NCBI RefSeq assembly: GCF_003318235.1
Contig: NZ_QOCG01000030.1
Coordinates: 537,389-601,388, forward strand
Length of the DNA: 64,000 nucleotides
Direction of reading: 5' to 3'
Source: Loktanella sp. D2R18
GTDB taxonomy: Bacteria; Pseudomonadota; Alphaproteobacteria; Rhodobacterales; Rhodobacteraceae
Positions 1 to 64,000 of this stretch are shown here, one piece after another (the first letter of the stretch is position 1; the number at the start of each line of letters is the position of its first letter). Made by a program: the position numbers and the translations under genes. The notes beneath the pieces were generated by a model. It did not search any database. It was not told where the DNA came from and was given only the letters and a program-made list of their open reading frames with translations.

Positions 1-657
1 CAACTTTTGCCTGCCTTTGCGCTTGCGATGGTCGCCGTTGGCCTGTCTTCACCCGCGGCGATGAGCCAGGTTCCCCTAACCGTCGGGACAAGCCTTGTTC
101 TTTCAACCGCTATGGGCACGGTTGCAGCACTTTATGCTGCAATCGCCGCAATCACCGCGTTCAATTCAATGCTGCATTTTGGCACCGCCAAAGAAAGCGG
201 ACCAACATTGATGGTTGTCGTACCGTTGTTGACTGTGCTTGGCATTATGATGCTGCGCCAAAATCACGGGCTGCACACAACATTTGACGTGCATATCGCG
301 AACGCCGAAACGCTGGTACTGCTGACAAAAATCCTCGCCGTGCAATTTGCCTTTGCATTGATGGGGCTGATTGTTATGCGCCGCCAGGGTTACGCTGACG
401 CGTTCTTGCGTGGAGAAGGCAATTCACCGGGCTCTTACGCGCTGGTCTGTCCCGGCGTTGCGCTCTCTGTGATGATGCATTTTTGGATCAACAAGGGGCT
501 TGTCGCTACTGGTTTGATCGTAAAGTTTGGCGCAGCTTTCTGGGTACTTAGTGCGGCAGCACTGATGTTCCAATTCGCGATGGTCGGACTGGTACTATAC
601 CTAAACCGTCGGCACTTTGGCCGGGCCGAAAGCCGGCCAATGGTTCCGGCTGAATAA
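1..657 (+). CDS. Multi-spanning membrane protein, C-terminal part (cut by window start)
   Basis: The frame is open at base 1, so the true start lies outside the window and only about 218 C-terminal residues are seen. Roughly six hydrophobic segments alternate with short polar loops, and the protein ends in a basic tail (LNRRHFGRAESRP), as expected for an inner-membrane protein. Histidines sit at several loop edges (MLHFG, NHGLH, MMHFW). The pattern is reminiscent of TDT/SLAC1-like channels and of the membrane family annotated as TsoY, but no motif decides this, so the family name is only a guess. A strong hairpin follows 10 nt after the stop, ahead of cobO. Confidence 0.6.
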   Translation, partial: QLLPAFALAMVAVGLSSPAAMSQVPLTVGTSLVLSTAMGTVAALYAAIAAITAFNSMLHFGTAKESGPTLMVVVPLLTVLGIMMLRQNHGLHTTFDVHIANAETLVLLTKILAVQFAFALMGLIVMRRQGYADAFLRGEGNSPGSYALVCPGVALSVMMHFWINKGLVATGLIVKFGAAFWVLSAAALMFQFAMVGLVLYLNRRHFGRAESRPMVPAE

Positions 658-667
658 AATCGAAACC

Positions 668-690
668 GGGCGGTACGCTCTGTACCGCCC
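668..690 (+). terminator. Strong hairpin without U-run, between membrane gene and cobO
   Basis: GGGCGGTAC (668-676) is perfectly complementary to GTACCGCCC (682-690), with a five-base loop GCTCT. No run of T follows on either strand, so this is not a textbook intrinsic terminator. It may end or stabilise the upstream transcript, or attenuate read-through into cobO. Confidence 0.5.
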
Positions 691-731
691 GTCGTCATCC
701 GGGTACTGTCTTTTCAAAAGAGGAGCCCGCA

Positions 732-1340
732 ATGACCGAAGACACCGACCGCCACGCGATGAAAATGGCCAAGAAAAAAGTCGCCCGCGACAAAATCATG
801 GCCACAAAGACCGACCAAAAGGGTTTGGTCATCGTGCACACGGGCAAGGGTAAAGGCAAATCTTCTGCCGCGTTTGGCATGATTTTCCGCTGCATCGCAC
901 ATGATATGAAATGCGCGGTCGTGCAGTTCATCAAGGGCGGGATGTCCACCGGCGAACGCGATTTGATCCTCGCAAAATTCACCGAAACCTGCGCGTTCCA
1001 CACGATGGGCGAAGGGTTTACTTGGGAAACCCAAGATAAATCACGCGATACCGAAATGGCGCAGGCTGCTTGGGCCAAGGCCAAAGAGCTAATCTTGGAC
1101 GAAACCAATCACATGGTGCTCTTGGATGAAATCAACATCGCAATCCGCTATGATTATGTCAGCGCCGAAGAGGTTGTATCCTTCCTGCGTGATCACAAGC
1201 CACCAATGACCCACGTCGTGCTGACAGGCCGTAATGCCCACGCAGACCTGATCGAATTGGCGGATTTGGTGACAGAAATGGAACTGGTCAAACACCCGTT
1301 CCGTTCGGGGATTAAGGCGCAAATCGGCGTGGAGTTCTAA
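732..1340 (+). CDS. cobO: Cob(I)yrinic acid a,c-diamide adenosyltransferase
   Basis: CobO/BtuR-family enzyme, 202 residues, which transfers the 5'-deoxyadenosyl group of ATP to cob(I)yrinic acid a,c-diamide or related cob(I)alamins in the cytoplasm. The family's unusual P-loop is visible as HTGKGKGKSS at residues 36-45, followed by the conserved LLDEINIAIRY stretch around 130-140 (D132, E133) and VLTGRNA near 163. The first 25 residues are a charged N-terminal extension typical of CobO. A good Shine-Dalgarno (AGAGGAG) lies 7 nt upstream of the ATG. bluB, another cobalamin gene, lies 1.5 kb downstream on the same strand, so a loose B12 neighbourhood is likely. I saw no cobalamin riboswitch in the short leader. 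Confidence 0.95.
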   Translation: MTEDTDRHAMKMAKKKVARDKIMATKTDQKGLVIVHTGKGKGKSSAAFGMIFRCIAHDMKCAVVQFIKGGMSTGERDLILAKFTETCAFHTMGEGFTWETQDKSRDTEMAQAAWAKAKELILDETNHMVLLDEINIAIRYDYVSAEEVVSFLRDHKPPMTHVVLTGRNAHADLIELADLVTEMELVKHPFRSGIKAQIGVEF

Positions 1341-1380
1341 ACCAAACGGCCATCAGCGTCGCGCTGCACATAAAATTGAC

Positions 1381-1408
1381 TTGATCCAAAGGGTTTAGCG
1401 CTTATGTA
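1381..1408 (+). promoter_or_regulatory. Possible promoter giving a nearly leaderless YrbL-like transcript
   Basis: TTGATC (1381-1386) and TATGTA (1403-1408) are separated by 16 bp, a plausible sigma-70 type pair. Transcription would begin close to 1415, two or so bases before the ATG at 1417, and no Shine-Dalgarno is present. The mRNA may therefore be leaderless. This is an inference from motif match only. Confidence 0.3.
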
Positions 1409-1416
1409 ACGGTAGT

Positions 1417-2085
1417 ATGACAAGCGCGCTGAACCTTTCACCAACAAACCTCGTCGCGAGCGGCGTGCAGCGTGCTGTCTATTTTCATCCAACCGATCGG
1501 ACCAAACTGATCAAAGTGCTAAAACCAAGTACAAAGATGCCGCGTCGCAATAATTTCAACGGCATGGTCGATCGTTGGTTTCCAAGCACACGGCTGCGCC
1601 AAATTCGAAAAGAATACAGCGAATATTTACGGATCATGCTCGGCCACCCAGAGCCTGACTTTCGCGCCCCGATGTCGCATATGTTTGGGTTTGTCAGCAC
1701 AAATGTCGGTCTCGGTTGCCTGACTGAAAGCGTGCTGAACGCGGACGGCACGCTTGGCCAAACCCTTGGCGCAAAAGCGAAAACAAAATCGCTTACGGAT
1801 CACGACATTGATTTGCTGAACGATACAATCGCCCGCATCTTTGCCAATGACATTCGCGCCAGCGATATGAACCCAAATAATTTTGTCTTTGGCCACCGCG
1901 ATAACGGCGACGGGCCGGGACAAGAAGAATGTGTTCTTGTTGACGGTTTCGGCGATATCCACGCCATTCCGGTCCGCTCAATGGCGAAATGGTCAAATCG
2001 GATCGGCCTAAACGATAGTTGCGAACGGCTTGCCCGTAATACCAAACTGACTTGGCATAAAAATACGTTGCGGTTCTCGCGTTGA
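1417..2085 (+). CDS. YrbL-family protein (PhoP-network-like, kinase-like fold)
   Basis: A 222-residue cytoplasmic protein resembling the YrbL family, named after a PhoP-regulated enterobacterial gene of unknown biochemical role. The family looks like a reduced protein-kinase fold. Here I see a lysine-bearing strand LIKVLKP (31-37), a catalytic-loop-like ASDMNPNNFVFG (148-159) and a DFG-like DGFGD (176-180), the order expected for such a fold. No Shine-Dalgarno precedes the ATG, and a promoter-like pair lies just upstream. The next gene begins 50 nt downstream. Function is unknown; assignment to YrbL is from overall pattern and the SDMNPNNF motif. Confidence 0.7.
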   Translation: MTSALNLSPTNLVASGVQRAVYFHPTDRTKLIKVLKPSTKMPRRNNFNGMVDRWFPSTRLRQIRKEYSEYLRIMLGHPEPDFRAPMSHMFGFVSTNVGLGCLTESVLNADGTLGQTLGAKAKTKSLTDHDIDLLNDTIARIFANDIRASDMNPNNFVFGHRDNGDGPGQEECVLVDGFGDIHAIPVRSMAKWSNRIGLNDSCERLARNTKLTWHKNTLRFSR

Positions 2086-2135
2086 GGATCACCTTGCGCT
2101 AGGTTGCGGCAACTGATCCAAAGAGGCCCATCAAA

Positions 2136-2480
2136 ATGCCAATCCACCGCGTGCTAACTGAATTCGGTATGGGCACGAGCCTGCGCCGACAAGACTATAC
2201 CCAAGCGGCACGACGCGGTATGCAAGATGCGCTTTGGCACAACTCAATCAACATGGCTGAACTGTTTGGCTTTCCCAAAGAAGCGATGTTGATCGACGTC
2301 CAAATCGCCGTGCAGCATCCAGACCGGGTAGATACGGATGCGTTGTTAGATATATTTCCTTATGGACAACCGACCATCAAGGCCGTCAAAGGCGGACTTG
2401 ATATTCCGCGTCCAGATGGCAAACCAACTGTGATCGCAAATGTCGCGATTAACGTCAGCTTTGATATGGTGCCGGCATGA
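2136..2480 (+). CDS. Lin0512 family protein, first copy
   Basis: A 114-residue protein of the Lin0512 family, small cyclic-hydrolase-like proteins without an established reaction. Features shared with the next gene are the opening EFGMGTSL, the acidic/polar helix with DAL, the strand IDVQIAVQHPDRVD, and the glycine-rich VKGGLDIPRPDG. It has no signal peptide or membrane segment. It overlaps the second copy by 4 nt (ATGA), so the pair is translationally coupled. The two proteins align along their whole length but clearly differ, which suggests subunits of one heteromeric assembly rather than a fresh duplication. Lin0512 identity is recalled from the sequence pattern. Confidence 0.75.
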   Translation: MPIHRVLTEFGMGTSLRRQDYTQAARRGMQDALWHNSINMAELFGFPKEAMLIDVQIAVQHPDRVDTDALLDIFPYGQPTIKAVKGGLDIPRPDGKPTVIANVAINVSFDMVPA

Positions 2481-2839
2481 CAGATCAACGTGTGATTATC
2501 GAAATGGGTATGGGCAACGACCTGCACGGGATGGATTATCAAAAGGCGGCGGCGCGCGCGATCGAAGACGCGATCCGCCATTCTACATTGCCGATCTTTC
2601 AAAGCATTGGTCTGGAAACGGACGCAATGCGGGTGCAAGTCACCGTCGGCGTACAAGACCCTGACAAGATCGACGCGGCTGCACTGACATCAAAGCTCCC
2701 GCGTGGGCGCGCGACTGTCACAGCGGTCCTTGGCGGCATGAATGTCCCTAATCCTGAAACCGGCGATACAGCCGTCGTCGCGACCGCCGCCGTCGAAGCA
2801 TTTCTGCCTAGCCAAGCCAGCAAATGGGTGCAGGGCTGA
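2477..2839 (+). CDS. Lin0512 family protein, second copy
   Basis: The 120-residue partner of the preceding gene: EMGMGNDLHG at the N-terminus, VQVTVGVQDPDKID in the middle and VLGGMNVPNPETG near the end match the first copy position by position. The start ATG overlaps the stop of the first copy, and its own stop (TGA 2837-2839) shares one base with the bluB start. This chain of overlaps argues that both Lin0512 proteins are made together with BluB. Cytoplasmic; reaction unknown. A role tied to cobalamin or flavin chemistry is only suggested by position. Confidence 0.75.
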   Translation: MTDQRVIIEMGMGNDLHGMDYQKAAARAIEDAIRHSTLPIFQSIGLETDAMRVQVTVGVQDPDKIDAAALTSKLPRGRATVTAVLGGMNVPNPETGDTAVVATAAVEAFLPSQASKWVQG

Positions 2840-3462
2840 TGCAGCTGACCCAAGCCCACCGCGATGCGCTTCATGATGTGCTGTTGTGGCGGCGCGACGT
2901 CCGGCATTTCAGCACCGACCCAGTCCCTGATGATGTGCTGGCCCGGCTTCGCACAGCGATGGATTTGGCCCCGTCTGTGGGGAATGCCCGTCCGTGGCGC
3001 GTGTTACAGGTGAAGACACCTGCGCTTCGTGACCAGATCATCGCTAATTTTGAAGCTGAAAACGAAAAAGCGGGTGCGATCTATGATGAAAACACGCGCG
3101 AAACATATGCCAGCCTAAAACTCGCGGGTTTGCGCGACGCGCCCGTGCACCTGGCCGTGTTTACCGAAAACCAACCTGATGAAGGGCGCGGGTTGGGACG
3201 TCAAACCATGCCTGAAATGCTGTGCTATTCCAGCGTCACTGCGATCTACACGCTGTGGCTGGCCGCACGGGCCGAAAACCTTGGGCTTGGCTGGGTATCG
3301 ATCCTTGACCCTGTGGCAGTTGCGGAGACGTTGGGCGCGCCTGATCACTGGCAATTGACCGGATATTTATGCCTTGGTAAAGCCACCTTAGATACCGACA
3401 CCCCCTTGCTACATGACAATGACTGGCAAAAAAATACGCCGACAAATTGGCAAGAAGTATAG
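2839..3462 (+). CDS. bluB: 5,6-dimethylbenzimidazole synthase
   Basis: BluB breaks down reduced FMN with oxygen to make 5,6-dimethylbenzimidazole, the lower ligand of vitamin B12. The 207-residue protein has the nitroreductase-like family signature: RRDVRHF (18-24), APSVGNARPWR (44-54) for flavin contact, and AARAENLGLGWVSILDP in the C-terminal half. An upstream in-frame ATG at 2824 exists, but the ATG at 2839 forms a TGATG junction with the preceding gene and matches the usual N-terminus. Together with cobO this indicates cobalamin synthesis or remodelling in this organism. Close relatives in the nitroreductase superfamily do other reductions, but the RRDVRHF and PSVGNARPW motifs favour BluB. 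Confidence 0.93.
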   Translation: MQLTQAHRDALHDVLLWRRDVRHFSTDPVPDDVLARLRTAMDLAPSVGNARPWRVLQVKTPALRDQIIANFEAENEKAGAIYDENTRETYASLKLAGLRDAPVHLAVFTENQPDEGRGLGRQTMPEMLCYSSVTAIYTLWLAARAENLGLGWVSILDPVAVAETLGAPDHWQLTGYLCLGKATLDTDTPLLHDNDWQKNTPTNWQEV

Positions 3463-3551
3463 CCACTCCCGCAATTCAAAACCTGTTGCGCTAGCAATCA
3501 AAGCTAGCCTCGCTTAGACACGGGTCAACTTTGGCTCAGAAAGTATATGAT

Positions 3552-3947
3552 ATGGCACAGCGCGGCGCAGGTGGATCAGACGGTGGAACCGGCAGCTTCT
3601 TGATCGGTGTGATTATGATCATCGGGGGCGGCTATCTGTTGCTTAGCGGTATCGTGGTACGGCCCAATTTCGGCTTTGGCTCACGTGTATTTGGCATTGG
3701 CGGCGTACCAATCACGTCGGGAATGGTTTTTATCCCTTTTATGTTTGGCATCGGTATGGTGTTTTATAACGCTAAAAACTGGATCGGCTGGATCCTTGCA
3801 GGTGGATCGATGATTGCGCTCATCTTTGGCGTCATCGCAAATATGACACTGCAGCTCGAACGCATGAGTGCCTTTGATCTGATCGTCATTCTCGTACTGC
3901 TTGTCGGCGGGATCGGGTTGTTTTTGCGGTCGCTAAGGGCGGGTTAA
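3552..3947 (+). CDS. Small four-helix membrane protein, unknown
   Basis: A 131-residue protein with a glycine-rich polar N-terminus (RGAGGSDGGTG) followed by four predicted membrane helices (around FLIGVIMIIGGGYLLL, MVFIPFMFGIGMVF, WIGWILAGGSMIALIFGVI and DLIVILVLLVGGIGLFL). No family is recognised. The ATG at 3552 is preferred; a TTG at 3531 would add seven residues. Its stop overlaps the stop of the convergent neighbour by 4 nt. It is separated from bluB by about 90 nt, where a GCTAGC sequence occurs twice 13 nt apart. Confidence 0.6.
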   Translation: MAQRGAGGSDGGTGSFLIGVIMIIGGGYLLLSGIVVRPNFGFGSRVFGIGGVPITSGMVFIPFMFGIGMVFYNAKNWIGWILAGGSMIALIFGVIANMTLQLERMSAFDLIVILVLLVGGIGLFLRSLRAG

Positions 3948-4840
3948 CGCCGCCCGGGTGGCATCCGGTCTTTCCACAGGTTCTGTGCCGCGGCACGGTC
4001 ATCGTCGCTATGAACGACCTCTTCTATGTGTTGCGCATCGCGCTTTTCCATATAGGCTAAAACGCCCGCAGCCGCCTGCCAGCTGATGGTCCACAGCGAC
4101 AGGGCGTAAACGGCAACAAAGAAAATGATCAGCTCCCAGCCGATATCGACCCCCGAAAGGTTATCGCTTTCATAAGCGGCGGCAAAATCATCAACAGCCG
4201 AGCCACCATATTGGACCCAAACTATTGCCAATGCGACAATTGCAAGCGGCCCCACGATCATCGCAAGCATATTTGTCATCCAAAGCGAGCGCCACCGTGT
4301 CCCGAAATCATAAAACGGCGTATGCGGTTGATTATTGCCATCACGCCCGATGGCCGCCCCCGCCATTGGCACCAACATACCGGCCCGTATGAAACCGACA
4401 ATGACGAACGTCCCACCTGATACATACAGCTCCGTTGCGCCCGTCAGTGAAGTTTCCAGCTGCGCCATCGAAAACCCACTGCCCGTTACGACCACACCGA
4501 CGACAATCGCAATACCGATAATCAACACCAGTATGAATGCCTCGACTAATCCGTAGATCAAGGAGTACATGAACATACGCCCATACCCGTAGCTCGATTG
4601 TTCGCCTCGGGCCTGAAACCCTAACCGTGACGCAACGATAATGGGGAAACTGGATGAAATCGCAAAGCTAGCGGCCGCGACACACAGGATCGCCAAAAGC
4701 GGCGAAACCGCCGCTGCAATTGTCAACACAAATAGTCCGACAATGCCGAAAAACGCCAGCAAAATGAGCAAAAACGGCGCGACCAGACATAAGCGCCACA
4801 AGATCGAAAACGAAAAAAGGAATGAGCGCGCGACCAGCAT
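3944..4840 (-). CDS. Polytopic membrane protein, unknown
   Basis: A 298-residue protein with about six hydrophobic segments (two close together at the N-terminus, then around 95-125, 140-165, 190-215 and 235-265) and a hydrophilic C-terminal tail rich in charged residues (EKRDAQHIEEVVHSDDDR). There is no cleavable signal or catalytic motif, and I cannot assign a family. It is transcribed away from the upstream ggt-like gene, from which a terminator at 4866-4890 separates it, so it probably has its own promoter in the AT-rich stretch just before its start. Confidence 0.65.
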   Translation of the reverse strand: MLVARSFLFSFSILWRLCLVAPFLLILLAFFGIVGLFVLTIAAAVSPLLAILCVAAASFAISSSFPIIVASRLGFQARGEQSSYGYGRMFMYSLIYGLVEAFILVLIIGIAIVVGVVVTGSGFSMAQLETSLTGATELYVSGGTFVIVGFIRAGMLVPMAGAAIGRDGNNQPHTPFYDFGTRWRSLWMTNMLAMIVGPLAIVALAIVWVQYGGSAVDDFAAAYESDNLSGVDIGWELIIFFVAVYALSLWTISWQAAAGVLAYMEKRDAQHIEEVVHSDDDRAAAQNLWKDRMPPGRR

Positions 4841-4865
4841 AATATCACCAAAATTTTATAAATTC

Positions 4866-4890
4866 AAAAAAAAGGCCCCACCAACGAGGC
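4866..4890 (-). terminator. Intrinsic terminator of the gamma-glutamyltransferase gene
   Basis: On the minus strand GCCTC-gttggt-GGGGC forms a short stem (with one G-U pair), followed by eight T residues (complement of A-run 4866-4873). It lies 60 nt past the stop of the GGT-family gene and just before the start of the next minus-strand gene. Confidence 0.65.
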
Positions 4891-4949
4891 AGGATATTTA
4901 CAAATAAAGTAATAACGATGTACGGCCAATTCAACCCAATGACGTCGGC

Positions 4950-6524
4950 TTAGTACCCCAATGCACAGCCATCTTTACGCGGATCACTGCCCGCCTCTAG
5001 CACACCATCGTCATGGATCATGATCGCTTGCGAGCCACCAATCGCGGTTTCAGGTGTTTGTACATTGTGCCCCATGTCGCGTAATTCTGCTTTGACAGCG
5101 TCAGTGTATCCGTTTTCAACATTCAGCGCGCCCCCGTCAGCAAAACAACGTGGTGCATCCATCGCCCCTTGCGGGGATAAGCCAAAGTCAGTGACGTTGC
5201 TGACGAATCGCGCATGCCCTGTTGATTGATAGGCACCGCCCATCACACCAAACGGCATATAGGGTTTTCCGTCTTTCTTCAGTAGCCCCGGAATGATCGT
5301 GTGCATGGGGCGCTTGCCCCCGCCCACCTCGTTGGGGTGCCCCTGTTCGAGCGTGAACCCCGCACCGCGGTTTTGAAACAGCACCCCGTATTCATCCGAC
5401 GCAATGCCAGACCCAAAGGAATGGAACACCGAATAGATCAGCGACACGCACATGCGGTCCTTGTCGACCACAGTGATATAGATCGTGTCTTTATGCACAG
5501 ATTCCGTCAGCGGGGCGGCGGCAGGCATCGCCTTAGTCGGATCGATCAATGCGGCAAGCGCTTCCGCTGTTTCTGGTGCCATCATATAATCGGTGCGCGT
5601 GGTATGATCGGGATCCGCAATAAACCGATTGCGCGCGTCATAGGCAAGCTTGGTCGCTTCGGCCTCGATATGCGCGCGCTCTGCCCCCCATGGGTCCATC
5701 TGCGCGATGTCAAAGTGTTTCAGAATGTTGAGCAACAAAATCGCTGTCGCCCCCTGCCCGTTGGGCGGATGTTCGCACAGTTCCAACCCGCCGTAACCCC
5801 CAGAAATCGGGTCGGTGTATTCACAGGCAACATTCGCGAAATCATCCAAGGTATGGGTGCCGCCTAGCGCGTTCAGGCTCTTGACCATATCTTCGGCTAC
5901 CGCACCTTCGTAAAAACCAGCGCGGCCTTCCATAGCGATTTCGCGCAAAACCTTGGCTTGGCCGGGCGCGCGGAAAATCTGTCCGGGCTGTGGCACATCG
6001 CCGTTGAGCAAAAACTGATCGCGCGCGCGCCCTGAGAGGTTTCCGGCCCCAAGCGCCCAATCAAATGCCACGCGTGGTGCAACAGGCACACCGTTCTCGG
6101 CATAATGGATCGCAGGGGCAAGCACGGCTTTGAGGCCCAGCTTTCCGAAATCTTTGGACAGTCGGCAAAATGCGTCCACCGCACCGGGGATGGTCACCGC
6201 GTCGACACTGTATGGCGCAACTACGGGGCCTTTGGCGCGCAAAGCGTCAGCGTCAATCCCGGCTGGCGCACGGCCTGATCCGTTTAACGCAACAACGCGG
6301 TCTTCTCCCGGCGGTGTCAACAGCACGAAACAATCGCCGCCAATCCCTGTCATCTGCGGTTCACAGATTCCCAGTAATACGGCGCCAGCAATCGCAGCAT
6401 CCACCGCATTTCCCCCGGCTTCAAGCATCTGGATCGCGACTTTCGCCGCCAATGGGTGCGATGTCGCAGCCATACCATTGGTCGCATAAACAGCCGACCG
6501 GCCGGGTAAGTGAAAATCGCGCAT
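4950..6524 (-). CDS. ggt: Gamma-glutamyltransferase family protein
   Basis: Ntn-hydrolase of the gamma-glutamyltranspeptidase family, about 524 residues, which would cleave itself into two subunits and transfer or hydrolyse gamma-glutamyl groups (glutathione-like substrates). The expected nucleophile is the threonine of KDTIYITVVDKD (Thr347 from the chosen start), followed by SFGSGIASDEYGVLFQNRGAGF-type sequence in two blocks and the C-terminal FGVMGG. The N-terminal half carries GGNAVDAA and TGIGGDCF as usual. No signal peptide is visible, so this is probably a cytoplasmic member; several such members act on substrates other than glutathione. The ATG at 6524 gives the family's normal N-terminus; an upstream ATG at 6548 adds eight residues. 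Confidence 0.88.
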   Translation of the reverse strand: MRDFHLPGRSAVYATNGMAATSHPLAAKVAIQMLEAGGNAVDAAIAGAVLLGICEPQMTGIGGDCFVLLTPPGEDRVVALNGSGRAPAGIDADALRAKGPVVAPYSVDAVTIPGAVDAFCRLSKDFGKLGLKAVLAPAIHYAENGVPVAPRVAFDWALGAGNLSGRARDQFLLNGDVPQPGQIFRAPGQAKVLREIAMEGRAGFYEGAVAEDMVKSLNALGGTHTLDDFANVACEYTDPISGGYGGLELCEHPPNGQGATAILLLNILKHFDIAQMDPWGAERAHIEAEATKLAYDARNRFIADPDHTTRTDYMMAPETAEALAALIDPTKAMPAAAPLTESVHKDTIYITVVDKDRMCVSLIYSVFHSFGSGIASDEYGVLFQNRGAGFTLEQGHPNEVGGGKRPMHTIIPGLLKKDGKPYMPFGVMGGAYQSTGHARFVSNVTDFGLSPQGAMDAPRCFADGGALNVENGYTDAVKAELRDMGHNVQTPETAIGGSQAIMIHDDGVLEAGSDPRKDGCALGY

Positions 6525-6643
6525 AGTTCCCCCTAGATGTACCCGCATAGGTTACGCAGAATTGCGGCATGTGCAACGGGTCTTGCCCCATAATGCGCAT
6601 CGCGCTAGGTCCGCGTGGAAGCCCGGACAATGGAATATCACTG

Positions 6644-7099
6644 ATGCGCGTTGATTATGATTTACTTGCAAAAACAATTGCCGCTCTGACAGAAGGTGAA
6701 ACAGATCACGTCGCATTGATGGCCACAATCGCCTGCGAAGTTCATCACAGCGACGCCCGTTTTGATTGGACCGGATTTTACCGCGTCACCGCGCCAGAGC
6801 TGCTAAAGATCGGCCCCTACCAAGGTGGCCACGGCTGTTTGACAATTCCCTTTGCGCGCGGCGTATGCGGGGCGGCAGCCCGTAGCGGGCAGACTCAGCT
6901 TGTGCCGGATGTCGACGCATTTGCAGATCATATTGCTTGCGCCAGCAGCACCCGGTCGGAATTGGTTATTCCGGTGTTTGACGGCGCGCAAAACCTCGTC
7001 GCGGTATTCGACATCGACAGCAATCAACCCGATGCTTTCGATACAGAAGACGCGACAGCATTGACTGCGATCATAGAGCAAGCATTCGCCACCAGCTAG
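6644..7099 (+). CDS. msrC: Free methionine-(R)-sulfoxide reductase (GAF domain)
   Basis: A 151-residue single-GAF-domain enzyme that reduces free methionine-R-sulfoxide in the cytoplasm with thioredoxin as electron donor. The three redox cysteines are present as GHGC (Cys65), GVCG (Cys75) and HIAC (Cys99); their spacings of 10 and 24 residues match those recalled for the E. coli enzyme (84, 94, 118). The remaining GAF core (FDWTGFYRV, ELVIPVFD, VAVFDIDS) is intact. The ATG at 6644 fits the family length; in-frame codons upstream to 6569 would add 25 unlikely residues. It is divergent from the ggt-like gene. Confidence 0.92.
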   Translation: MRVDYDLLAKTIAALTEGETDHVALMATIACEVHHSDARFDWTGFYRVTAPELLKIGPYQGGHGCLTIPFARGVCGAAARSGQTQLVPDVDAFADHIACASSTRSELVIPVFDGAQNLVAVFDIDSNQPDAFDTEDATALTAIIEQAFATS

Positions 7100-7159
7100 A
7101 CATTGCCTTTTTCGTGCGCGCGGCTAGCATGACGACCTGACTGCCGCTGAGGGAACCCC

Positions 7160-7717
7160 ATGAAAACGACACCCAAAACGCTGGGCGCTGATCTGCGCGC
7201 ATTACGCAAGGCGCGCGGCATAACTCTCATTGATCTTGCGGCCGCGCTCGACAGATCTGTCGGATGGCTGAGCCAGGTTGAGCGTGACATCTCGGTCCCC
7301 TCAATCGCCGACTTAAACACGATGGCGACGATTCTGGACACTACGCTCGCAAGCTTGGTCCAAACCGATGCTGACCCTGCCGACGATGGGATCATCGTGC
7401 GTGCAAACGCGCGGCGTCCCATGCGCAACGGCACCAAAGGACTGACCGAAGGCCTGCTGTCACCCGACCTTACCGATAGTTTTGAAGTGATCCATTCCCG
7501 CTTTGAACCCGGATCACAGCTAGCGACCCCTTTGCAGCGCGATACCCAAGAGATTGGCTACGTCATCAGCGGGCAGCTGAATATTTGGGTGAATGATGTG
7601 CATTACACATTGTCCGCGGGTGATAGTTTTCGACTGCGCGGTGAAATGTACCGCTGGGAAAACCAAGGCAAGACCCCTTGTGAAATGATCTGGGTGATCT
7701 CGCCTCCGGTTTATTGA
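7160..7717 (+). CDS. XRE-family regulator with C-terminal cupin domain
   Basis: A 185-residue transcription factor: an N-terminal helix-turn-helix of the Cro/C1 type (residues 8-65, with LRKARGITLIDLA and GWLSQVERDISVPSI) and a C-terminal cupin barrel (about 112-183) likely to bind a small ligand. This architecture is common for local regulators of amine, amino-acid and polyamine metabolism. The adjacent downstream gene, 92 nt away on the same strand, is a dimethylglycine/sarcosine dehydrogenase-like flavoenzyme and is the obvious target. The start ATG has GAGG-type Shine-Dalgarno sequence (TGAGGG) 8 nt upstream. Confidence 0.9.
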   Translation: MKTTPKTLGADLRALRKARGITLIDLAAALDRSVGWLSQVERDISVPSIADLNTMATILDTTLASLVQTDADPADDGIIVRANARRPMRNGTKGLTEGLLSPDLTDSFEVIHSRFEPGSQLATPLQRDTQEIGYVISGQLNIWVNDVHYTLSAGDSFRLRGEMYRWENQGKTPCEMIWVISPPVY

Positions 7718-7769
7718 TCTAACAATTTCCAAAACCCGAAACGATTTTGCGTGACCGAATCATCCGTTC

Positions 7770-7794
7770 GTGAAAATATTGAATAAAATTTCAC
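7770..7794 (+). promoter_or_regulatory. Inverted repeat upstream of the flavoprotein gene, possible operator
   Basis: GTGAAA (7770-7775) and TTTCAC (7789-7794) form an inverted repeat with a 13-bp AT-rich spacer, ending 15 nt before the flavoprotein start. It is a candidate site for the XRE-cupin regulator encoded just upstream. The match is short, so this is tentative. Confidence 0.25.
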
Positions 7795-7809
7795 ATCAAG
7801 GTCACCGCA

Positions 7810-10254
7810 ATGTCTCACCTCCCCAAATCAGCGCGCGTTGTTATCGTCGGCGGCGGCGTTATCGGCTGTTCTGTTGCTTACCACTTGGCCAAACTTGGCT
7901 GGAAAGACATTTTGCTGCTCGAACGCAAGCAGCTTACGTCAGGCACCACATGGCACGCGGCTGGCCTGATCGCACAATTGCGCGCGACGGCGAATATGAC
8001 GAAGCTCGCGAAATATTCCCAAGAGCTTTACGGCAACCTAGAGACCGAAACTGGCGTCGCGACAGGGTTCAAACGCAATGGATCGATTACCGTCGCATTG
8101 ACCGAAGCCCGCCGTGAAGAGATTTTCCGTCAAGCCGCAATGGCACGTGCCTTTGGCGTCGAAGTTGAAGAAATCAGCCCCGAAGAGGTCAAAAACCGTT
8201 ACGACCACCTGAATATCGACGATGTGAAGGCCGGGGTTTACCTGCCGCTAGATGGGCAAGGTGATCCGGGCAATATCGCGCTCGCGCTGGCGAAAGGCGC
8301 GCGGATGAACGGCGCGACCATCGCTGAACACACCAAAGTCACGAAGGTCAACCGCACTGGCCGCAAGGTCACATCGGTGGATTGGGAAACGGCTAATGCC
8401 AGCGGCTCTATCGCCTGCGATATGGTGGTCAACTGTGCGGGCATGTGGGGGCATGAGGTCGGCAAAATGATGGGCAGCAATGTGCCTTTGCATGCCTGCG
8501 AACATTTTTACATCGTCACAGAAAACATTCCAAACCTCACCCAGCTTCCTGTTCTGCGCGTCCCTGATGAATGCGCCTACTATAAAGAAGACGCAGGAAA
8601 AATATTGCTAGGTGCGTTTGAGCCGAATGCGAAACCATGGGGTATGGATGGGATCGCGGACGATTTCGAATTTGACCAACTGCCTGAAGATTTCGATCAC
8701 TTTGAGCCGATCTTGGAATCAGCGGTAAACCGTCTTCCGCTCTTGGCAGAGGCTGGCATTCACACGTTCTTTAATGGCCCCGAAAGCTTTACCCCCGACG
8801 ATGCTTACCATCTTGGCCAAGCGCCAGAGATGGACAATGTTTGGGTGGCTGCAGGCTTCAACTCGATCGGGATCCAATCTGCCGGTGGCGCCGGTATGGC
8901 GCTGGCACAATGGATGGATACGGGCGCAAAACCATTTGATTTAGGCGACGTTGACATCGCGCGGATGCAGCCGTTTCAGGGCAATAAAACCTACCTGTTT
9001 GAACGCTCTAAAGAAACGCTGGGGCTGCTTTATGCAGATCACTACCCGTTCCGTCAAAAGGCCACAGCCCGCGGGGTTCGGCGCAGCCCGTTGCACCAAC
9101 ATCTGTTGGACCAAGGCGCGGTCATGGGCGAACTTGCCGGATGGGAACGCGCAAATTGGTTCGCAAACCCCGGCCAAGAACCTGCGTATGAATATTCATG
9201 GAAACGGCAGAACTTCTTTGACAATGTCGCCGCTGAAGTCGCTGCGGTCCGTACAAATGTTGGCATGTACGATATGTCTTCATTCGGCAAAATCCGCGTC
9301 GAAGGCCCCGATGCCACCGCATTCCTGAACCATGTCTGCGGCGGGCAAATGGACGTCCCGGTCGGCAAAATTACCTATACGCAATTTCTAAACCATACCG
9401 GCGGGGTCGAAGCCGACGTCACTGTTACCCGCCTGTCAGAAACCGCCTATCTGGTCGTCACCCCAGCGGCGACGCGTCTGGCTGATCAGGTTTGGATACA
9501 ACGCAACTTGGGCGCATTTAGCGCGGTAATCACCGATGTCACAGCATCAGAGGCCGTGGTCGCAGTCATGGGGCCGAACGCACGCAAACTCTTGCAAGCC
9601 GTTTCGCCCAACGATTTCTCGAACGATGCGAACCCGTTTGGCACCGCCCAAGAAGTTGAGATCGGCATGGGGCTCGCACGGGTCCACCGGGTGACCTATG
9701 TTGGCGAACTCGGCTGGGAGGTCTACGTTTCAACGGATATGGCAGCACATGTGTTTGAAACACTCCACGCTGCCGGACAGGATATTGGGGCAAAGCTTTG
9801 CGGTCTACATATGATGGACGCCGCGCGCCTTGAAAAAGGGTTTCGGCATTTTGGCCATGACATCACCTGCGAGGATCACGTGCTTGAGGCTGGCTTGGGC
9901 TTTGCAGTGAAGACAGACAAGCCGGATTTCATCGGCCGTGACGCGGTGCTGCAAAAGCGTGAATCCGGGCTACTGACCCGTTTGGTACAGTTCAAACTGA
10001 CCGATCCAGAACCGCTGCTTTACCATAATGAACCAATCCTGCGCGATGGCGAAACCGTCGGCTATCTGTCGTCGGGCGGATACGGGCATCATCTAGGGGC
10101 CGCAATAGGTATGGGCTATGTGCCATGCAGGGGCGAAACCGCCGCAGAGATGCTGGGCAGTTCCTTTGAAATTGACGTCATGGGCACACGGGTCAATGCC
10201 GAGGCACAGTTGCGCCCGTTCTACGACCCCAAGGGCGAACGCACGAAGGCTTAA
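7810..10254 (+). CDS. FAD-dependent dehydrogenase with GcvT domain (dimethylglycine/sarcosine dehydrogenase-like)
   Basis: An 814-residue two-part enzyme. The N-terminal half is a DAO-type flavoprotein: dinucleotide-binding VVIVGGGVIGCSVAYHLA at 10-27 and TSGTTWHAAGL at 43-53, where His49 corresponds to the histidine that carries covalent FAD in dimethylglycine dehydrogenase. The C-terminal half, from about residue 430, is an aminomethyltransferase (GcvT) domain (MYDMSSFGKIRVEGPDA, YVGELGWEVYV, RLEKGFRHFGHD) that would pass the released one-carbon unit to tetrahydrofolate. It probably demethylates an N-methylated glycine derivative from choline or betaine breakdown. The XRE-cupin regulator lies upstream; the convergent aminotransferase overlaps its stop by 4 nt. 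Exact substrate cannot be read from sequence. Confidence 0.88.
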   Translation: MSHLPKSARVVIVGGGVIGCSVAYHLAKLGWKDILLLERKQLTSGTTWHAAGLIAQLRATANMTKLAKYSQELYGNLETETGVATGFKRNGSITVALTEARREEIFRQAAMARAFGVEVEEISPEEVKNRYDHLNIDDVKAGVYLPLDGQGDPGNIALALAKGARMNGATIAEHTKVTKVNRTGRKVTSVDWETANASGSIACDMVVNCAGMWGHEVGKMMGSNVPLHACEHFYIVTENIPNLTQLPVLRVPDECAYYKEDAGKILLGAFEPNAKPWGMDGIADDFEFDQLPEDFDHFEPILESAVNRLPLLAEAGIHTFFNGPESFTPDDAYHLGQAPEMDNVWVAAGFNSIGIQSAGGAGMALAQWMDTGAKPFDLGDVDIARMQPFQGNKTYLFERSKETLGLLYADHYPFRQKATARGVRRSPLHQHLLDQGAVMGELAGWERANWFANPGQEPAYEYSWKRQNFFDNVAAEVAAVRTNVGMYDMSSFGKIRVEGPDATAFLNHVCGGQMDVPVGKITYTQFLNHTGGVEADVTVTRLSETAYLVVTPAATRLADQVWIQRNLGAFSAVITDVTASEAVVAVMGPNARKLLQAVSPNDFSNDANPFGTAQEVEIGMGLARVHRVTYVGELGWEVYVSTDMAAHVFETLHAAGQDIGAKLCGLHMMDAARLEKGFRHFGHDITCEDHVLEAGLGFAVKTDKPDFIGRDAVLQKRESGLLTRLVQFKLTDPEPLLYHNEPILRDGETVGYLSSGGYGHHLGAAIGMGYVPCRGETAAEMLGSSFEIDVMGTRVNAEAQLRPFYDPKGERTKA

Positions 10255-11450
10255 CTCAGCAAAGCGCCCAACCGTTTGATGCCTTCGTTTATCGTGGCTT
10301 CATCTGGTAGGGAGAAATTCAGACGGATAGTGTTACCACCCGACCCATCGGCGTGAAATGCACGGCCCGGCACAAAGGCGACACGGTGTGTTTCAAGCGA
10401 TTTGGCAAGTAACGCCGCGCCATCGATATGGTCTGGCAGGGTCAACCAAATGAACATGCCGCCTTCGGGTTTGGTCCAGCGCACGCCTTCGGGCATATGC
10501 TGCGTAAGTGCATTTAACATACAATCGCGGCGTTCTTTATATGTATTCCGCAGCTTAACCACATGATCATCAAAAACCTGCCGCGCTACACCATTGATCG
10601 CGATCTGATTGATCGTCGGTGAATGCAAATCTGACGCCTGTTTCATCAGCACCAATTGCGCAATGACAGGCTGCGCGGCGCAAACCCACCCGACCCGCAA
10701 GCCCGGCGCCAATGTTTTTGAGAAACTGCCACAATAAATCGTGCGGCAATCATTGATATCGCCTTTGCGCGCAATCTCAAGCGCAAGCACAGGAGGGATC
10801 GGATCACCATCATAACGCAACGATTGATAAGCCGCGTCTTCGATCAACGCGATGTCCAGATCATCACCCAAATCCAGCAGGGCTTCGCGCCCAGCCCGGT
10901 CGATGGTTTCCCCGGTTGGATTCGCAAAATCAACCGATGCATAGGCAAATTTGACCCGCCCTCCGTGGCCCGCTGCGCGCTGCGCGTAGTCAGTGGCAGG
11001 GCGATTGCTGTTCAGGTTGAGCCTATCATACTGTGGTTCATAAGCATTAAACGCGCCAAGCGCACCCAAATAGGTTGGCCAAGTCACCAGCGCCGTATCT
11101 CCCGGCGACAAAAACAATTTGCCAAGATAATCCAACGCTTGCTGCGACCCCGATGTGATCAGGATATTGTCGCGTGTGCATGGCATACCCAGTTTTTGCA
11201 TTTGCTCTGCAATCCAGTCGCGCAGCGGCGGATAGCCTTCGCTGGCAGAATACTGTAGCGCCTCGGATTGCATGTCTGGACCAAGCGCATCTGCGAATGC
11301 GTCTTGGAACGCAGTGGTGGGAAACAGCTTTGGATCAGGAATGCCCCCCGCAAAGGAAATGATACCTGGTTGATCCAACAATTTAAGCAGTTCGCGTATT
11401 TCCGACGCCGTCATGCGTGCCATGCGCGATGCGAATATTTGGTCCCACAT
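10251..11450 (-). CDS. PLP-dependent class I/II aminotransferase (2-aminoadipate-aminotransferase-like)
   Basis: A 399-residue fold-type I aminotransferase. The cofactor lysine is in GSFSKTLAPGLRVGWV (Lys245), with the pyridine-stabilising aspartate in IEDAAYQSLRY (about 205-214) and the early FAGGIPDPKLFP and ITSGSQQALDY motifs of the LysN/ARO8-like subgroup. No helix-turn-helix precedes it, so it is an enzyme and not a MocR regulator. An ATG at 11450 is chosen, with Shine-Dalgarno AGGGAG 9 nt upstream; an ATG at 11480 would add ten residues. It converges on the dehydrogenase gene, and the two stops overlap. Substrate could be an aromatic, branched-chain or dicarboxylic amino acid. Confidence 0.87.
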   Translation of the reverse strand: MWDQIFASRMARMTASEIRELLKLLDQPGIISFAGGIPDPKLFPTTAFQDAFADALGPDMQSEALQYSASEGYPPLRDWIAEQMQKLGMPCTRDNILITSGSQQALDYLGKLFLSPGDTALVTWPTYLGALGAFNAYEPQYDRLNLNSNRPATDYAQRAAGHGGRVKFAYASVDFANPTGETIDRAGREALLDLGDDLDIALIEDAAYQSLRYDGDPIPPVLALEIARKGDINDCRTIYCGSFSKTLAPGLRVGWVCAAQPVIAQLVLMKQASDLHSPTINQIAINGVARQVFDDHVVKLRNTYKERRDCMLNALTQHMPEGVRWTKPEGGMFIWLTLPDHIDGAALLAKSLETHRVAFVPGRAFHADGSGGNTIRLNFSLPDEATINEGIKRLGALLS

Positions 11451-11519
11451 ATATCGATTCTCCCTGTGACAGAGCGGCATATTGGCACAAGAAAAATTTA
11501 AGTCAACAAAGCTGACCTA

Positions 11520-11547
11520 CCTCCCGCGCAGTATTACGCGCGGGAGG
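11520..11547 (-). terminator. Ten-base-pair hairpin downstream of the ctpA-like gene
   Basis: CCTCCCGCGC (11520-11529) pairs perfectly with GCGCGGGAGG (11538-11547), with an eight-base loop. It begins 8 nt past the ctpA-like stop. The T-run (11551-11556) is on the plus strand side, where no plus-strand gene ends, so for the minus strand it is a U-less hairpin probably acting as a 3' end or stabiliser. Confidence 0.55.
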
Positions 11548-11554
11548 CAATTTT

Positions 11555-12895
11555 TTAGTCCGCTTGAACAACCGGGCCCAGCGCACTAAGCCCTTTGAGG
11601 ATGTCGATTGCGTAAGCCATTTGATAATCGTCTTCACGCAACTGCGCGGCGGCTTCGGCGCGCGCGCGGTCCTCTTCAATCTGGCGAATTTCGTCTTCGG
11701 TCAGACTGTCGTTATCCAAGGCACCGCGCAAAGATGCCTCGGTGCGCTGGTTGCGCGTTTCTTCCTCTTCCTCGTCAGATGGCTGCGGGCGCGGCTGTTC
11801 GACGATAATGTCAGGGGAAATTCCTAAGGCCTGAATAGAACGGCCGGAGGGTGTATAATAGCGTGCCGTAGTCAGACGCATCGCGCCATCGCTACTCAGC
11901 GGAATCACGGTCTGTACAGAACCTTTCCCAAACGAATTGGTCCCCACCACGATGGCCCGACGGTGATCTTGCAACGCACCGGCCACAATTTCAGAGGCCG
12001 AAGCAGAGCCCCCGTTCACCAAGACCACAATCGGTTTTCCTTGGGCCAAATCGCCTTCTGTCGCGTTGAAACGATCACCGTCTTCGGTCTCACGTCCGCG
12101 CGTAGAAACGATTTCGCCAGCATTCAGAAACGCGTCTGAAACGTAGATCGCTTGGTTCAGCAACCCGCCGGGGTTGTTGCGCAAATCCAAGATAAATCCG
12201 TCAACATTGTCGATACCACCAGCCTCGGATATCTGTTCTTCGATCCCTTCGCTCAGGTTTGGGTAGGTCTGTTCGTTGAAGGTCGTGATCCGCAAGACCA
12301 CGGCCTTGCCCTCTGTCCGGCTGCGCACGGCAGTCATTTTGATGGTATCGCGAATAATCGAAACGTCGAACGGTTCAACTTCGCCTTCGCGTACGACAGT
12401 GATGATGATTTCGGCCCCGACGGGTCCCCGCATCAAATCGACCGCGTCGTTCAGGGTCAGCCCCATCACGCTTTCGCCGTCAACGGCCGTGATGAAATCA
12501 CCGGCCAGCATTCCAGCCGCATCAGCAGGGGTGCCATCCATAGGCGACACGACTTTGACCCAGCCGTCTTCTTGGGTCACTTCGATCCCCAGCCCGCCAA
12601 ATTCGCCACGCGTGCTCACCCGCATGTCGGCAGCAGCTTCGGCAGACATATAGCTGGAATGCGGGTCAAGCGATGTCAGCATCCCGTTGATCGCTGCTTC
12701 GATCAGTTCTTTGTCGTCGACATCTTGGACATAATCAGTGCGAATCCGTTCAAAGATATCGCCAAATAAATCAAGCTGTTCGTAAACGCTGCCAGATGTT
12801 TGAGCATCTTGCGCGACAAGCGGCCCTGCGACTTGAACAGTCGTGACCAGACCAAGGGCAGCGCCCCCAAGGGCGGCTAATACTAGTTTTTTCAT
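11555..12895 (-). CDS. ctpA: S41-family carboxy-terminal processing protease
   Basis: A 446-residue periplasmic serine protease. Residues 1-29 form a signal peptide (MKKLVLAALGG...LVAQ), followed by an N-terminal helical region with LDPHSSYM, a PDZ domain (about 95-180, GGLGIEV, DAAGMLAGD) and the catalytic S41 domain. The Ser/Lys dyad is visible in NGGSASASEI (Ser299) and SFGKGSVQ (Lys324), 25 residues apart as in E. coli Prc. The C-terminus is acidic and probably coiled. It follows the EnvC-like gene by only 14 nt, an arrangement conserved in alphaproteobacteria and pointing to joint control of peptidoglycan hydrolases. The ATG at 12895 gives the proper signal peptide. Confidence 0.93.
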   Translation of the reverse strand: MKKLVLAALGGAALGLVTTVQVAGPLVAQDAQTSGSVYEQLDLFGDIFERIRTDYVQDVDDKELIEAAINGMLTSLDPHSSYMSAEAAADMRVSTRGEFGGLGIEVTQEDGWVKVVSPMDGTPADAAGMLAGDFITAVDGESVMGLTLNDAVDLMRGPVGAEIIITVVREGEVEPFDVSIIRDTIKMTAVRSRTEGKAVVLRITTFNEQTYPNLSEGIEEQISEAGGIDNVDGFILDLRNNPGGLLNQAIYVSDAFLNAGEIVSTRGRETEDGDRFNATEGDLAQGKPIVVLVNGGSASASEIVAGALQDHRRAIVVGTNSFGKGSVQTVIPLSSDGAMRLTTARYYTPSGRSIQALGISPDIIVEQPRPQPSDEEEEETRNQRTEASLRGALDNDSLTEDEIRQIEEDRARAEAAAQLREDDYQMAYAIDILKGLSALGPVVQAD

Positions 12896-12909
12896 TCCAC
12901 GTCCTATGT

Positions 12910-13986
12910 CTATTCCAGCGCGAACCATGCATCTGGGCTCACTGAACTCTGCCCGTCCCTGACCTCAAGATAAAGGGGTAGTGCGCCTGCTTCGCCGTCA
13001 TCGCCCACATTTTCGGTCAAAATACCGTTAACTTCTGTCGCATTACGGCCCATCGTCCCAAGCGGCGTTCCCGCAGGCACGATTTGCCCAGCGCTGCCAT
13101 AAAGCGTCTCAAGCCCCGCAAAGATGAATACAACATCAGGTGCGGGTTCTAAAATGATTACATTCAAATCCCCCAAAAGAGGTCCGACATAAAGGATCGT
13201 TGCATCAACAGGTGCCGTGACCAACGCCTGCGGCGCAGTCGCAATATAGATGCCTGCGTCGTCGCCACTTTGCGGTTGTACGATGCCCGAAACGGGTAAA
13301 GGCAAGTTTCCCTGCTTGGTCAGATCGGCCTCACTATCGGGCAGATGCGTCGCAAGCGCATCGGCAAATGCATCAAGCGTTTCAGACCCCGACATCAGTA
13401 ATGCGGTTTGCACTGGGTCATCTTCGAACCGAATGGGTAAGTCTGTGCGCGCCGAAATCGCATGGCCCAATGAAGACCGTGCAGATTGCGCGCCTTGCAT
13501 CCCCGCCGTGAGCGTATCCGTGGTTTCCTGCCGCAACACGCGCAGGTCATGTACCTGTCCGATCTGGGCCCGCAGATCATCTGCCGCACCCTTAAGCGAT
13601 TGCGTCACATCTGCAGCCAACATCCCAGCGCGCACCGTATCAATGGGTGATTGCGGTTGGCTACGCGACACAGGCCGCGGCGTTTTCGACATAGTGGCAA
13701 GGGCCCCGATCAAGACACCCAATTCCGCACGGCGTGCGTCCAAATCGGCGGTCAGCGCGGTTTCTTGCGCCTGTAGCTGCCGCAGTCCAGAACGCGCGGC
13801 GGCCAGCCCAGCCTCATAGGCTTGCACCGTTTGGGTCAAGGCCGCAATCTGGTCACGCGCATCTCCTGCAGTTTCCAACCGCGCTTGTGCGGCTTGCAAT
13901 TGTGCCATTGCGTCGCGCGCGGCCGTGTCCGCCGATTGGCCGAACACAGGTGCTGCCAGACAGATCAGGAATACCGCGAACCTCAT
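12910..13986 (-). CDS. envC: EnvC-like murein hydrolase activator (coiled coil plus degenerate LytM)
   Basis: A 358-residue exported protein with signal peptide MRFAVFLICLAAPVFG, a long alanine- and glutamine-rich coiled coil (about 20-200) and a C-terminal LytM/M23-like domain (about 245-358). The zinc-binding histidines of active M23 peptidases are absent: the usual HGH position reads VVFIFAG. It should therefore act by activating an amidase during cell separation, as E. coli EnvC does. It lies in the gpmI-envC-ctpA run and its start overlaps the gpmI stop by 4 nt. Activation of an amidase is family knowledge; the lack of metal ligands is seen directly. Confidence 0.82.
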   Translation of the reverse strand: MRFAVFLICLAAPVFGQSADTAARDAMAQLQAAQARLETAGDARDQIAALTQTVQAYEAGLAAARSGLRQLQAQETALTADLDARRAELGVLIGALATMSKTPRPVSRSQPQSPIDTVRAGMLAADVTQSLKGAADDLRAQIGQVHDLRVLRQETTDTLTAGMQGAQSARSSLGHAISARTDLPIRFEDDPVQTALLMSGSETLDAFADALATHLPDSEADLTKQGNLPLPVSGIVQPQSGDDAGIYIATAPQALVTAPVDATILYVGPLLGDLNVIILEPAPDVVFIFAGLETLYGSAGQIVPAGTPLGTMGRNATEVNGILTENVGDDGEAGALPLYLEVRDGQSSVSPDAWFALE

Positions 13987-15497
13987 TTTTGAATCAATGT
14001 GCGTCCGGTCATTTCAGGTGGCAGCTCTAGCCCCATCAGATCAAGGATCGTCGGCGCCAAATCGGCCAAACGCCCTTCACGCAATGTGGCCCCTTCAGGC
14101 CCACCAACCAACGCGACAGGCACCGGGTTCAGCGTATGCGCGGTATGCGGACCGCCTGTTTCAGGGTCGATCATCGTTTCGCAATTGCCGTGATCAGCGG
14201 TCACGATCATTGCACCACCCGCGGCCTTAAGTGCAGCCAACACCTGCCCCAAACCGCTATCCACAGATTCACATGCCTTGATCCCTGCATCCAGATCACC
14301 TGTATGGCCAACCATATCAGGGTTGGCATAGTTCGTAACGATCATATCGTAGCCGTCGCCGATTGCCTTCACAAAAGCCGTAGTCACTTCGCCTGAGGAC
14401 ATTTCGGGTTGCAGATCATAGGTCGCAACCTTGGGTGATTTCGGCATAAAGCGGTCTTCGCCCGCAGCAGGTTCTTCGATCCCACCATTTAAGAAAAACG
14501 TCACATGCGGATATTTCTCGGTTTCGGCCAGCCGGAACTGACGCAGGCCGTGTTTGGCCACCCAAGCGCCCAGTGTGTTTTGAATATCGCGTTTCGGGAA
14601 TACGGTTTCGAACCAATCATCATGGCGATCTGAATAGCTGACCATACCCAGCAACGCGCACAGATCAGGCTGTACCCGGTCAAACGCATCAAATGCCGGA
14701 TCCGCAATAGCGGCCAAGATTTCGCGCGCCCGGTCGGATCGGAAGTTCAAACAAAACAGCCCGTCGCCCGCCGCAAACCCGGCGTAATCACTGATCACGG
14801 TAGCAGGGATAAACTCATCCGTTTTGCCATTCGCGTAAGCCGCGTCAATCGCCGCTTGTGGTGTTTCCGCCTGCGCGCCCTGCCCGTTCACCATCGCGTC
14901 ATAGGCCGTTTGCACCCGGTCCCAGCGATTGTCGCGGTCCATCGCAAAATAGCGGCCAATGACCGTGGCAATTTGCACGGCCTTCGGCAAAGCTGCTTGC
15001 AAAACCTGCATGAATTCTGTCGCCGAAGATGGCGCCACATCGCGCCCATCTGTAATCGCATGGATCACCGTCGGAACGCCTGCATCATCTAATGCTTTGG
15101 CGGCTGCGATAATATGGTCTACGTGGCCATGCACGCCGCCATCTGACACAACGCCCATCAAATGCGCGCGTCCTCCGGATGCTTTCATCTTGGCGATAAA
15201 GGCTTGCAAAGCCTCGGCCTGCGCGAATGTGCCGTCTTCAATCGCCAGTTCGATCTGGCCTAAATCCATCGCCACAACACGGCCCGCGCCGATATTCGTG
15301 TGGCCGACCTCTGAATTGCCCATCTGCCCGCCGGGCAACCCAGCATCACGACCATGCGTCAACAGCTGCGCATGCGGCCCTTGCATGATCGCGTCGAAAT
15401 TGGGGGTATCGGCCAGCTTAGGCGCATTCCCAACTGAATCATCACGCAGCCCCCAACCATCAAGAATACACAAGACAACGGGTTTGGGTGCAGACAT
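13983..15497 (-). CDS. gpmI: 2,3-bisphosphoglycerate-independent phosphoglycerate mutase
   Basis: A 504-residue metalloenzyme that interconverts 3- and 2-phosphoglycerate in glycolysis and gluconeogenesis. The alkaline-phosphatase-superfamily active site is intact: CILDGWG with Asp13 near the start, MGNSEVGHTNIGAG with nucleophile Ser62, TDGRDVAP, a phosphate-contacting SDRARE, and the C-terminal metal motifs NYANPDMVGHTG and VTADHGNCE. Length matches the family (about 505-515). It is the first gene of the gpmI-envC-ctpA operon and overlaps envC by 4 nt. The long AT-rich region just upstream probably holds the promoter. Confidence 0.97.
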   Translation of the reverse strand: MSAPKPVVLCILDGWGLRDDSVGNAPKLADTPNFDAIMQGPHAQLLTHGRDAGLPGGQMGNSEVGHTNIGAGRVVAMDLGQIELAIEDGTFAQAEALQAFIAKMKASGGRAHLMGVVSDGGVHGHVDHIIAAAKALDDAGVPTVIHAITDGRDVAPSSATEFMQVLQAALPKAVQIATVIGRYFAMDRDNRWDRVQTAYDAMVNGQGAQAETPQAAIDAAYANGKTDEFIPATVISDYAGFAAGDGLFCLNFRSDRAREILAAIADPAFDAFDRVQPDLCALLGMVSYSDRHDDWFETVFPKRDIQNTLGAWVAKHGLRQFRLAETEKYPHVTFFLNGGIEEPAAGEDRFMPKSPKVATYDLQPEMSSGEVTTAFVKAIGDGYDMIVTNYANPDMVGHTGDLDAGIKACESVDSGLGQVLAALKAAGGAMIVTADHGNCETMIDPETGGPHTAHTLNPVPVALVGGPEGATLREGRLADLAPTILDLMGLELPPEMTGRTLIQK

Positions 15498-15666
15498 GGG
15501 GTAATCTCCGATTTGATGTTACGGCAGGTTTAGCGCAGGTCGCAGACGAACGAAACACGAATTGAAAATTGGCCCGTTTTACTATACCCCAACGGAATGG
15601 GATTGGAACAGCCCGTCAATAGACAGCGCGAAAATCGGCCCCAAGGTTACTATGAGCGCACTGCCT

Positions 15667-15936
15667 CTAGTGATTTCGAATTCGTTCTCGTGCGGTTTCG
15701 ATTAACTCGATAAGTTCCGGCTCGTTGAAAACTTCGGGCTGACATGCAAACCAGTCTTGATGCAAAGTGACTGTCTGCGCGCTAGGGTCGACCACTAGTG
15801 CAAATGTATTGAATTTAAGCTCCGCAGTCGCGTCATTTTCTAAAGCTTTTTTTACACGTTTCAGGAAAAGTCCGGCAGCGCCCACGACTTCTGCGTCAAG
15901 ATAGCCAATTGCGATTTTTCGATTTGAACCTGTCAT
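15667..15936 (-). CDS. Small hypothetical protein between gpmI and rlmH
   Basis: An 89-residue soluble protein with an alternating strand/helix pattern (KIAIGYLDAEVVGAAGLFLKRV, then FNTFALVVDPSAQTVTLHQDW in shorter blocks) and a charged C-terminal helix ending ETARERIRNH. I recognise no family and see no signal peptide. The ATG at 15936 is chosen because residues encoded further upstream look random; the Shine-Dalgarno is weak. It interrupts the common alphaproteobacterial rlmH-gpmI neighbourhood, standing alone with more than 100 nt on either side. It may be a lineage-specific accessory gene; the call is uncertain. Confidence 0.5.
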   Translation of the reverse strand: MTGSNRKIAIGYLDAEVVGAAGLFLKRVKKALENDATAELKFNTFALVVDPSAQTVTLHQDWFACQPEVFNEPELIELIETARERIRNH

Positions 15937-16056
15937 GATAAAGTGATGGCAGTTCCTAACACGCGAAGCAATAAGACACGCTCTCCATTGACGACTTCGT
16001 GCCACCCGTTTGTTCGCTTTGTAGACTTAGACCGCCATTCATAGCACCGGGCAAAA

Positions 16057-16527
16057 TCACGCGCGATGATACGGCCCGCCCGACAAGATCGACGCGGCGC
16101 GGTACAGCTGTTCGGCGAGCATCACCCGCACCAGCATATGTGGCCAGACCATTTTGCCAAAACTTAAGGATGCATCCGCGCGCGCGCGCAGGCTTGGGTC
16201 GATGCCATCCGCGCCGCCGATGACAAAGGCGACGTCTTGGCGGCCTTGGTCGCGCCAATCGCCAAGCATCTTTGCAAAATCCGGTGATGACATGACCTTG
16301 CCGCGCTCATCCATCGTGCAGATCAACGCGCCCGAAGGAATGGATTTTTGTAGCAATCCGGCCTCGGCAGGCATGCCGCCGCCTTTTTTATCTTCGACCT
16401 CGATCAGTTGGGCAGGGCCAAGCGCAAGCGCGCGCCCCGTCCGGTCGAACCGGGTCAAATAATCGTCGTAAAGATCGCGCTCTGGGCCGCGTCGCAGTCG
16501 GCCCACTGCGCAAATATGCACACGCAT
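16057..16527 (-). CDS. rlmH: 23S rRNA (pseudouridine1915-N3)-methyltransferase
   Basis: A 156-residue SPOUT-class methyltransferase that methylates pseudouridine 1915 in helix 69 of 23S rRNA on assembled 70S ribosomes. The S-adenosylmethionine knot is visible as FVIGGADG (101-108) and the C-terminal HMLVRVMLAEQLYRA and GGPYHR, the latter being the family's end. The start ATG (16527) overlaps the rsfS stop as TGATG, so the two are translationally coupled. rsfS-rlmH adjacency is conserved in many bacteria, which supports both calls. Codons upstream of 16527 in this frame are shadows of rsfS. Confidence 0.96.
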   Translation of the reverse strand: MRVHICAVGRLRRGPERDLYDDYLTRFDRTGRALALGPAQLIEVEDKKGGGMPAEAGLLQKSIPSGALICTMDERGKVMSSPDFAKMLGDWRDQGRQDVAFVIGGADGIDPSLRARADASLSFGKMVWPHMLVRVMLAEQLYRAASILSGGPYHRA

Positions 16528-16883
16528 CAGGTCGCTGCGGCGGACCCGGGCTGCCACATCTTTTCGATCTGATAGAAGTCGCGCACTTCGGGGCGGAAGA
16601 TATGCACAATGATATCGCCCGTATCGATCAGCACCCAATCGCCGCTGTCTTTACCTTCGAGCTTTGAAAACACGTTGAAGTCATGCTTGAGCCGCTCAGA
16701 CAGCTTTTCAGCCATCGCAATCACCTGACGGGTCGAGCGCCCAGAGGCGATCACCATATGGTCACCCATTTCGGATTTACCGCGCAGATTGATCTGCACG
16801 ACGTCTTCGGCTTTATCATCGTTCAGTGATTGCAGAACAGCCGCCAAAAGCGCGTCGCTGGTCGCAGTTTTAGTCCCAGTCAT
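16527..16883 (-). CDS. rsfS: Ribosomal silencing factor RsfS
   Basis: RsfS binds ribosomal protein uL14 and blocks subunit joining during starvation. From the ATG at 16883 the protein has 118 residues, the usual family length, with core motifs DVVQINLRGKSEMGDHMVIASGRSTRQV (in two stretches), HDFNVFSKLEG, WVLIDTGDIIVHIF and FYQIEKMW. Longer in-frame starts at 16964 and 16982 add 27-33 residues of low-complexity sequence. The 16883 start is favoured because a 19-codon ORF with a strong Shine-Dalgarno ends in an ATGA overlap with it. The gene overlaps rlmH by one base. Confidence 0.9.
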   Translation of the reverse strand: MTGTKTATSDALLAAVLQSLNDDKAEDVVQINLRGKSEMGDHMVIASGRSTRQVIAMAEKLSERLKHDFNVFSKLEGKDSGDWVLIDTGDIIVHIFRPEVRDFYQIEKMWQPGSAAAT

Positions 16884-16939
16884 AGACGGGCCCCCGGCGT
16901 TGACAGCATCTGCTGCCGATGTGGAAAGAGACAGAACAT
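16880..16939 (-). CDS. Candidate 19-residue leader peptide coupled to rsfS
   Basis: On the minus strand AAGGAGG stands four bases before an ATG (16939), far better than any signal near the annotated-style rsfS starts. The ORF runs 19 codons (MFCLFPHRQQMLSTPGARL) to a TGA whose ATGA overlaps the rsfS ATG at 16883. It lies in a different frame from the N-terminal extension of rsfS. It looks like a leader ORF used for translational coupling; whether it is made is unknown. Confidence 0.4.
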   Translation of the reverse strand: MFCLFPHRQQMLSTPGARL

Positions 16940-16983
16940 TGTCCTCCTTTATATGTGCCGTCATGGCCCCGGCACCGGGCATG

Positions 16984-17273
16984 CTTTAAAACTAGCAACG
17001 CACAGCGCATTTTTCAACAAAACTCAGCAGGGCGAACGCCCATGTCGCGGATTTGTCCAAGACATGCAATGGCAGAACGCAATCTCTCGTAAACCAGAAC
17101 AGCCTCGCGCACCTTAAGACAGCAACCTCGAAAGACCTTGCAACGCTAGCACGATATCCTGCGCAAAACGCAAGAAATGGGATAGAAAATTCACTATTTT
17201 GCCCCACTTTGCGCGCAATGTCTTGCGACAGAAATCGTGATGTAAACCCTATAGTATTAACTGGACAGTAATT
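16984..17273. other. Intergenic region between rsfS and the PilJ-type pair
   Basis: About 290 bases between divergent genes. Short open frames exist on both strands (for example 17053-17271 plus) but their compositions look random. Promoters for both flanking units must be here; a TATAGT box near 17252 is the best -10-like sequence for the plus strand. I see no RNA gene or repeat. Confidence 0.3.
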
Positions 17274-18203
17274 ATGTTTCGTACTCCTCGCTGTGTGATC
17301 GTTCCACTCTCTATTGCCGCGCTCTCCTTTGCCGCTACCGCCAATGCTGAAGAAGCGACCGGACAGGCCGAAATTCTTGATGTGCAATATGACGTTGAAT
17401 CAGATGGCGCTGACCGCATTCATATTGCTGGCCAGTTACGCACCCTCACGCAACAGGTTGCGGCTGCGTCCTGCGCACTCACATCCGATATCGCAGTCGA
17501 CGAAGCGCATGACGTTCTTGAACTGGCGACGGCTCAGTTTGACCGCTATATCGTCGCACTGAAAGAAGGCGACGAAGGGTTGCACATTTTGCACCCTGAA
17601 ACCCGTCGCCTCACAATCGCAGATATCGATCATGTCCGCGAAGAATGGGACGCTATCCACGGGGCAATCGATTCCGTCCTTGAAGACGGTCACGATGTTG
17701 AAAGCGCGCATATCATCGACGATCACAACCTCAAGCTTCTTGAGCTGACGACGATCTTGGCGTCCGACATCGCGAGCCAATACGCGCATCCGTTTGAGAT
17801 CAGCGCCGCAGACGCGATGACGATTGAAATCGCGGGACGTCAGCGCATGCTGACCCAAAAAATGGCAAAAGACGCTTGTGAAGTCTGGACCGGCTATCAC
17901 GCCGAAGAAGCCAAAGAAGACCTCGCGCAAACGATGACAATCTTTGAAGCTTCTCTAAATGCGTTAAGATTCGGCTTGCCTGAAGCGGGCATCCAAGCCG
18001 CCCCGAACGACGCAATTCGAAACGATTTGGACGAACTTTTGGCGCGTTGGGACATCATAAAGGTCAATGCCCAAACGCTCGTTGATGGCGGAACGCTGAA
18101 CGAGGAGCAAAAGACCGAAGTGTTCCACGACCTCGAGGTTGAGTTGGCTGATCTCGACCACCTTCTTCTTGACTACAAAGAATACGCTGAACGCGCCCAC
18201 TAA
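17274..18203 (+). CDS. Secreted protein with two PilJ-type (type IV pili sensor-like) domains, copy 1
   Basis: A 309-residue exported protein (signal peptide to about residue 24, ANA-EE). It contains two copies of the PilJ/NarX-type sensory module, each with the hallmark AGxxRxLTQ helix: HIAGQLRTLTQQVAAASC at 50-67 and EIAGRQRMLTQKMAKDAC at 185-202. Such modules normally sit outside the membrane in histidine kinases and chemoreceptors. Here there is no transmembrane anchor and no output domain, so the protein is a soluble periplasmic four-helix-bundle type binder. The C-terminus is an acidic helix. A near-identical-length paralogue follows directly, so the pair arose by tandem duplication. 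Ligand unknown. Confidence 0.82.
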   Translation: MFRTPRCVIVPLSIAALSFAATANAEEATGQAEILDVQYDVESDGADRIHIAGQLRTLTQQVAAASCALTSDIAVDEAHDVLELATAQFDRYIVALKEGDEGLHILHPETRRLTIADIDHVREEWDAIHGAIDSVLEDGHDVESAHIIDDHNLKLLELTTILASDIASQYAHPFEISAADAMTIEIAGRQRMLTQKMAKDACEVWTGYHAEEAKEDLAQTMTIFEASLNALRFGLPEAGIQAAPNDAIRNDLDELLARWDIIKVNAQTLVDGGTLNEEQKTEVFHDLEVELADLDHLLLDYKEYAERAH

Positions 18204-18263
18204 TCTACGCTCGGCCGTTCACGCGGATTGTGGGCGACCAGCACCTCATTGAAAGGTACGACC

Positions 18264-19193
18264 ATGTTAAGACGACTATGCAGTGGAACAACGCTGACGG
18301 TTGCGATTTGCACAACCCCCCTTACCGTACACGCAGACGACGCTGCCGATGCCGCACTCATCGAGGCACAATATGAAATTGAATCTGACGGCGCGGATCG
18401 CATTCGTGTTGCAGGCCAGTTACGGACGCTCACCCAACAAGTCGCCGCAGCGTCCTGTGCTTTGTCGACAGATATCAGCATCGACGAGGCGCATGACGTG
18501 CTTGAACATGCGACCCAACAGTTCGATCAATATATCGTTGCGCTGCGCGACGGCGACGACACCCTGCACATTCTGCATCCAGAAACCCGCCGCCGCACGT
18601 TAGAAGACATCGCACATGTTGCTGCGGAATGGGACACCATCCACGGCGCGGTAGATTCCATTTTGCTTGATGGGCATGATACGGAAAGCGCGCATCTCAT
18701 TGATGACCACAACCTTGAACTTTTAGAGCTTACAACCGTTCTTGCGTCAGATATCACAGGCCAATACAGCCACCCCTATGAGATCACTGCGGCTGACGCG
18801 ATGATGATTGAAATCGCTGGTCGCCAACGCATGCTAACCCAAAAAATGGCCAAAGATGCCTGCGAAATCTGGGCGGGCTACCATGCAGACGCTGCCCGCG
18901 AAGATCTTGCACAGACTGTTGAGGTTTTTGAAAACTCGTTGAACGCGCTGCGGTATGGGCTTCCTGCGGCGGGTCTTCAAGAAGCGCCAAACGACAAAAT
19001 TCGTGATGATCTTGATCAGCTGATCGCGCGTTGGGAAACGATTAAGGTCAACGAACAGACGTTGATCGATGGCGGCACACTGACCGACGATCAAAAGGCG
19101 GCCGTCTTTCATGACCTCGAAGTCGAACTGGCTGAGCTAGACCACCTTCTTGATGACTATAAAGCATACGCTGAGCGCACCCACAAACGCTAG
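18264..19193 (+). CDS. Secreted protein with two PilJ-type domains, copy 2
   Basis: Paralogue of the preceding gene, also 309 residues from the ATG at 18264 (GAAAGG Shine-Dalgarno 7 nt upstream). Signal peptide MLRRLCSGTTLTVAICTTPLTVHA, then the same two PilJ motifs (RVAGQLRTLTQQVAAASC and EIAGRQRMLTQKMAKDAC). The majority of residues are identical to copy 1, with differences concentrated in the signal peptide and on charged helix faces. Sixty bases separate the two, and a terminator-like hairpin follows at 19209-19232, so they form one transcription unit. As in copy 1, no anchor or signalling domain is present; partners must be encoded elsewhere. Confidence 0.82.
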   Translation: MLRRLCSGTTLTVAICTTPLTVHADDAADAALIEAQYEIESDGADRIRVAGQLRTLTQQVAAASCALSTDISIDEAHDVLEHATQQFDQYIVALRDGDDTLHILHPETRRRTLEDIAHVAAEWDTIHGAVDSILLDGHDTESAHLIDDHNLELLELTTVLASDITGQYSHPYEITAADAMMIEIAGRQRMLTQKMAKDACEIWAGYHADAAREDLAQTVEVFENSLNALRYGLPAAGLQEAPNDKIRDDLDQLIARWETIKVNEQTLIDGGTLTDDQKAAVFHDLEVELAELDHLLDDYKAYAERTHKR

Positions 19194-19208
19194 TCGCGAA
19201 GAAAAATA

Positions 19209-19232
19209 CGGCCCCGTTAATACGCGGGGCCG
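19209..19232 (-). terminator. Hairpin terminator between convergent PilJ-type and xth genes
   Basis: CGGCCCCG (19209-19216) pairs with CGGGGCCG (19225-19232), loop TTAATACG. On the minus strand it is followed by TATTTTTC, a fair U-run for xth; on the plus strand CTCATTT follows. It probably serves both directions. Confidence 0.65.
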
Positions 19233-19237
19233 CTCAT

Positions 19238-20026
19238 TTACAAATCAAACGTCGCAAAGACTGGGGCGTGGTCGCTTGGGCGGTCCCATCCACGCGCATC
19301 GCGCATCACACGGCTGGAATGCGCGGCATTTTGGATATCAGCCGTGGCCCAAATGTGATCAAGGCGCCGGCCCTTGTCAGCCGCATCCCAATCCTTGGCA
19401 CGGTACGACCACCAACTGTACAGCTTACCATCCGGGATATCGTTCCGGGTCACATCGGCCCAGTCACCTGCAGCCATCACATCGGCGAAATGTTCGACCT
19501 CGATCGGCGTGTGGCTCACGACCTTCAATAGTTTTTTGTGATCCCAAACATCGTCTTCGCGCGGCGCGATGTTTAGATCACCCACGAGGATAGATTTCTC
19601 GGGCTTGGCTGCGTTAAACGTGTCGCGCATGTCCGTCAGGTAATCCAGTTTTTGACCGAACTTTTCGTTCACCTCACGGTCCGCGACGTCACCGCCCGCA
19701 GGGACATAATGGTTATGGATCGTCACACCGTTTTCCAGCCGTCCTGCAATGTGGCGAGCATGGCCAAGCTGGGCAAAATCCTCTGCACCGGCCTCAACCA
19801 TCGGAATTTTGGAAAAAATCGCGACACCGTTGTAACCCTTTTGGCCACGCGCAACCATATGCGTATATCCAAGCGCCTGAAACTGCGCCAACGGGATCTT
19901 ATCAACCGGGCTTTTGCATTCCTGCAAGCACAGTACGTCGGGCGCTTCTTCGCCCATCAGCTTTGCGACGATGTCTTCGCGCAAACGCACCGAGTTGATG
20001 TTCCAAGTCGCCAAAGTAAAGGCCAT
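19238..20026 (-). CDS. xth: Exodeoxyribonuclease III
   Basis: A 262-residue AP endonuclease/exonuclease III of base-excision repair. The endonuclease/exonuclease/phosphatase-fold active site is complete: TWNINS near 7-12, LCLQECK with metal-binding Glu36, NGVAIFSK, GDLNIAP with the catalytic Asp-Asn pair, RLDHIWAT and the C-terminal PSDHAPV with Asp252 and His253. The length and motifs agree with the family. It converges on the PilJ-type pair and shares a terminator-like hairpin with it. The next gene upstream, an asparaginase, ends 72 nt before its start; a CGCCA/TGGCG hairpin lies in that gap. Confidence 0.95.
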   Translation of the reverse strand: MAFTLATWNINSVRLREDIVAKLMGEEAPDVLCLQECKSPVDKIPLAQFQALGYTHMVARGQKGYNGVAIFSKIPMVEAGAEDFAQLGHARHIAGRLENGVTIHNHYVPAGGDVADREVNEKFGQKLDYLTDMRDTFNAAKPEKSILVGDLNIAPREDDVWDHKKLLKVVSHTPIEVEHFADVMAAGDWADVTRNDIPDGKLYSWWSYRAKDWDAADKGRRLDHIWATADIQNAAHSSRVMRDARGWDRPSDHAPVFATFDL

Positions 20027-20098
20027 GCTGTTTCGCTTTCAATATAGTGTTGCACGCCATTTGTGGCGCGCATTCTTGAGGTGATCAACCCTATTGAG

Positions 20099-21091
20099 CT
20101 AGACCCCAAGTGCCGCAACAGGCTGCACCCGTCCAACCGTGATCCCGCGCCAATTTTTCAGTGTCGGCGTCATCCGCGCAATGGCTGCTGGGTGTTTGGG
20201 ATCCAGTACACCAAGCGACACCAAGATCGCCGCGATCACGCATTCGCTGGCGCGCGTCGCCCCGTCACGAATTTTCAACGCCACACCGATCCGTTTTTCG
20301 GGGATGATCGCCACAAACACGCCGTCCGCCCCTGTTTTAATCGCAGCGCGCCCATTCATTGCGCGCATCAAGTCCGTGCAGGCCCGCGTTTCACCCGCGA
20401 CCAGTTCGGGATAGGTCATCATCGCTTCGCGCAATTTCACTGCGGCCGTGCTGCGCAAGTCCGACCGTTCATGAGCGCTCGCAAAAAACGCCATCGCACG
20501 TGCAAGCCCGTGCACTGTGCAAGCATGATTCGGCGCAGAACACCCGTCGATGCCATAGGTTGGGCTGGTTTCTTCGGTAGTTTCTTCAAACGCAGCTTTG
20601 CCGGCCTGTTGCACAGGGTGATCAACCTTTTCATAATCAGCGCCCCCGCCGAGGTGCTTGTTCAACGTCAAGAAGCCAGCGTGTTTACCCGAACAATTAT
20701 TGTGGATTTGGCAGGGCTCTGAATGGGCGCGGATCAGCGCGTAGCGGGCATCCTTATCGGCGGGCGTCTGTGGCCCACAGCGAAAATCAGCATCACTGAA
20801 CCCCAAATCATCCAGCCACGCGCCGACCCGATCAGTGTGAATTGCGGCCCCTTGGTGCGAAGCGCACGACAGCGCAAGCTGCTCTTGCGTCAGATGCGCA
20901 CCTGCGCCACTTTCCAGCAGGGGCAGGGCCTGGATCATCTTACACGACGATCTTGGAAAAATTTGCGCGCTTGGATCCCCCCAAGCGTTCACAATTTCGC
21001 CAGCTTCATCGCAAACCACCGCATGCCCCTGATGCACACATTCAAGCAACTCACCGCGCCAAACTTCAACCAGATCAACAGGATTTGCCAT
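20099..21091 (-). CDS. Asparaginase (AnsA/PF06089-type, L-asparaginase II-like)
   Basis: A 330-residue protein of the asparaginase family first described in rhizobia, unrelated to the E. coli type I/II fold. Family features seen are LVEVWRGELLECVHQGHAVV at the start, RSSCKMIQALPLLESG, CASHQGAAIHTDRV, HNNCSGKHAGFL and YGIDGCSAPNHA, which carry the conserved Ser/Lys and Cys residues. It would hydrolyse L-asparagine to aspartate and ammonia in the cytoplasm. The ATG at 21091 has AAAAAGG upstream; an earlier ATG at 21115 would add eight residues. The gene is divergent from the IalB-like gene. Confidence 0.88.
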   Translation of the reverse strand: MANPVDLVEVWRGELLECVHQGHAVVCDEAGEIVNAWGDPSAQIFPRSSCKMIQALPLLESGAGAHLTQEQLALSCASHQGAAIHTDRVGAWLDDLGFSDADFRCGPQTPADKDARYALIRAHSEPCQIHNNCSGKHAGFLTLNKHLGGGADYEKVDHPVQQAGKAAFEETTEETSPTYGIDGCSAPNHACTVHGLARAMAFFASAHERSDLRSTAAVKLREAMMTYPELVAGETRACTDLMRAMNGRAAIKTGADGVFVAIIPEKRIGVALKIRDGATRASECVIAAILVSLGVLDPKHPAAIARMTPTLKNWRGITVGRVQPVAALGV

Positions 21092-21139
21092 TTTTTTGCC
21101 TTTTTGGATTGTCACTGTAAGCGCGATTGCGCGCGCATT

Positions 21140-21175
21140 GCCGTTTTGGGGGCTTTCCCCTCGGCGGGTTTTTTT
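21140..21175 (+). terminator. Plus-strand intrinsic terminator in a divergent spacer
   Basis: GCCG (21140-21143) and GGGG (48-51) pair with CCCC (57-60) and CGGC (62-65) around a short CTTT-type loop, then GGG and seven T residues (21169-21175). No plus-strand gene ends here: the gene to the left is the minus-strand asparaginase. It could end an antisense or small RNA, or attenuate the IalB-like mRNA leader. Confidence 0.5.
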
Positions 21176-21219
21176 GTTAAAGCTAACGCTATCGGGTAAC
21201 GACAGGTCCTACCAGCCAA

Positions 21220-21233
21220 AAAGATACATCTTT
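21220..21233 (+). promoter_or_regulatory. Short palindrome upstream of the IalB-like gene
   Basis: AAAGAT and ATCTTT flank AC, giving a perfect 14-bp palindrome 55 nt before the IalB-like start. It is a possible regulator site; nothing else supports it. Confidence 0.2.
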
Positions 21234-21288
21234 GCGGCACAAGAAACAGCGGACCAACAAGAGGCAAAGACAGCTTGGAGGCTGCGAA

Positions 21289-21819
21289 ATGAATTTAAAT
21301 ATTGCACGCGTGTTTGGCGTTGTTGCGGCGTTGGTTTGCGCCACCACGGCGACCGCACAAGACTCTAGTGAAAACCGCGTTGCGGCCAATACAGATTGGG
21401 CCGTCTACGTCGAAGCTGACCCTAAAGAGTGCTGGGCGGTTTCTGCGCCGGTGGGATCCAACAACACACGTGATGGACAACCTGTCACCGTGCGCCGTGG
21501 CGAAATCCAGATGATCGTATTCTACCGCCCATCTGAGAGCGTGACCGGCCAAGTGATGTTTGCAGGCGGTTATCCGTTTGCAAGTGGGTCAACCGTTTCG
21601 GTGCAAGTCGGCGACACGACACTTGAAATGTTTACCGAAGGTGAATTTGCATGGCCCGCCAGCGCCGAAGATGATGCGAAATTTGTCGCCGCCATGAAAC
21701 GCGGCGCTGATGCGGTTGTCACAGGCCGTTCCGGCCGCGGCACGCAGACCCAAGACACTTTTAGTTTGCTGGGCTTTACCGCCGCCGTTGACGAAGCCGC
21801 CTCGCAATGTGCGGGCTAA
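21289..21819 (+). CDS. Invasion-associated locus B (IalB) family protein
   Basis: A 176-residue exported protein with a signal peptide (MNLNIARVFGVVAALVCATTATA). The rest is the single all-beta IalB-like domain, with the typical WAVYVEADPKECWAVSAPV, a basic patch VTVRRGEIQMIVFYRPSE, and FTEGEFAWPASAEDDAKFVAAMKRG followed by GRGTQTQDTFSLLGF (written here in pieces). The family is widespread in alphaproteobacteria and periplasmic; IalB of Bartonella aids red-cell entry but free-living members have no known role. The ATG at 21289 has GGAGGC upstream. A strong terminator follows at 21857-21893. Confidence 0.85.
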   Translation: MNLNIARVFGVVAALVCATTATAQDSSENRVAANTDWAVYVEADPKECWAVSAPVGSNNTRDGQPVTVRRGEIQMIVFYRPSESVTGQVMFAGGYPFASGSTVSVQVGDTTLEMFTEGEFAWPASAEDDAKFVAAMKRGADAVVTGRSGRGTQTQDTFSLLGFTAAVDEAASQCAG

Positions 21820-21856
21820 CCCATATGTTGCCCTTGCGGTGACAGTATATTTCCTG

Positions 21857-21893
21857 CGGGCTGCTTTTCTTGTGAAAGCGGCCCGTTTCTTTT
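21857..21893 (+). terminator. Intrinsic terminator after the IalB-like gene
   Basis: CGGGCTGCTTT (21857-21867) pairs with AAAGCGGCCCG (21875-21885) over 11 bp including one G-U pair, followed by TTTCTTTTA. It lies 38 nt past the stop. Confidence 0.85.
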
Positions 21894-21927
21894 ATAGGCA
21901 GCGCTTATCCTAATGTCGGAGCACCCC

Positions 21928-23106
21928 ATGGACGCCAAGGCCCCTATTACTCAGGACGTGATGACGATCCCACGCAAACTGCCTGATAGTCTACCGAACC
22001 TGATCGGTCTGACGCGCCCAGCGCTGCGTGATGCATTGATCGCCGTCGGCACGAAGGAAAAGCAAGCCAAGATGCGCGCGGGCCAAATATGGCAATGGCT
22101 GTACCACTGGGGCATTCGCGACTTTGATCAGATGACCAATCTATCCAAAGACTATCGCGCGATGCTTGCCGAGAATTTCGTCATTCAATTACCCGAGGTC
22201 GTAACCCGGCAAATATCTGAGGATGGCACGCGCAAGTATCTGGTCCGCATCGCAGGTGGCCACGAAGTCGAAGTCGTCTATATCCCCGAAACTGACCGTG
22301 GAACCCTGTGTATTTCCAGCCAAGTCGGCTGCACGTTGACCTGTTCGTTCTGCCACACAGGCACGCAAAAACTTGTCCGTAATCTGACCGCAGGCGAGAT
22401 TATTGGCCAAGTCATGTTGGCGCGCGATGATCTGGGCGAATGGCCCGAACAAGGTGCCCGTAACGAAGCCGCGCCACGTCTTTTGTCGAACATCGTTCTG
22501 ATGGGCATGGGTGAGCCGCTCTATAATTTTGAAAACGTACGTGACGCGATGAAGATCGCGCTTGATCCCGAAGGGATCGCCCTGTCCCGTCGTCGCATTA
22601 CCCTTTCAACATCCGGCGTCGTTCCCGAAATTGCCCGTACCGCCGAAGAGATCGGTTGCCAGCTTGCAGTATCTTTCCATGCCACCACGGATGAAGTGCG
22701 CGATAAACTGGTCCCGATTAATAAACGCTGGCCAATTGCGGATTTGCTCGATGCGCTGCGGGTCTATCCCAAAGCGTCGAATTCAGAACGGATCACATTT
22801 GAATATGTGATGCTGGATGGTGTAAATGATTCCGACGAAGACGCGCACCGGCTGGTCGAACTGATCAAAGGCATTCCGGCCAAGATCAACCTAATCCCAT
22901 TCAACGAATGGCCCGGCGCGCCCTATAAACGGTCGTCAAATAACCGTATCCGTGCGTTTTCCGACATCGTCTATAACGCAGGCTATTCATCGCCCGTACG
23001 CAAACCGCGCGGCGAAGACATCATGGCTGCTTGTGGTCAGTTAAAATCAGCCACAGAGCGGGCGCGAAAAAGCCGTGCAGAAATCGCAAAAGAAGCCGGC
23101 GTTTAA
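21928..23106 (+). CDS. rlmN: 23S rRNA (adenine2503-C2)/tRNA methyltransferase RlmN
   Basis: Radical-SAM methyltransferase of 392 residues that methylates C2 of A2503 in 23S rRNA and A37 of some tRNAs. The iron-sulfur cluster cysteines are in CTLTCSFC (135, 139, 142 from the chosen start), directly after SSQVG, and both resolving cysteines are present (TLCISS and the C-terminal MAACGQL). [11 protein letters not shown] and STSGVVPEI are further family motifs. The ATG at 21928 is chosen because GGAG lies 6 nt upstream within the first codons of a longer frame beginning at 21913. It stands between the IalB terminator and a small ribbon-helix-helix-like gene. Confidence 0.96.
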
Positions 23107-23131
23107 CGAATTTTTCATCTTGTTTCGTTAA
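23103..23131 (+). promoter_or_regulatory. Inverted repeat before the small RHH-like gene, possible operator
   Basis: TTAACGAA (23103-23110) and TTCGTTAA (23124-23131) are perfect inverted repeats 13 bases apart, starting inside the rlmN stop. A further TAACG half site follows at once, before the ATG at 23141. Such clustered half sites are typical for ribbon-helix-helix autoregulators. A weak hairpin is the alternative reading. Confidence 0.4.
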
Positions 23132-23140
23132 GCATAACGC

Positions 23141-23317
23141 ATGAAACATCTTGTTATCGATTTACCGCCGGAACTTCATGATGCGCTCGAACATATGACC
23201 GGTCGCAATGAAACTGTTATTGGAAATATTGTTCGTGACGCGCTGCGCAATGATTTACGCCAGCGCGCGGCGATCCTGACGGAACGGGCGCATCAAACGG
23301 CGCAATTATCCAGCTAG
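23141..23317 (+). CDS. Small ribbon-helix-helix-like (CopG/antitoxin-like) protein
   Basis: A 58-residue ORF too short for most gene finders. The N-terminal HLVIDLPPELHDALEHM reads as a beta strand followed by a helix, then RNETVIGNIVRDALRNDLRQ as the second helix, exactly the beta-alpha-alpha layout of CopG/Arc ribbon-helix-helix DNA-binding proteins. The C-terminal 15 residues are a polar helix. No toxin gene adjoins it: the next gene is convergent and metabolic. It has no Shine-Dalgarno and sits behind an inverted repeat that could be its own operator. It is probably an orphan regulator. Confidence 0.65.
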   Translation: MKHLVIDLPPELHDALEHMTGRNETVIGNIVRDALRNDLRQRAAILTERAHQTAQLSS

Positions 23318-23321
23318 TCGA

Positions 23322-23351
23322 TGCGCCTGCGCAAAAAATAGCGCAGGCGTA
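23322..23351 (+). terminator. Hairpin between convergent RHH-like and Gfo/Idh/MocA genes
   Basis: TGCGCCTGCGC (23322-23332) pairs with GCGCAGGCGTA (23341-23351) over 11 bp with one wobble pair; loop AAAAAATA. It fills nearly the whole 39-base gap between two stop codons and is likely a shared transcript end, though no clear U-run follows. Confidence 0.55.
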
Positions 23352-23356
23352 TATCC

Positions 23357-24478
23357 TTATGCCAGCAACGCGCGTGCCTCGTCAGGTGACAAGGCCGCAG
23401 GGCGTTCGCAGGTGGTCGTCATATCGACAAACCGGCGTTCCTCGCCCGCCTTTAAGATGCTGGTCATCACGTCAACCGCATGGAGCGCGACGTCGATATT
23501 ACAGCGATGAGGGCGATCTTCGGCGATGGCCGTGGCCATATCAGCAAGCCCGGCACAGCGATAATTCGCGCGGATGTCTTCGTAGTTCACCACGCCGAAC
23601 GGATGATCCCATGGTGCAACGGTGTGGATGTCTTTGTCTTCACCGCTGATTTCAACGTCACCACCAAAAAAGTTCGGATCCGGAAGGAAGATAGACCCGT
23701 TTTCACCGTAAAGCTCCATGTGGTCATGGCGATGCGACCAGACATCCCAGCTTGCGCTTAGGGTCACGGCGGCACCGTTCTCGAATTCAAGCAAGGCTTG
23801 AATATCTGTCGGTGTTTCCACCTTCAGGACCTCGCCATTGCGGGCCCCGTTGCTGATGGTGCGCGTCGCAAAGGCTGATTTCGCAAGCGCCGTGACCGAT
23901 TTCACCGGCCCGATCAACTGGATCAGGTTGGTGATGTAATACGGCCCCATATCCAAAACCGGGCCACCGCCTGGCTTAAAGAAAAAGTCGGGGTTCGGGT
24001 GCCATGCTTCCATGCCATGCCCCATCACGTGGCATGTGCCACCGATGATACGCCCGACTTTACCGGCATCAATTTGCGCACGCGCTAATTGATGCGATCC
24101 ACCAAGGAACGTGTCCGGCGCCGACCCAATACGTAGGCCTTTTGACGTTGCCAGATCGCGCAGTTCTTTGCCTTCTTCCAAGGTCAACACCAATGGTTTT
24201 TCGGAATAGGCGTGTTTGCCTGCTTCGATGATCTGTTTCGTCACTGCAAAATGCACATCAGGGATCGTCAGGTTCACGACCACATCGATATCCTGCGCCG
24301 CAAGCAAATCCGCGACAGTTTCAGCACGCACGCCAAATTCAGCGGCCCGTGCCTTGGCCGCGTCCATGTTGATATCCGCGACCGCCTTAACATCCAGCGA
24401 CTTAAATAGCGGAGCCAGCTTAAGATAAGAGGTCGAAATATTACCGCATCCGATGATGCCAACACCAAGTTTAGTCAT
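23357..24478 (-). CDS. Gfo/Idh/MocA family oxidoreductase
   Basis: A 373-residue NAD(P)-dependent sugar oxidoreductase. The N-terminal Rossmann domain opens with GVGIIGCGNIS (5-15), and the catalytic lysine is in SEKPLVLTLEEG (Lys94). The C-terminal beta-sheet domain carries GGGPVLDMGPYYITNLIQLIGP in parts and the HRHDHMELYGENGSIFLPDP strand. It is the last gene of the mannoside operon, 11 nt after the isomerase-like gene, so it probably oxidises or reduces the sugar released by the beta-mannosidase (for example a 3-keto or aldonic derivative). Substrate cannot be fixed by sequence. Confidence 0.9.
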   Translation of the reverse strand: MTKLGVGIIGCGNISTSYLKLAPLFKSLDVKAVADINMDAAKARAAEFGVRAETVADLLAAQDIDVVVNLTIPDVHFAVTKQIIEAGKHAYSEKPLVLTLEEGKELRDLATSKGLRIGSAPDTFLGGSHQLARAQIDAGKVGRIIGGTCHVMGHGMEAWHPNPDFFFKPGGGPVLDMGPYYITNLIQLIGPVKSVTALAKSAFATRTISNGARNGEVLKVETPTDIQALLEFENGAAVTLSASWDVWSHRHDHMELYGENGSIFLPDPNFFGGDVEISGEDKDIHTVAPWDHPFGVVNYEDIRANYRCAGLADMATAIAEDRPHRCNIDVALHAVDVMTSILKAGEERRFVDMTTTCERPAALSPDEARALLA

Positions 24479-24489
24479 GATAGAACCTC

Positions 24490-25236
24490 CTAGAATTTCT
24501 GGATCGCAGCCAAGCTGCGGCTTGCAAACCGGGCGTGGTCTTTGGGGTTATCGTGTTCGACCACATAGTGATCTACGCCCGCCTCTTGCAGCGCAGCATG
24601 GATCGCGGCCCAATCTTGAGTACCGTGGCCAACATCCGCCCAGCCATCTTCGTCTGCGTTTTCACCAGCCCGTGCAATGTCTTTGATATGCGCCGCCGCG
24701 ATGCGGCCCGCGTATTTCTGAATCCACGCGACCGGATCAAGCCTCGCGCGCGCGACCCAACCAAGGTCGAGTTCAAACATCAATGCGTCTGACGCCGCCG
24801 CGATAAGATCAAGCGGTAACTCACCCGTTTCTGTCGCCACAAATTCAAAGTCATGATTGTGCCAACCAAAGACCAGACCTGCGTCTTGAAACGGCTTACC
24901 AGCCTCGGCCAAACGTGTCCCAAACGCGGCCCAACCGGCGGCATCCACCGGGCGATCATCAGGCATCACAAAAGGTACGATAACCTCTTGAATCCCCAAT
25001 TCCTTTGCGATGGCAATCGCTTTTGATGCGTTACCCTCGACCATATCCAGCCCAAAGTGACTGCTGGTCATTTTCAGGCCTGTCGCGTCAAGCCCCGCCT
25101 TTAGCCCATCGAGATCATCAAAAAGGCCCCCGAAACCTTCGACCTCTTTGAACCCGGTCTCAGAGAGCATTTGCAGTGTATCCTCCAACGGTGGAAAGTT
25201 CCGTGAGCAGTAGAGTTGGTAGGAAATCTTGGTCAT
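24490..25236 (-). CDS. Sugar phosphate isomerase/epimerase-like TIM-barrel protein
   Basis: A 248-residue xylose-isomerase-like TIM barrel (AP endonuclease 2 superfamily). Metal-binding positions of the family are visible: GWHNHDFEF, FELDLGWVARA, AAHIKDIARAGE and YVVEHDNPKD near the end. It has no signal peptide. It lies between the beta-mannosidase (15 nt upstream) and the Gfo/Idh/MocA oxidoreductase (11 nt downstream). That trio is common in pathways that oxidise sugars and then isomerise or cleave the keto product. The substrate is unknown; a hydroxypyruvate-isomerase-like activity is an alternative. Confidence 0.87.
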   Translation of the reverse strand: MTKISYQLYCSRNFPPLEDTLQMLSETGFKEVEGFGGLFDDLDGLKAGLDATGLKMTSSHFGLDMVEGNASKAIAIAKELGIQEVIVPFVMPDDRPVDAAGWAAFGTRLAEAGKPFQDAGLVFGWHNHDFEFVATETGELPLDLIAAASDALMFELDLGWVARARLDPVAWIQKYAGRIAAAHIKDIARAGENADEDGWADVGHGTQDWAAIHAALQEAGVDHYVVEHDNPKDHARFASRSLAAIQKF

Positions 25237-25251
25237 GTTTTCTCTCCTCGA

Positions 25252-27624
25252 TCAGGCGTATGTCGCGCTGTGCAGATCGCGCAGCGTGAAGTTTGGTTTG
25301 TCTGCAGGATTGGCTGGCGCAAAATGCACAACCTTTGTTTGTCCGGGCAAAAGCGTGAAGGCATTGTCGTCAAATCGCCCGGGCACATCGGCCTCGATCG
25401 CGACGAACAATGCCAGCGTCTGCGCAGTAAGTGTGAGTGTATTGCCAGAAACAAGTTGGGTCAGGTTTGGTGCCTGCAGATTGTAGTCTTTGTAAGGTTT
25501 AGGCGCGAATGTATCGCTGCCTGCCACGCCATCCGCGGTTTCCCACGCATAATGCAACATTTCATCAGGCTTCAGGTCTGCGCTCGCGATTGTCAGCACG
25601 TCCACTGCTGTTGTTTCGACGGATGCGCCACCCACGCACAGCGCACGCAATTTGCCCGTCATGTCCACTGCCGAAACGGTGACAGATACATCGCTGGCGG
25701 CCGGCGCATCATTGACCGCACGGATCACATAATCCCCATTAACAGGCACAGCCGTGACCAAGACAGGCGCATAGAATTCGCGCGCCATATGGTGCAGCAA
25801 CTTCCAATCACCGCCATGATCAAGCGAGGCCCACGAACAGACCGGCCACGTATCATTGAGCTGCCAAATTAACGTGCCCATACAGCGCGGTTTAAGACTG
25901 CGCCAATGGGTGACAGCGGTTTTGATCGCAAGGCCCTGTTGGACTTGGGACATATAAACAAAATCGTCAAAGTGCTTCGGCCAACGGAAATAACGGAACA
26001 TGGTTTCTGCGATCCGCGCATTGCCGCCTGCGTTCTTTTGATGGCTTTCCAGCACGGGGGCGGCGATGTTTTGATCTGCCACGCCTGCGAATTTGCGCAC
26101 GGCATTCATCGACGGGTAGCTTTGGAATCCGAATTCGGAACAGAAACGTGGGCCGACATCGCGGTAGTGGTCAAAGTCGCGGCCTTCGTGCCAGACCGAC
26201 CAGAAATGCATATCGCCCGATCCATCGTCATGCCACGCATCGCCAAAATTCATAGGCCCCGGAGACGGCGAAGACGGCCACCAGATCGCCGTTGGATCGA
26301 CTTCAAGCAGTTGCGTTTCAATCGCCCGGTTCAGCCGGTCATAATTTACCAGATAGCGATCGCGGTCGTTGATGCTACAGTCGTACCATCCCAATGCACC
26401 GATCAATTCATTGTCGCCACACCAGATCGCGATGCTCGCGTGGTGGTGCATCCGTGCGACATTGTCGGAGACCTCAGCCCGAACCTCGGCCAGATATACG
26501 GCGTCGGATGGGTAAAGATTGCAGGCGAACATAAAGTCCTGCCAAACCAATAGGCCCATTTCGTCGCAAGCGTCATAGAACGACGACGGTTCGTACCGCC
26601 CACCGCCCCAAATGCGGATCATATTCATATTGGCATCGACCGCCGATTGCAGCAGGTCGCGTGTCTTTTCATCGGTGATTTGACCGGGCAGTGCATCTGT
26701 GGGGATCCAATTCGCCCCTTTGCAGAATACATCGCGGCCGTTGATCCGGAATTTGAACCCAAGGCCAATATCATCGGCCTCGGTGATCAGCTGCAAGTCA
26801 CGTAAACCTATGCGGCGCTGCGTCTTTGCCGCGCCCGCCGTTACGGTCAAATCATAAAGTGGCTGGTCACCTTGACCGACGGGCCACCATAGGTCTGGAT
26901 TCTCAATCAAGATGCTTAACGCGCAGACGCCATTGACCGCCTCCCCCGTCACGGTTCGCCCCGCAATGGTCGCCACGACCTCGCCATCATGATTGGCGGT
27001 ATAGGCGGTCACGCCTAGGGTCACCGCACCAACCGTGTGGGTTTGCGTGATCGCGAGCCGATCAATCCGTGGCGCACGCGATGGTTCAATTGCCATCGTG
27101 CCATAAATACCAAAAGGCGCGAGCGCGATATTCCAATCCCAGCCAAAATCACAGGCGGGTTTGCGGAGAAAATTCCCATCCGGGATTGGGCAGTTCTTGC
27201 TGATCGGCAGTTCAAACGGATGCGCCGCATGTTTTTTGCCGCCCGCAACCACAGGGGAATGGAAAGTGATGCTGATTGTGTTTGTGTCAACCTTTGCGAC
27301 GCCTGCAAGCGGCACTCGGTAGGTCCGGAAAGCGTTTTCAGCCTCTAGCACGACCTGATCGTTGACACGTACGGTTACGACGGTGTCCATCTCGGACAGC
27401 ACCAAATCTATATCGATTTCGGTGACATCGAAATTGCGAGTGACCGTCCAGTCGCGTTCGCAGATCCACCGCAAATCATATTCGTTGCGACCCCAGTAAG
27501 GATCGGCAATCAATCCGGCCTCTCGCAGGGCTGTAATACCGTCTGTCGGCATTTGCATTGCGCAAGCATAGTCACCGCTGTCATCAGACAGCGCCCACTC
27601 ACCCGCCAAATTTAGATGGGTCAC
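25252..27624 (-). CDS. Glycoside hydrolase family 2 beta-mannosidase
   Basis: A 790-residue cytoplasmic GH2 enzyme built like bacterial beta-mannosidases: N-terminal jelly roll (CERDWTVTRNF, KKHAAHPFELPISKN), immunoglobulin-like domains, then a TIM barrel starting GANWIPTDALPGQ (303-315). Acid/base Glu406 is in WCGDNELIGAL and nucleophile Glu497 in FCSEFGFQSYPS; both are in the expected order. IRIWGGGRYE and WQDFMFACNLYP are specific to beta-mannosidases rather than beta-galactosidases. No signal peptide, so the substrate, probably a small beta-mannoside, arrives through the adjacent ABC transporter. Its start overlaps the stop of the ATPase gene by 4 nt. Confidence 0.92.
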   Translation of the reverse strand: MTHLNLAGEWALSDDSGDYACAMQMPTDGITALREAGLIADPYWGRNEYDLRWICERDWTVTRNFDVTEIDIDLVLSEMDTVVTVRVNDQVVLEAENAFRTYRVPLAGVAKVDTNTISITFHSPVVAGGKKHAAHPFELPISKNCPIPDGNFLRKPACDFGWDWNIALAPFGIYGTMAIEPSRAPRIDRLAITQTHTVGAVTLGVTAYTANHDGEVVATIAGRTVTGEAVNGVCALSILIENPDLWWPVGQGDQPLYDLTVTAGAAKTQRRIGLRDLQLITEADDIGLGFKFRINGRDVFCKGANWIPTDALPGQITDEKTRDLLQSAVDANMNMIRIWGGGRYEPSSFYDACDEMGLLVWQDFMFACNLYPSDAVYLAEVRAEVSDNVARMHHHASIAIWCGDNELIGALGWYDCSINDRDRYLVNYDRLNRAIETQLLEVDPTAIWWPSSPSPGPMNFGDAWHDDGSGDMHFWSVWHEGRDFDHYRDVGPRFCSEFGFQSYPSMNAVRKFAGVADQNIAAPVLESHQKNAGGNARIAETMFRYFRWPKHFDDFVYMSQVQQGLAIKTAVTHWRSLKPRCMGTLIWQLNDTWPVCSWASLDHGGDWKLLHHMAREFYAPVLVTAVPVNGDYVIRAVNDAPAASDVSVTVSAVDMTGKLRALCVGGASVETTAVDVLTIASADLKPDEMLHYAWETADGVAGSDTFAPKPYKDYNLQAPNLTQLVSGNTLTLTAQTLALFVAIEADVPGRFDDNAFTLLPGQTKVVHFAPANPADKPNFTLRDLHSATYA

Positions 27625-28700
27625 AGGCGATCCTCGGTCGCTTTATCAAACAGTGACGCGCGTGCAGGGTCGATCCCGATCTGCAACACTTCACCCGCTT
27701 GAACACGCGCTTGGCCATCCATGCGGATGCGGAAACTGTGCTGGCCCAGCTTAGCGTAAACCAAAGTGTCAGATCCCATCGGTTCAACCAGATCAACGTC
27801 TGCTTCAAATTGCAGCGGCGCATTGCGCACCAGTTCACCGGTCACAACATGTTCAGGTCGGATCCCGACAATGGCCGGGCGACCAGCAGTCTGCGGCGCT
27901 GCAAAATCATATCCGGTCATTGGCAAGGTCATGTCGTCAACCTTGAACGCGCCACCTTCCAAATTTCCCTCTAGAAAATTCATAGACGGGCTACCAATAA
28001 AATCCGCAACATAAAGATTGCGCGGTTGGTTATAGATTTCATCTGGGGTGCCAAGCTGCATGATTTTGCCACCCTTCATCACAGCGATCCGGTCAGCCAA
28101 AGTCATCGCCTCTACTTGATCGTGGGTCACGTAAACCATCGTGTTTTGTAGCTGGTTGTGCAGGCGCTTCAGCTCGACCCGCAGATCAACACGCAGTTTG
28201 GCATCAAGGTTCGACAAAGGTTCGTCGAACAAAAATACATCCACATCGCGCACCAGCGCGCGGCCAATCGCAACACGTTGACGCTGACCACCCGATAGGG
28301 CACCGGGCTTACGGTCAAGCAGCGCTTCGATTTGCAGGATTTCGGCGGCGCGGGCGACGCGCTTCTCGATCTCGTCTTTTGGAACTTTAGCATTTTTCAG
28401 GCCAAACGACAGGTTCCCTTTGACGGTCATCTGTGGATACAGCGCATAAGATTGGAACACCATGCCGATGCCGCGCTCGGATGGTTCGGCCCAAGTGACG
28501 TTATTGCCCTTAATGAAAATCTGACCATCGGTGACTTCAAGCAAGCCAGCAATACAGTTCAGCAGGGTCGACTTTCCACAGCCAGATGAACCAAGAAGCA
28601 CTAGGAACTCACCTTCCCCTATATTGAGGTTCAAGTCTTGCAGCACTTTTACCGCGCCAAACGACAGGTCGAGATTTTTGATTTCGATTGAGTTAGTCAT
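27621..28700 (-). CDS. Sugar ABC transporter ATP-binding protein (UgpC/MsmK type)
   Basis: A 359-residue ATPase of the carbohydrate uptake transporter-1 class. Walker A GSSGCGKST (37-45), signature LSGGQ (135-139), Walker B FLFDEP (156-161) and the H-loop VTHDQVEAMTLADRIAVM are intact. The C-terminal third is the TOBE regulatory domain (VGIRPEHV, VEPMGSDTLVYAKLG). It overlaps the beta-mannosidase by 4 nt and follows the permease genes, so it energises uptake of the mannoside recognised by the binding protein at the head of the operon. Confidence 0.94.
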   Translation of the reverse strand: MTNSIEIKNLDLSFGAVKVLQDLNLNIGEGEFLVLLGSSGCGKSTLLNCIAGLLEVTDGQIFIKGNNVTWAEPSERGIGMVFQSYALYPQMTVKGNLSFGLKNAKVPKDEIEKRVARAAEILQIEALLDRKPGALSGGQRQRVAIGRALVRDVDVFLFDEPLSNLDAKLRVDLRVELKRLHNQLQNTMVYVTHDQVEAMTLADRIAVMKGGKIMQLGTPDEIYNQPRNLYVADFIGSPSMNFLEGNLEGGAFKVDDMTLPMTGYDFAAPQTAGRPAIVGIRPEHVVTGELVRNAPLQFEADVDLVEPMGSDTLVYAKLGQHSFRIRMDGQARVQAGEVLQIGIDPARASLFDKATEDRL

Positions 28701-28706
28701 GATTTA

Positions 28707-29627
28707 TCAGCCTTTGACAGCGCCGGCAGCGATGCCGCGTACGAAAAGTTTTCCAGACACAAAGTAGATGGTCAGCGGAACAAGCCCGGTCAGCAAGGTC
28801 GCCGCCATGTTCACATTGTATTCTTTGACACCCTGTACAGAGTTCACGATGTTATTGAGTTGCACCGTCATCGGATAAAGGTCAGGCCCGGTGAAGCTTG
28901 CACCAAACAAGAAGTCATTCCAAATGCCGGTCACCTGAATGATCAACGAAACAACGAAAATGGGCAGCGACATCGGCAACATAATCTTAAAGAAGATTGC
29001 CCAAAATCCTGCGCCATCGACGCGGGCCGCTTTGAATAATTCTTCGGGAATAGAGGCAAAGTAATTGCGGAATAAAAGTGTGTTAATCGGCATCCCAAAG
29101 GCGACGTGCACCAAAACCAACCCGGTAAGAGATCCATAAAGCCCTGCCTCGCGCAGCAAGATCACGATGGGGTAAAGCATGACTTGATATGGAATGAACG
29201 CGCCGATCATCAAAATGCCAAAAAAGACTTCAGAACCTTTGAATTTCCACATCGACAGCGCGTAGCCGTTCACGCTGGCAACTGCCACGGAAAGGAAAAG
29301 CGACGGGATCAGAATGCGCACAGAGTTCCAGAACCCCCGCGACAACCCATCACAATTGATCCCAGTACAGGCCTGCGACCACGCCTTGACCCAAGGTTCA
29401 AATGTGACTTCCATTGGTGGCGCAAAGATATTGCCCATCCGGATTTCTGGCATCCCCTTCAGCGAGGTTACGACCATCACATACAGCGGAAGCGCGTAGT
29501 ACAGCGCAAAAATGAACAGCGTGCCGTAGACAATGATATTTCCACGGGTCATGCGACGTTTTGGTTTTGGCCCGCGTGGGCCAGCGGCAAGGGCGGCAGG
29601 TGCAGCCATCGTGTCGGAATTAGCCAC
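28707..29627 (-). CDS. Sugar ABC transporter permease (MalG type)
   Basis: A 306-residue inner-membrane permease with six predicted helices and the EAA loop EELFKAARVDGAGFWAIFFKI that docks on the ATPase. A GTG at 29627 is the preferred start: GGAGGG lies 8 nt upstream, inside the last codons of the first permease gene, and the two genes overlap by 8 nt. An ATG at 29609 is the alternative. The N-terminus is basic and proline-rich (GPRGPKPKRRMTRGN) before the first membrane helix. It forms the channel together with the upstream permease. Confidence 0.93.
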   Translation of the reverse strand: MANSDTMAAPAALAAGPRGPKPKRRMTRGNIIVYGTLFIFALYYALPLYVMVVTSLKGMPEIRMGNIFAPPMEVTFEPWVKAWSQACTGINCDGLSRGFWNSVRILIPSLFLSVAVASVNGYALSMWKFKGSEVFFGILMIGAFIPYQVMLYPIVILLREAGLYGSLTGLVLVHVAFGMPINTLLFRNYFASIPEELFKAARVDGAGFWAIFFKIMLPMSLPIFVVSLIIQVTGIWNDFLFGASFTGPDLYPMTVQLNNIVNSVQGVKEYNVNMAATLLTGLVPLTIYFVSGKLFVRGIAAGAVKG

Positions 29628-30546
29628 GCTTCTTCCCTCCGAATTCAAGAATTGCCCAAGGGACAAGAATAATGACAACGCTGACAAGCATCATGGTGGA
29701 CGCCGCAAAACCTTGGCCAAGGTTTTGCCCGCCGAACATCGATGTCATCACGTACATGGCGGGCACTTGTGAACTCAGCCCCGGACCGCCCGACGTTTGC
29801 GCGACCACAAGATCGTATAGCTTCACAATGCCAGAGCCGATCAACACCAACGAGGTCACAAATACCGGGCGCATCATAGGAATAATCACGCGGATATAGG
29901 TCTTAACGGTGCCGATGCCGTCAACACGGGCGGCTTTCCAGATATCTTCATCAATGCCGCGCAGCCCAGCGAGCATAATGCACATAATCAGCCCGGTGCC
30001 CTGCCAAAGGCCCGCAATCAACAGACCGAACATCACCAGTGACGCATTATTGAGCGGATCAAAGGTAAAGCTTTCCCAGCCCATCCCACGCACCACACTT
30101 TGCAGACCCAGATCGGGGTTCAAAATCCACTGCCAGATTAGGCCCGTCACAATAAACGACAGTGCAAAAGGGTAGAGGAAAATGGTGCGCAAGGCGCCTT
30201 CACCACGGACCTTACGGTCAAGTAAAGCGGCAAGCGTGAAGCCGATAACAAGCGTTAAAATCAGCGAACAAATACCATAAATGGCAAGGTTTTCGATTGA
30301 GACCAGCCATTTACGGCTGTTCCATAGGCGCTCATATTGATCGAGGCCTACCCATTTTAGACGGGGCAGAAGACCTGAACTTGTAAATGAATAAACGATC
30401 GTCCAAACCGTGCCCCCAACGAAAATGACAAGTGCCGTAAAGACCATCGGCACCGCCGCAATCTTAGATGCCATGTTCTTGAATAATCGCGTAGGCTTTT
30501 TGGTTGGGCCAGCCCGCCCGGCATCTGTGGCTTCAGAAAGCGCCAT
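29620..30546 (-). CDS. Sugar ABC transporter permease (MalF type)
   Basis: A 308-residue membrane permease, the first of two in the operon. Six hydrophobic segments and the EAA motif EDIWKAARVDGIGTVKTYIRVI are visible, as is the LLPRLKWVGLDQYERLW stretch that precedes the second helix in this class. A Shine-Dalgarno AGGGAGG lies just upstream. The binding-protein gene ends 83 nt upstream, and a strong hairpin sits in that gap, which would allow the binding protein to be made in excess. Confidence 0.93.
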   Translation of the reverse strand: MALSEATDAGRAGPTKKPTRLFKNMASKIAAVPMVFTALVIFVGGTVWTIVYSFTSSGLLPRLKWVGLDQYERLWNSRKWLVSIENLAIYGICSLILTLVIGFTLAALLDRKVRGEGALRTIFLYPFALSFIVTGLIWQWILNPDLGLQSVVRGMGWESFTFDPLNNASLVMFGLLIAGLWQGTGLIMCIMLAGLRGIDEDIWKAARVDGIGTVKTYIRVIIPMMRPVFVTSLVLIGSGIVKLYDLVVAQTSGGPGLSSQVPAMYVMTSMFGGQNLGQGFAASTMMLVSVVIILVPWAILEFGGKKRG

Positions 30547-30582
30547 TTATTCCTCCCTAGAATCGTCTGGCTAGACTGTGAC

Positions 30583-30608
30583 ACAGGCCCCCCGAATGGA
30601 GGGCCTGT
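30583..30608 (-). terminator. Intercistronic hairpin after the sugar-binding-protein gene
   Basis: ACAGGCCC (30583-30590) pairs with GGGCCTGT (30601-30608), extendable by two more pairs past one mismatch. No U-run follows on the minus strand. Placed between binding protein and permease, it likely protects the upstream message or attenuates read-through. Confidence 0.6.
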
Positions 30609-30629
30609 ACACGTTTAGCAGTGCCGCGC

Positions 30630-31859
30630 TTAGTCAGCGTCGGCGATGATGTCTGCGTAGGCAGATTGAACCTCAGCAGGCGTCATGGAAGGCGTATTCC
30701 AGAACTCTGTCATCAGGTCGTTCAACTGTGTCTTTGTATCAGGAGACAGCAGCGCATTTACATCAGGAAGCAGGTCGCCAGCAGCCAAAAGGTCGAGACC
30801 TTTTTGCGTACATTCGTTCACAGTTGTCAGGTCAACGTCACCGCGGATCGGGAGGGAACCCTTAGCCGAGTTGAAAGACACCTGAACGGGTGGCGACAAG
30901 AACAAAGCTGCAAGTTCTTTTTGTGCAGCAGTGATTTCCGCGTCGTCTACAACAGGGAAGTAGAACGCATCACCACCTGTTGACAGCACAGCGATTTCAC
31001 CCAGACCCGGAAGACAAGAGTAATCTTCGCCAGCAATCTCGCCAGCAAGAGCGAATTCGCCTTGCGCCCAGTCACCCATGATCTGCGCACCGGCAGTGTC
31101 GTTGATCACAGCAGCAGTCGCTTGGTTCCAGTCCTGAACGTTCAGACCAGCAGACAATTCACGCGCCGCGCCGAAGGCTTCAAATACGCGCGCATAGTCC
31201 GCACCCAGTACAACATCAGCGTTTTTGTCACGGTTTACAGCCAGCCATGAATCGATTCCAACCAATGCGGCCGACATAACATCAAATGCGCCGTTTTGCT
31301 GCCAAGACTGGCCGCCCATCGCAAGTGGTGTGATACCAGCGGCCTCAAGATCACCAGCTGTTGCTGCAAACTCTGTCCAGCTTTGTGGTACAGGAATGCC
31401 CGCTTTTTCATATGCGCCGTTCGACAACCACATCCACTGCCAAGAGTGAATATTTACAGGCGCGCAATAAATACGGCCATCAACTGTACAAGCATCCAAC
31501 AAGTTCGATGGGTTTACGATTTCGGCCCAGCCTTCGGCTTCGGCAACATCTGTAAGATCCAGAAGAAGACCAGCTTCGATCAGCTCTTCAGCCTGACGAC
31601 CATGGTTAAACTGGAACGCTGCGGGCGGATCGCCACCGATGATACGGCTCACCATGATCGGGCGGGCTGTGTCGCCGCCGCCGGCGATTGCGCCATCAAC
31701 CCAAGTGTTGCCTGTCGCGTCCCAAGCTTCGGCAAATTTCGTAACAGCCGCAGCTTCGCCGCCGGATGTCCACCAGTGCATAACCTCCAATTCGACCGCT
31801 GACGCGGAAGATGCACTGACGATAGCGGAGAACGCCATCAATTTTGTTGTCAGTTTCAC
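30630..31859 (-). CDS. Sugar ABC transporter substrate-binding protein
   Basis: A 409-residue extracellular solute-binding protein of family 1 with signal peptide MKLTTKLMAFSAIVSASSASA. The mature part begins VELEVMHWWTSGGEAAAV, the standard strand and loop of this class, and includes WVDGAIAGGGDTARPIM and PVNIHSWQWMWLSNGAYEKAGI (in pieces), whose tryptophans suggest sugar stacking. It heads the mannoside operon and has the strongest Shine-Dalgarno (AGGGAGGAG). Two LacI-type palindromes lie 20-55 nt upstream of its ATG, so its transcription is very likely controlled by the divergent LacI protein. Ligand is inferred to be a mannoside from the operon. Confidence 0.92.
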   Translation of the reverse strand: MKLTTKLMAFSAIVSASSASAVELEVMHWWTSGGEAAAVTKFAEAWDATGNTWVDGAIAGGGDTARPIMVSRIIGGDPPAAFQFNHGRQAEELIEAGLLLDLTDVAEAEGWAEIVNPSNLLDACTVDGRIYCAPVNIHSWQWMWLSNGAYEKAGIPVPQSWTEFAATAGDLEAAGITPLAMGGQSWQQNGAFDVMSAALVGIDSWLAVNRDKNADVVLGADYARVFEAFGAARELSAGLNVQDWNQATAAVINDTAGAQIMGDWAQGEFALAGEIAGEDYSCLPGLGEIAVLSTGGDAFYFPVVDDAEITAAQKELAALFLSPPVQVSFNSAKGSLPIRGDVDLTTVNECTQKGLDLLAAGDLLPDVNALLSPDTKTQLNDLMTEFWNTPSMTPAEVQSAYADIIADAD

Positions 31860-31878
31860 GATTCTCTCCTCCCTGGTT

Positions 31879-31892
31879 CTAAATCGTTGTAG
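31879..31892. promoter_or_regulatory. LacI-type operator 1
   Basis: CTAAATCGTTGTAG fits the symmetric pattern CTAnAnCGnTnTAG with a central CG, the hallmark of LacI-family operators. It lies between the operon promoter and the binding-protein start codon, a position suited to repression. Confidence 0.7.
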
Positions 31893-31898
31893 TAAAGC

Positions 31899-31912
31899 CT
31901 ATATCGTTTTAG
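31899..31912. promoter_or_regulatory. LacI-type operator 2, overlapping the operon promoter
   Basis: CTATATCGTTTTAG repeats the pattern CTAnAnCGnTnTAG, exactly 20 bp (two helical turns) from operator 1. On the minus strand TTGCTA, 16 bp and TATAGG form a plausible promoter whose -10 box falls inside this site. Confidence 0.7.
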
Positions 31913-32068
31913 ATTGACCTAGCAAGCAAAAATAAGACATTGTCTATAGTGGGCGCGGTTAGTATTGGTAACAACCTGTGTTTAAACGGTTTTAAGACCA
32001 GTCCAGAAATTTCAGTGAGGATTTTTTTCAAAACGGACTGTCTAAGGAATACGAGGAGGAGGCCCATC

Positions 32069-33112
32069 ATGTCACAAAAAAAGGCGCCGACCACGACGGT
32101 CGCAGAGGCACGTTCCGCGACAGGAAAGCCAACGCTTAAGACAATCGCCCGGATCAGCGGGCTGGCCGTACCGACGGTCTCGCGCGCGCTTAATGATGCA
32201 CCCGATATTGGGGCCGAAACCAAAAAGCTCATTCGCAAGATTGCCAAGGATGTGGGCTATATCCCCAACCGTGCTGGCGTGCGTCTGCGTACTGGTCGCA
32301 CCAATGTGATCAGCCTCGTTATGTCCACCGAACACGACATGATGGGCCACACTACGCGGCTCATTTCATCTGTGGCCGGCGGATTGCGCGACACACCATT
32401 TCATTTGGTCGTGACCCCGTTTTTTCCGGACCAAGATCCGATGGAACCTGTCCGCTATATTGTTGAAACAGGCTCTGCGGATGCTGTCATTATTAACCAA
32501 GTGCAGCCGCAAGACCCGCGTATCGCCTACTTGATGGAACGCCATTTTCCTTTTGCGACCCACGGACGTTCCGATTGGGCGGACCGGCACCCCTATTACG
32601 ACTTTGATAACAGCGCCTTTGGCGAGATAGCTATCAACGAGCTCGCCGATCGTGGCCGCAAAAACGTCCTGCTCATCGCGCCACCCGCCGCCCAAGCCTA
32701 TGCACAGCACATAATCTACGGCACACGCAAAGGGGCCGCAGATCGCGGCCTCAATGTCACTCTTGCCGATCCTGTCACCAGCGACACAAAGATCGATGAT
32801 ATCGTAGACTATGTTGTAACAACGCTGCGCAGCCATCCCGAAATTGATGCGATCATGACGGCATCGACATCTTCGGCGATGGCCGCTGTTGCTGGGTTGG
32901 AAAAAGCGGGCGCAAAGGTAGGCCGTGAAATCGATGTGTCGACGAAAGAGGCCGTTCCGTTCTTGAAACTGTTCCGCGCCGACATCCTGACGACCACTGA
33001 AAAAGTCGGGGCCGCAGGTGAATTTTTGGCGCGTGCCGCGATCGAAGCGATCAGATCACCGCTCTCCACGCCCATGCAGCACTTGGAAGTCCCGTCAGCC
33101 CAAGACAGCTAG
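32069..33112 (+). CDS. LacI-family transcriptional regulator of the mannoside operon
   Basis: A 347-residue repressor. After a 20-residue polar extension comes the LacI helix-turn-helix (LKTIARISGLAVPTVSRALND, 23-43, given in two parts: recognition helix VPTVSRALN) and hinge YIPNRAGVRLRTGRT. The remainder is a periplasmic-binding-protein-like ligand domain (SLVMSTEHDMMG, DAVIINQVQPQDPRI, ADILTTTEKVGAAGEFLARAAIEAI in pieces). GGAGGAGG precedes the ATG at 32069; the frame upstream is open but unlikely. It is divergent from the transport operon, with two matching operators between. Its 3' end overlaps the convergent gntK by 18 nt. Confidence 0.92.
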   Translation: MSQKKAPTTTVAEARSATGKPTLKTIARISGLAVPTVSRALNDAPDIGAETKKLIRKIAKDVGYIPNRAGVRLRTGRTNVISLVMSTEHDMMGHTTRLISSVAGGLRDTPFHLVVTPFFPDQDPMEPVRYIVETGSADAVIINQVQPQDPRIAYLMERHFPFATHGRSDWADRHPYYDFDNSAFGEIAINELADRGRKNVLLIAPPAAQAYAQHIIYGTRKGAADRGLNVTLADPVTSDTKIDDIVDYVVTTLRSHPEIDAIMTASTSSAMAAVAGLEKAGAKVGREIDVSTKEAVPFLKLFRADILTTTEKVGAAGEFLARAAIEAIRSPLSTPMQHLEVPSAQDS

Positions 33113-33580
33113 CGCTGCGATAATATCGGGCACAGGTTGATCGATAGATACACTCATCGCGGGCATTTGCGGCACCTCAAGCACAGCAAACTGACTGTCG
33201 AGCAGGCTGGTCGGCATATAGTGGTTTTCGCGCGCGGCCATACGGGCCGACACGACCTCATAGGGCGCATCTAGATAGGCTATCTGCAAATCCGGGATCG
33301 CAGCTCGCAGATGATCGCGATAGCTGCGTTTAAGCGCAGAACATGCAAACACCGTGACATGATCCGCCCGCGACGCATTCACTGTCGCGCCCAAAATATC
33401 AAGCCACGGCCATCGCATGTCATCTGTCAACGGACGCCCTGCGGCCATATGGTCGACGTTGCTTTGCGGATGATAATCATCCCCATCCAGATACACACCG
33501 CCCAGCACAGTGGCCAAGCCCTGCGCAATGGTAGACTTGCCGGCCCCCGACACGCCCATGACCATGATTGCCTTATGCAT
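33095..33580 (-). CDS. gntK: Gluconokinase
   Basis: A 161-residue P-loop kinase that phosphorylates gluconate to 6-phosphogluconate. Walker A GVSGAGKST (9-17), the GDDYHPQSNVDHMAAG substrate segment, FACSALKRSYRD, and RENHYMPTSLLDSQ are all family hallmarks, and the length is normal. It is the second gene of a minus-strand pair, 3 nt after the LOG-family gene. Although it neighbours the mannoside operon, it is on the far side of the LacI gene; a metabolic link is possible but not shown. Confidence 0.95.
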   Translation of the reverse strand: MHKAIMVMGVSGAGKSTIAQGLATVLGGVYLDGDDYHPQSNVDHMAAGRPLTDDMRWPWLDILGATVNASRADHVTVFACSALKRSYRDHLRAAIPDLQIAYLDAPYEVVSARMAARENHYMPTSLLDSQFAVLEVPQMPAMSVSIDQPVPDIIAALAVLG

Positions 33581-33583
33581 GCC

Positions 33584-34429
33584 TTAGCGCCCCGGAATGA
33601 CGCCGCGCTTTTCGCCTTTGCCTTCCCAACTATCAATGGCCGCAACGGCCTGTTCAGCCGTATCAACAAATTGGAACAGGTCCAAATCATCGGCAGAAAT
33701 TGTGCCCGCGTCTGAAAGCGCGTCCCAATTGATGATTTTCTTCCAAAACTCTTTGCCAAACAGCAAGAACGGCACACGCGCCATCCGGCCTGTCTGGATC
33801 AGCGTAAGGGCCTCGAACATTTCGTCCAACGTGCCAAAGCCCCCCGGAAACACACACACGGCGGAAGCACGCATCAGAAAATGCATTTTGCGGATCGCAA
33901 AGTAGTGGAAGTTAAAACAAAGTTCAGGCGTTACATATTCATTTGGGGCCTGTTCGTGCGGCAGCACAATATTCAGGCCGATAGATTTACCGCCAGCCTC
34001 CAATGCGCCACGGTTGCCTGCTTCCATCACGCCGGGGCCACCGCCTGTGACGATCACGTCTTCAGTGCCGCCTGTTTTCAACGAACGCTCGGTCATGATG
34101 CGCGCGAATTCTTGGGCTTGCGCGTAATATTCCGACAGATCGGCCAATGTTTGGGTGCGGGCGCTTTGTTTATTGGCGGGCGATGGAATCCGCGCACCAC
34201 CAAACAAAACAATCGTCGAATCGATCCCTGCTTCATCCATCAGCATTTCAGGCTTGAGCAGTTCCAACTGCAGCCGAACGGGCCGCAGTTCTTCACGACA
34301 CAAAAAATCTTCGTCGGCAAAGGCTAGCGCATAAGATGGCGCGCGCGTTTGCGGCGTATCTGGAATATGTGTCGCCGCCTCGCGGTCTTGCGAACTGTGG
34401 CGGAGTGGGTGGCGGCGATCGTCGGTCAT
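33584..34429 (-). CDS. LOG-family Rossmann-fold protein (nucleoside monophosphate phosphoribohydrolase-like)
   Basis: A 281-residue protein of the Lonely Guy/TIGR00730 type. The two family signatures are GGGPGVMEA (129-137) and PGGFGTLDE (195-203), which shape the nucleotide site and catalyse removal of the base from nucleoside 5'-monophosphates in characterised members. A 60-residue polar extension precedes the fold. It is cotranscribed with gntK and divergent from dapD. Bacterial members of this longer subgroup have broad or uncertain substrates; cytokinin production is not implied. Confidence 0.88.
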   Translation of the reverse strand: MTDDRRHPLRHSSQDREAATHIPDTPQTRAPSYALAFADEDFLCREELRPVRLQLELLKPEMLMDEAGIDSTIVLFGGARIPSPANKQSARTQTLADLSEYYAQAQEFARIMTERSLKTGGTEDVIVTGGGPGVMEAGNRGALEAGGKSIGLNIVLPHEQAPNEYVTPELCFNFHYFAIRKMHFLMRASAVCVFPGGFGTLDEMFEALTLIQTGRMARVPFLLFGKEFWKKIINWDALSDAGTISADDLDLFQFVDTAEQAVAAIDSWEGKGEKRGVIPGR

Positions 34430-34445
34430 ACTGCGTTTCCTCGCA

Positions 34446-34475
34446 TTGCACTTTTGGGCTTTTCCGGTCTATAGC
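34446..34475 (+). promoter_or_regulatory. Probable dapD promoter
   Basis: TTGCAC (34446-34451) and TATAGC (34470-34475) are 18 bp apart, and transcription would begin about 30 nt before the dapD ATG, leaving room for the GGAG Shine-Dalgarno. Confidence 0.45.
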
Positions 34476-34513
34476 CGATGGCAACACGTGACCACAAGAA
34501 ACCGGAGACCCCG

Positions 34514-35341
34514 ATGTCAAATGCCGCCCTTGAGACCGCAATCGAAGCCGCGTGGGATGCCCGCGATACGATTACACCCGCAACAACCGGTGAAACCCGC
34601 GAAGCTATCGAAGATACGCTTAATGCTTTGGATAGCGGCAGCCTGCGCGTCGCCGAAAAGCAAGACGATGGTAGCTGGCATGTAAACCAGTGGGCCAAGA
34701 AGGCTGTGTTGCTCGGCTTCCGCATCAAAGATATGGAATTCCAGTCGGGCGGCCCGCAAGGTTCTGGCTGGTGGGATAAGGTCGACAGCAAATTCGCAGG
34801 CTGGGGCGACGAAGAATTTGGTGCCGCAGGCTTCCGCGCTGTACCAAACGCCATCGTCCGCAAATCGGCCTATGTCGCCCCCGGCGTTGTGCTGATGCCA
34901 TCCTTTGTAAACCTTGGCGCCTTTGTCGATTCAGGCACAATGGTTGATACATGGGCGACTGTTGGGTCATGCGCGCAAATCGGTAAAAACGTGCACCTAT
35001 CTGGCGGCGTCGGCATCGGCGGCGTGTTAGAACCAATGCAAGCGGGCCCAACCATCATCGAAGATAATTGTTTCATCGGTGCACGTTCCGAAGTCGTCGA
35101 AGGTTGCATCGTGCGCGAAGGTGCCGTTCTGGGCATGGGTGTGTTTATCGGCCAATCCACCAAGATCGTTGACCGCGAAACGGGCGAAGTCATGTACGGC
35201 GAAGTACCGCCTTATTCCGTTGTTGTTGCGGGAACCATGCCATCAAAGAACGGCGTGAACCTCTATTGCGCAGTGATCGTGAAACGCGTTGACGCAAAGA
35301 CCCGGTCAAAGACTGGCATCAACGAATTGCTGCGCGACTAA
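34514..35341 (+). CDS. dapD: 2,3,4,5-tetrahydropyridine-2,6-dicarboxylate N-succinyltransferase
   Basis: A 275-residue hexapeptide-repeat acyltransferase of the succinylase branch of lysine/diaminopimelate synthesis. The left-handed beta-helix is clear ([25 protein letters not shown], then [33 protein letters not shown], read in rungs), preceded by the helical N-domain and followed by the [21 protein letters not shown] tail. The ATG at 34514 gives the normal [15 protein letters not shown] start with GGAG upstream. dapE, the next enzyme of this branch, lies 3 kb downstream on the same strand. Two small genes follow without a gap. Confidence 0.97.
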
Positions 35342-35623
35342 ATGCTGATCAGCCGCACAGTTGCACGTAAACGCATCGCCGCGGGGCATCGCCCCACGCG
35401 GCGGGCGGCATGGCTACTTGTGTTGGCGGACGCGGTCATTATCGGCCTGCTTCTGGCAGCGCTTTGGATGCCCGCAGTGACAGTGACCTACGTCATGCAT
35501 ATGTCCTTGATCTGGACCATTCTATTCTTGATGGTTGTGATCTACGTGCCCGCGCAAATTGTGTTGATCATCTCAACGCTTTGGGCGGTCAAATCCCGCT
35601 GGGAAGAGGAAGACCCCCAATGA
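35342..35623 (+). CDS. Small two-helix membrane protein in the dapD unit
   Basis: A 93-residue protein with a strongly basic N-terminus (ARKRIAAGHRPTRRA) and two membrane helices (about 23-46 and 52-80) ending in an acidic tail EEEDPQ. Its ATG directly follows the dapD stop and its stop overlaps the next gene by 4 nt, so it is cotranslated with both. No family recognised. The location in a dapD operon suggests no specific role. Confidence 0.7.
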   Translation: MLISRTVARKRIAAGHRPTRRAAWLLVLADAVIIGLLLAALWMPAVTVTYVMHMSLIWTILFLMVVIYVPAQIVLIISTLWAVKSRWEEEDPQ

Positions 35624-35964
35624 CCAAAAAAGAAAGCCGCCAAAAGGTATACACGCTATTGGTCGAAGTCGGGCGCAGCGACAACGACGGGTTGCCCGAG
35701 GGCGCGTCAGGCGCGGCATTGATGTGCTACGCCAGCGGCGTGGATGAGGCCGAAGCGGTCCGCGAAACTGTTGCCATCCTGAAACAAGCGGACCTCGCCC
35801 CACTGGACGTGTCGGGCTATGGTACGCTGGACGAACGGATCGAAGAAGGCCACGATATTTCCGACGATGAAAAAGACCTGATGGCCCGTGCCTTGGCCGA
35901 AAACAGCGTCATCGTCGCACAGATGACGCCGTTTTTTGATGAGGCCCCGAAGGGCCTCACCTAG
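35620..35964 (+). CDS. Hypothetical acidic protein downstream of dapD
   Basis: A 114-residue soluble protein: KVYTLLVEVGRSDNDGLPEGASGAALMCYASG (in pieces) followed by acidic helices VDEAEAVRETVAILKQ and DISDDEKDLMARALAENSVIVAQMTPFFDE. I know the pattern from the dapD-dapE region of Roseobacter relatives but not its function. The ATG at 35620 overlaps the preceding stop; codons upstream to 35410 in this frame are a shadow of the membrane-protein gene. It ends 2 nt before the convergent lipoprotein stop. Confidence 0.75.
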   Translation: MTKKESRQKVYTLLVEVGRSDNDGLPEGASGAALMCYASGVDEAEAVRETVAILKQADLAPLDVSGYGTLDERIEEGHDISDDEKDLMARALAENSVIVAQMTPFFDEAPKGLT

Positions 35965-35965
35965 A

Positions 35966-36559
35966 TTACTCTTCTGCCACAAACAGGCCGTCGTCGAAGT
36001 CGTCAGAACCAACATTACCTTCAACCTCTCCAGCAATAGCTGCAGCATCGGCCCCGCCGACGGTCAAGAAATAACCGTCAAATGCAAGGGTTGTGTCAAA
36101 AGTGTCAGAGCCATTTGTCAGATCACCGTCCAACGTCGCCGTCACGTGTGGTACAGTCCCAGCGGCACCGGTGTTCACGACACCCGTACCAGAGAGCGTC
36201 CCATCATAAGCCCCATCGGTTTCATGAAAGAAATCCGTCGCACTTCCTGTGACGGCACCAGTCGCAAAGTTGGCGTCCATTGTTAATGTCCCGGTCAACG
36301 TAGACCCATCGACTTCCCCTCTGACGAAACCGGCATAGGCAGCCGATCCAGTGGTCAAAGTGCTCGCGTCAGTGAGGTCTGCAGTGATATCACCATCATC
36401 ATCGATATAGGTCCCGATTGCCGCAACTGCAGCGGCATCGATTTCGTCAAACGAACCGTAAGCTGTTGTACTGTCGTCTGATGGCTCACAGGCTGCAAGT
36501 ACAAGACCGCAAGACAATACAAAAGTAAGCTTAGCGCCCGTTTTAAGTAAGGTATTCAT
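35966..36559 (-). CDS. Lipoprotein with transferrin-binding-like beta-barrel repeat pattern
   Basis: A 197-residue lipoprotein: signal peptide with lipobox LAAC (Cys24), then a short acidic linker. The body is a Gly/Thr/Asp-rich all-beta pattern (GSTLTGTLTMDANFATGAVTG, ATDFFHETDGAYDGTLSGTG in pieces), which resembles the C-terminal beta-barrel of TbpB-type surface lipoproteins exported by Slam systems. It follows the RTX beta-helix protein gene by 18 nt on the same strand and is probably cotranscribed. Function unknown; host iron piracy is unlikely in a free-living marine bacterium. Confidence 0.7.
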   Translation of the reverse strand: MNTLLKTGAKLTFVLSCGLVLAACEPSDDSTTAYGSFDEIDAAAVAAIGTYIDDDGDITADLTDASTLTTGSAAYAGFVRGEVDGSTLTGTLTMDANFATGAVTGSATDFFHETDGAYDGTLSGTGVVNTGAAGTVPHVTATLDGDLTNGSDTFDTTLAFDGYFLTVGGADAAAIAGEVEGNVGSDDFDDGLFVAEE

Positions 36560-36577
36560 ATTTATTTTCGCCTAAGT

Positions 36578-38200
36578 TCAGAGTGAGATAAAGTCGTCAA
36601 CGGTAATCTCCTGGAAATCAACGTCACGCAAAATAAGCCGATCATCGCCCATTTGGATCAATGTATCGCCATTACGATAATCACTAATTGTCAGGTCGTC
36701 AAAAGCAATATCCTGTAGGCCGATCTGATCAACGCCATCGGCAAAGTCGTAGACAATATCCAATTCAGTTCCTTGCGCGAAGACAAATGTGTCAGATCCT
36801 TCGCCACCCAGTAGCCGATCAACACCGCCCCCCCCGGCGATGACATCATCACCATCCGCGCCAAACACGATATCATTGCCGTCAGAGCCTGAGAAAACGA
36901 GGTCAACTGTACCCGCTTCCGCCACTTCTGATGGTGTTTCGATATGCAAAGTGACGTCATCGGTTTCGTCATCAAGAATGATAACATAGCCATCATCGCC
37001 GTTTTCTACAGAAATTGTTTCGCCACCGGTTGCCGCATCTAATGCTGCATCAAGCGCCTCACTACCAGTCACGACAATCGGGTCGACAATCTCAATCGGG
37101 TCAACTGGGTCGACCGGAACAACTGGTTCTCCCCCTTCCAAGACAGCCACGACAGCTTCGACGACGCCGACCGCGCCGTATTCTTCAGCGAGTGTGCCTT
37201 CGATGATTTGCAGGTCTTCGAACGTGATGCCCTGTCCGGCAGATCCGTTGACAAAATAGTCGTCGACATAAAAATCACCGTCCGGATCGTCATTTTGGAG
37301 TTGCAGGTTGCCATTGGCTTCACCCGGTGTGGTCGCGTTGTTGACAAAGATATTGCCCTCATTCACGCCGCCATCAACAACATCGATATATGTGGACTTG
37401 TTCGTGCCCGGAATGTTGAGAACAGTATTGTTAATCACCGTGACGTTCTCGCCGAACTCGACGGTGATCCCACGGGTTTGACCCGAATAGATCACATTCC
37501 CTTCAACCAAGACGTTGGTATAGTTCACATCAAACAGGCTGATGCCTTGAATATTATTGACGTTGCTCGCCAGAAGGACGTTGTCACGGATTGTGACATC
37601 GTTCGAATCCGCGCCTTGGCCTTGAATAAAGTCAACGTGGTCGCCCTCTTCTGGGAAAACGTTGCCGTATTCAATATTCCCCTCAAGCAACAGGCCATCC
37701 ATGCCCGCAAATTTAATGCCGTCATTGCCAAGATAATCAAGCCCGTTATCCACGACCGATACATCACTGCTGCCGTTCAGAAGCATGCCGATTTTAACGT
37801 CATGGATATAGTTATTGTTCAACGTGACATCGGATGATCCATCAACGTGAACACCATAAGCGCCCGTATAAACGCCATCGACCAGCCCGTTGATTTCCAT
37901 ATTGGTCAGCGTAATGCCCTGACTTCCATCCGATATTTTGACAAAGGATCCGCCCGCGCCGCCATTACCGGTGCCGTCAACATGCACACCGTCAACAGTG
38001 ATGTTGGTCGCGTTTGTCAATTTGAGGCTATCAAAAACCGCACCGCCGGGCTCTTCAGACTGGATCGTCACCATGTCCGCATAATCGGCAGTAATCGTGA
38101 CAGATCCATAATCGCCAGACGCCAAAGTGATCACATCACCCGCACTCGCGCTATTCAAGGCCGCAGTCAACTCGGCGGCGTTTTCTACGTATATATCCAA
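36578..38200 (-). CDS. Right-handed beta-helix protein with C-terminal RTX calcium repeats
   Basis: A protein of about 540 residues. Residues 1-370 are parallel beta-helix rungs (repeated strands such as NITVDGVHVDGTG, SDVTLNNNYIHDV, NVTIRDNVLLA, ENVTVINNTVLNI) as in pectate lyases and mannuronan epimerases. A proline-rich linker (EPVVPVDPVDPIEIVDPI) leads to RTX nonapeptides GGGGVDRLLGGEGSDTFVF and a typical secretion end (DDFISL). There is no signal peptide, consistent with type I secretion. The TTG at 38200 is chosen because GGAG lies 7 nt upstream; the open frame to 38278 lacks such a signal. It could be a polysaccharide-acting enzyme or a structural surface protein. Confidence 0.8.
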   Translation of the reverse strand: MDIYVENAAELTAALNSASAGDVITLASGDYGSVTITADYADMVTIQSEEPGGAVFDSLKLTNATNITVDGVHVDGTGNGGAGGSFVKISDGSQGITLTNMEINGLVDGVYTGAYGVHVDGSSDVTLNNNYIHDVKIGMLLNGSSDVSVVDNGLDYLGNDGIKFAGMDGLLLEGNIEYGNVFPEEGDHVDFIQGQGADSNDVTIRDNVLLASNVNNIQGISLFDVNYTNVLVEGNVIYSGQTRGITVEFGENVTVINNTVLNIPGTNKSTYIDVVDGGVNEGNIFVNNATTPGEANGNLQLQNDDPDGDFYVDDYFVNGSAGQGITFEDLQIIEGTLAEEYGAVGVVEAVVAVLEGGEPVVPVDPVDPIEIVDPIVVTGSEALDAALDAATGGETISVENGDDGYVIILDDETDDVTLHIETPSEVAEAGTVDLVFSGSDGNDIVFGADGDDVIAGGGGVDRLLGGEGSDTFVFAQGTELDIVYDFADGVDQIGLQDIAFDDLTISDYRNGDTLIQMGDDRLILRDVDFQEITVDDFISL

Positions 38201-38408
38201 CACTTCTCTCCAATATAGCTTTGCGGGTACCATTTGATGACATTTGGCACCTTCACAAGCGTAATCGTTACAGCGCACGTATAGATTGACTATGGAAGCA
38301 CAGAACCTCGCAAAAGGCGGCGCATTCTCGCCACTTCCCCGGCGCTATCGGCGGTTTACAACCGATGCTGCGCCCCTATTTTGTTCATAGCTAAAAAGGA
38401 ACGCTGCC

Positions 38409-39551
38409 ATGACAACTGACCCAATTGCCCTGACCGCCGATTTGATTCGATGTCCGTCTGTCACGCCAACTGAGGGCGGCGCATTGGTGCTGTTGGAAAA
38501 GCTGCTGACGAATGGCGGGTTCACATGTACCCGCGTTGATCGCGGCGGCATCGCGAACCTTTATGCCCGCTGGGGACGTCAAGGTGCGAACCGGACGTTT
38601 GGGTTTAACGGCCATACTGATGTGGTCCCTATTGGCAACCGCGACGATTGGACGGTTGATCCGTTTGGCGCCGAGGTGAAAGATGGGTTTATGTACGGGC
38701 GCGGGGCCACGGATATGAAATCCGGCGTCGCTGCTTTTGCAGCCGCCGCAATTGATTTTGTCACTGACACACCACCCGACGGTGCGGTTGTCTTGGCCAT
38801 CACTGGCGATGAAGAAGCCGACGCGCTTGACGGTACGACCGCCCTACTGGATTGGATGGCCTCCAATAATGAAACCATGTCAGTGTGCCTCGTCGGCGAA
38901 CCCACCTGCCCCAATGAAATGGGCGAGGCGATGAAAATCGGGCGGCGCGGATCACTGACAGCGTGGTTCACCGTGCGCGGCGAACAAGGGCATTCGGCCT
39001 ATCCGCATCGCGCCAATAACCCGCTGCCTGCGATGGCCCGTCTGGTTGATCGACTGTCATCACATGAATTGGACCAAGGCACCGATCACTTTGATCCCTC
39101 TACGCTAGCCGTGGTCACAATCGATACGGGCAACCCTGCAACAAACGTCATCCCCGCCAGCTGCACTGCCGCCGTCAATGTACGTTTCAACGATGCGCAT
39201 TCTAGCCAGTCGATCATCGACTGGTTCGAAACTGAGGTCGCGCAGATCAAAGATACCTTTGGGGTAGAGGTCGACACCAGAGTCAAAGTGTCCGGCGAAA
39301 GCTTTGTCACACCACCTGGCGAATTATCCGATTTGGTCGCAAACGCCGTGACCACTGAAACCGGGCGCACGCCTGAACTGTCGACGTCTGGTGGCACGTC
39401 CGACGCGCGCTTTGTCAAAGATCACTGCCCCGTGGTCGAATTTGGGCTGGTCGGCAAAACCATGCACCAAGTGGATGAACGCGTCGCGGTAGAACAAATC
39501 GGCCAGCTCAAATCCATCTATGCCCGCATTCTGACGGATTACTTTGCATGA
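38409..39551 (+). CDS. dapE: Succinyl-diaminopimelate desuccinylase
   Basis: A 380-residue dinuclear-zinc M20 peptidase-fold enzyme that removes succinate from N-succinyl-L,L-diaminopimelate to feed lysine and peptidoglycan synthesis. Active-site motifs are complete: NGHTDVVP (His69, Asp71), [10 protein letters not shown] (bridging Asp102), [11 protein letters not shown] (catalytic Glu135, zinc Glu136), the dimerisation-domain GRRGSLTAW and the C-terminal [14 protein letters not shown] precedes the ATG. It overlaps the GNAT gene by 4 nt. In this genome the RTX/lipoprotein pair separates it from dapD. Confidence 0.97.
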
Positions 39552-39967
39552 TCGCGGTTGTCGCGGATTACGCCCCTTGCATCGCACTGCGCCGCGCTGT
39601 GTTTATGGGCGAACAGGGCATTTCCGAAGCGGAAGAAATGGATGATCTCGACGATGAGGCTGTACATTTATTGGCGACTATCGACGGGCGGCCTGTTGGC
39701 ACCGCCCGAATACTGTTCGCAGGAACAACTGGGAAAATCGGACGCATCTGCGTGCTGGCCGATCAGCGTGGTACTGGGCTTGGCGCGCGTCTTGTTGTGG
39801 TCGCGCTGGATTACTTGCGCGCGCAACCCTCCATCACCACCGCAAAGCTCAGCGCCCAAGACCACGCCATCGGCTTTTATGAAAAGTTGGGGTTCGTCGC
39901 CCAAGGTCCGTTCTATGATGACGCAGGCATCCCGCATAAAGACATGGTGCGCCCGCTATCAAATTGA
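39548..39967 (+). CDS. GNAT-family N-acetyltransferase
   Basis: A 139-residue GCN5-related acetyltransferase. It has the ElaA-like opening ([23 protein letters not shown] in pieces), the acetyl-CoA-binding [18 protein letters not shown] with the R/Q-x-x-G-x-G/A loop, and a C-terminal [21 protein letters not shown]. It is translationally coupled to dapE (4-nt overlap). The substrate is unknown, and position does not show that it acts in lysine synthesis. The convergent YHYH gene begins its stop one base later. Confidence 0.9.
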
Positions 39968-40726
39968 TCAGTTCCGAACCATAAACCGCGGGTTCACCTC
40001 GCCTTTGAAACAACGTGGGAAATACGGGTAGCTGTCTGTCGCGAAATACGTGTAGGTGCCATTGACCATCCCCCCGTTACATTCATCCAACGTGCCGCTT
40101 TGCGCCATATAGATGAAATCTTCTTCAAAGCTGCCGTCATAGGCCCCGCCCGGCCCGCTGGGACGCACCCCTGATTTCAGCCGCCACGATGACGTCGCTG
40201 TCGACGGGCTGTAGCGGATTTCAAATCCGTCAGGTGCATAGCCAATCAATGTCCCATTCTGCCCGGCCAAAAGATCAGCTGACACGCCGTGATAATGATA
40301 AAGACCGGACTGGTCGACATGGGCGTTTTGGTCATCCATGCCAAGACTACGCGGGTCGTGCATCGCCTGCTGACGCCAACCGCTTGATGAATCACGGCTG
40401 AGCGAACGCCGTCCATCCGGATCGTAATAGCCCGCCGTATAGGGCCGGATCGGTACCCCGGTAACCGACACGCCGACCGTCATCAAATCTTCGGTAATAT
40501 ACCCAGCCAGTTGCGGGTTTGTTGGAAAACAAAACGTCAATTCTTGTTCACGAAACGCATTGGGGTTCGCCCGGTTGGGAAACCGCCCCATATCGTGATT
40601 GGGCGCACCATTTGATACGATACAGGTCATATCGCCACGAATTTCAAAGGTGCTTTCGTTGTCATGCGCAAAGGCAGAAACGGGCGTGAGCGTCATAAAT
40701 AGACAGACAATTGGGGAATACTGCAT
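39968..40726 (-). CDS. Secreted YHYH-domain protein
   Basis: A 252-residue exported protein (signal peptide MQYSPIVCLFMTLTPVSAFA) of the YHYH family, named for the motif seen here in SGLYHYHGVSADLL. Other family blocks are NPNAFREQELTFCFPTNP, GVPIRPYTAGYYD, LGMDDQNAHVDQSG and IGYAPDGFEIRY. Histidines in the YHYH motif suggest metal binding. The family is common in marine bacteria and has no known reaction. The ATG at 40726 has AGGAAG upstream; the open frame before it is not needed. It stands alone between convergent and divergent spacers. Confidence 0.85.
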   Translation of the reverse strand: MQYSPIVCLFMTLTPVSAFAHDNESTFEIRGDMTCIVSNGAPNHDMGRFPNRANPNAFREQELTFCFPTNPQLAGYITEDLMTVGVSVTGVPIRPYTAGYYDPDGRRSLSRDSSSGWRQQAMHDPRSLGMDDQNAHVDQSGLYHYHGVSADLLAGQNGTLIGYAPDGFEIRYSPSTATSSWRLKSGVRPSGPGGAYDGSFEEDFIYMAQSGTLDECNGGMVNGTYTYFATDSYPYFPRCFKGEVNPRFMVRN

Positions 40727-40790
40727 CGTTTCTTCCTTTTGCGGCATGGGTAAGTGTAACGGGTGGCACGCCCAATCCCGTCGCAAAACA

Positions 40791-40814
40791 AGCCTTTGAC
40801 ATCCAACAAAGGCT
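40791..40814. promoter_or_regulatory. Eight-base inverted repeat upstream of the YHYH gene
   Basis: AGCCTTTG (40791-40798) and CAAAGGCT (40807-40814) are perfect inverted repeats with an 8-base spacer, about 65 nt upstream of the YHYH start. It may be an operator or a hairpin; the surrounding 200 bases hold no gene. Confidence 0.35.
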
Positions 40815-40930
40815 AGGGTTCGTTGCTTTGGGCACTCTACGACGGTGGGGGAACCGCATAAGGTGTGTTAGAAATATATAAGGCCATCATGCCGTCTTTG
40901 AAGCACCTCTATTGGCGCAAGTGAACGTCG

Positions 40931-41875
40931 TTAAATACTTGCTTCGGTACGCATTTTCACGAGATCCAAGATAACTTCATGAAAATCTTCAAAAAAGAAA
41001 TGATGCCAGAACTCGGCATACACACCCAAACCGGAATTATCATATGTGCGCGTGGTCAGCACCAAACGTGTGCTTCCACCAAGATCCTCTAGAATGTATT
41101 CGCCTGAGATAACGTTAAAATAGCGCCCCCCAACTTTGACATGCGGGTCTTCAATACCGTCAGCGACCCAACCTTCTGGAAACGCAAAATCCCAAGCGAT
41201 GCGTTTGTTTTGTTCGAAGGCCGTGATCATCTCGCGGAAATGGACATCACCCCCCCAAAATGAATGGCGGACCGCACCATCTTGCGTTTCTTCCCAAACC
41301 GCGGCTGTGGGCTTAGGAACGCCAAGCAAATGTGACGCACGTGTTTGGATTTCGTCGGGCGCTATATCAGGAATCGATTTCAGCATCCCGAAGACAACGT
41401 CGACGGGCGCACTAATCACGATTTCATTCGTAATAGTATAGATTTGCGGTTCTTTGCTTGGCAGCCCGACCAACAACAACGCCAGAACCGGGATTGTCAC
41501 AGCTTTCAGCGCGCCCTTTGTATCGTCCTTCCAACGTAAGAACAGCATATAGATGAACCCACCAGCCAGAACGCCCAACAACATCGGCACCACTGCGACC
41601 GCGACGCATATCAACCCTTCCTGGCCAGTCACCAACGATCCGACCAACGCCGAAAGGAAGACCCCAACAAGCCAGCCAACGCTTTTTACAACCCCTTTGA
41701 GCGTCCCTTTCGGCTTGAAACGCAAAATCAGAAAGCCTGCAATAGCGGGAAAGCCGAGCAAGAACGCAGCGCTGACTGTTTCGACCTTCAGTGCGATTGC
41801 AATCGCGTAGACCACCAGCATGCCAACGATCAGCACGAAGGCAGGTATGAAGACGCGTATGAACTTTGACATCAT
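40931..41875 (-). CDS. Membrane protein with C-terminal SRPBCC (START-like) domain
   Basis: A 314-residue protein with four to five N-terminal membrane helices (residues 1-140) and a soluble C-terminal SRPBCC lipid-binding-type domain (about 155-314): ITNEIVISAPVDVVFGMLKS, WDFAFPEGWVADGIE, VISGEYILEDLGGSTRLVLTTRTYDN in pieces, and a closing amphipathic helix. The fold has a hydrophobic pocket, but no ligand is evident. It stands alone, divergent from rnr by about 150 nt. Confidence 0.8.
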   Translation of the reverse strand: MMSKFIRVFIPAFVLIVGMLVVYAIAIALKVETVSAAFLLGFPAIAGFLILRFKPKGTLKGVVKSVGWLVGVFLSALVGSLVTGQEGLICVAVAVVPMLLGVLAGGFIYMLFLRWKDDTKGALKAVTIPVLALLLVGLPSKEPQIYTITNEIVISAPVDVVFGMLKSIPDIAPDEIQTRASHLLGVPKPTAAVWEETQDGAVRHSFWGGDVHFREMITAFEQNKRIAWDFAFPEGWVADGIEDPHVKVGGRYFNVISGEYILEDLGGSTRLVLTTRTYDNSGLGVYAEFWHHFFFEDFHEVILDLVKMRTEASI

Positions 41876-42026
41876 TGCTTAACGATCCGCAGATATGAAA
41901 AGAATTTTTTGCCTAACTTAAAAGGCGCACGTATGTAAACTGTGACAACAGTCAAGCGTCGCAAGTGCCGTGCCCAGTTTGTGCAATCCCAGTGACGCCC
42001 ACCATCTTCCATGCTAGGGCTGGCGA

Positions 42027-44282
42027 ATGATACGTATCCCTTCCAAAACCGAGATCCTTGAATGGATCGCCCAGAACCCAACCAAAGCCGCCAAGCGTGA
42101 TATCGCCAAGGCCTTTGGGATCAAGGGTGCTGCTCGCATTGATCTTAAACGGCTCCTGAGAGAGCTTGAAGAAGAAGGCAAGCTGACCAAGCGCCGGTCA
42201 TCCTACCGTGATGCAGAAGATCTGCCACCGGTGTCCGTGTTGGAAATCACTGGCCCAGATGCCGATGGCGATCTGTTTGCGCGGCCTTTGGAATGGAAAG
42301 GTCAAGGCGCCGAACCCGTGATCCTGATGGTGTCGCGTGACGGTGACCCCGCCCTTGGAAAAGGCGACCGCATTTTGGGACGGCTCACCGTCGATAAGTC
42401 CGAGCATCATTCGCACACCGCCCGCATGATCCGCCGTATTGGCAGCAACCCGCTGCGCATTTTAGGGGTGTTTCGTGCTGGATCCGAAGGGGGCCGCGTT
42501 GTGCCGGTCGATAAGGGCGCTGACAAGCAATGGACTGTCGCCGCAGGCGCCACCGGAGGCGCCAAAGACGGTGAATTGGTCGAAGCCGAGCAAGCCGGGC
42601 CAAAGGGTCGCATGGGCCTGCCCAAGGCACGCATTGTTGCCCGATTGGGTGATCCAACCGCGCCGCGCGCGGTGTCCCTGATTGCGATCCATCAGCACGG
42701 TATCCCTGATCATTTCCCTGACGCAGTCGTCGCCGAAGCGGACGCTGCTAGCCCTGCCGGGCTCAAAGGGCGCAAAGACCTGCGCGACATGCCCTTGATC
42801 ACCATCGATCCTTGGGACGCGCGCGATCACGATGATGCCTGCTATGTCGAGGCGGACCCTGACCCCAAGAACGCGGATGGATTTGTGATCTGGGTCGCGA
42901 TTGCGGATGTCGCCCATTACGTCACGCCGGGGTCGGAACTCGACATTGAGGCCCGCAAGCGCGGCAATTCCACCTATTTCCCCGACCGCGTTGTACCGAT
43001 GTTGCCCGACCGCTTGTCAGGTGACCTATGTTCGCTCCACGAAGGTGTTGAGCGCGCCTGTTTGGCGGTGGCCATGCGCATCGACGCAAGCGGCAATTTG
43101 ATTGATCACGCGTTTCATCGCGGGCTGATGAAATCGGTCGCCTCGTTGAACTACGAAGAAGTGCAAGACGCGATGGATGGGCGCGCCAACGACAAGGTCG
43201 CGCCGCTGATGGATGATATTATCAAGCCGATCTACGCGGCCTATGATGCACTGACCCGAGCCCGCGCAGATCGGCAACCGCTTGAGCTGGACCTTCCCGA
43301 ACGCCAGATTGTGTTGGGCGATGATGGTAAGGTCACTTCGGTGAATTTCAAAGAGCGGCTAGACGCACACCGCCTGATCGAAGAGTTCATGGTGCTTGCC
43401 AATGTCGCTGCCGCCGAAACGCTGATCGCGAAGAAATCACCGCTCTTGTTCCGGGTCCACGAAGAGCCCAATTCCGATAAGCTGGACGCGCTGCGCGATG
43501 TGGCGCATTCTGCCGGGCTGGTACTGGCCAAAGGGCAGGTTCTCAAAACGGCCCACTTAAACCGCCTGTTGGCCCAAGCCAAAGACACTGAAAATGCAGA
43601 GCTGGTCAATATCGCTACACTGCGGTCGATGACGCAGGCTTATTACAACCCTGAAAACTTTGGGCATTTCGGATTGGCGCTGCGCGCCTATGCCCATTTC
43701 ACATCACCAATCCGGCGCTACGCAGATCTGATCGTGCACCGCGCATTGATCGCATCGCACGGCTGGGGCGATGATGGACTAAGCCCTTGGGACGTCGATC
43801 ACTTGCCCGACACGGCCAAACTGATTTCTGACACAGAGCGCCGATCAATGGTTGCCGAGCGTGACACAACAGACCGCTACCTTGCCGCGTTTTTGTCAGA
43901 TCGTATCGGCGCCGAAATGACCGGCCGCATTAGCGGCATCGCCAAATTCGGCGTCTTTGTAAAGCTCGATGAAACGGGCGCAGATGGGATGGTGCCGATC
44001 CGCAGCTTGGGCCGCGAGTATTTTCATTACGACGCCGAAAGCCAAACCTTGATGGGGTCAGACACTGGGCTGATGATTAGCCTAGGCCAGCGTGTGACAG
44101 TCAAACTGGCAGAAGCAACCCCTGTCACAGGCGGGTTGATCGTTGAATTGCTATCGATTGATGATCGCGCCATGCCGCGCGGCCCCGTGCGTGGTCGCGG
44201 AAAACCTGTGCGGCGCAAAGCCGGATCCGCACGCAAGAAGGCCGCAAAAACGGCGCGCAAGGTCAAACGCACGCGACGCTAA
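42027..44282 (+). CDS. rnr: Ribonuclease R
   Basis: A 751-residue 3'-5' exoribonuclease that degrades structured RNA with S1-assisted binding. Order of domains: winged helix (1-60), cold-shock domains (about 65-230), RNB catalytic domain with metal aspartates in ITIDPWDARDHDDA (Asp261, 267, 269, 270), C-terminal S1 domain (about 640-715, GRISGIAKFGVFVKLDETGADG) and a lysine/arginine-rich tail. HFTSPIRRYADLIVHR is the RNB signature helix. It converges on the DUF1801 gene, with stops overlapping by 4 nt. Confidence 0.97.
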   Translation: MIRIPSKTEILEWIAQNPTKAAKRDIAKAFGIKGAARIDLKRLLRELEEEGKLTKRRSSYRDAEDLPPVSVLEITGPDADGDLFARPLEWKGQGAEPVILMVSRDGDPALGKGDRILGRLTVDKSEHHSHTARMIRRIGSNPLRILGVFRAGSEGGRVVPVDKGADKQWTVAAGATGGAKDGELVEAEQAGPKGRMGLPKARIVARLGDPTAPRAVSLIAIHQHGIPDHFPDAVVAEADAASPAGLKGRKDLRDMPLITIDPWDARDHDDACYVEADPDPKNADGFVIWVAIADVAHYVTPGSELDIEARKRGNSTYFPDRVVPMLPDRLSGDLCSLHEGVERACLAVAMRIDASGNLIDHAFHRGLMKSVASLNYEEVQDAMDGRANDKVAPLMDDIIKPIYAAYDALTRARADRQPLELDLPERQIVLGDDGKVTSVNFKERLDAHRLIEEFMVLANVAAAETLIAKKSPLLFRVHEEPNSDKLDALRDVAHSAGLVLAKGQVLKTAHLNRLLAQAKDTENAELVNIATLRSMTQAYYNPENFGHFGLALRAYAHFTSPIRRYADLIVHRALIASHGWGDDGLSPWDVDHLPDTAKLISDTERRSMVAERDTTDRYLAAFLSDRIGAEMTGRISGIAKFGVFVKLDETGADGMVPIRSLGREYFHYDAESQTLMGSDTGLMISLGQRVTVKLAEATPVTGGLIVELLSIDDRAMPRGPVRGRGKPVRRKAGSARKKAAKTARKVKRTRR

Positions 44283-44674
44283 AGATGATATGTCAACGCG
44301 TGCCGGATCAACAGCCGTAGACGGTCTGGCACGACATCATCCGCTGTGGCAAAAAGCACGGCACGATTTCCTTCGATCATATCGAGACCCGCAAATGTTT
44401 CTGCATATTTGCCGATCACAGTGGTCGCACAATGTGCGTATATCGCGCAGCCCCCTGACTTCGGGACGCCGATCCGCAGCGTTGTCCCTGATTTGCTCGC
44501 TGCTGTCAGATAGGCAGGTTGCCCCCACTTCAATGTCTCGTCCAGCGCGCCAACGGCATCATTCTGCCCCGCCTCGTCAAAAATCAGGCCGCGCAAAACC
44601 ATCGCCGTTTCACGCGCGGCTGCAGGGAAAGCGTCAAATGCGGCTTGTACCTTGGGATCGACAATCGGGTTCAT
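44279..44674 (-). CDS. DUF1801 domain-containing protein
   Basis: A 131-residue cytoplasmic protein of the DUF1801 family (structurally similar to YdhG-like ligand-binding folds). Family features are the N-terminal helix AFDAFPAAARETAMVLRGLIFD, the ETLKWGQPAYL turn, and a C-terminal DRLRLLIRHALTYHL helix. No enzymatic activity is known for the family. It is divergent from the lytic transglycosylase and convergent with rnr. Confidence 0.88.
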   Translation of the reverse strand: MNPIVDPKVQAAFDAFPAAARETAMVLRGLIFDEAGQNDAVGALDETLKWGQPAYLTAASKSGTTLRIGVPKSGGCAIYAHCATTVIGKYAETFAGLDMIEGNRAVLFATADDVVPDRLRLLIRHALTYHL

Positions 44675-44815
44675 CCGGTAACCCTAGCCCCCAAGCGCGG
44701 ACCTGCCCAGACTATATGCGCGCATTGCTGACCAAAACTGACATCTGGCGCAAAGGTGATTGTCGCAACCCACAAGACTGCGCTAGGTTGCAGCCAAAAT
44801 AAAGAGGTCAAGCAG

Positions 44816-46000
44816 ATGGATCGCAGACAATTTCTTATGACGGCCAGCGCCGCAACGATGGCTAGCCCGGCTTTTGCCGATGCGCGCGGGTTTGGAACAT
44901 GGATCGCAAATTTTCGTGCTCGCGCAAACGCACAAGGCATTTCAAACCGCACGTTTGATGGCGCGTTTCAAGGCGCGCAATATCTTCAAGACAGCATAGA
45001 CCGGGACCGCAACCAAGCCGAGTTCGTGAAGCCATTGGCCGATTACATGGGCACCGCTGTCTCGGATGCGCGGGTCAGCAACGGGCGTGACATGCTGCGC
45101 CTGCACGGGCGGCTTTTGTCGCGGATCGAAGCGACTTATGCGGTCGAACCGCACGTTGTGTTGGCGGTTTGGGGCATGGAAAGCAACTATGGCCAGCGGC
45201 GTGGCAGCACACCGCTGATCTCGACCCTTGCCACTCTGGCCTATGACGGCCGCCGCGGGCGGTTCTTTGAAGGGCAGCTTATTGCAGCGCTCAAGATTCT
45301 GCAAAACGGCGACGTCGCCCCCGAAAACATGACCGGCTCTTGGGCCGGGGCGATGGGGCACACGCAGTTTATCCCCACATCCTACGAAGCCTATGCCGTC
45401 GATTTCACAGGCGACGGACGCCGCGACATTTGGGCAGATGACCCAAGCGATGCGCTCGCCTCTACGGCTGCTTATTTCCGACGGTTTGGCTGGCAGCAAG
45501 GCCAACCTTGGGGTGTTGAAGTGCTGCTTCCACGTGGGTTTGATTATAGCCAAACCGGGCGCACTGTGACCCGTAGCCCGGCGGCTTGGGCGCAGCTTGG
45601 TGTTGGCGATGTCAACGGGCGCGCAGTTGCGAACTACGGCGATGCTTCACTGATCACGCCGACGGGCGCCGGCGGCCCTGCCTTTATGGTGTTCCGCAAT
45701 TACGATGTAATCTCGCGCTACAATAACGCCGAGGCCTATATCATCGGGGTTGGCCATCTGGGTGACCGTATCCGCGGTGGCGATCGGCTGCGCACACAAT
45801 GGCCCGCAGGTGAACGCCGATTGCGCCGCGCAGAGCGGGTCGAACTGCAACAGCGGCTGACCAATGCTGGCTATTCAACGGGTGGGGTCGACGGCCAAAT
45901 CGGACCGAATTCACGCCGTGCAATCCGGGCCTATCAGGCATCACAAGGGTTACCACAAGACGGGCATCCATCGCTTTCTTTGTTGGAACGGCTACGTTAG
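44816..46000 (+). CDS. Lytic murein transglycosylase (MltB type) with peptidoglycan-binding domain
   Basis: A 394-residue periplasmic enzyme that cleaves peptidoglycan to 1,6-anhydro-muropeptides. The N-terminus MDRRQFLMTASAATMASPAFA is a twin-arginine (Tat) signal. Catalytic Glu122 is in VWGMESNYGQRRG, followed by MGHTQFIPTSY and DPSDALASTAAYFRRFGW of the SLT/MltB fold. Residues 335-394 form a PG_binding_1 domain (LQQRLTNAGYSTGGVDGQIG, RAIRAYQASQGLPQDG). The ATG at 44816 has AGAGGT upstream and yields the Tat signal. It converges on the next gene with a 4-nt stop overlap. Confidence 0.94.
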   Translation: MDRRQFLMTASAATMASPAFADARGFGTWIANFRARANAQGISNRTFDGAFQGAQYLQDSIDRDRNQAEFVKPLADYMGTAVSDARVSNGRDMLRLHGRLLSRIEATYAVEPHVVLAVWGMESNYGQRRGSTPLISTLATLAYDGRRGRFFEGQLIAALKILQNGDVAPENMTGSWAGAMGHTQFIPTSYEAYAVDFTGDGRRDIWADDPSDALASTAAYFRRFGWQQGQPWGVEVLLPRGFDYSQTGRTVTRSPAAWAQLGVGDVNGRAVANYGDASLITPTGAGGPAFMVFRNYDVISRYNNAEAYIIGVGHLGDRIRGGDRLRTQWPAGERRLRRAERVELQQRLTNAGYSTGGVDGQIGPNSRRAIRAYQASQGLPQDGHPSLSLLERLR

Positions 46001-46482
46001 CAGCCGCCCTGCATGCAAGCGGTCAGTTGATCCAACACCGCTTGCGTTGGTTCTGGAAATATCCATTCCCGACATGGAGATGCGACAATCGTTACAGGCG
46101 TTGGGTCTGCGCGTACAAAGTAAATCGCGTCAATCCCGCTTTGCGCCGTACCGCAGTAGTTGGCCATGCAGTCGATCTGCAAGGTCATCGGGCTGATGTA
46201 ATCCGACGTAAAGCCAGCTTGCGTCAGCCCCTTCCCTTGAAAGTGCGCGGCAATTGGTGCGGGCTGGCCGGCCCCCATCGCGCGCAATCCCTTAGGCAAT
46301 TCAGCCTCATCAAACGTCAACTGCCCATACAGTACAAAATAATCTTCAGGCGCGGCTGCGATTTGCGAAAATGTCCGCAATGGATCAGGCGCAACACACC
46401 GAAGAGCCTGCGCCTGTTCGGCAGCGCAGGCAAGTACAGCGGCCAGCCAGATAGGGTGCATCATTCGGGGCATGTCGATCAC
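45997..46482 (-). CDS. Secreted protein of unknown function, coupled to rppH
   Basis: A 161-residue exported protein; the hydrophobic stretch [20 protein letters not shown] is the signal peptide. The mature part contains six cysteines ([31 protein letters not shown]), suggesting disulfide bonds in the periplasm. The start ATG overlaps the rppH stop by 4 nt; an internal ATG near 46464 would shorten the N-terminus without removing the signal peptide. No family recognised, although [17 protein letters not shown] recalls similar short periplasmic proteins of Roseobacter relatives. Confidence 0.75.
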
Positions 46483-46961
46483 AATTTCTCTTGGAACGCA
46501 TCCAAGACCTGCGCATAGACGGCCCGTTTGAACGGCACGATTGCGTCAACCAGTTCAGCCGGTGGAATCCATTTCCATTCGGAAAACTCTGGCTGTTTCG
46601 TGACGATATTCACCTGATCATCGGTCCCATGATAGCGCAGCAGATACCATTTTTGCTCTTGGCCGCGAAACCGGCCCTTCCAGATTTTAGGGACAAGATC
46701 ATGTGGCAAATCATAGGGGATCAACCCTGGGCATTCACCATCAAGGCTGACCAAATTTGACGTCACTCCGGTTTCTTCTTCCAACTCGCGCAGCGCGGCA
46801 TCATAGGTGTTTTCGCCCGGGTCAACACCACCTTGCGGCATTTGCCACGCGTCCGTGTCGCGATCAATCCGCTGACCTACAAAAATATGGCCGCGCGTAT
46901 TGGCAAGCATGATGCCGACGCATGGCCGATAAGGAAGTGCCGCAATGTCTTCTGGTGTCAT
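46479..46961 (-). CDS. rppH: RNA pyrophosphohydrolase
   Basis: A 160-residue Nudix hydrolase that removes pyrophosphate from the 5' end of mRNAs and so starts their decay; it can also act on dinucleoside polyphosphates. The Nudix box runs from Gly44 to Val66 with the core [11 protein letters not shown], preceded by [13 protein letters not shown]. Typical RppH features are [11 protein letters not shown] at the start, KWYLLRYHG and [21 protein letters not shown] near the end. It overlaps the secreted protein gene by 4 nt. Confidence 0.94.
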
Positions 46962-47025
46962 CTTCGCCTAATCTTTCGGTTGTCTCAGTTCCGTGTCGCA
47001 CCAAACATGGCCCAAGGTCCACCCG

Positions 47026-47520
47026 CTATGCGATAACAAGCCGTGACCCACGCGTGATCCGTCCCGCGATCCACCGCAGATGATCGCGCCGAAACGCAAC
47101 ACAGCCCGCCGTCGGCCGCCCCGGTCCGCGCCATTGATGAATAAATATCGCAGACCCGTTGCCCGGCGTTGCATCCGGGTAGTTCCAATCGGTAATGAAT
47201 ACCAAATCATACATCGGATCCGCCCGTCGCAAGCGTTCATGGCTGAATCCATGCGGCGCGCGGACCATGTGGTTATAGGCGCAATCAGACACATCATCCG
47301 ACCATAGATCTTGTGGCCCAATCGCTCGCGCCCAATCACTAGGCCGGGCCATGCGATCTGCCCGGTACAGCATATCGACAATCTTATGGGTGCCGCGTGG
47401 TGTCGCACCGTCGCCTTCGACCTTATCAACGGTCAGCCCGCCTCGGCCGATGGTCCGCGCGAAACGGCGGTTCAGAAATCTGATATGGGTGCCGGTCAAA
47501 ACAAGGTCAGTGGGTTTCAT
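47026..47520 (-). CDS. L,D-transpeptidase catalytic-domain (YkuD-type) protein
   Basis: A 164-residue protein consisting of little more than an L,D-transpeptidase domain. The catalytic His128 (IFIHQWRGPG) and Cys140 (RPTAGCVAF) have the normal spacing, and GDGATPRGTHKI forms the N-terminal part of the fold. No signal peptide is apparent, though such short proteins from alphaproteobacteria act in the periplasm or as L,D-carboxypeptidases. An overlapping frame at 46968-47429 is a shadow. It lies 64 nt upstream of rppH on the same strand, so they may be cotranscribed. Confidence 0.85.
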   Translation of the reverse strand: MKPTDLVLTGTHIRFLNRRFARTIGRGGLTVDKVEGDGATPRGTHKIVDMLYRADRMARPSDWARAIGPQDLWSDDVSDCAYNHMVRAPHGFSHERLRRADPMYDLVFITDWNYPDATPGNGSAIFIHQWRGPGRPTAGCVAFRRDHLRWIAGRITRGSRLVIA

Positions 47521-47689
47521 GGGGCTTAGATAGCAATCCCACCCTTAGGCAGCAACTACCGGCCACGAAACCTGAAACAACGATAAAAAAATCGACATAT
47601 CCAGTCTTATTTCGACGAAACCGGATTTATTGCACGTATAAGAGGGAACGCCGCTATTTCATACTCACGCAGAAGAAGACACACCGCAC

Positions 47690-47917
47690 ATGAGCTTGGC
47701 AACCGAAGTCCTAAGGATCCTTACCACCGAAGAGCTGGCATCTTTGGAAAACGCCCGTATTTGTCCAGAAACGCTGTCGCGATCATGCCCGCAAACGCAG
47801 CGATTGATCCAGCTGCGCCTCGTCGAAATGAATTTCAACACGCTGACGCTGAGCTGTCTGGGCCATGAGATCCACAACCTGACCCGCAACTGTCAAAATA
47901 TAGACGTCACTGACTGA
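47690..47917 (+). CDS. Possible small protein upstream of ribA 3' end
   Basis: A 75-residue ORF: two helical segments (SLATEVLRILTTEELASLENA and TQRLIQLRLVEMNFN) with four cysteines in the C-terminal half. No family is recognised. It fills the gap between the L,D-transpeptidase gene (divergent) and ribA (convergent, stop 3 nt away). The codon choice looks coding, but the Shine-Dalgarno is only GAAGA, so this remains a candidate. Confidence 0.45.
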   Translation: MSLATEVLRILTTEELASLENARICPETLSRSCPQTQRLIQLRLVEMNFNTLTLSCLGHEIHNLTRNCQNIDVTD

Positions 47918-47919
47918 TC

Positions 47920-48996
47920 TTATAAAAGATGGCCTGATTTTGCGGCCTTCGTTGCCAGATAGTCATGATTGTGTAGGTTTTCTCCGACTTTCAGCGGCAC
48001 CCGTTCAACAACTGTAATCCCGCAGCTTTCCATCCGGGCGACCTTGGCGGGATTGTTTGTCAGCAATCGGGTCTCACTGAATCCCATCCGTTTCAAAATC
48101 TCTGCACCAATCCGAAAATCGCGCTCGTCGTCTTCAAACCCCAAGCGGTGATTGGCCTCTACAGTATCAAACCCTTGATCCTGGAGCGAATAGGCCCGCA
48201 TTTTATTGGCAAGGCCGATCCCGCGCCCTTCTTGGTTCAGATAGAGCAAGACACCCGCGCCCTCCGCCCCCATTTGTGCCAGCGCTCCGCGCAATTGCGG
48301 GCCGCAATCGCATTTCAGCGATCCCAGAAGATCACCGGTAAAACAGGCGGAATGCAGACGCGACAAAACGGGTTTGCTGCGATCAGGCTTGCCGATTTCA
48401 ACGGCGTAATGTTCTTCGGCCCCGTCATCAGGCCGAAAAATATGAAGACGGCCGGCCTCTGATACGGATAGCGGCAGGCGCGCGCTGATGATCGGATCTA
48501 ACGGACTAAGAGCATCATCAATCGCCGCATCCGCTGGCACCAACGTCAGGTTATGGGTTTGCGCAAAGATCGCGGGGTCTGGGATGGGCAGTACAATCGC
48601 TGCAGGCATCAGGCGCGCGGCCTTGGTCAGGGCGATTGCCGCGCGGTGCAAGTCTGCGTCGCCTTCGCGTTGGGTTTGCATGGGGCCTTTCATTGGCGCG
48701 CGCAGATCGTCAGCAGGGTCCGCAAGCGACTGGACCCATGCAAGCGACGCTTCACCGGGCAGTAAAATGCGCGCCACATCGCCGTCATAAGCGCGCGCCT
48801 TTAATGTCTGCGCCCGCCAGCTTGTCACCGCCAGCACCGGATCGCCACCCAACGCGCGCAACGCCGCGAGCCGCGCCCCCGTCAGCGTTTCCGCCGCCAG
48901 AATAATCGCACCACCATCCAGCACAATTGGCACGCCCATGCGCAAATCTGCACGGGCCCGCGCCAGCCGTTCTGTAATATCTGGTGAAAAATCCAT
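47920..48996 (-). CDS. ribA: GTP cyclohydrolase II with degenerate N-terminal RibB-like domain
   Basis: A 358-residue protein. The C-terminal half is GTP cyclohydrolase II, the first step of riboflavin synthesis: zinc cysteines Cys218, Cys229 and Cys231 in ACFTGDLLGSLKCDCGPQL, then LYLNQEGRGIGLANKMRAY and LLTNNPAKV. The first 170 residues follow the layout of DHBP synthase (RibB) but lack its acidic active-site motifs, so this half is probably inactive. The ATG at 48996 is preferred to one at 49005. Riboflavin genes are absent nearby. Confidence 0.92.
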   Translation of the reverse strand: MDFSPDITERLARARADLRMGVPIVLDGGAIILAAETLTGARLAALRALGGDPVLAVTSWRAQTLKARAYDGDVARILLPGEASLAWVQSLADPADDLRAPMKGPMQTQREGDADLHRAAIALTKAARLMPAAIVLPIPDPAIFAQTHNLTLVPADAAIDDALSPLDPIISARLPLSVSEAGRLHIFRPDDGAEEHYAVEIGKPDRSKPVLSRLHSACFTGDLLGSLKCDCGPQLRGALAQMGAEGAGVLLYLNQEGRGIGLANKMRAYSLQDQGFDTVEANHRLGFEDDERDFRIGAEILKRMGFSETRLLTNNPAKVARMESCGITVVERVPLKVGENLHNHDYLATKAAKSGHLL

Positions 48997-49066
48997 GCGT
49001 CGCACCCCACTTTATCCGCGAACAGATACCCCGTTTTGAAGCAAAGTGAAACATTTGCACGTTTAA

Positions 49067-49082
49067 TCACACGTCCGTGTGA
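49067..49082. promoter_or_regulatory. Palindrome next to the response-regulator promoter
   Basis: TCACACG (49067-49073) and CGTGTGA (49076-49082) form a perfect inverted repeat with two bases between. It ends 5 nt before TTGACG (49087-49092), a good -35 box with a weak -10 (GTATCA) 18 bp later. The position suits an activator or an autoregulatory site. Confidence 0.45.
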
Positions 49083-49152
49083 AAGTTTGACGGAAAACCT
49101 TGTCTCATGCGTATCAAAGGCACATTTCTAGTGAGTAACGAAGGAGCATGTC

Positions 49153-49839
49153 ATGGGACAACTCAAGAAAATATTGCTGGTCGACGACGATGACGATCTG
49201 CGCGAAGCATTGGGTGAGCAGTTGCTCATGACCGAAGATTTCGACGTATTCGAGGCCGACGACGGCGCCAGCGCAATGGTGAAAGCCAAAGAAGGGCTGT
49301 ACGATCTGATGATCCTTGATGTCGGCCTGTCCGATACGGATGGTCGCGAATTGTGCCGCGTGATGCGCAAACAAGGCGTGAAATGCCCGATTTTGATGTT
49401 AACCGCGCAAGACAGTGACGCAGACACAATTCTGGGTCTTGATGCCGGCGCGAATGATTATGTCAGCAAACCGTTCAAGTTTCCGGTGCTTCTGGCGCGT
49501 ATCCGCAGCCAGCTGCGCGCGCATGAACAGTCTGAAGATGCCGTGTTCCAGCTGGGGCACTATACTTTCAAACCAGCCCAAAAAATGCTGGTAACAGAAG
49601 ACGATAAGAAGGTTCGACTGACGGAGAAAGAGACGAATATTCTTAAATTCCTGTACCGTTCCACCGACGGCGTTGTGGCCCGCGATGTGCTGCTGCACGA
49701 GGTTTGGGGCTATAATGCGGGTGTGACCACGCACACATTAGAGACACATATTTACCGTCTTCGCCAAAAAATAGAACCAGATCCGTCAAATGCACGCCTT
49801 CTTGTGACCGAATCTGGTGGTTATAGATTAGTTGCGTAA
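49153..49839 (+). CDS. OmpR-family response regulator
   Basis: A 228-residue two-component regulator. The receiver domain (1-120) has the acidic pocket DDDDD (11-15), phospho-acceptor Asp56 in MILDVG, Thr84 in MLTAQD and Lys106 in VSKPFKF. The winged-helix output (about 130-228) shows VRLTEKETNILKFLYRS, HEVWGYNAGVTTHTLETHIYRLRQKIEP in pieces and the terminal GGYRLVA. GGAG lies 8 nt before the ATG. No histidine kinase adjoins it, so it is an orphan in this window; CenR-like envelope regulators are one possible group. A palindrome lies at its promoter, and a candidate small RNA occupies its 3' untranslated region. Confidence 0.92.
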   Translation: MGQLKKILLVDDDDDLREALGEQLLMTEDFDVFEADDGASAMVKAKEGLYDLMILDVGLSDTDGRELCRVMRKQGVKCPILMLTAQDSDADTILGLDAGANDYVSKPFKFPVLLARIRSQLRAHEQSEDAVFQLGHYTFKPAQKMLVTEDDKKVRLTEKETNILKFLYRSTDGVVARDVLLHEVWGYNAGVTTHTLETHIYRLRQKIEPDPSNARLLVTESGGYRLVA

Positions 49840-49964
49840 GACCAAGCCCCGGTCGCATGACTCCTCCCCCTGCATGTGACCGGGCCAAAGAATACCGCCG
49901 GTGATCGGTTCATATCACCACCTCCCTGTTGGACTTGCCCGGGCTTTATGCCCGGGTTTTTTTT
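49840..49964 (+). ncRNA. Candidate small RNA / 3'UTR RNA with anti-Shine-Dalgarno loops
   Basis: Directly after the response-regulator stop lies a structured stretch ending in a strong terminator. Hairpin 1: 49848-49859 pairs with 49873-49884 (12 bp, one G-U), exposing a 13-base loop with CTCCTCCCC (49861-49869), complementary to Shine-Dalgarno sequences. Hairpin 2: GGTGAT (49900-49905) with ATCACC (49914-49919), followed by single-stranded CACCTCCC. The terminator hairpin ends the element. Loops with CCUCC-type motifs are known from Hfq-dependent alphaproteobacterial sRNAs such as the Rhodobacter CcsR RNAs and the rhizobial alpha-r14 family. No separate promoter is obvious, so it may be processed from the mRNA. 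Confidence 0.6.
49938..49964 (+). terminator. Strong intrinsic terminator after the response regulator/sRNA
   Basis: CCCGGGC (49938-49944), loop TTTAT, GCCCGGG (49950-49956), then eight T residues. This is the best intrinsic terminator in the window. Confidence 0.93.
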
Positions 49965-50018
49965 AGGCGATCGCGAACAAATTGCGCACTGAAGCACGAT
50001 TGGCATTCCCCTATGAGA

Positions 50019-50480
50019 CTACACCCACCCTTGACTAATTTCGTCGAAATTATCGGATAGCAAATACCTTACAACCCACCAATCGCCCGACGTATCAATC
50101 GCATCCCACGCTAGAAATAGAACCCGACCATCGGCCGCATAGAACAGTATAATCTCAGAAACTAATCGCTCCGAAACCCTCGTAGAAACAATCGTTTGAC
50201 AACTTTCAAACCCAGACGAAAATGCTTGGTTCATAACTGTCAATGCATCACCGTCAGTTGCGGCATCGGTTAGTCTTGCATCTACATACTCGAAAAACTC
50301 CGCATATTGCCCCGAGGCAAATTCAGTTTTAACGTGTTCGAGCTGAGTGATAGCGCCACCCAAAGGATCACAATGGGTTTGCGCAAACACAGGCAAACAC
50401 CACGCAATCAACATGAGAACTGCCAAGCCCAGTCTAGGGGGAGGTACCGCGCCAAAAATACTCATTATAATTCGTTTCAA
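50019..50480 (-). CDS. Small secreted protein, unknown
   Basis: A 153-residue protein with a signal peptide ending near VFAQ (residues 1-34, hydrophobic core LGLAVLMLIAWCLPVFA). The mature part has two cysteines (THCDPL and FESCQTI), a central helix FASGQYAEFFEYVDARLTD in pieces, and beta strands SEIILFYAADGRVLFLAWDAID and WWVVRYLLS. I recognise no family; the fold may be NTF2/SnoaL-like given the helix-then-sheet order. It lies between the sRNA terminator and the trans-sulfuration enzyme gene, on the minus strand. Confidence 0.65.
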   Translation of the reverse strand: MKRIIMSIFGAVPPPRLGLAVLMLIAWCLPVFAQTHCDPLGGAITQLEHVKTEFASGQYAEFFEYVDARLTDAATDGDALTVMNQAFSSGFESCQTIVSTRVSERLVSEIILFYAADGRVLFLAWDAIDTSGDWWVVRYLLSDNFDEISQGWV

Positions 50481-50559
50481 CGTGCTTCTCCCTCAATTAC
50501 GAAATAAAATCGCGCGACCTTTTGTGGTTTCGCACTTCAGATAATTTTTGCCGTTTCCA

Positions 50560-51681
50560 TCACGCTAACGCCTGATCCCAATCTGCAATCAAATCCCCGA
50601 TATCCTCAACCCCAACGGATACACGGATCAGGTTTTCTGGGATGCCCGTGTGCGGCTCAATCGTGTGACGGTGCTCCACGAGGCTTTCGACCCCGCCGAG
50701 CGACGTGGCGCGCAGGAACAGTTGCAGTTTCCCGACAACCTGTAACGCGTCTTGTTTGTCGCCTTTGACCAGCACCGACAGCAACCCGCCAAAACCGCCC
50801 GTCATTTGCCGTTTGGCTATATCGTGGCCGGGGTGGTGCGGCAGGCCGGGGTAGAACACATCGTCGACTTGCGGATGATCAAATAGATGTTCGGCTAAGC
50901 TTTGGGCGTTCTGCGTCATTCGCTCAGCCCGCAGCGGCAATGTGCGCATTGCGCGGGTCAGTAGCCATGCTTCAAACGGACCCAGAATTGCACCAGCCCC
51001 CTTGCGGTCCACACGGATGTCCTCCCAAATTTGCGCGTCCGAATTACCAGTCGACAGCACGCCCGCCAGCACATCCGAATGCCCGTTGATCCCTTTGGTT
51101 GCCGAATGCATCACGATGTCCGCACCATGCGCAAGCGGCTGCATCAGGATCGGCGTCGCGGCGGTGGCATCGACCACCAAGGTGGCTTTTGTCGCCTCAG
51201 AAAGCGCCCGAATATCAACAGATTTCAGCCAAGGGTTAGACGGCGTTTCGATAAACACCAAGGCGGGATCATGGGTGGCGCAGGCCCGGGCAAGCTCCGG
51301 CACGTCCACTTCGATCAACGTAATCTCGCGCCTTGTACAAAAATCGCGAATCCATGCGGTCGTGCCCCAATAAATTCCCGATTGCAAAACAGCCGTCGCG
51401 CCATTGGGCAGGGTCCGGAACACCGCAGCAATCGCAGCCATACCCGATGGGAATAGTAACGTATCAGCCGCCCCTTCAAGCTGCTGCAACACGCGTTCCG
51501 CCTGACGCAGATTGTCGGAATTGTCGCGCGCATAGATATTGTCATCACGCAGCAAGTCGTAGTTTTCATCACGCATAAACGTGGTCGAAGGCTGCAAGGC
51601 AGGCACAACGCCGCCCGATTGCGGGTCAAGCGCCCCTGCGGCATGGGCGGCGATCGTGGCGGGTTTTAGATCATTTTTCAT
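50560..51681 (-). CDS. Trans-sulfuration-family PLP enzyme (cystathionine beta-lyase-like)
   Basis: A 373-residue Cys/Met-metabolism PLP enzyme. The cofactor lysine is in MHSATKGINGHSDVLAG (Lys196), with YARDNSDNLRQAE near the start, FPSGMAAIAAVF, ETPSNPWL and TSLGGVESLVEHR near the end. The last motif resembles cystathionine gamma-synthase/beta-lyase enzymes. It would cleave or form cystathionine or similar thioethers. The residue after the usual TKY is glycine here, so the exact reaction is uncertain. The ATG at 51681 is chosen; a GTG at 51705 could add eight residues. Confidence 0.87.
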   Translation of the reverse strand: MKNDLKPATIAAHAAGALDPQSGGVVPALQPSTTFMRDENYDLLRDDNIYARDNSDNLRQAERVLQQLEGAADTLLFPSGMAAIAAVFRTLPNGATAVLQSGIYWGTTAWIRDFCTRREITLIEVDVPELARACATHDPALVFIETPSNPWLKSVDIRALSEATKATLVVDATAATPILMQPLAHGADIVMHSATKGINGHSDVLAGVLSTGNSDAQIWEDIRVDRKGAGAILGPFEAWLLTRAMRTLPLRAERMTQNAQSLAEHLFDHPQVDDVFYPGLPHHPGHDIAKRQMTGGFGGLLSVLVKGDKQDALQVVGKLQLFLRATSLGGVESLVEHRHTIEPHTGIPENLIRVSVGVEDIGDLIADWDQALA

Positions 51682-51731
51682 GCGTTTATCTGGCGCAGAA
51701 TTCACGACAGATGCAAGGTCTTACGCCAAAA

Positions 51732-52448
51732 TTAACAGGTCATTTCGGGCGCAACAGGCTTCGGGCGGTTGAACAACACACGCAGGTTCCGTTTCACGAC
51801 ATTCTGCCAAACCAATGCGGGCAGGCTTTTGAAGAAATCAGCCGCCGCCCCTTTGCCGGCTTTGCGTAAGGTCTGTACTGCGATCTTTGGCGTGGCGGGT
51901 CGAAAATAGTTCTTGGTTGTTGCTGGTCGCCCCGCAACCAAAGCATCCAATGCAGATTTCGTGACTTTCGGATTATTCCACGCGGCGCGAAACACCACAC
52001 AGCCGTTGCGGTTGATGACAAAGACCGCGTTCGGCATGCCACCAAAGGCGCGATGCCCAGACCCGTCAAAATCATCGGCCAAAATTTCACGTGTCTCGCC
52101 ATCAACCTCGGCTAAACGCTGTGCGCAGGCTTGCTTTTGCCCAAAGTCATCGTGGTTAGGAATGTCTTTGCCCGGATGGGCCTCGCGGACATAAAGCACG
52201 GCGCTGGCAACATTTGGGTAAATCGCATCCATCGCGGCCATCGCTTTACGCCGGGTTTGGAACAACGGACATGTGATACTGCCCAGTTCCAGCACCAAGA
52301 AATCACCGTCAAAATCCAAAAGCCGTCGCTTTGCCCCGCTCAAAGTCGTCACATCGATATCCGGAGCCTTCGCACCAACGGCCGGGCCACTTGCGGTCGT
52401 AAAGTCATAATCAGCGGATGAGAACGCACTATAATTGTAGTCAGCCAT
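51732..52448 (-). CDS. Deiodinase-like redoxin
   Basis: A 238-residue thioredoxin-fold protein with the arrangement of iodothyronine-deiodinase-like proteins: LVLELGSITCPLFQTRRKAM, where Cys60 stands at the place of the selenocysteine of deiodinases, then VLYVREAHPGKDIPNHDDF, and NAVFVINRNGCVVFRAAWNNPKV. No CxxC pair follows, so it probably uses one cysteine as a peroxidase-like nucleophile. A basic C-terminal extension ends in RPKPVAPEMTC. It is a bacterial homologue of unknown substrate; thyroid hormone activity is not implied. Confidence 0.78.
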   Translation of the reverse strand: MADYNYSAFSSADYDFTTASGPAVGAKAPDIDVTTLSGAKRRLLDFDGDFLVLELGSITCPLFQTRRKAMAAMDAIYPNVASAVLYVREAHPGKDIPNHDDFGQKQACAQRLAEVDGETREILADDFDGSGHRAFGGMPNAVFVINRNGCVVFRAAWNNPKVTKSALDALVAGRPATTKNYFRPATPKIAVQTLRKAGKGAAADFFKSLPALVWQNVVKRNLRVLFNRPKPVAPEMTC

Positions 52449-52537
52449 CTTGAGCCCTCCAAGTTTCTAGGGGGATCATACGCGAAGTTTCTCTTTTTCG
52501 TGTAACTTTTCGAAGGGCAGGTTTTCGCGATGCTCGC

Positions 52538-53263
52538 CTACTGGTCGGGATCGTTCGGGGCGCTTTGGCGTTTGTTGAAAATAGGGCTCACTGTTTCCAC
52601 CCAAGTTTCCTTTAGGAGGCGCGACCACTCTTGCAGCGGATAAATATAGATCAAGAACGGGTTCGTATCCGCCAACCCACTGCTAAGAGCGCCCATTTGT
52701 TCACGACATGGCCCGGGATTATAGTAGGTCCCAAAGATCCGATCCCACAAAGGCATGATATTTCCAAGGTTCTTGCCGTATGCAACAGGCGCATCCGCGT
52801 GGTGCCAGCGATGAAAAATAGGCGACGCAATCAGATATTTAAATGGGCCGTGATCAATTTCAAGGTCCATATGCACATAGATCCCATGCACAAGGTAGAA
52901 CGCTGCAATAATCGGGATCGCTTCGGGCATTTGCAGCCACGTCAGCAAGATCATATAGGACATCGTCATAAGTATCGATTCGATCGCATGCACGCGCAGC
53001 CCAGTGAATGCATTTACATGGGTGTCAGTATGATGCGCCGCATGTGTCGGCCAGCCCCATCGCGTGTGCATGGCGCGGTGGCTCCAATAATCGGCAAAAT
53101 CGCGTGGGATAATGCCAACAATGCACAGCAACCAAAGCGGCCACCCATCCCAAAACGCTGGATCCAATGCCGGGATGTGTAACGCATCATAAGATACATG
53201 CAGTAAAGCGTTGATAACGTTAACAAAACAGACACCCGCGCCAATATTCATGGACAAGAACAT
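52538..53263 (-). CDS. Fatty acid hydroxylase / sterol desaturase superfamily protein
   Basis: A 241-residue integral membrane di-iron enzyme. The histidine clusters are HRAMH (62-66), HAAHH (74-78) and HRWHH (151-155), the standard three boxes of the superfamily, spread between membrane helices. It would hydroxylate or desaturate a lipid or carotenoid-type substrate at the inner membrane. The C-terminal 40 residues are hydrophilic (FNKRQSAPNDPDQ). It stands alone; alternative start at 53251. Substrate cannot be told from sequence. Confidence 0.88.
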   Translation of the reverse strand: MFLSMNIGAGVCFVNVINALLHVSYDALHIPALDPAFWDGWPLWLLCIVGIIPRDFADYWSHRAMHTRWGWPTHAAHHTDTHVNAFTGLRVHAIESILMTMSYMILLTWLQMPEAIPIIAAFYLVHGIYVHMDLEIDHGPFKYLIASPIFHRWHHADAPVAYGKNLGNIMPLWDRIFGTYYNPGPCREQMGALSSGLADTNPFLIYIYPLQEWSRLLKETWVETVSPIFNKRQSAPNDPDQ

Positions 53264-53337
53264 ACTTCGCAGCGAATGCCGAACGTAAGTTCAAAAGGCT
53301 TATCAAACCATTCCACGTGATTGTGTCTCGTCTTTTA

Positions 53338-53371
53338 TACAGCGGCCAAAGGTCCCAGACCTTTTGCTGTA
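53338..53371. terminator. Interrupted hairpin downstream of serB
   Basis: TACAGC/GCTGTA (53338-43 with 53366-71) and AAAGGTC/GACCTTT (53348-54 with 53358-64) stack around an internal loop, with a three-base terminal loop. No U-run follows on either strand. It lies 42-75 nt past the serB stop and may mark its transcript end. Confidence 0.4.
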
Positions 53372-53412
53372 AACCGTTTCAATCTACCAAAATTATGGCA
53401 GTCGACCACAGT

Positions 53413-54291
53413 CTAGCTTCCCGCAAACTGATCGCGCGCATAGCCTTGCAGGTATAGAAGCGCGGTCAGGTCGCCGTGATTGACCCGCACGTCACACTCT
53501 TTCTGCACCGCTGGTTTGGCGTGAAGCGCAACGCCAGTGCCGGCGCGGCCTAACATGCCTAGGTCATTGGCGCCATCGCCCACGGCCAGCACATCATCTT
53601 CTAAGATGCCCAATTTGACTGTGATTTCTTCAAGTGCGGTGACCTTGGCCGCCTTCCCCAAAATTGGCAGCCCGGGCGCACCCGTCATTTGACCATCCGC
53701 AACCAACAGCGTGTTCGCCCGGTTTTCATCAAACCCCAATTCAGCTGCGATTCGCGCGGTAAAGGCCGTGAACCCGCCCGATACCAACGCGGCGTACGCA
53801 CCATTCGCCTTCATAGTGCTCAGAAGCGCCCGGCCGCCCGGCATCAATGTAATACGTTCTTCAAGGACTTTATCAATCACGGATTCAGATAGGCCCGTTA
53901 GCAAGCCAACGCGTTCGGTGAGGGCCTCATTAAAGTCCAATTCACCGTTCATGGCGCGCGCAGTGATGTCCGCCACGCGCGGGCCAACGCCAGCCTCTGC
54001 GGCCAATTCATCGATGCATTCTTGTTCGATCATGGTGCTATCCATGTCGGCCAACAGCATCTTTTTTCGCCTATTTTCAGTAGGTTGAACGATCAAGTCG
54101 ACACCTGCGACTTGCAGATCATTCCAGACGTCCCACTGATTATCGGGCCGTTGCGGGATCGCAAATTCCGCGGCTTCATCGATCGCCAGCCAGACCGCAT
54201 CACCGCCACCCCACGCATTGCGCAGGTTCTCGACCAGCGCCAATTCAAGGTTGCGTTTTTCAGGGTTCGTCAAAAGCGTGACTGTGAACAT
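53413..54291 (-). CDS. serB: Phosphoserine phosphatase
   Basis: A 292-residue HAD phosphatase that performs the last step of serine synthesis. The nucleophile motif is ADMDSTMIEQECIDELA (Asp82, Asp84), with SGGFTAF (motif II), and the metal motif VGDGANDLGML. An N-terminal 75-residue region resembles an ACT-like domain. The ATG at 54291 gives the family start MFTVTLLTNPE; in-frame codons to 54375 are not needed. It is divergent from serC-serA, so all three serine genes are clustered here. Confidence 0.96.
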   Translation of the reverse strand: MFTVTLLTNPEKRNLELALVENLRNAWGGGDAVWLAIDEAAEFAIPQRPDNQWDVWNDLQVAGVDLIVQPTENRRKKMLLADMDSTMIEQECIDELAAEAGVGPRVADITARAMNGELDFNEALTERVGLLTGLSESVIDKVLEERITLMPGGRALLSTMKANGAYAALVSGGFTAFTARIAAELGFDENRANTLLVADGQMTGAPGLPILGKAAKVTALEEITVKLGILEDDVLAVGDGANDLGMLGRAGTGVALHAKPAVQKECDVRVNHGDLTALLYLQGYARDQFAGS

Positions 54292-54362
54292 GATGTTTCC
54301 TATCCGCGTCAAAGGGTGTCGCAAAAAGCGGCTTAAGCGGCGGTCTAGCGTCATTTTGGCTG

Positions 54363-54391
54363 TTGTGAAAGCCAAAGTCAGGCTCTATGTC
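54363..54391 (+). promoter_or_regulatory. Possible serC promoter
   Basis: TTGTGA (54363-54368), 17 bp, TATGTC (54386-54391). Transcription from here would begin inside the leader motif at about 54398. The match is moderate. Confidence 0.35.
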
Positions 54392-54446
54392 CGGCGGTGG
54401 GACACCCTTCCCCAACGAAGGGCAGATATCTGTGAGGATACCAGCA
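54389..54446 (+). promoter_or_regulatory. serC leader RNA motif (candidate)
   Basis: The short serC leader holds GTCC/GGAC (54389-92 with 54400-03) and CCCTTC/GAAGGG (54405-10 with 54417-22, loop CCCAAC), followed by the Shine-Dalgarno GAGGA and the start. A conserved structured element called the serC motif is known upstream of serC-serA in alphaproteobacteria, and this position and small-hairpin design match. Identity with that motif is recalled, not searched. Confidence 0.55.
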
Positions 54447-55589
54447 ATGGTTATGACCAAACCGGCTACGCGGCCGGCAAACGCGCGTTTTTCTTCTGGC
54501 CCCTGTGCCAAACCCCCCGTCTGGAATTTGGATGCTTTGCGTGACGCCCCATTGGGCCGATCACACCGTGCATCCGTGGGCAAGGCCAAATTGGCCGAAG
54601 CGATTGAGCTAACCCGCGACATCTTGGGCATTCCCGCTGACTACCGCATTGGCATTGTGCCAGCGTCAGACACCGGTGCCTTTGAGATGGCGATGTGGTC
54701 CCTATTGGGCGAACGCCCAGCCGAAATGGTCGCATGGGAATCATTTGGGGCCGGTTGGGTCACTGATGTGGTCAAACAGTTGAAAATCGACGCCACCGTT
54801 CATACAGCCGAATACGGCGAGATCGTCGATATGGCGGCACTGAACTATGACAACGATGTTTGCTTTACTTGGAACGGCACCACATCCGGCGTGCGCGTGG
54901 CCAATGGCGATGTGATCCCCGGCGACCGGGCTGGTCTAACGCTTTGCGATGCGACTTCTGCTGCATTTGCCCAAGACCTGCCTTGGGACAAATTGGATGT
55001 GACAACCTTCTCTTGGCAGAAAGTCATGGGCGGCGAAGCAGCACACGGCATGTTGATCCTATCCCCGCGCGCAGTTGAGCGTCTCGAAAACTACACACCT
55101 GCATGGCCTTTGCCGAAAATCTTCCGCCTAACCAAAGGTGGCAAATTGATCGACGGCATCTTCCGTGGCGAAACAATTAACACGCCGTCGATGCTCGCCG
55201 TTGAAGATTACCTTGTCGCGCTGAAATGGGGCCGGTCTATCGGTGGTCTGGATGCGCTGATGCATCGCGCCGATGCAAACGCACGCGCGATTTGGAACTT
55301 CTGCGCTGAAAACGATTGGATCGACAATCTAGCCGTTGATCCAGCGACCCGGTCAAACACATCGGTTTGCTTGAAATTCACGGATGACCGTATCAAAGAC
55401 GGCGCCGCCTTCGCCAAAGCCGTTGCAAAACGTCTTGAGGCCGAAAACGTCGCGCTCGACATCGGTGCCTATCGTGACGCCCCTGCTGGCCTGCGGATCT
55501 GGTGTGGTGCCACCGTTGAGACATCGGACATAGAAGCCATGTTGCCTTGGTTGGCATGGGCATTTGCGACCGAAATCGACGCACAATAA
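54447..55589 (+). CDS. serC: Phosphoserine aminotransferase
   Basis: A 380-residue PLP enzyme converting 3-phosphohydroxypyruvate and glutamate to phosphoserine. The cofactor lysine is in [14 protein letters not shown] (Lys192); [12 protein letters not shown] at the start, [22 protein letters not shown] and the C-terminal [11 protein letters not shown] are motifs of the alphaproteobacterial SerC branch. The ATG at 54447 has GAGGA 8 nt upstream; one at 54453 is also possible. serA follows after 84 nt, with an intercistronic hairpin between. Confidence 0.95.
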
Positions 55590-55615
55590 TCTCTCAAAAA
55601 TCTCGCAAAATTTTC

Positions 55616-55652
55616 GGCGCAGGCGATCAGGTTCAATCTGATCTGCCGCGCC
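55616..55652 (+). promoter_or_regulatory. Bulged intercistronic hairpin between serC and serA
   Basis: GGCGC, GGC and GATCAG (55616-55630) pair with CTGATC, GCC and GCGCC (55638-55652), 14 bp with one bulged base on each side and loop GTTCAAT. It has no U-run; the serA Shine-Dalgarno (AAGGA) is 8 nt downstream. It may set the serC:serA ratio or mark a processing site. Confidence 0.55.
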
Positions 55653-55673
55653 ACCTAAAAAGGATAGCTAACA

Positions 55674-57266
55674 ATGGCACCTAAAGTACTTATCTCTGAC
55701 AAACTTTCCGAAGCTGCGGTTCAGATCTTTAAAGATCGCGGCATTGACGTTGATTTCCAGCCTGACCTTGGCAAAGACAAGGACAAGCTGCTTGAAGTCA
55801 TCGGCCAATATGATGGTCTTGCGATCCGCTCTGCCACCAAAGCAACTGAAAAAATCATCGCTGCTGCGACCAACCTTAAGGTCATCGGCCGTGCCGGTAT
55901 CGGCGTGGATAACGTCGACCGTGAGGCCGCATCCCGCAAGGGTATCATTGTGATGAACACGCCATTCGGCAACATGATCACGACTGCCGAACACGCGATT
56001 GCGATGATGTTCGCGGTTGCGCGCCAAATCCCAGAAGCATCCCAATCCACACATGCGGGCAAATGGGAAAAATCTAAATTCATGGGTGTTGAGCTGACCG
56101 GTAAAACACTGGGTGTCATCGGTGCCGGGAACATTGGTTCTATCGTTTGTGACCGCGCCCGCGGCCTCAAGATGAAGGTCATCGCGATGGACCCATTCTT
56201 GTCCGAAGAACGCGCGACAGAAATCGGCGTTGAGAAAGTTGAGCTGGACGAGCTGCTGACGCGCGCTGATTTCATCACCATGCACGTACCATTGACTGCA
56301 GATACGAAAAACATCCTGAGTGCAGAAAACCTTGCCAAAACCAAAAAAGGTGTGCGCATTATCAACTGTGCCCGTGGTGGTCTGGTGGATGAGGCCGCAT
56401 TGGCCGAACTGCTCAAATCCGGCCACGTGGCTGGTGCCGCATTTGACGTGTTCGCCGAAGAACCCGCCAAAGAAAATCCACTGTTCAATTTGCCGAACGT
56501 TGTGGTGACCCCGCACCTTGGTGCTGCGACTTCCGAAGCTCAAGAAAACGTGGCCCTACAGGTCGCCGAGCAAATGTCAGATTACCTGCTGACAGGTGCC
56601 GTGCAGAACGCATTGAATATGCCATCTGTCACCGCCGAAGAGGCCAAGATCATGGGCCCGTGGATCAAACTGTCTGGTCACCTTGGCAATTACATCGGTC
56701 AAATGACAGACGAGCCGATCAAAGCCGTGAACATCTTGTTCGACGGTGAAGCCAGCGAAATGAACCTGAAGGCACTGACCGCCGCCACGATTGCAGGCAT
56801 CATGAAAACGGCCAACCCTGATGTAAACATGGTCTCTGCGCCAGTGATTGCCAAAGAGCGTGGCGTGAAAATTTCGACCACCAAACAAGATCAATCAGGT
56901 GCGTTCGAAGGTTACGTCAAGATCACAATCGTCACCGAAACGCGCGAACGTTCGATCGCGGGGACCGTATTTAGCGACGGCAAGCCACGTTTTATCCAGA
57001 TCAAAGGCATCAACATCGACGCCGAAGTCGGCGAGCACATGCTTTACACAACTAACGACGATGTCCCCGGCATCATCGGGACATTGGGTACTTTGCTTGG
57101 CAAGAACAATGTCAACATCGCGAACTTTACACTTGGCCGCGCAGCTGAGAAAGGCGAGGCTATCGCCCTGCTTTATATCGACGCGCCAATGCCGCAGGCG
57201 GCAGTTGATGATTTGAAAGAAACCGGGTTGTTCAAACAGGTCAAACCGTTACGTTTCGACGTATAA
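55674..57266 (+). CDS. serA: D-3-phosphoglycerate dehydrogenase
   Basis: A 530-residue long-form PGDH that begins serine synthesis from 3-phosphoglycerate. NAD-binding GVIGAGNIGSIV (147-158), catalytic Arg234 (NCARGGLVDE), Glu263 and His281 (VVTPHLGAATSEAQ) are intact. The ASB and ACT domains make up residues 320-530, ending GEAIALLYID...KPLRFDV, the site of serine feedback in related enzymes. It follows serC in one unit and ends with a hairpin at 57273-57298. Confidence 0.97.
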   Translation: MAPKVLISDKLSEAAVQIFKDRGIDVDFQPDLGKDKDKLLEVIGQYDGLAIRSATKATEKIIAAATNLKVIGRAGIGVDNVDREAASRKGIIVMNTPFGNMITTAEHAIAMMFAVARQIPEASQSTHAGKWEKSKFMGVELTGKTLGVIGAGNIGSIVCDRARGLKMKVIAMDPFLSEERATEIGVEKVELDELLTRADFITMHVPLTADTKNILSAENLAKTKKGVRIINCARGGLVDEAALAELLKSGHVAGAAFDVFAEEPAKENPLFNLPNVVVTPHLGAATSEAQENVALQVAEQMSDYLLTGAVQNALNMPSVTAEEAKIMGPWIKLSGHLGNYIGQMTDEPIKAVNILFDGEASEMNLKALTAATIAGIMKTANPDVNMVSAPVIAKERGVKISTTKQDQSGAFEGYVKITIVTETRERSIAGTVFSDGKPRFIQIKGINIDAEVGEHMLYTTNDDVPGIIGTLGTLLGKNNVNIANFTLGRAAEKGEAIALLYIDAPMPQAAVDDLKETGLFKQVKPLRFDV

Positions 57267-57272
57267 ATCAAC

Positions 57273-57298
57273 AAGGCGCGTGAGACATCGCGCGCCTT
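57273..57298 (+). terminator. Hairpin after serA
   Basis: AAGGCGCG (57273-57280) pairs with CGCGCCTT (57291-57298), loop of ten. Only ACTTCATT follows, so termination may be weak and read into the phosphatase gene. Confidence 0.5.
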
Positions 57299-57322
57299 AC
57301 TTCATTGCTGCAAGGAAATCTC

Positions 57323-58111
57323 ATGCGTCCAATCTATGCCATAGGCGATATTCATGGGCAGAAAGAAATGCTCGACCACGCGCTAGCGCTGATTGAGACG
57401 GATGGCGGCAAAGACGCAGAAATCATCTTTTTGGGCGACTATGTTGATCGCGGCCCCGACAGTCGTGGCGTGATTGACACGTTGATGGCAGGTCAAGCTG
57501 CGGGCAAGCCTTGGACATGTTTGCTTGGCAATCATGATCGGTTTTTTGCGCGATTTATCCGCGAAGGCCGTCAGCATGACCCACGTGTGAAATCAGGGTT
57601 GAATTGGCTCAACCCACGGCTTGGCGGCGCGCAAACGCTTTCGTCATATGGCGTGACAGGCGAAATGCATTTTGCAGAACAAAAATTCGGCGACCTCGAA
57701 GCATTGACCCATTGTGAGGTCGACGGAGACACGACCACACTCGCCGCCTTGATCGCCGCAGCCCAAGCAGCCATTCCAGAAGAACATATCGCATTCATCG
57801 AAAATCTACCGCTTTGGCACGAGACTGAAAACCTACTGTGTGTCCATGCTGGCCTGCGCCCGCATATTTCACTAGAACATCAAGACCCCGAAGACCTGAT
57901 TTGGATTCGGGACGGGTTTCTAGAGACCAATCATAACTTTGGTCAACTCGTTGTGCACGGGCATACAGCGCTTGATCACCCCGAACACTTTGGCAATCGC
58001 GTCGATCTAGACGGCGGCGCAGGCTACGGTCGCCCGCTTGTCCCCGCCGTGTTCGAAGGCCGCAAGTGCTGGACGCTCACCGACAAAGGCCGGATGCCAC
58101 TGCTACCTTGA
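57323..58111 (+). CDS. Metallophosphoesterase (serine/threonine-phosphatase type)
   Basis: A 262-residue calcineurin-like phosphatase with all metal motifs: GDIHG (8-12), GDYVDRGPDS (38-47), LLGNHD, and the late VHAGL and VHGHTA. This set is typical of PPP-type bacterial protein phosphatases and diadenosine tetraphosphatases. The ATG at 57323 has AAGGAAA upstream; an in-frame ATG at 57305 lacks such a signal. It follows serA on the same strand and may be read through from it; the substrate is unknown. Confidence 0.9.
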   Translation: MRPIYAIGDIHGQKEMLDHALALIETDGGKDAEIIFLGDYVDRGPDSRGVIDTLMAGQAAGKPWTCLLGNHDRFFARFIREGRQHDPRVKSGLNWLNPRLGGAQTLSSYGVTGEMHFAEQKFGDLEALTHCEVDGDTTTLAALIAAAQAAIPEEHIAFIENLPLWHETENLLCVHAGLRPHISLEHQDPEDLIWIRDGFLETNHNFGQLVVHGHTALDHPEHFGNRVDLDGGAGYGRPLVPAVFEGRKCWTLTDKGRMPLLP

Positions 58112-58133
58112 CCCGTAATCTCATGCTAACCTC

Positions 58134-59213
58134 TTAGTCAAACTGCCGCATAAATTTACGATCTATGTGGTTTTTCAGCCCCCACAGCAGCGGGCCGCCC
58201 CACGCCACGCCGAACCTTTCCGCCAAGGCCGATTTACGACCAAGCGATACGAGCTTTAGATAGTCTTTTTGTGGTTTATAGGGGCGCGTTACCCCGCCAG
58301 AAATCACCGCGCGTAAATTATCGAAAAGCACCGGTGCTTGACGCACGGCATAGACCCCGGCCTTGGGCCGAGGATCAAACGCCAGATGCGCGCAATCGCC
58401 GACCGCAAAGATACGCGGATCATTGGACGCAAGCGTTGGGTCCACGGTGATATAGCCGTCCTGTAGCGCAAGTCCCGTCTCAGCGATCCAATCATGCGGC
58501 TTGGCACCTGCCGCCCCAACGACAAAATCGCTGGATAATTCTTGCCCCCCAACGAGCATGACACCATTTTGCGTCAGTGCGGATACCTCGGAATTTTCAA
58601 GGATATCAACGCCTTGCGCATCCAAGGCCGCGCGCATTTTCGCACGAGCCCTATCGCCCAGCGCTGACAAGGCGGTGCTGCGATCAATCAATGTCACCTG
58701 TGGCGCGCGGTCCGACAGTGCGTGCGCTATCGCCATCGCTAGTTCAGCGCCCGCGACACCGCCGCCAATGATTGCCACCTTGGGGTCGGTCGCCGTAGCC
58801 CGGTACTGGTCCCAACGGCTGGCGAAAACCCCCAGCGGTTTTGCAGGCACCCCATGCTTTGAAAAGCCGGGCATCTGCGGCATCTCTGAGGTGATCCCAA
58901 TATCAACAGAGCACAGATCATATCTTATCGAGGCATGTCCGGAAACATGGACCATTTGCCCGTCTTGGTCGATCCCTGTGGCCGCCCCATTGATCAGCTG
59001 CGCACCCGCGAACCGGGCAAGGCGCACCAAATCGATATCCAGTTCATCCCGCACATAATGCCCCGCAACGAACCCGGGCAGCATGCCAGAATAGGGCGCC
59101 GTTGGCCCCGGGTTAATCACTGTAACGCGGACGCCCGGTAACGGGTTCATCCCCCAAAGGCGCAGAACCAACGCATGGCAATGCCCACCGCCGATCAACA
59201 CAATATCCGTCAT
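58134..59213 (-). CDS. FAD-dependent pyridine-nucleotide oxidoreductase (SelD-associated NDH-like)
   Basis: A 359-residue two-dinucleotide flavoprotein: TDIVLIGGGHCHALVL (2-17) binds FAD and VAIIGGGVAGAELAMAIAHAL, in the middle, binds NAD(P)H; IFAVGDCAHL closes the FAD site. The HCHALVL sequence and the NHIDRKFMRQF end are typical of the NDH-like domain that in other bacteria is fused to selenide, water dikinase (SelD). No SelD follows here, so it acts alone. The ATG at 59213 overlaps the preceding stop by 4 nt. It is the last gene of the AttH-type operon. Confidence 0.85.
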   Translation of the reverse strand: MTDIVLIGGGHCHALVLRLWGMNPLPGVRVTVINPGPTAPYSGMLPGFVAGHYVRDELDIDLVRLARFAGAQLINGAATGIDQDGQMVHVSGHASIRYDLCSVDIGITSEMPQMPGFSKHGVPAKPLGVFASRWDQYRATATDPKVAIIGGGVAGAELAMAIAHALSDRAPQVTLIDRSTALSALGDRARAKMRAALDAQGVDILENSEVSALTQNGVMLVGGQELSSDFVVGAAGAKPHDWIAETGLALQDGYITVDPTLASNDPRIFAVGDCAHLAFDPRPKAGVYAVRQAPVLFDNLRAVISGGVTRPYKPQKDYLKLVSLGRKSALAERFGVAWGGPLLWGLKNHIDRKFMRQFD

Positions 59214-59767
59214 GGCGACAACCATTGGCCAGCCCAATTGCTTGCACGGGAAAAAGAGGCTCGGCGGTGATCTGGCCCAAGATGCACCACATCGATGGTC
59301 ACGATCCGGCAAGTCAGCACAGCAAATGTCGCCGGATCTGGCTGTTTGACGTAATCAAGCGCCGTTTCGATCCGCGCGCCCGGACGCGGGACAACGCCGT
59401 AAGATTGCTGCGCGTGGTCCGGAATTTTTTCCCAAAGCACGCGCGTGTCTGCACCAGAGGCGATGCTGACTTCGGCCTGTAACCGTAGTTGCAAGGCTTG
59501 TTCGGAGTCCCAAACATGAAGGGCGGCGCGGGGATGTGCGCGCAGGCTGCGCATTTTGGCAGAATGCAAATCCGTATGCACTGTCAAGCTATGGTCCCGG
59601 TGGCTCACGCTGCGCAGCACAACCGTGCGCACTTCTGGCCAACCATCGGCCGATAGCGTCGCAAAACTCGGCAGGCGCGCGGGGTGATCTGCCTCTGCCA
59701 CGCCACGGGCCAACGTTTCCCATACGCACGACTTGAGCCCGCCAAGTGTTTCAAACCAATTACTCAT
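59210..59767 (-). CDS. Pyridoxamine 5'-phosphate oxidase-fold flavoprotein
   Basis: A 185-residue FMN-binding split-barrel protein. The phosphate/FMN segments WPEVRTVVLRSVS and HTDLHSAKMRSLRAHPRAALHVWD follow the PNPOx layout, and FSRASNWAGQWLSP is the C-terminal family end. In these alphaproteobacterial homologues the true pyridoxamine substrate residues are not conserved, so it is better called PNPOx-like. It overlaps its neighbours on both sides (4 nt with the FAD oxidoreductase, 8 nt with the lipocalin gene). Confidence 0.88.
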   Translation of the reverse strand: MSNWFETLGGLKSCVWETLARGVAEADHPARLPSFATLSADGWPEVRTVVLRSVSHRDHSLTVHTDLHSAKMRSLRAHPRAALHVWDSEQALQLRLQAEVSIASGADTRVLWEKIPDHAQQSYGVVPRPGARIETALDYVKQPDPATFAVLTCRIVTIDVVHLGPDHRRASFSRASNWAGQWLSP

Positions 59768-60785
59768 AACCTGTCATCTCTAGATATCCGCGCCCTTGGT
59801 GGCTGCCCGTAACCGTTACTGGCCCCTCCCAATAGGGGACGCTTGTGGTCATCCATGCATTATCATTGATGGCCGCTACAGTAACATCAACATCGCGTGC
59901 GGGCAGTGTAACCTGCCAACGCACCGGAACGCCTTGCGCGTTTTCATCCAACGGCACCGCCGTGAACGCGCCGTCTTCCATCGCGGTGGTGGCCCCATCA
60001 GCTGCAATCCATGTGGCTGCGGTAAAATGCGCCCCATCTGTCTGTTGCAATCGAAACCCCATCAGCTTTGCGCCCTCGTCAAACGACAGCGAAAACCAAT
60101 CCCAGCCGGTCTGATTTGCACCCAAAGGCTGACTAGACCATTCGCGATCCAGCCACGCCGATCCCGTCACAGGGACATCACCGGTCGGCAAAGCCAACAC
60201 ACCTGCTACATCGAAATAGGGCTGTGAATAATAGTATGACGCTTGGCCTTCGGCTGATTTCACCGAAAATCCCGCGTCGCCATGAAACACCAACGGGCCT
60301 TGCGCAGTCAACTCCATATCATAGGCAAAATCCGCACCAGAGGCCGACATCGCAAGGGTGTTCCAATCACCAGAAAGTTCCCAATCATCAATCCACGCAA
60401 CGAACGGATCAGCATTCACGCCCGCTTGCCCAATTCCGCCCCGGCCCAATCGTTCGCTGACATAATGTGCGTCAGGCGTGGTCACGGCTGCATGACCCAT
60501 CCACAATTGAGGAGCGGCCCAGCCTGCCCCTTCTTCTGGCGCGAGGGCTGAACGAAACAGCGTCCATTGCAGCCCGTAATCTGTCCCATCCGTCCCCGCC
60601 AGGTTTGCGGTCAGGTACCACCATTCAATTCGGTAGTCGTTGTGGGGGCCGTGATCAGTCGGAAAGGTAAAAATAGGGCTCGGTTGCGGCACAGAAAATC
60701 CTTCGACCTCTGTCCCAAGCCCCGCAAACCCTTGCGCATGCGCCATGAACGGCAACGCGCAAAATATCAGTGCTTTAACGTTCAT
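59760..60785 (-). CDS. AttH/CrtC-like lipocalin-fold secreted protein
   Basis: A 341-residue periplasmic protein (signal peptide MNVKALIFCALPFMAHA) of the AttH / carotenoid 1,2-hydratase-like lipocalin family. The family marks are YRIEWWYLTANL (Glu54, Trp55, Trp56, Tyr57), WMGHAAVTTPD, the central WLDREWSSQPLG, and DWFSLSFDEG. AttH of Agrobacterium is coded with an ABC exporter (AttE, AttF, AttG), exactly as here. Overlap with the permease gene (11 nt) and the flavin gene (8 nt) shows tight coupling. Substrate may be a hydrophobic molecule or lipid. Confidence 0.88.
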   Translation of the reverse strand: MNVKALIFCALPFMAHAQGFAGLGTEVEGFSVPQPSPIFTFPTDHGPHNDYRIEWWYLTANLAGTDGTDYGLQWTLFRSALAPEEGAGWAAPQLWMGHAAVTTPDAHYVSERLGRGGIGQAGVNADPFVAWIDDWELSGDWNTLAMSASGADFAYDMELTAQGPLVFHGDAGFSVKSAEGQASYYYSQPYFDVAGVLALPTGDVPVTGSAWLDREWSSQPLGANQTGWDWFSLSFDEGAKLMGFRLQQTDGAHFTAATWIAADGATTAMEDGAFTAVPLDENAQGVPVRWQVTLPARDVDVTVAAINDNAWMTTSVPYWEGPVTVTGSHQGRGYLEMTGYE

Positions 60786-63159
60786 TTGAAAAAACCTTTA
60801 GCAAATCTGCGGGCGGGGTGCGCGCCAATCTGCGCGCAGGCCACAGTGCGGCCAGCGCCGCCGCGAGCAGCGCAAACAGCCCCAAGCGCGCGTAATCCAT
60901 TGGAAACAGATACATCGGCAGCTTCCAACCAAAGGCCGCGACATTAACCACCGACAAAAGCGCCCAAGCGAGGGCAAGCCCCAACGGCAAAGCAATCACC
61001 GCCGTCAGCATCGCAAGCATCACAGCACGCAGCAGTTCCAAACGCCCCAGTTGCGCCCGGGTCATCCCCATTGCCCATGCTGGGGCAAGCTGGGGCACCC
61101 GCATCGCTGCAAGGGTGAGTAGGCTCATCAAAATGGCGAACCCGGCGACTGCAAGCGTCAGGATATTCAACGCCGTCGTGACGGTAAAAGTGCGCTCAAA
61201 AATCGCAAGCGAAAGCGCTTTGATCCCTGCTTGATTGATCGTTTTTGCGGCCGATATATCTGTCTGGGCATTCAGCGCCGCAATGAAATCCGGCACCTTT
61301 TCCGGAGCGATACGCACGCCGAAACGGTCTGGTGTTATCTCAGGGTACATCTCTTTGAAAAGCGCTTCGCCAATGATCGCTTGGCCAATCGGGTTGCCGT
61401 AATCCCCGTAAATGCCTGCAATCGCCATCTCACGCCCTTGGACAGTGACATAATCCCCAACAGACAGACCGCCGCGCCGCGCGAGTTGCTCATTGAGCAA
61501 AATCGTCTGGCCTGCGAATGTCGTATCCCAATGATCCCGCGCAGCCTCAAGCATCTGCCAATTGTCGCGGTAGGTCGCGTGATCGCGGGTGCCGTAGATT
61601 TCAGTCGGATGATCAGCGATAGTGATTTGGCTGGACATGATCGGCAGCACCGCATCCACACGCGGTGTTGCATAGGCAACAAAGTCGGCGGCTTGGGCCG
61701 GATCAGCGGTATCGATATAAAGCTCTGAGGTGAGCCGCTGATCAAGAAACCCGGTAAACGTCGTGCGAAAGCTTGAAACCATCGTCGATACGCCGACATT
61801 CGCCGCCATTGCCAGCAGCAGCGCCATCAGCGCCAATGAAAGGCCCGGTAATTGCTGGCGTGTGTCCGCCCAAAACCACTGTGCCACGATAGATTTGGCC
61901 CCACGGCTGGCAACCGACAACACCCGGTCCAAGACAAATGGAAGCACCAGCGCCGCGCCGATCAGTAGACATGCGAGTAACGCAAAACCCGCGATCAAGC
62001 CCTGCGCCGTGATGCATAGAATCAGGCAGACGATCAGCAATGTCGCAGCGATCATCGCTTGTAATCCAGCGCGCCGCCCGGCCGCCATCGCAAGCGCACG
62101 CTTTTGCGCAGCAGCGAGCAAAGGCATTTTTGATAGCTTCCACAGCGCCCCAGTCGCAGCCACAGCCGTGCCGCCCAGCGCAATCGCAAGGCCGGATACC
62201 CACCAAGACGGGCGCAATTGCAGCGTGCCAGACACATCCGCCCCATATAGCCCGCGCAGGGTAGCGGCCACATCGGGCAGCAAAAGCGCCGCAATCACAT
62301 AGCCAAGGAATACCCCGACGACACCAGCAACCGTCGCAAAGATCATCAATTCAGCCGCCATCAACAGCATCAAACGCCGCAAAGGTACCCCCAGCGCGCG
62401 CAGAGTGCGGATCACCGGGCGGCGCTGTTCAAACGCCAACCCAATGGCCCCGTTCACGATGAAAATACCCACTGCAAAGGATAGCAGCCCAAAGGCGGTG
62501 AGGTTCAAATGGAAACTATCCGTTAGCTGTGCTGTATCCGTGGATTGCTGCGCACGCTGTCGGATCAAATCAGGGGCAATTTGCGCCAAATCGCCTTGAC
62601 AGATCGGCTGCTCTGGCGCGATCACCAGACTATCTATTTCTCCGCTGCGCCCCAAAACATTTTGCGCGATGCCGATGTCTGTGACGGCGGTATTTGGCGC
62701 AGCGTTTTCGCTTATAATCACGGTAAAATCAGGCAAGCGCGCGGCGACATCCGCTGATCCAAACAATTGGCCTTGCCCGGCAAGAAAGCCCGCTACATCC
62801 GCACCCTGCGCAATCTCCGCCGCCCCCATAGACCCGGGGGCCGTGAGCGGGTCAACACCAATGATCCGCACATCATTCAGTCGTCCCGAGATCACAGGGC
62901 TGACCAACCAGCCCGCACGCCGCAGCGCTACATAGGTCGCTAGATCGATCGGCTGCCCATCGCGGCGGGCCAATCGGTCATAGCGCCCTTCACCCAATGT
63001 TGTGGATGCAGCGCGGTAGCTTGCGCGCGCCTCTGCGTTGACAGCCTGCACCCCAGACCAGAGCGCAGTCGCCAGCGCCAACCCCGCCAGCAAGGTAAAC
63101 AGCTGCAACGGGCTGCGCCACCAATGTGAGAGTAGCGCGTGAAGGGTCACGCGTGTCAT
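60775..63159 (-). CDS. FtsX-like ABC permease, fused (AttFG-like)
   Basis: A 794-residue membrane protein with the two-module design of MacB/LolE-like permeases: an N-terminal helix (SPLQLFTLLAGLALATALWSG), a large periplasmic domain (about 35-215), a core of helices (about 220-480), a second periplasmic domain and four more helices at the C-terminus. PVIRTLRALGVPLRRLMLLM is the FtsX coupling segment. It is the size of AttF plus AttG together. It overlaps the ATPase gene by 4 nt and the AttH-like gene by 11 nt. Confidence 0.9.
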   Translation of the reverse strand: MTRVTLHALLSHWWRSPLQLFTLLAGLALATALWSGVQAVNAEARASYRAASTTLGEGRYDRLARRDGQPIDLATYVALRRAGWLVSPVISGRLNDVRIIGVDPLTAPGSMGAAEIAQGADVAGFLAGQGQLFGSADVAARLPDFTVIISENAAPNTAVTDIGIAQNVLGRSGEIDSLVIAPEQPICQGDLAQIAPDLIRQRAQQSTDTAQLTDSFHLNLTAFGLLSFAVGIFIVNGAIGLAFEQRRPVIRTLRALGVPLRRLMLLMAAELMIFATVAGVVGVFLGYVIAALLLPDVAATLRGLYGADVSGTLQLRPSWWVSGLAIALGGTAVAATGALWKLSKMPLLAAAQKRALAMAAGRRAGLQAMIAATLLIVCLILCITAQGLIAGFALLACLLIGAALVLPFVLDRVLSVASRGAKSIVAQWFWADTRQQLPGLSLALMALLLAMAANVGVSTMVSSFRTTFTGFLDQRLTSELYIDTADPAQAADFVAYATPRVDAVLPIMSSQITIADHPTEIYGTRDHATYRDNWQMLEAARDHWDTTFAGQTILLNEQLARRGGLSVGDYVTVQGREMAIAGIYGDYGNPIGQAIIGEALFKEMYPEITPDRFGVRIAPEKVPDFIAALNAQTDISAAKTINQAGIKALSLAIFERTFTVTTALNILTLAVAGFAILMSLLTLAAMRVPQLAPAWAMGMTRAQLGRLELLRAVMLAMLTAVIALPLGLALAWALLSVVNVAAFGWKLPMYLFPMDYARLGLFALLAAALAALWPARRLARTPPADLLKVFSNER

Positions 63160-63812
63160 GCGATCTGGCCAGCACGCAAATGCAACCGCCGCTGCATTCG
63201 GCCCGCCAAAGCTTGCGAATGGGTAACCATCAGCAGCCCCGCGTTCGTTTCACTGACCAATTCAAGGATCAAATCCATCACAGTGCCAGCGGTATCTTCG
63301 TCGAGATTGCCCGTGGGCTCATCCGCCAGCACCAAGCGTGGTTTTGGTGCAAGCGTGCGCGCAATGGCAACCCGCTGCTGTTGGCCGCCGGACAATTGCT
63401 CAGGGTATTTGTTGAGTTGGCCCGCAAGCCCCATGCGCTCTGCAAGCGTCGCGGTCCATTCGGGGTCATACTGCCCAGCGAGACGCGCCTGAAATGCGAT
63501 ATTATCTGCGACCTTCAGGCTTGGGATCAGATTGAACTGTTGAAAGACCACGCCAATTGCCCCGCGCCTGATCGCCGCGCGCCCGTTGTCATCAAGGGCC
63601 GCGATATCGGAACCATCCAGCAACACACGTCCCTGATCAGCCGTATCGAGCCCACCGATGATGTGCAAAAGCGTGCTCTTGCCGCTTCCCGACTCCCCGG
63701 TCAGCGCAAGCGTTTCGCCCGCGCCCAAAGCGAAACCAATTCCGCGCAACACCTCAAAGGGGCCGTCGGCCGTGGCATAAGTTTTGTGAATATTTTCGAC
63801 TTGAAGCAGCAT
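63156..63812 (-). CDS. LolD-like ABC transporter ATPase (AttE-like)
   Basis: A 218-residue ATPase of the MacB/LolD class. Walker A GESGSGKST, signature LSGGQQQR, Walker B LVLADEPTGNLD and the H-loop MVTHSQAL are intact. The GTGNLD after Walker B and the short length are typical of exporters that do not pump across the membrane but move lipids or proteins in the periplasm. The ATG at 63812 starts MLLQVENIHKTYA. It heads the five-gene overlapping operon. Confidence 0.92.
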   Translation of the reverse strand: MLLQVENIHKTYATADGPFEVLRGIGFALGAGETLALTGESGSGKSTLLHIIGGLDTADQGRVLLDGSDIAALDDNGRAAIRRGAIGVVFQQFNLIPSLKVADNIAFQARLAGQYDPEWTATLAERMGLAGQLNKYPEQLSGGQQQRVAIARTLAPKPRLVLADEPTGNLDEDTAGTVMDLILELVSETNAGLLMVTHSQALAGRMQRRLHLRAGQIA

Positions 63813-63863
63813 GATCCCTCGCGCGTTTCGTATGACTAACACGTGGGCGCACGATGAAAAGGT

Positions 63864-64000
63864 CTAGGCGCCTACCAAGGTGATCAAATTCCCAGCCGGA
63901 TCCGTGACCCGCAGGCGGCGCACGTATTTCAGGCTGTCGTCCCAATAGGGGGCCACGCCCGCATCTGTCAGCTGCCGAAAAGCGTCATCAATGTCTGGGA
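63864..64000 (-). CDS. VOC (glyoxalase-fold) family protein, C-terminal part
   Basis: The window ends within a minus-strand gene. The last 44 codons read PDIDDAFRQLTDAGVAPYWD, then DSLKYVRRLRVTDPAGNLITLVGA and stop. The segment RVTDPAGNLITLVG is the terminal strand of vicinal-oxygen-chelate (glyoxalase/bleomycin resistance) proteins. It lies 51 nt upstream of the LolD-like gene on the same strand, so it could be the first gene of that operon or a separate unit. Confidence 0.75.
   Translation of the reverse strand, partial: PDIDDAFRQLTDAGVAPYWDDSLKYVRRLRVTDPAGNLITLVGA

Follow-up and report, generated by a model that had tools for sequence, protein, structure and literature searches.

The sRNA SorX was reportedly first described by Peng et al. 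in 2016. In Rhodobacter sphaeroides it is described as being released from an mRNA by RNase E and as depending on Hfq (PMC6238624, PMC9438474). The precursor, pre-SorX, is given as 116 nt long with a start at genome position 2,598,182, from which RNase E yields the 75-nt SorX that begins at 2,598,224 (PMC6238624). As one function of the Hfq-dependent sRNA, a lowered spermidine uptake via potA is reported (PMC9438474). Anti-Shine-Dalgarno (anti-SD) motifs are a feature of the alpha-r14 sRNAs. For alpha-r14/NfeR1, silencing of the targets is attributed to redundant anti-SD loops that sit on variable stems (PMC10746234), and the three CCUCCUCCC motifs are described as acting redundantly at the ribosome binding site of the mRNAs that they silence (PMC7143759, PMC10746234). 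CcsR is described as a 3'UTR-derived sRNA of Alphaproteobacteria (PMC8625941), and the CcsR RNAs as being transcribed together with a small DUF1127 gene (PMC10253847).

Here, the region downstream of a gene for an OmpR-type response regulator is compared with these systems. The term "window" denotes the whole stretch of DNA that was analyzed, with a length of 64,000 nt.

Results

The Host Gene and the Known sRNA SorX

The host gene of the 3'UTR (49153..49839, plus strand, like all elements of the 3'UTR described below) encodes an OmpR-type response regulator of 228 aa, and its stop codon TAA lies at 49837-49839. The Pfam domains Response_reg and Trans_reg_C were found in the protein, which bears out the link to such a regulator in the original prediction. 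Downstream of the stop codon follow, in this order, a 12-bp hairpin (hairpin 1) with CUCCUCCCC in its 13-nt loop, a second hairpin (hairpin 2) together with ACCUCCCUGUUGGAC, and an intrinsic terminator. The predicted fold of 49837-49966 had a z of -4.48, and 0/200 dinucleotide shuffles were as good. The regulator was found in all 56 same-genus genomes that were searched, own genome counted. The nearest named relative found was Yoonia maritima, with a regulator identity of 97%, and the label "Yoonia-like" for the genus rests on that value.

The 3' part of the region, 49892..49963, matched the Rfam model of SorX (RF02784) over its full length (1-73 of 73) with 70.3 bits and an E of 3.6e-15, the gathering score being 46.6. 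The match lies directly downstream of the regulator gene. In locus L014 of the genome G051, taken to be R. sphaeroides 2.4.1, the gene that precedes SorX encodes a protein with 86% identity to the regulator, and by this similarity the regulator gene is the orthologue of RSP_0847, which stands upstream of SorX in that species. Because of the position after the orthologous regulator and the model match, the 3' part of the region is assigned to SorX, i.e., to an already known stress-related sRNA made from the end of a regulator mRNA. Thus, the view that the locus is not a described member had to be given up, and a novel sRNA family was rejected due to the SorX match, while the proposal of a 3'UTR-derived sRNA is likely right. 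The match in L014, G051:C4:2598225-2598299, coincides with the 5' end that is given for the R. sphaeroides RNA (2,598,224).

Across the family, SorX was matched at E up to 0.001 in 141 of the 149 genomes and over the cut-off in 117 of the 149. Only one of the 14 control genomes, that of Caulobacter vibrioides, had a match, and it was below the cut-off. Of the 87 family loci from which a SorX site was extracted, 84 have a regulator orthologue within the fetched flank.

The first hairpin of SorX, i.e., hairpin 2, comprises GGUGAU and AUCACC with the loop CGGUUCAU (49900..49919; Rfam consensus structure and alignment row L114). It is followed by the conserved core ACCUCCCUGUUGGAC (49920..49934; alignment A1), which contains the second anti-SD motif and is the presumed seed. 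As had been predicted, the motif directly follows the second hairpin, with ACCTCCC at 49920-49926, and it turned out to be the SorX core. CCTCCCTGTTG was invariant in 89/89 rows of alignment A1, which had been gathered with a looser pattern for the SorX core. The intrinsic terminator (49937..49964; terminator scan and sequence) has an 8-bp stem at 49937-49957 including one G-T pair, directly followed by seven more T, so that the T run has eight T in all (49957-49964). It had been called the best intrinsic terminator of the window. Of the sites listed in scans of the whole window, it was indeed the only one whose stem is immediately followed by seven T. Other sites have longer stems, e.g., at 11520 and 21856, and thus "best" is a matter of judgement.

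Several additional observations were made. Tandem SorX copies occur in two other genera of the family (L178 with two sites, and G148:C3:795407-795620). The own genome contains two more SorX-like RNAs, L002:1501-1584 (57.9 bits) and L003:1501-1557 (29.3 bits), which share the core CCUCCCUGUU, and of which L002 alone is over the cut-off. In five genomes of the same genus (L150, L153, L159, L163, and L169) there is no SorX core within 260 nt after the regulator, and their best SorX matches, with 41.6-52.0 bits, are on other contigs. Duplexes of the SorX seed with potA-like starts of the own genome (11 mechanically chosen starts at six fetched potA-like loci, neighbouring ORFs included) had energies from -6.6 to -14.3 kcal/mol; these values overlap with those of the background (mean -10.0, sd 3.4, n=51), without a clear gain over it. 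Elsewhere in the window, a known cis-regulatory element, the Rfam serC leader (RF00517), was found with 68.1 bits at 54395-54446 (+), and a HAD-family hydrolase is encoded on the opposite strand to it (53413-54375).

An Additional Hairpin Upstream of SorX

Hairpin 1 (49848..49884), the 5' hairpin of the 3'UTR and of the putative SorX precursor, falls outside the SorX model and is separated from SorX by a stretch that is mostly unpaired in the predicted fold. The evidence for it comes from the fold z, covariation, and a covariance model. Its 13-nt loop is ACUCCUCCCCCUG. Positions 49848-49859 pair with 49873-49884 in 12 pairs, one of them G-U, around the 13 nt of ACTCCTCCCCCTG; the predicted 12-bp hairpin with a motif-bearing loop of 13 bases just 3' of the stop codon was therefore confirmed in position and pairing. 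The fold of 49840-49890 had -22.3 kcal/mol and a z of -4.27, and 1/200 dinucleotide shuffles was at least as good. The loop carries the anti-SD motif CUCCUCCC at 49861..49868, identified by its sequence and by CCUCCC in the apical regions of relatives. Hence both anti-SD motifs that had been proposed were found, one in loop 1 and the other as the SorX core after hairpin 2.

The 3'UTRs after the regulator were surveyed in 56 same-genus genomes with a loose rule, i.e., UCCC at the right distance, and by this rule the hairpin 1 module was present in 38 of them. L165 is one more carrier beyond the 38 and was missed by the SorX pattern. The 17 genomes without the hairpin fall into five without UCCC, seven with a 3'UTR that is too short, and five without a SorX core at this place; their regulators are 93-95% identical, a range in which other genomes have the module. 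In L137, which is among the 38, hairpin 1 is present and the SorX core is broken. The original prediction had named loss of the loop or of the stem pairing in close relatives as the outcome that would speak against it. This was not observed: with regulators at least 96% identical, UCCC was found at the place of hairpin 1 in 27/27 genomes by the loose rule, own genome counted, one of them (L134) folding weakly. A different motif, UACUCC, opens about one third of the 56 3'UTRs near the stop codon as judged by eye (L117-L146 and L154); it is a possible further CUCC motif, and the window is without it.

In the alignment of the 38 same-genus sequences, 89.8% of the cells of the hairpin 1 stem were paired, compared to 73.1% after shuffling (0/500). 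The number of double-changed cells was 97 versus 30.9 (0/500), and the covariation score was 0.612 versus 0.299 (0/500), whereby the shuffles ignore kinship and the cells are not independent events. Eleven pairs had changed on both sides versus 8.9 after shuffling, a value matched by 38/500 shuffles. When the 3' partner was slid by 1-3 columns, the pairing was at most 51.3%. The stems can be wholly different between lineages, e.g., CCCGGTGAT, ATTGGCGGT, GCAGGCAC, and TCCGACGGC, and the compensating stem changes that had been expected in relatives were thus found. The fold z was -2 or lower in 34 of the 37 evaluated sequences, L121 having been left out of the 38; L134 (z -0.4), L141 (-0.2), and L168 (-0.6) folded no better than shuffled sequences.

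The 38 rows and their apical regions had been picked by UCCC, and therefore the invariance of UCCC is built in. CCUCCC was found in 28 of 37 distinct apical regions. The longest match between apical region and SorX seed had a mean of 6.59 nt, compared to 4.94 nt when UCCC was kept and the remaining apical bases were shuffled (0/500; 37 distinct regions). On this comparison, the similarity of the apical region to the SorX seed extends past the selected UCCC. Outside UCCC the motif drifts in relatives, e.g., to UUCCCUC or UUCCCGA.

The distribution of hairpin 1 was analyzed with a strict scan for a stem around YTCCC near SorX sites and with R1, a covariance model of the hairpin. The strict scan was positive for 30 of the 49 SorX sites within the genus, for one of 87 sites in other genera (L220), and for four of 62 named regulator loci (L034, L035, L037, and L040), on a background of 3/980 mononucleotide shuffles. 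With R1, the window site (E 9.5e-8) was the sole match listed in the own genome at E up to 1, where 150 of 410 first-look candidates were scored, and thus no further copies were listed. Among the 90 family loci (default filters), R1 had no match at E < 0.1 and two weak ones (E 0.17 and 0.41). Three of 80 named regulator loci had E < 0.01 (L034, L035, and L036), and weak matches of 0.43 and 0.89 were also seen. R1 found none of 18 same-genus loci outside the model (a 19th source was that of the window itself), including L165, which was counted as a hairpin carrier, and it also missed L037, which was positive in the strict scan. Hairpin 1 is absent from most other genera examined, and the upstream part of SorX in the R. 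sphaeroides sequence has no anti-SD loop. Hairpin 1 is therefore, at the level of sequence comparison, a well-supported, nearly genus-restricted addition to the SorX region.

A Probable Pseudoknot in SorX

The leader before the first SorX hairpin can pair in or next to the loop of that hairpin. In the window, the leader strand ACCG (49894..49897) would pair with the loop strand CGGU (49906..49909). The pairing was analyzed in 88 family sequences, which derive from 90 loci, one per genus, after L211, L215, and L229 had been dropped because they have no core or terminator, and with L178 entered twice for its two SorX copies. Four of four pairs, G-U counted, could be formed in 88/88 sequences. 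In 82/88 the pairs were all Watson-Crick, compared to 50.5 (sd 3.8) with swapped leaders and loops (0/10000); since the best register is chosen by the script, the observed count has to be judged against the swapped value. The gap between leader and stem is 1-2 nt in 71/88 sequences, a distance that suits an H-type pseudoknot.

Rare double changes also fit the pseudoknot, i.e., ACCG/CGGU, which the window shares with L172 from another genus, CUUG/CAAG in L227, and CCCU/AGGG in L212. A point against it is that four of the 49 rows from the same genus combine ACCG with CGGG and give three pairs only. A free-energy permutation was significant for the family (4/5000 with 88 rows, 3/5000 with 83 unique rows) and not significant within the genus (289/5000 with 49 rows, 1223/5000 with 35 unique rows). 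A test that takes kinship into account had one usable independent pair with a tree from 156 nt of the gene. With the whole-gene tree there were eight; on average, 1.9 of these had a loop change in the same direction, 0.0 had one in the other direction, and 6.1 had an unchanged loop. From the pairing pattern it is probable that the SorX leader and the loop of its first hairpin form an H-type pseudoknot. The RNase E end given for R. sphaeroides lies about 2-3 nt before the leader strand. In the collection of papers that was searched, none mentions SorX together with a pseudoknot.

Discussion

Since anti-SD loops on variable stems silence the targets of the alpha-r14 sRNAs, a precursor with two seeds is inferred here, and by this analogy hairpin 1 is likely a second seed. 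SorX would arise from the 3'UTR of the OmpR-type regulator mRNA. As in R. sphaeroides, the expressed transcript would first be shortened to a precursor, and a further cut, made by RNase E near 49892, would release a SorX of about 72-75 nt that presumably uses Hfq. Target mRNAs would be blocked at their ribosome binding sites by the ACCUCCCUGUUGG stretch of SorX. On this model, the 3'UTR of this genus has gained the covarying hairpin in its upstream part, and the hairpin loop would show a second anti-SD seed, so that the uncut precursor would have two seeds, compared to the three redundant ones of the alpha-r14 sRNAs, and RNase E cleavage would leave one. We favour, with moderate confidence, this reading of a SorX from the regulator 3'UTR with a lineage-specific second anti-SD seed in the precursor that RNase E would remove.

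A purely structural hairpin 1, which would protect the 3' part of the mRNA or direct the first precursor cut, its pyrimidine loop being incidental or kept unpaired, is unlikely, yet has several points in its favour. Of all features, the paired stem has the strongest support. In pre-SorX of R. sphaeroides, a small hairpin (GCGGG-CUCG-CCCGC) is likewise seen by eye in the 5' part, and its loop is not of the anti-SD type; in L161 and L148, the hairpins at this place lack UCCC. However, the apical match to the SorX seed exceeds that of all 500 shuffles with UCCC kept, while the stems change. That hairpin 1 would become a separate stable sRNA after the RNase E cut, independent of SorX, is improbable. 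The hairpin is complete, has an anti-SD loop of its own, and is set apart from SorX by a mostly unpaired stretch, and its design is like that of one hairpin of the alpha-r14 sRNAs as described, but the scan shows no terminator of its own, the window site is the sole R1 match listed in the own genome, and the forms named for R. sphaeroides are those of 116 and 75 nt only (PMC6238624). Very improbable is an action of loop 1 in cis on the Shine-Dalgarno site of the regulator itself: the AAGGAG site can pair with CUCCU of the loop, but the duplex energy of -8.7 kcal/mol differs little from the background in the window (mean -7.8, sd 3.6, n=51), and any AGGAG site would do.

If the second seed in the precursor is real, it would show a way in which the precursor of a known stress sRNA from a 3'UTR can acquire another targeting module, and RNA processing could then change the target range of SorX. 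The pseudoknot beside the RNase E end would provide a concrete structural model for an sRNA family found in 141/149 family genomes. A combination of both elements is proposed tentatively, and we consider it possible rather than probable: SorX would be pseudoknotted, with its mature 5' end locked and the CCUCCCUGUUGG seed free, the Yoonia-like precursor would have two seeds, and RNase E would switch a broad two-seed repressor to a one-seed SorX.

Among the known systems, the CcsR1-4 or cuckoo RNAs carry CCUCC-type loop motifs, and they are like the locus in being alphaproteobacterial and, as far as described, 3'UTR-derived. A CcsR/CIN1 locus requires an upstream DUF1127 gene, and the upstream gene of the window encodes Response_reg and Trans_reg_C; this assignment was rejected. 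SorY (RF02651) has the core ACCUCCCUGUUGGACUU in common with the window, and membership was rejected with 32.1 bits versus the 111 required; the score for anti-hemB was also below the cut-off. The alpha-r14/NfeR1 sRNAs (RF02344) are described with a highly variable stem and an unpaired CCUCCUCCC-like anti-SD motif, as is seen in hairpin 1. In contrast to their three such hairpins, the window has one, upstream of SorX: among its three hairpins, hairpin 1 alone carries the motif in the loop, the other copy sits in the linker that follows hairpin 2, and the terminator is without it. The suggested resemblance to alpha-r14 thus holds for the look of the first hairpin, but not for membership, as the model score was 19.7 bits versus 58.8 required. 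The closest system is SorX (RF02784) in the 3'UTR of RSP_0847 (ompR-1) of R. sphaeroides, with which the locus shares the sequence and structure family over 49892-49963, the orthologous host gene, and the place after the stop codon. It differs from it in the upstream part, which in the window has a covarying hairpin with an anti-SD loop. Hence SorX is what was already known at this locus, and new is the extra conserved hairpin 1 with a second copy of the sequence that likely blocks ribosome binding sites.
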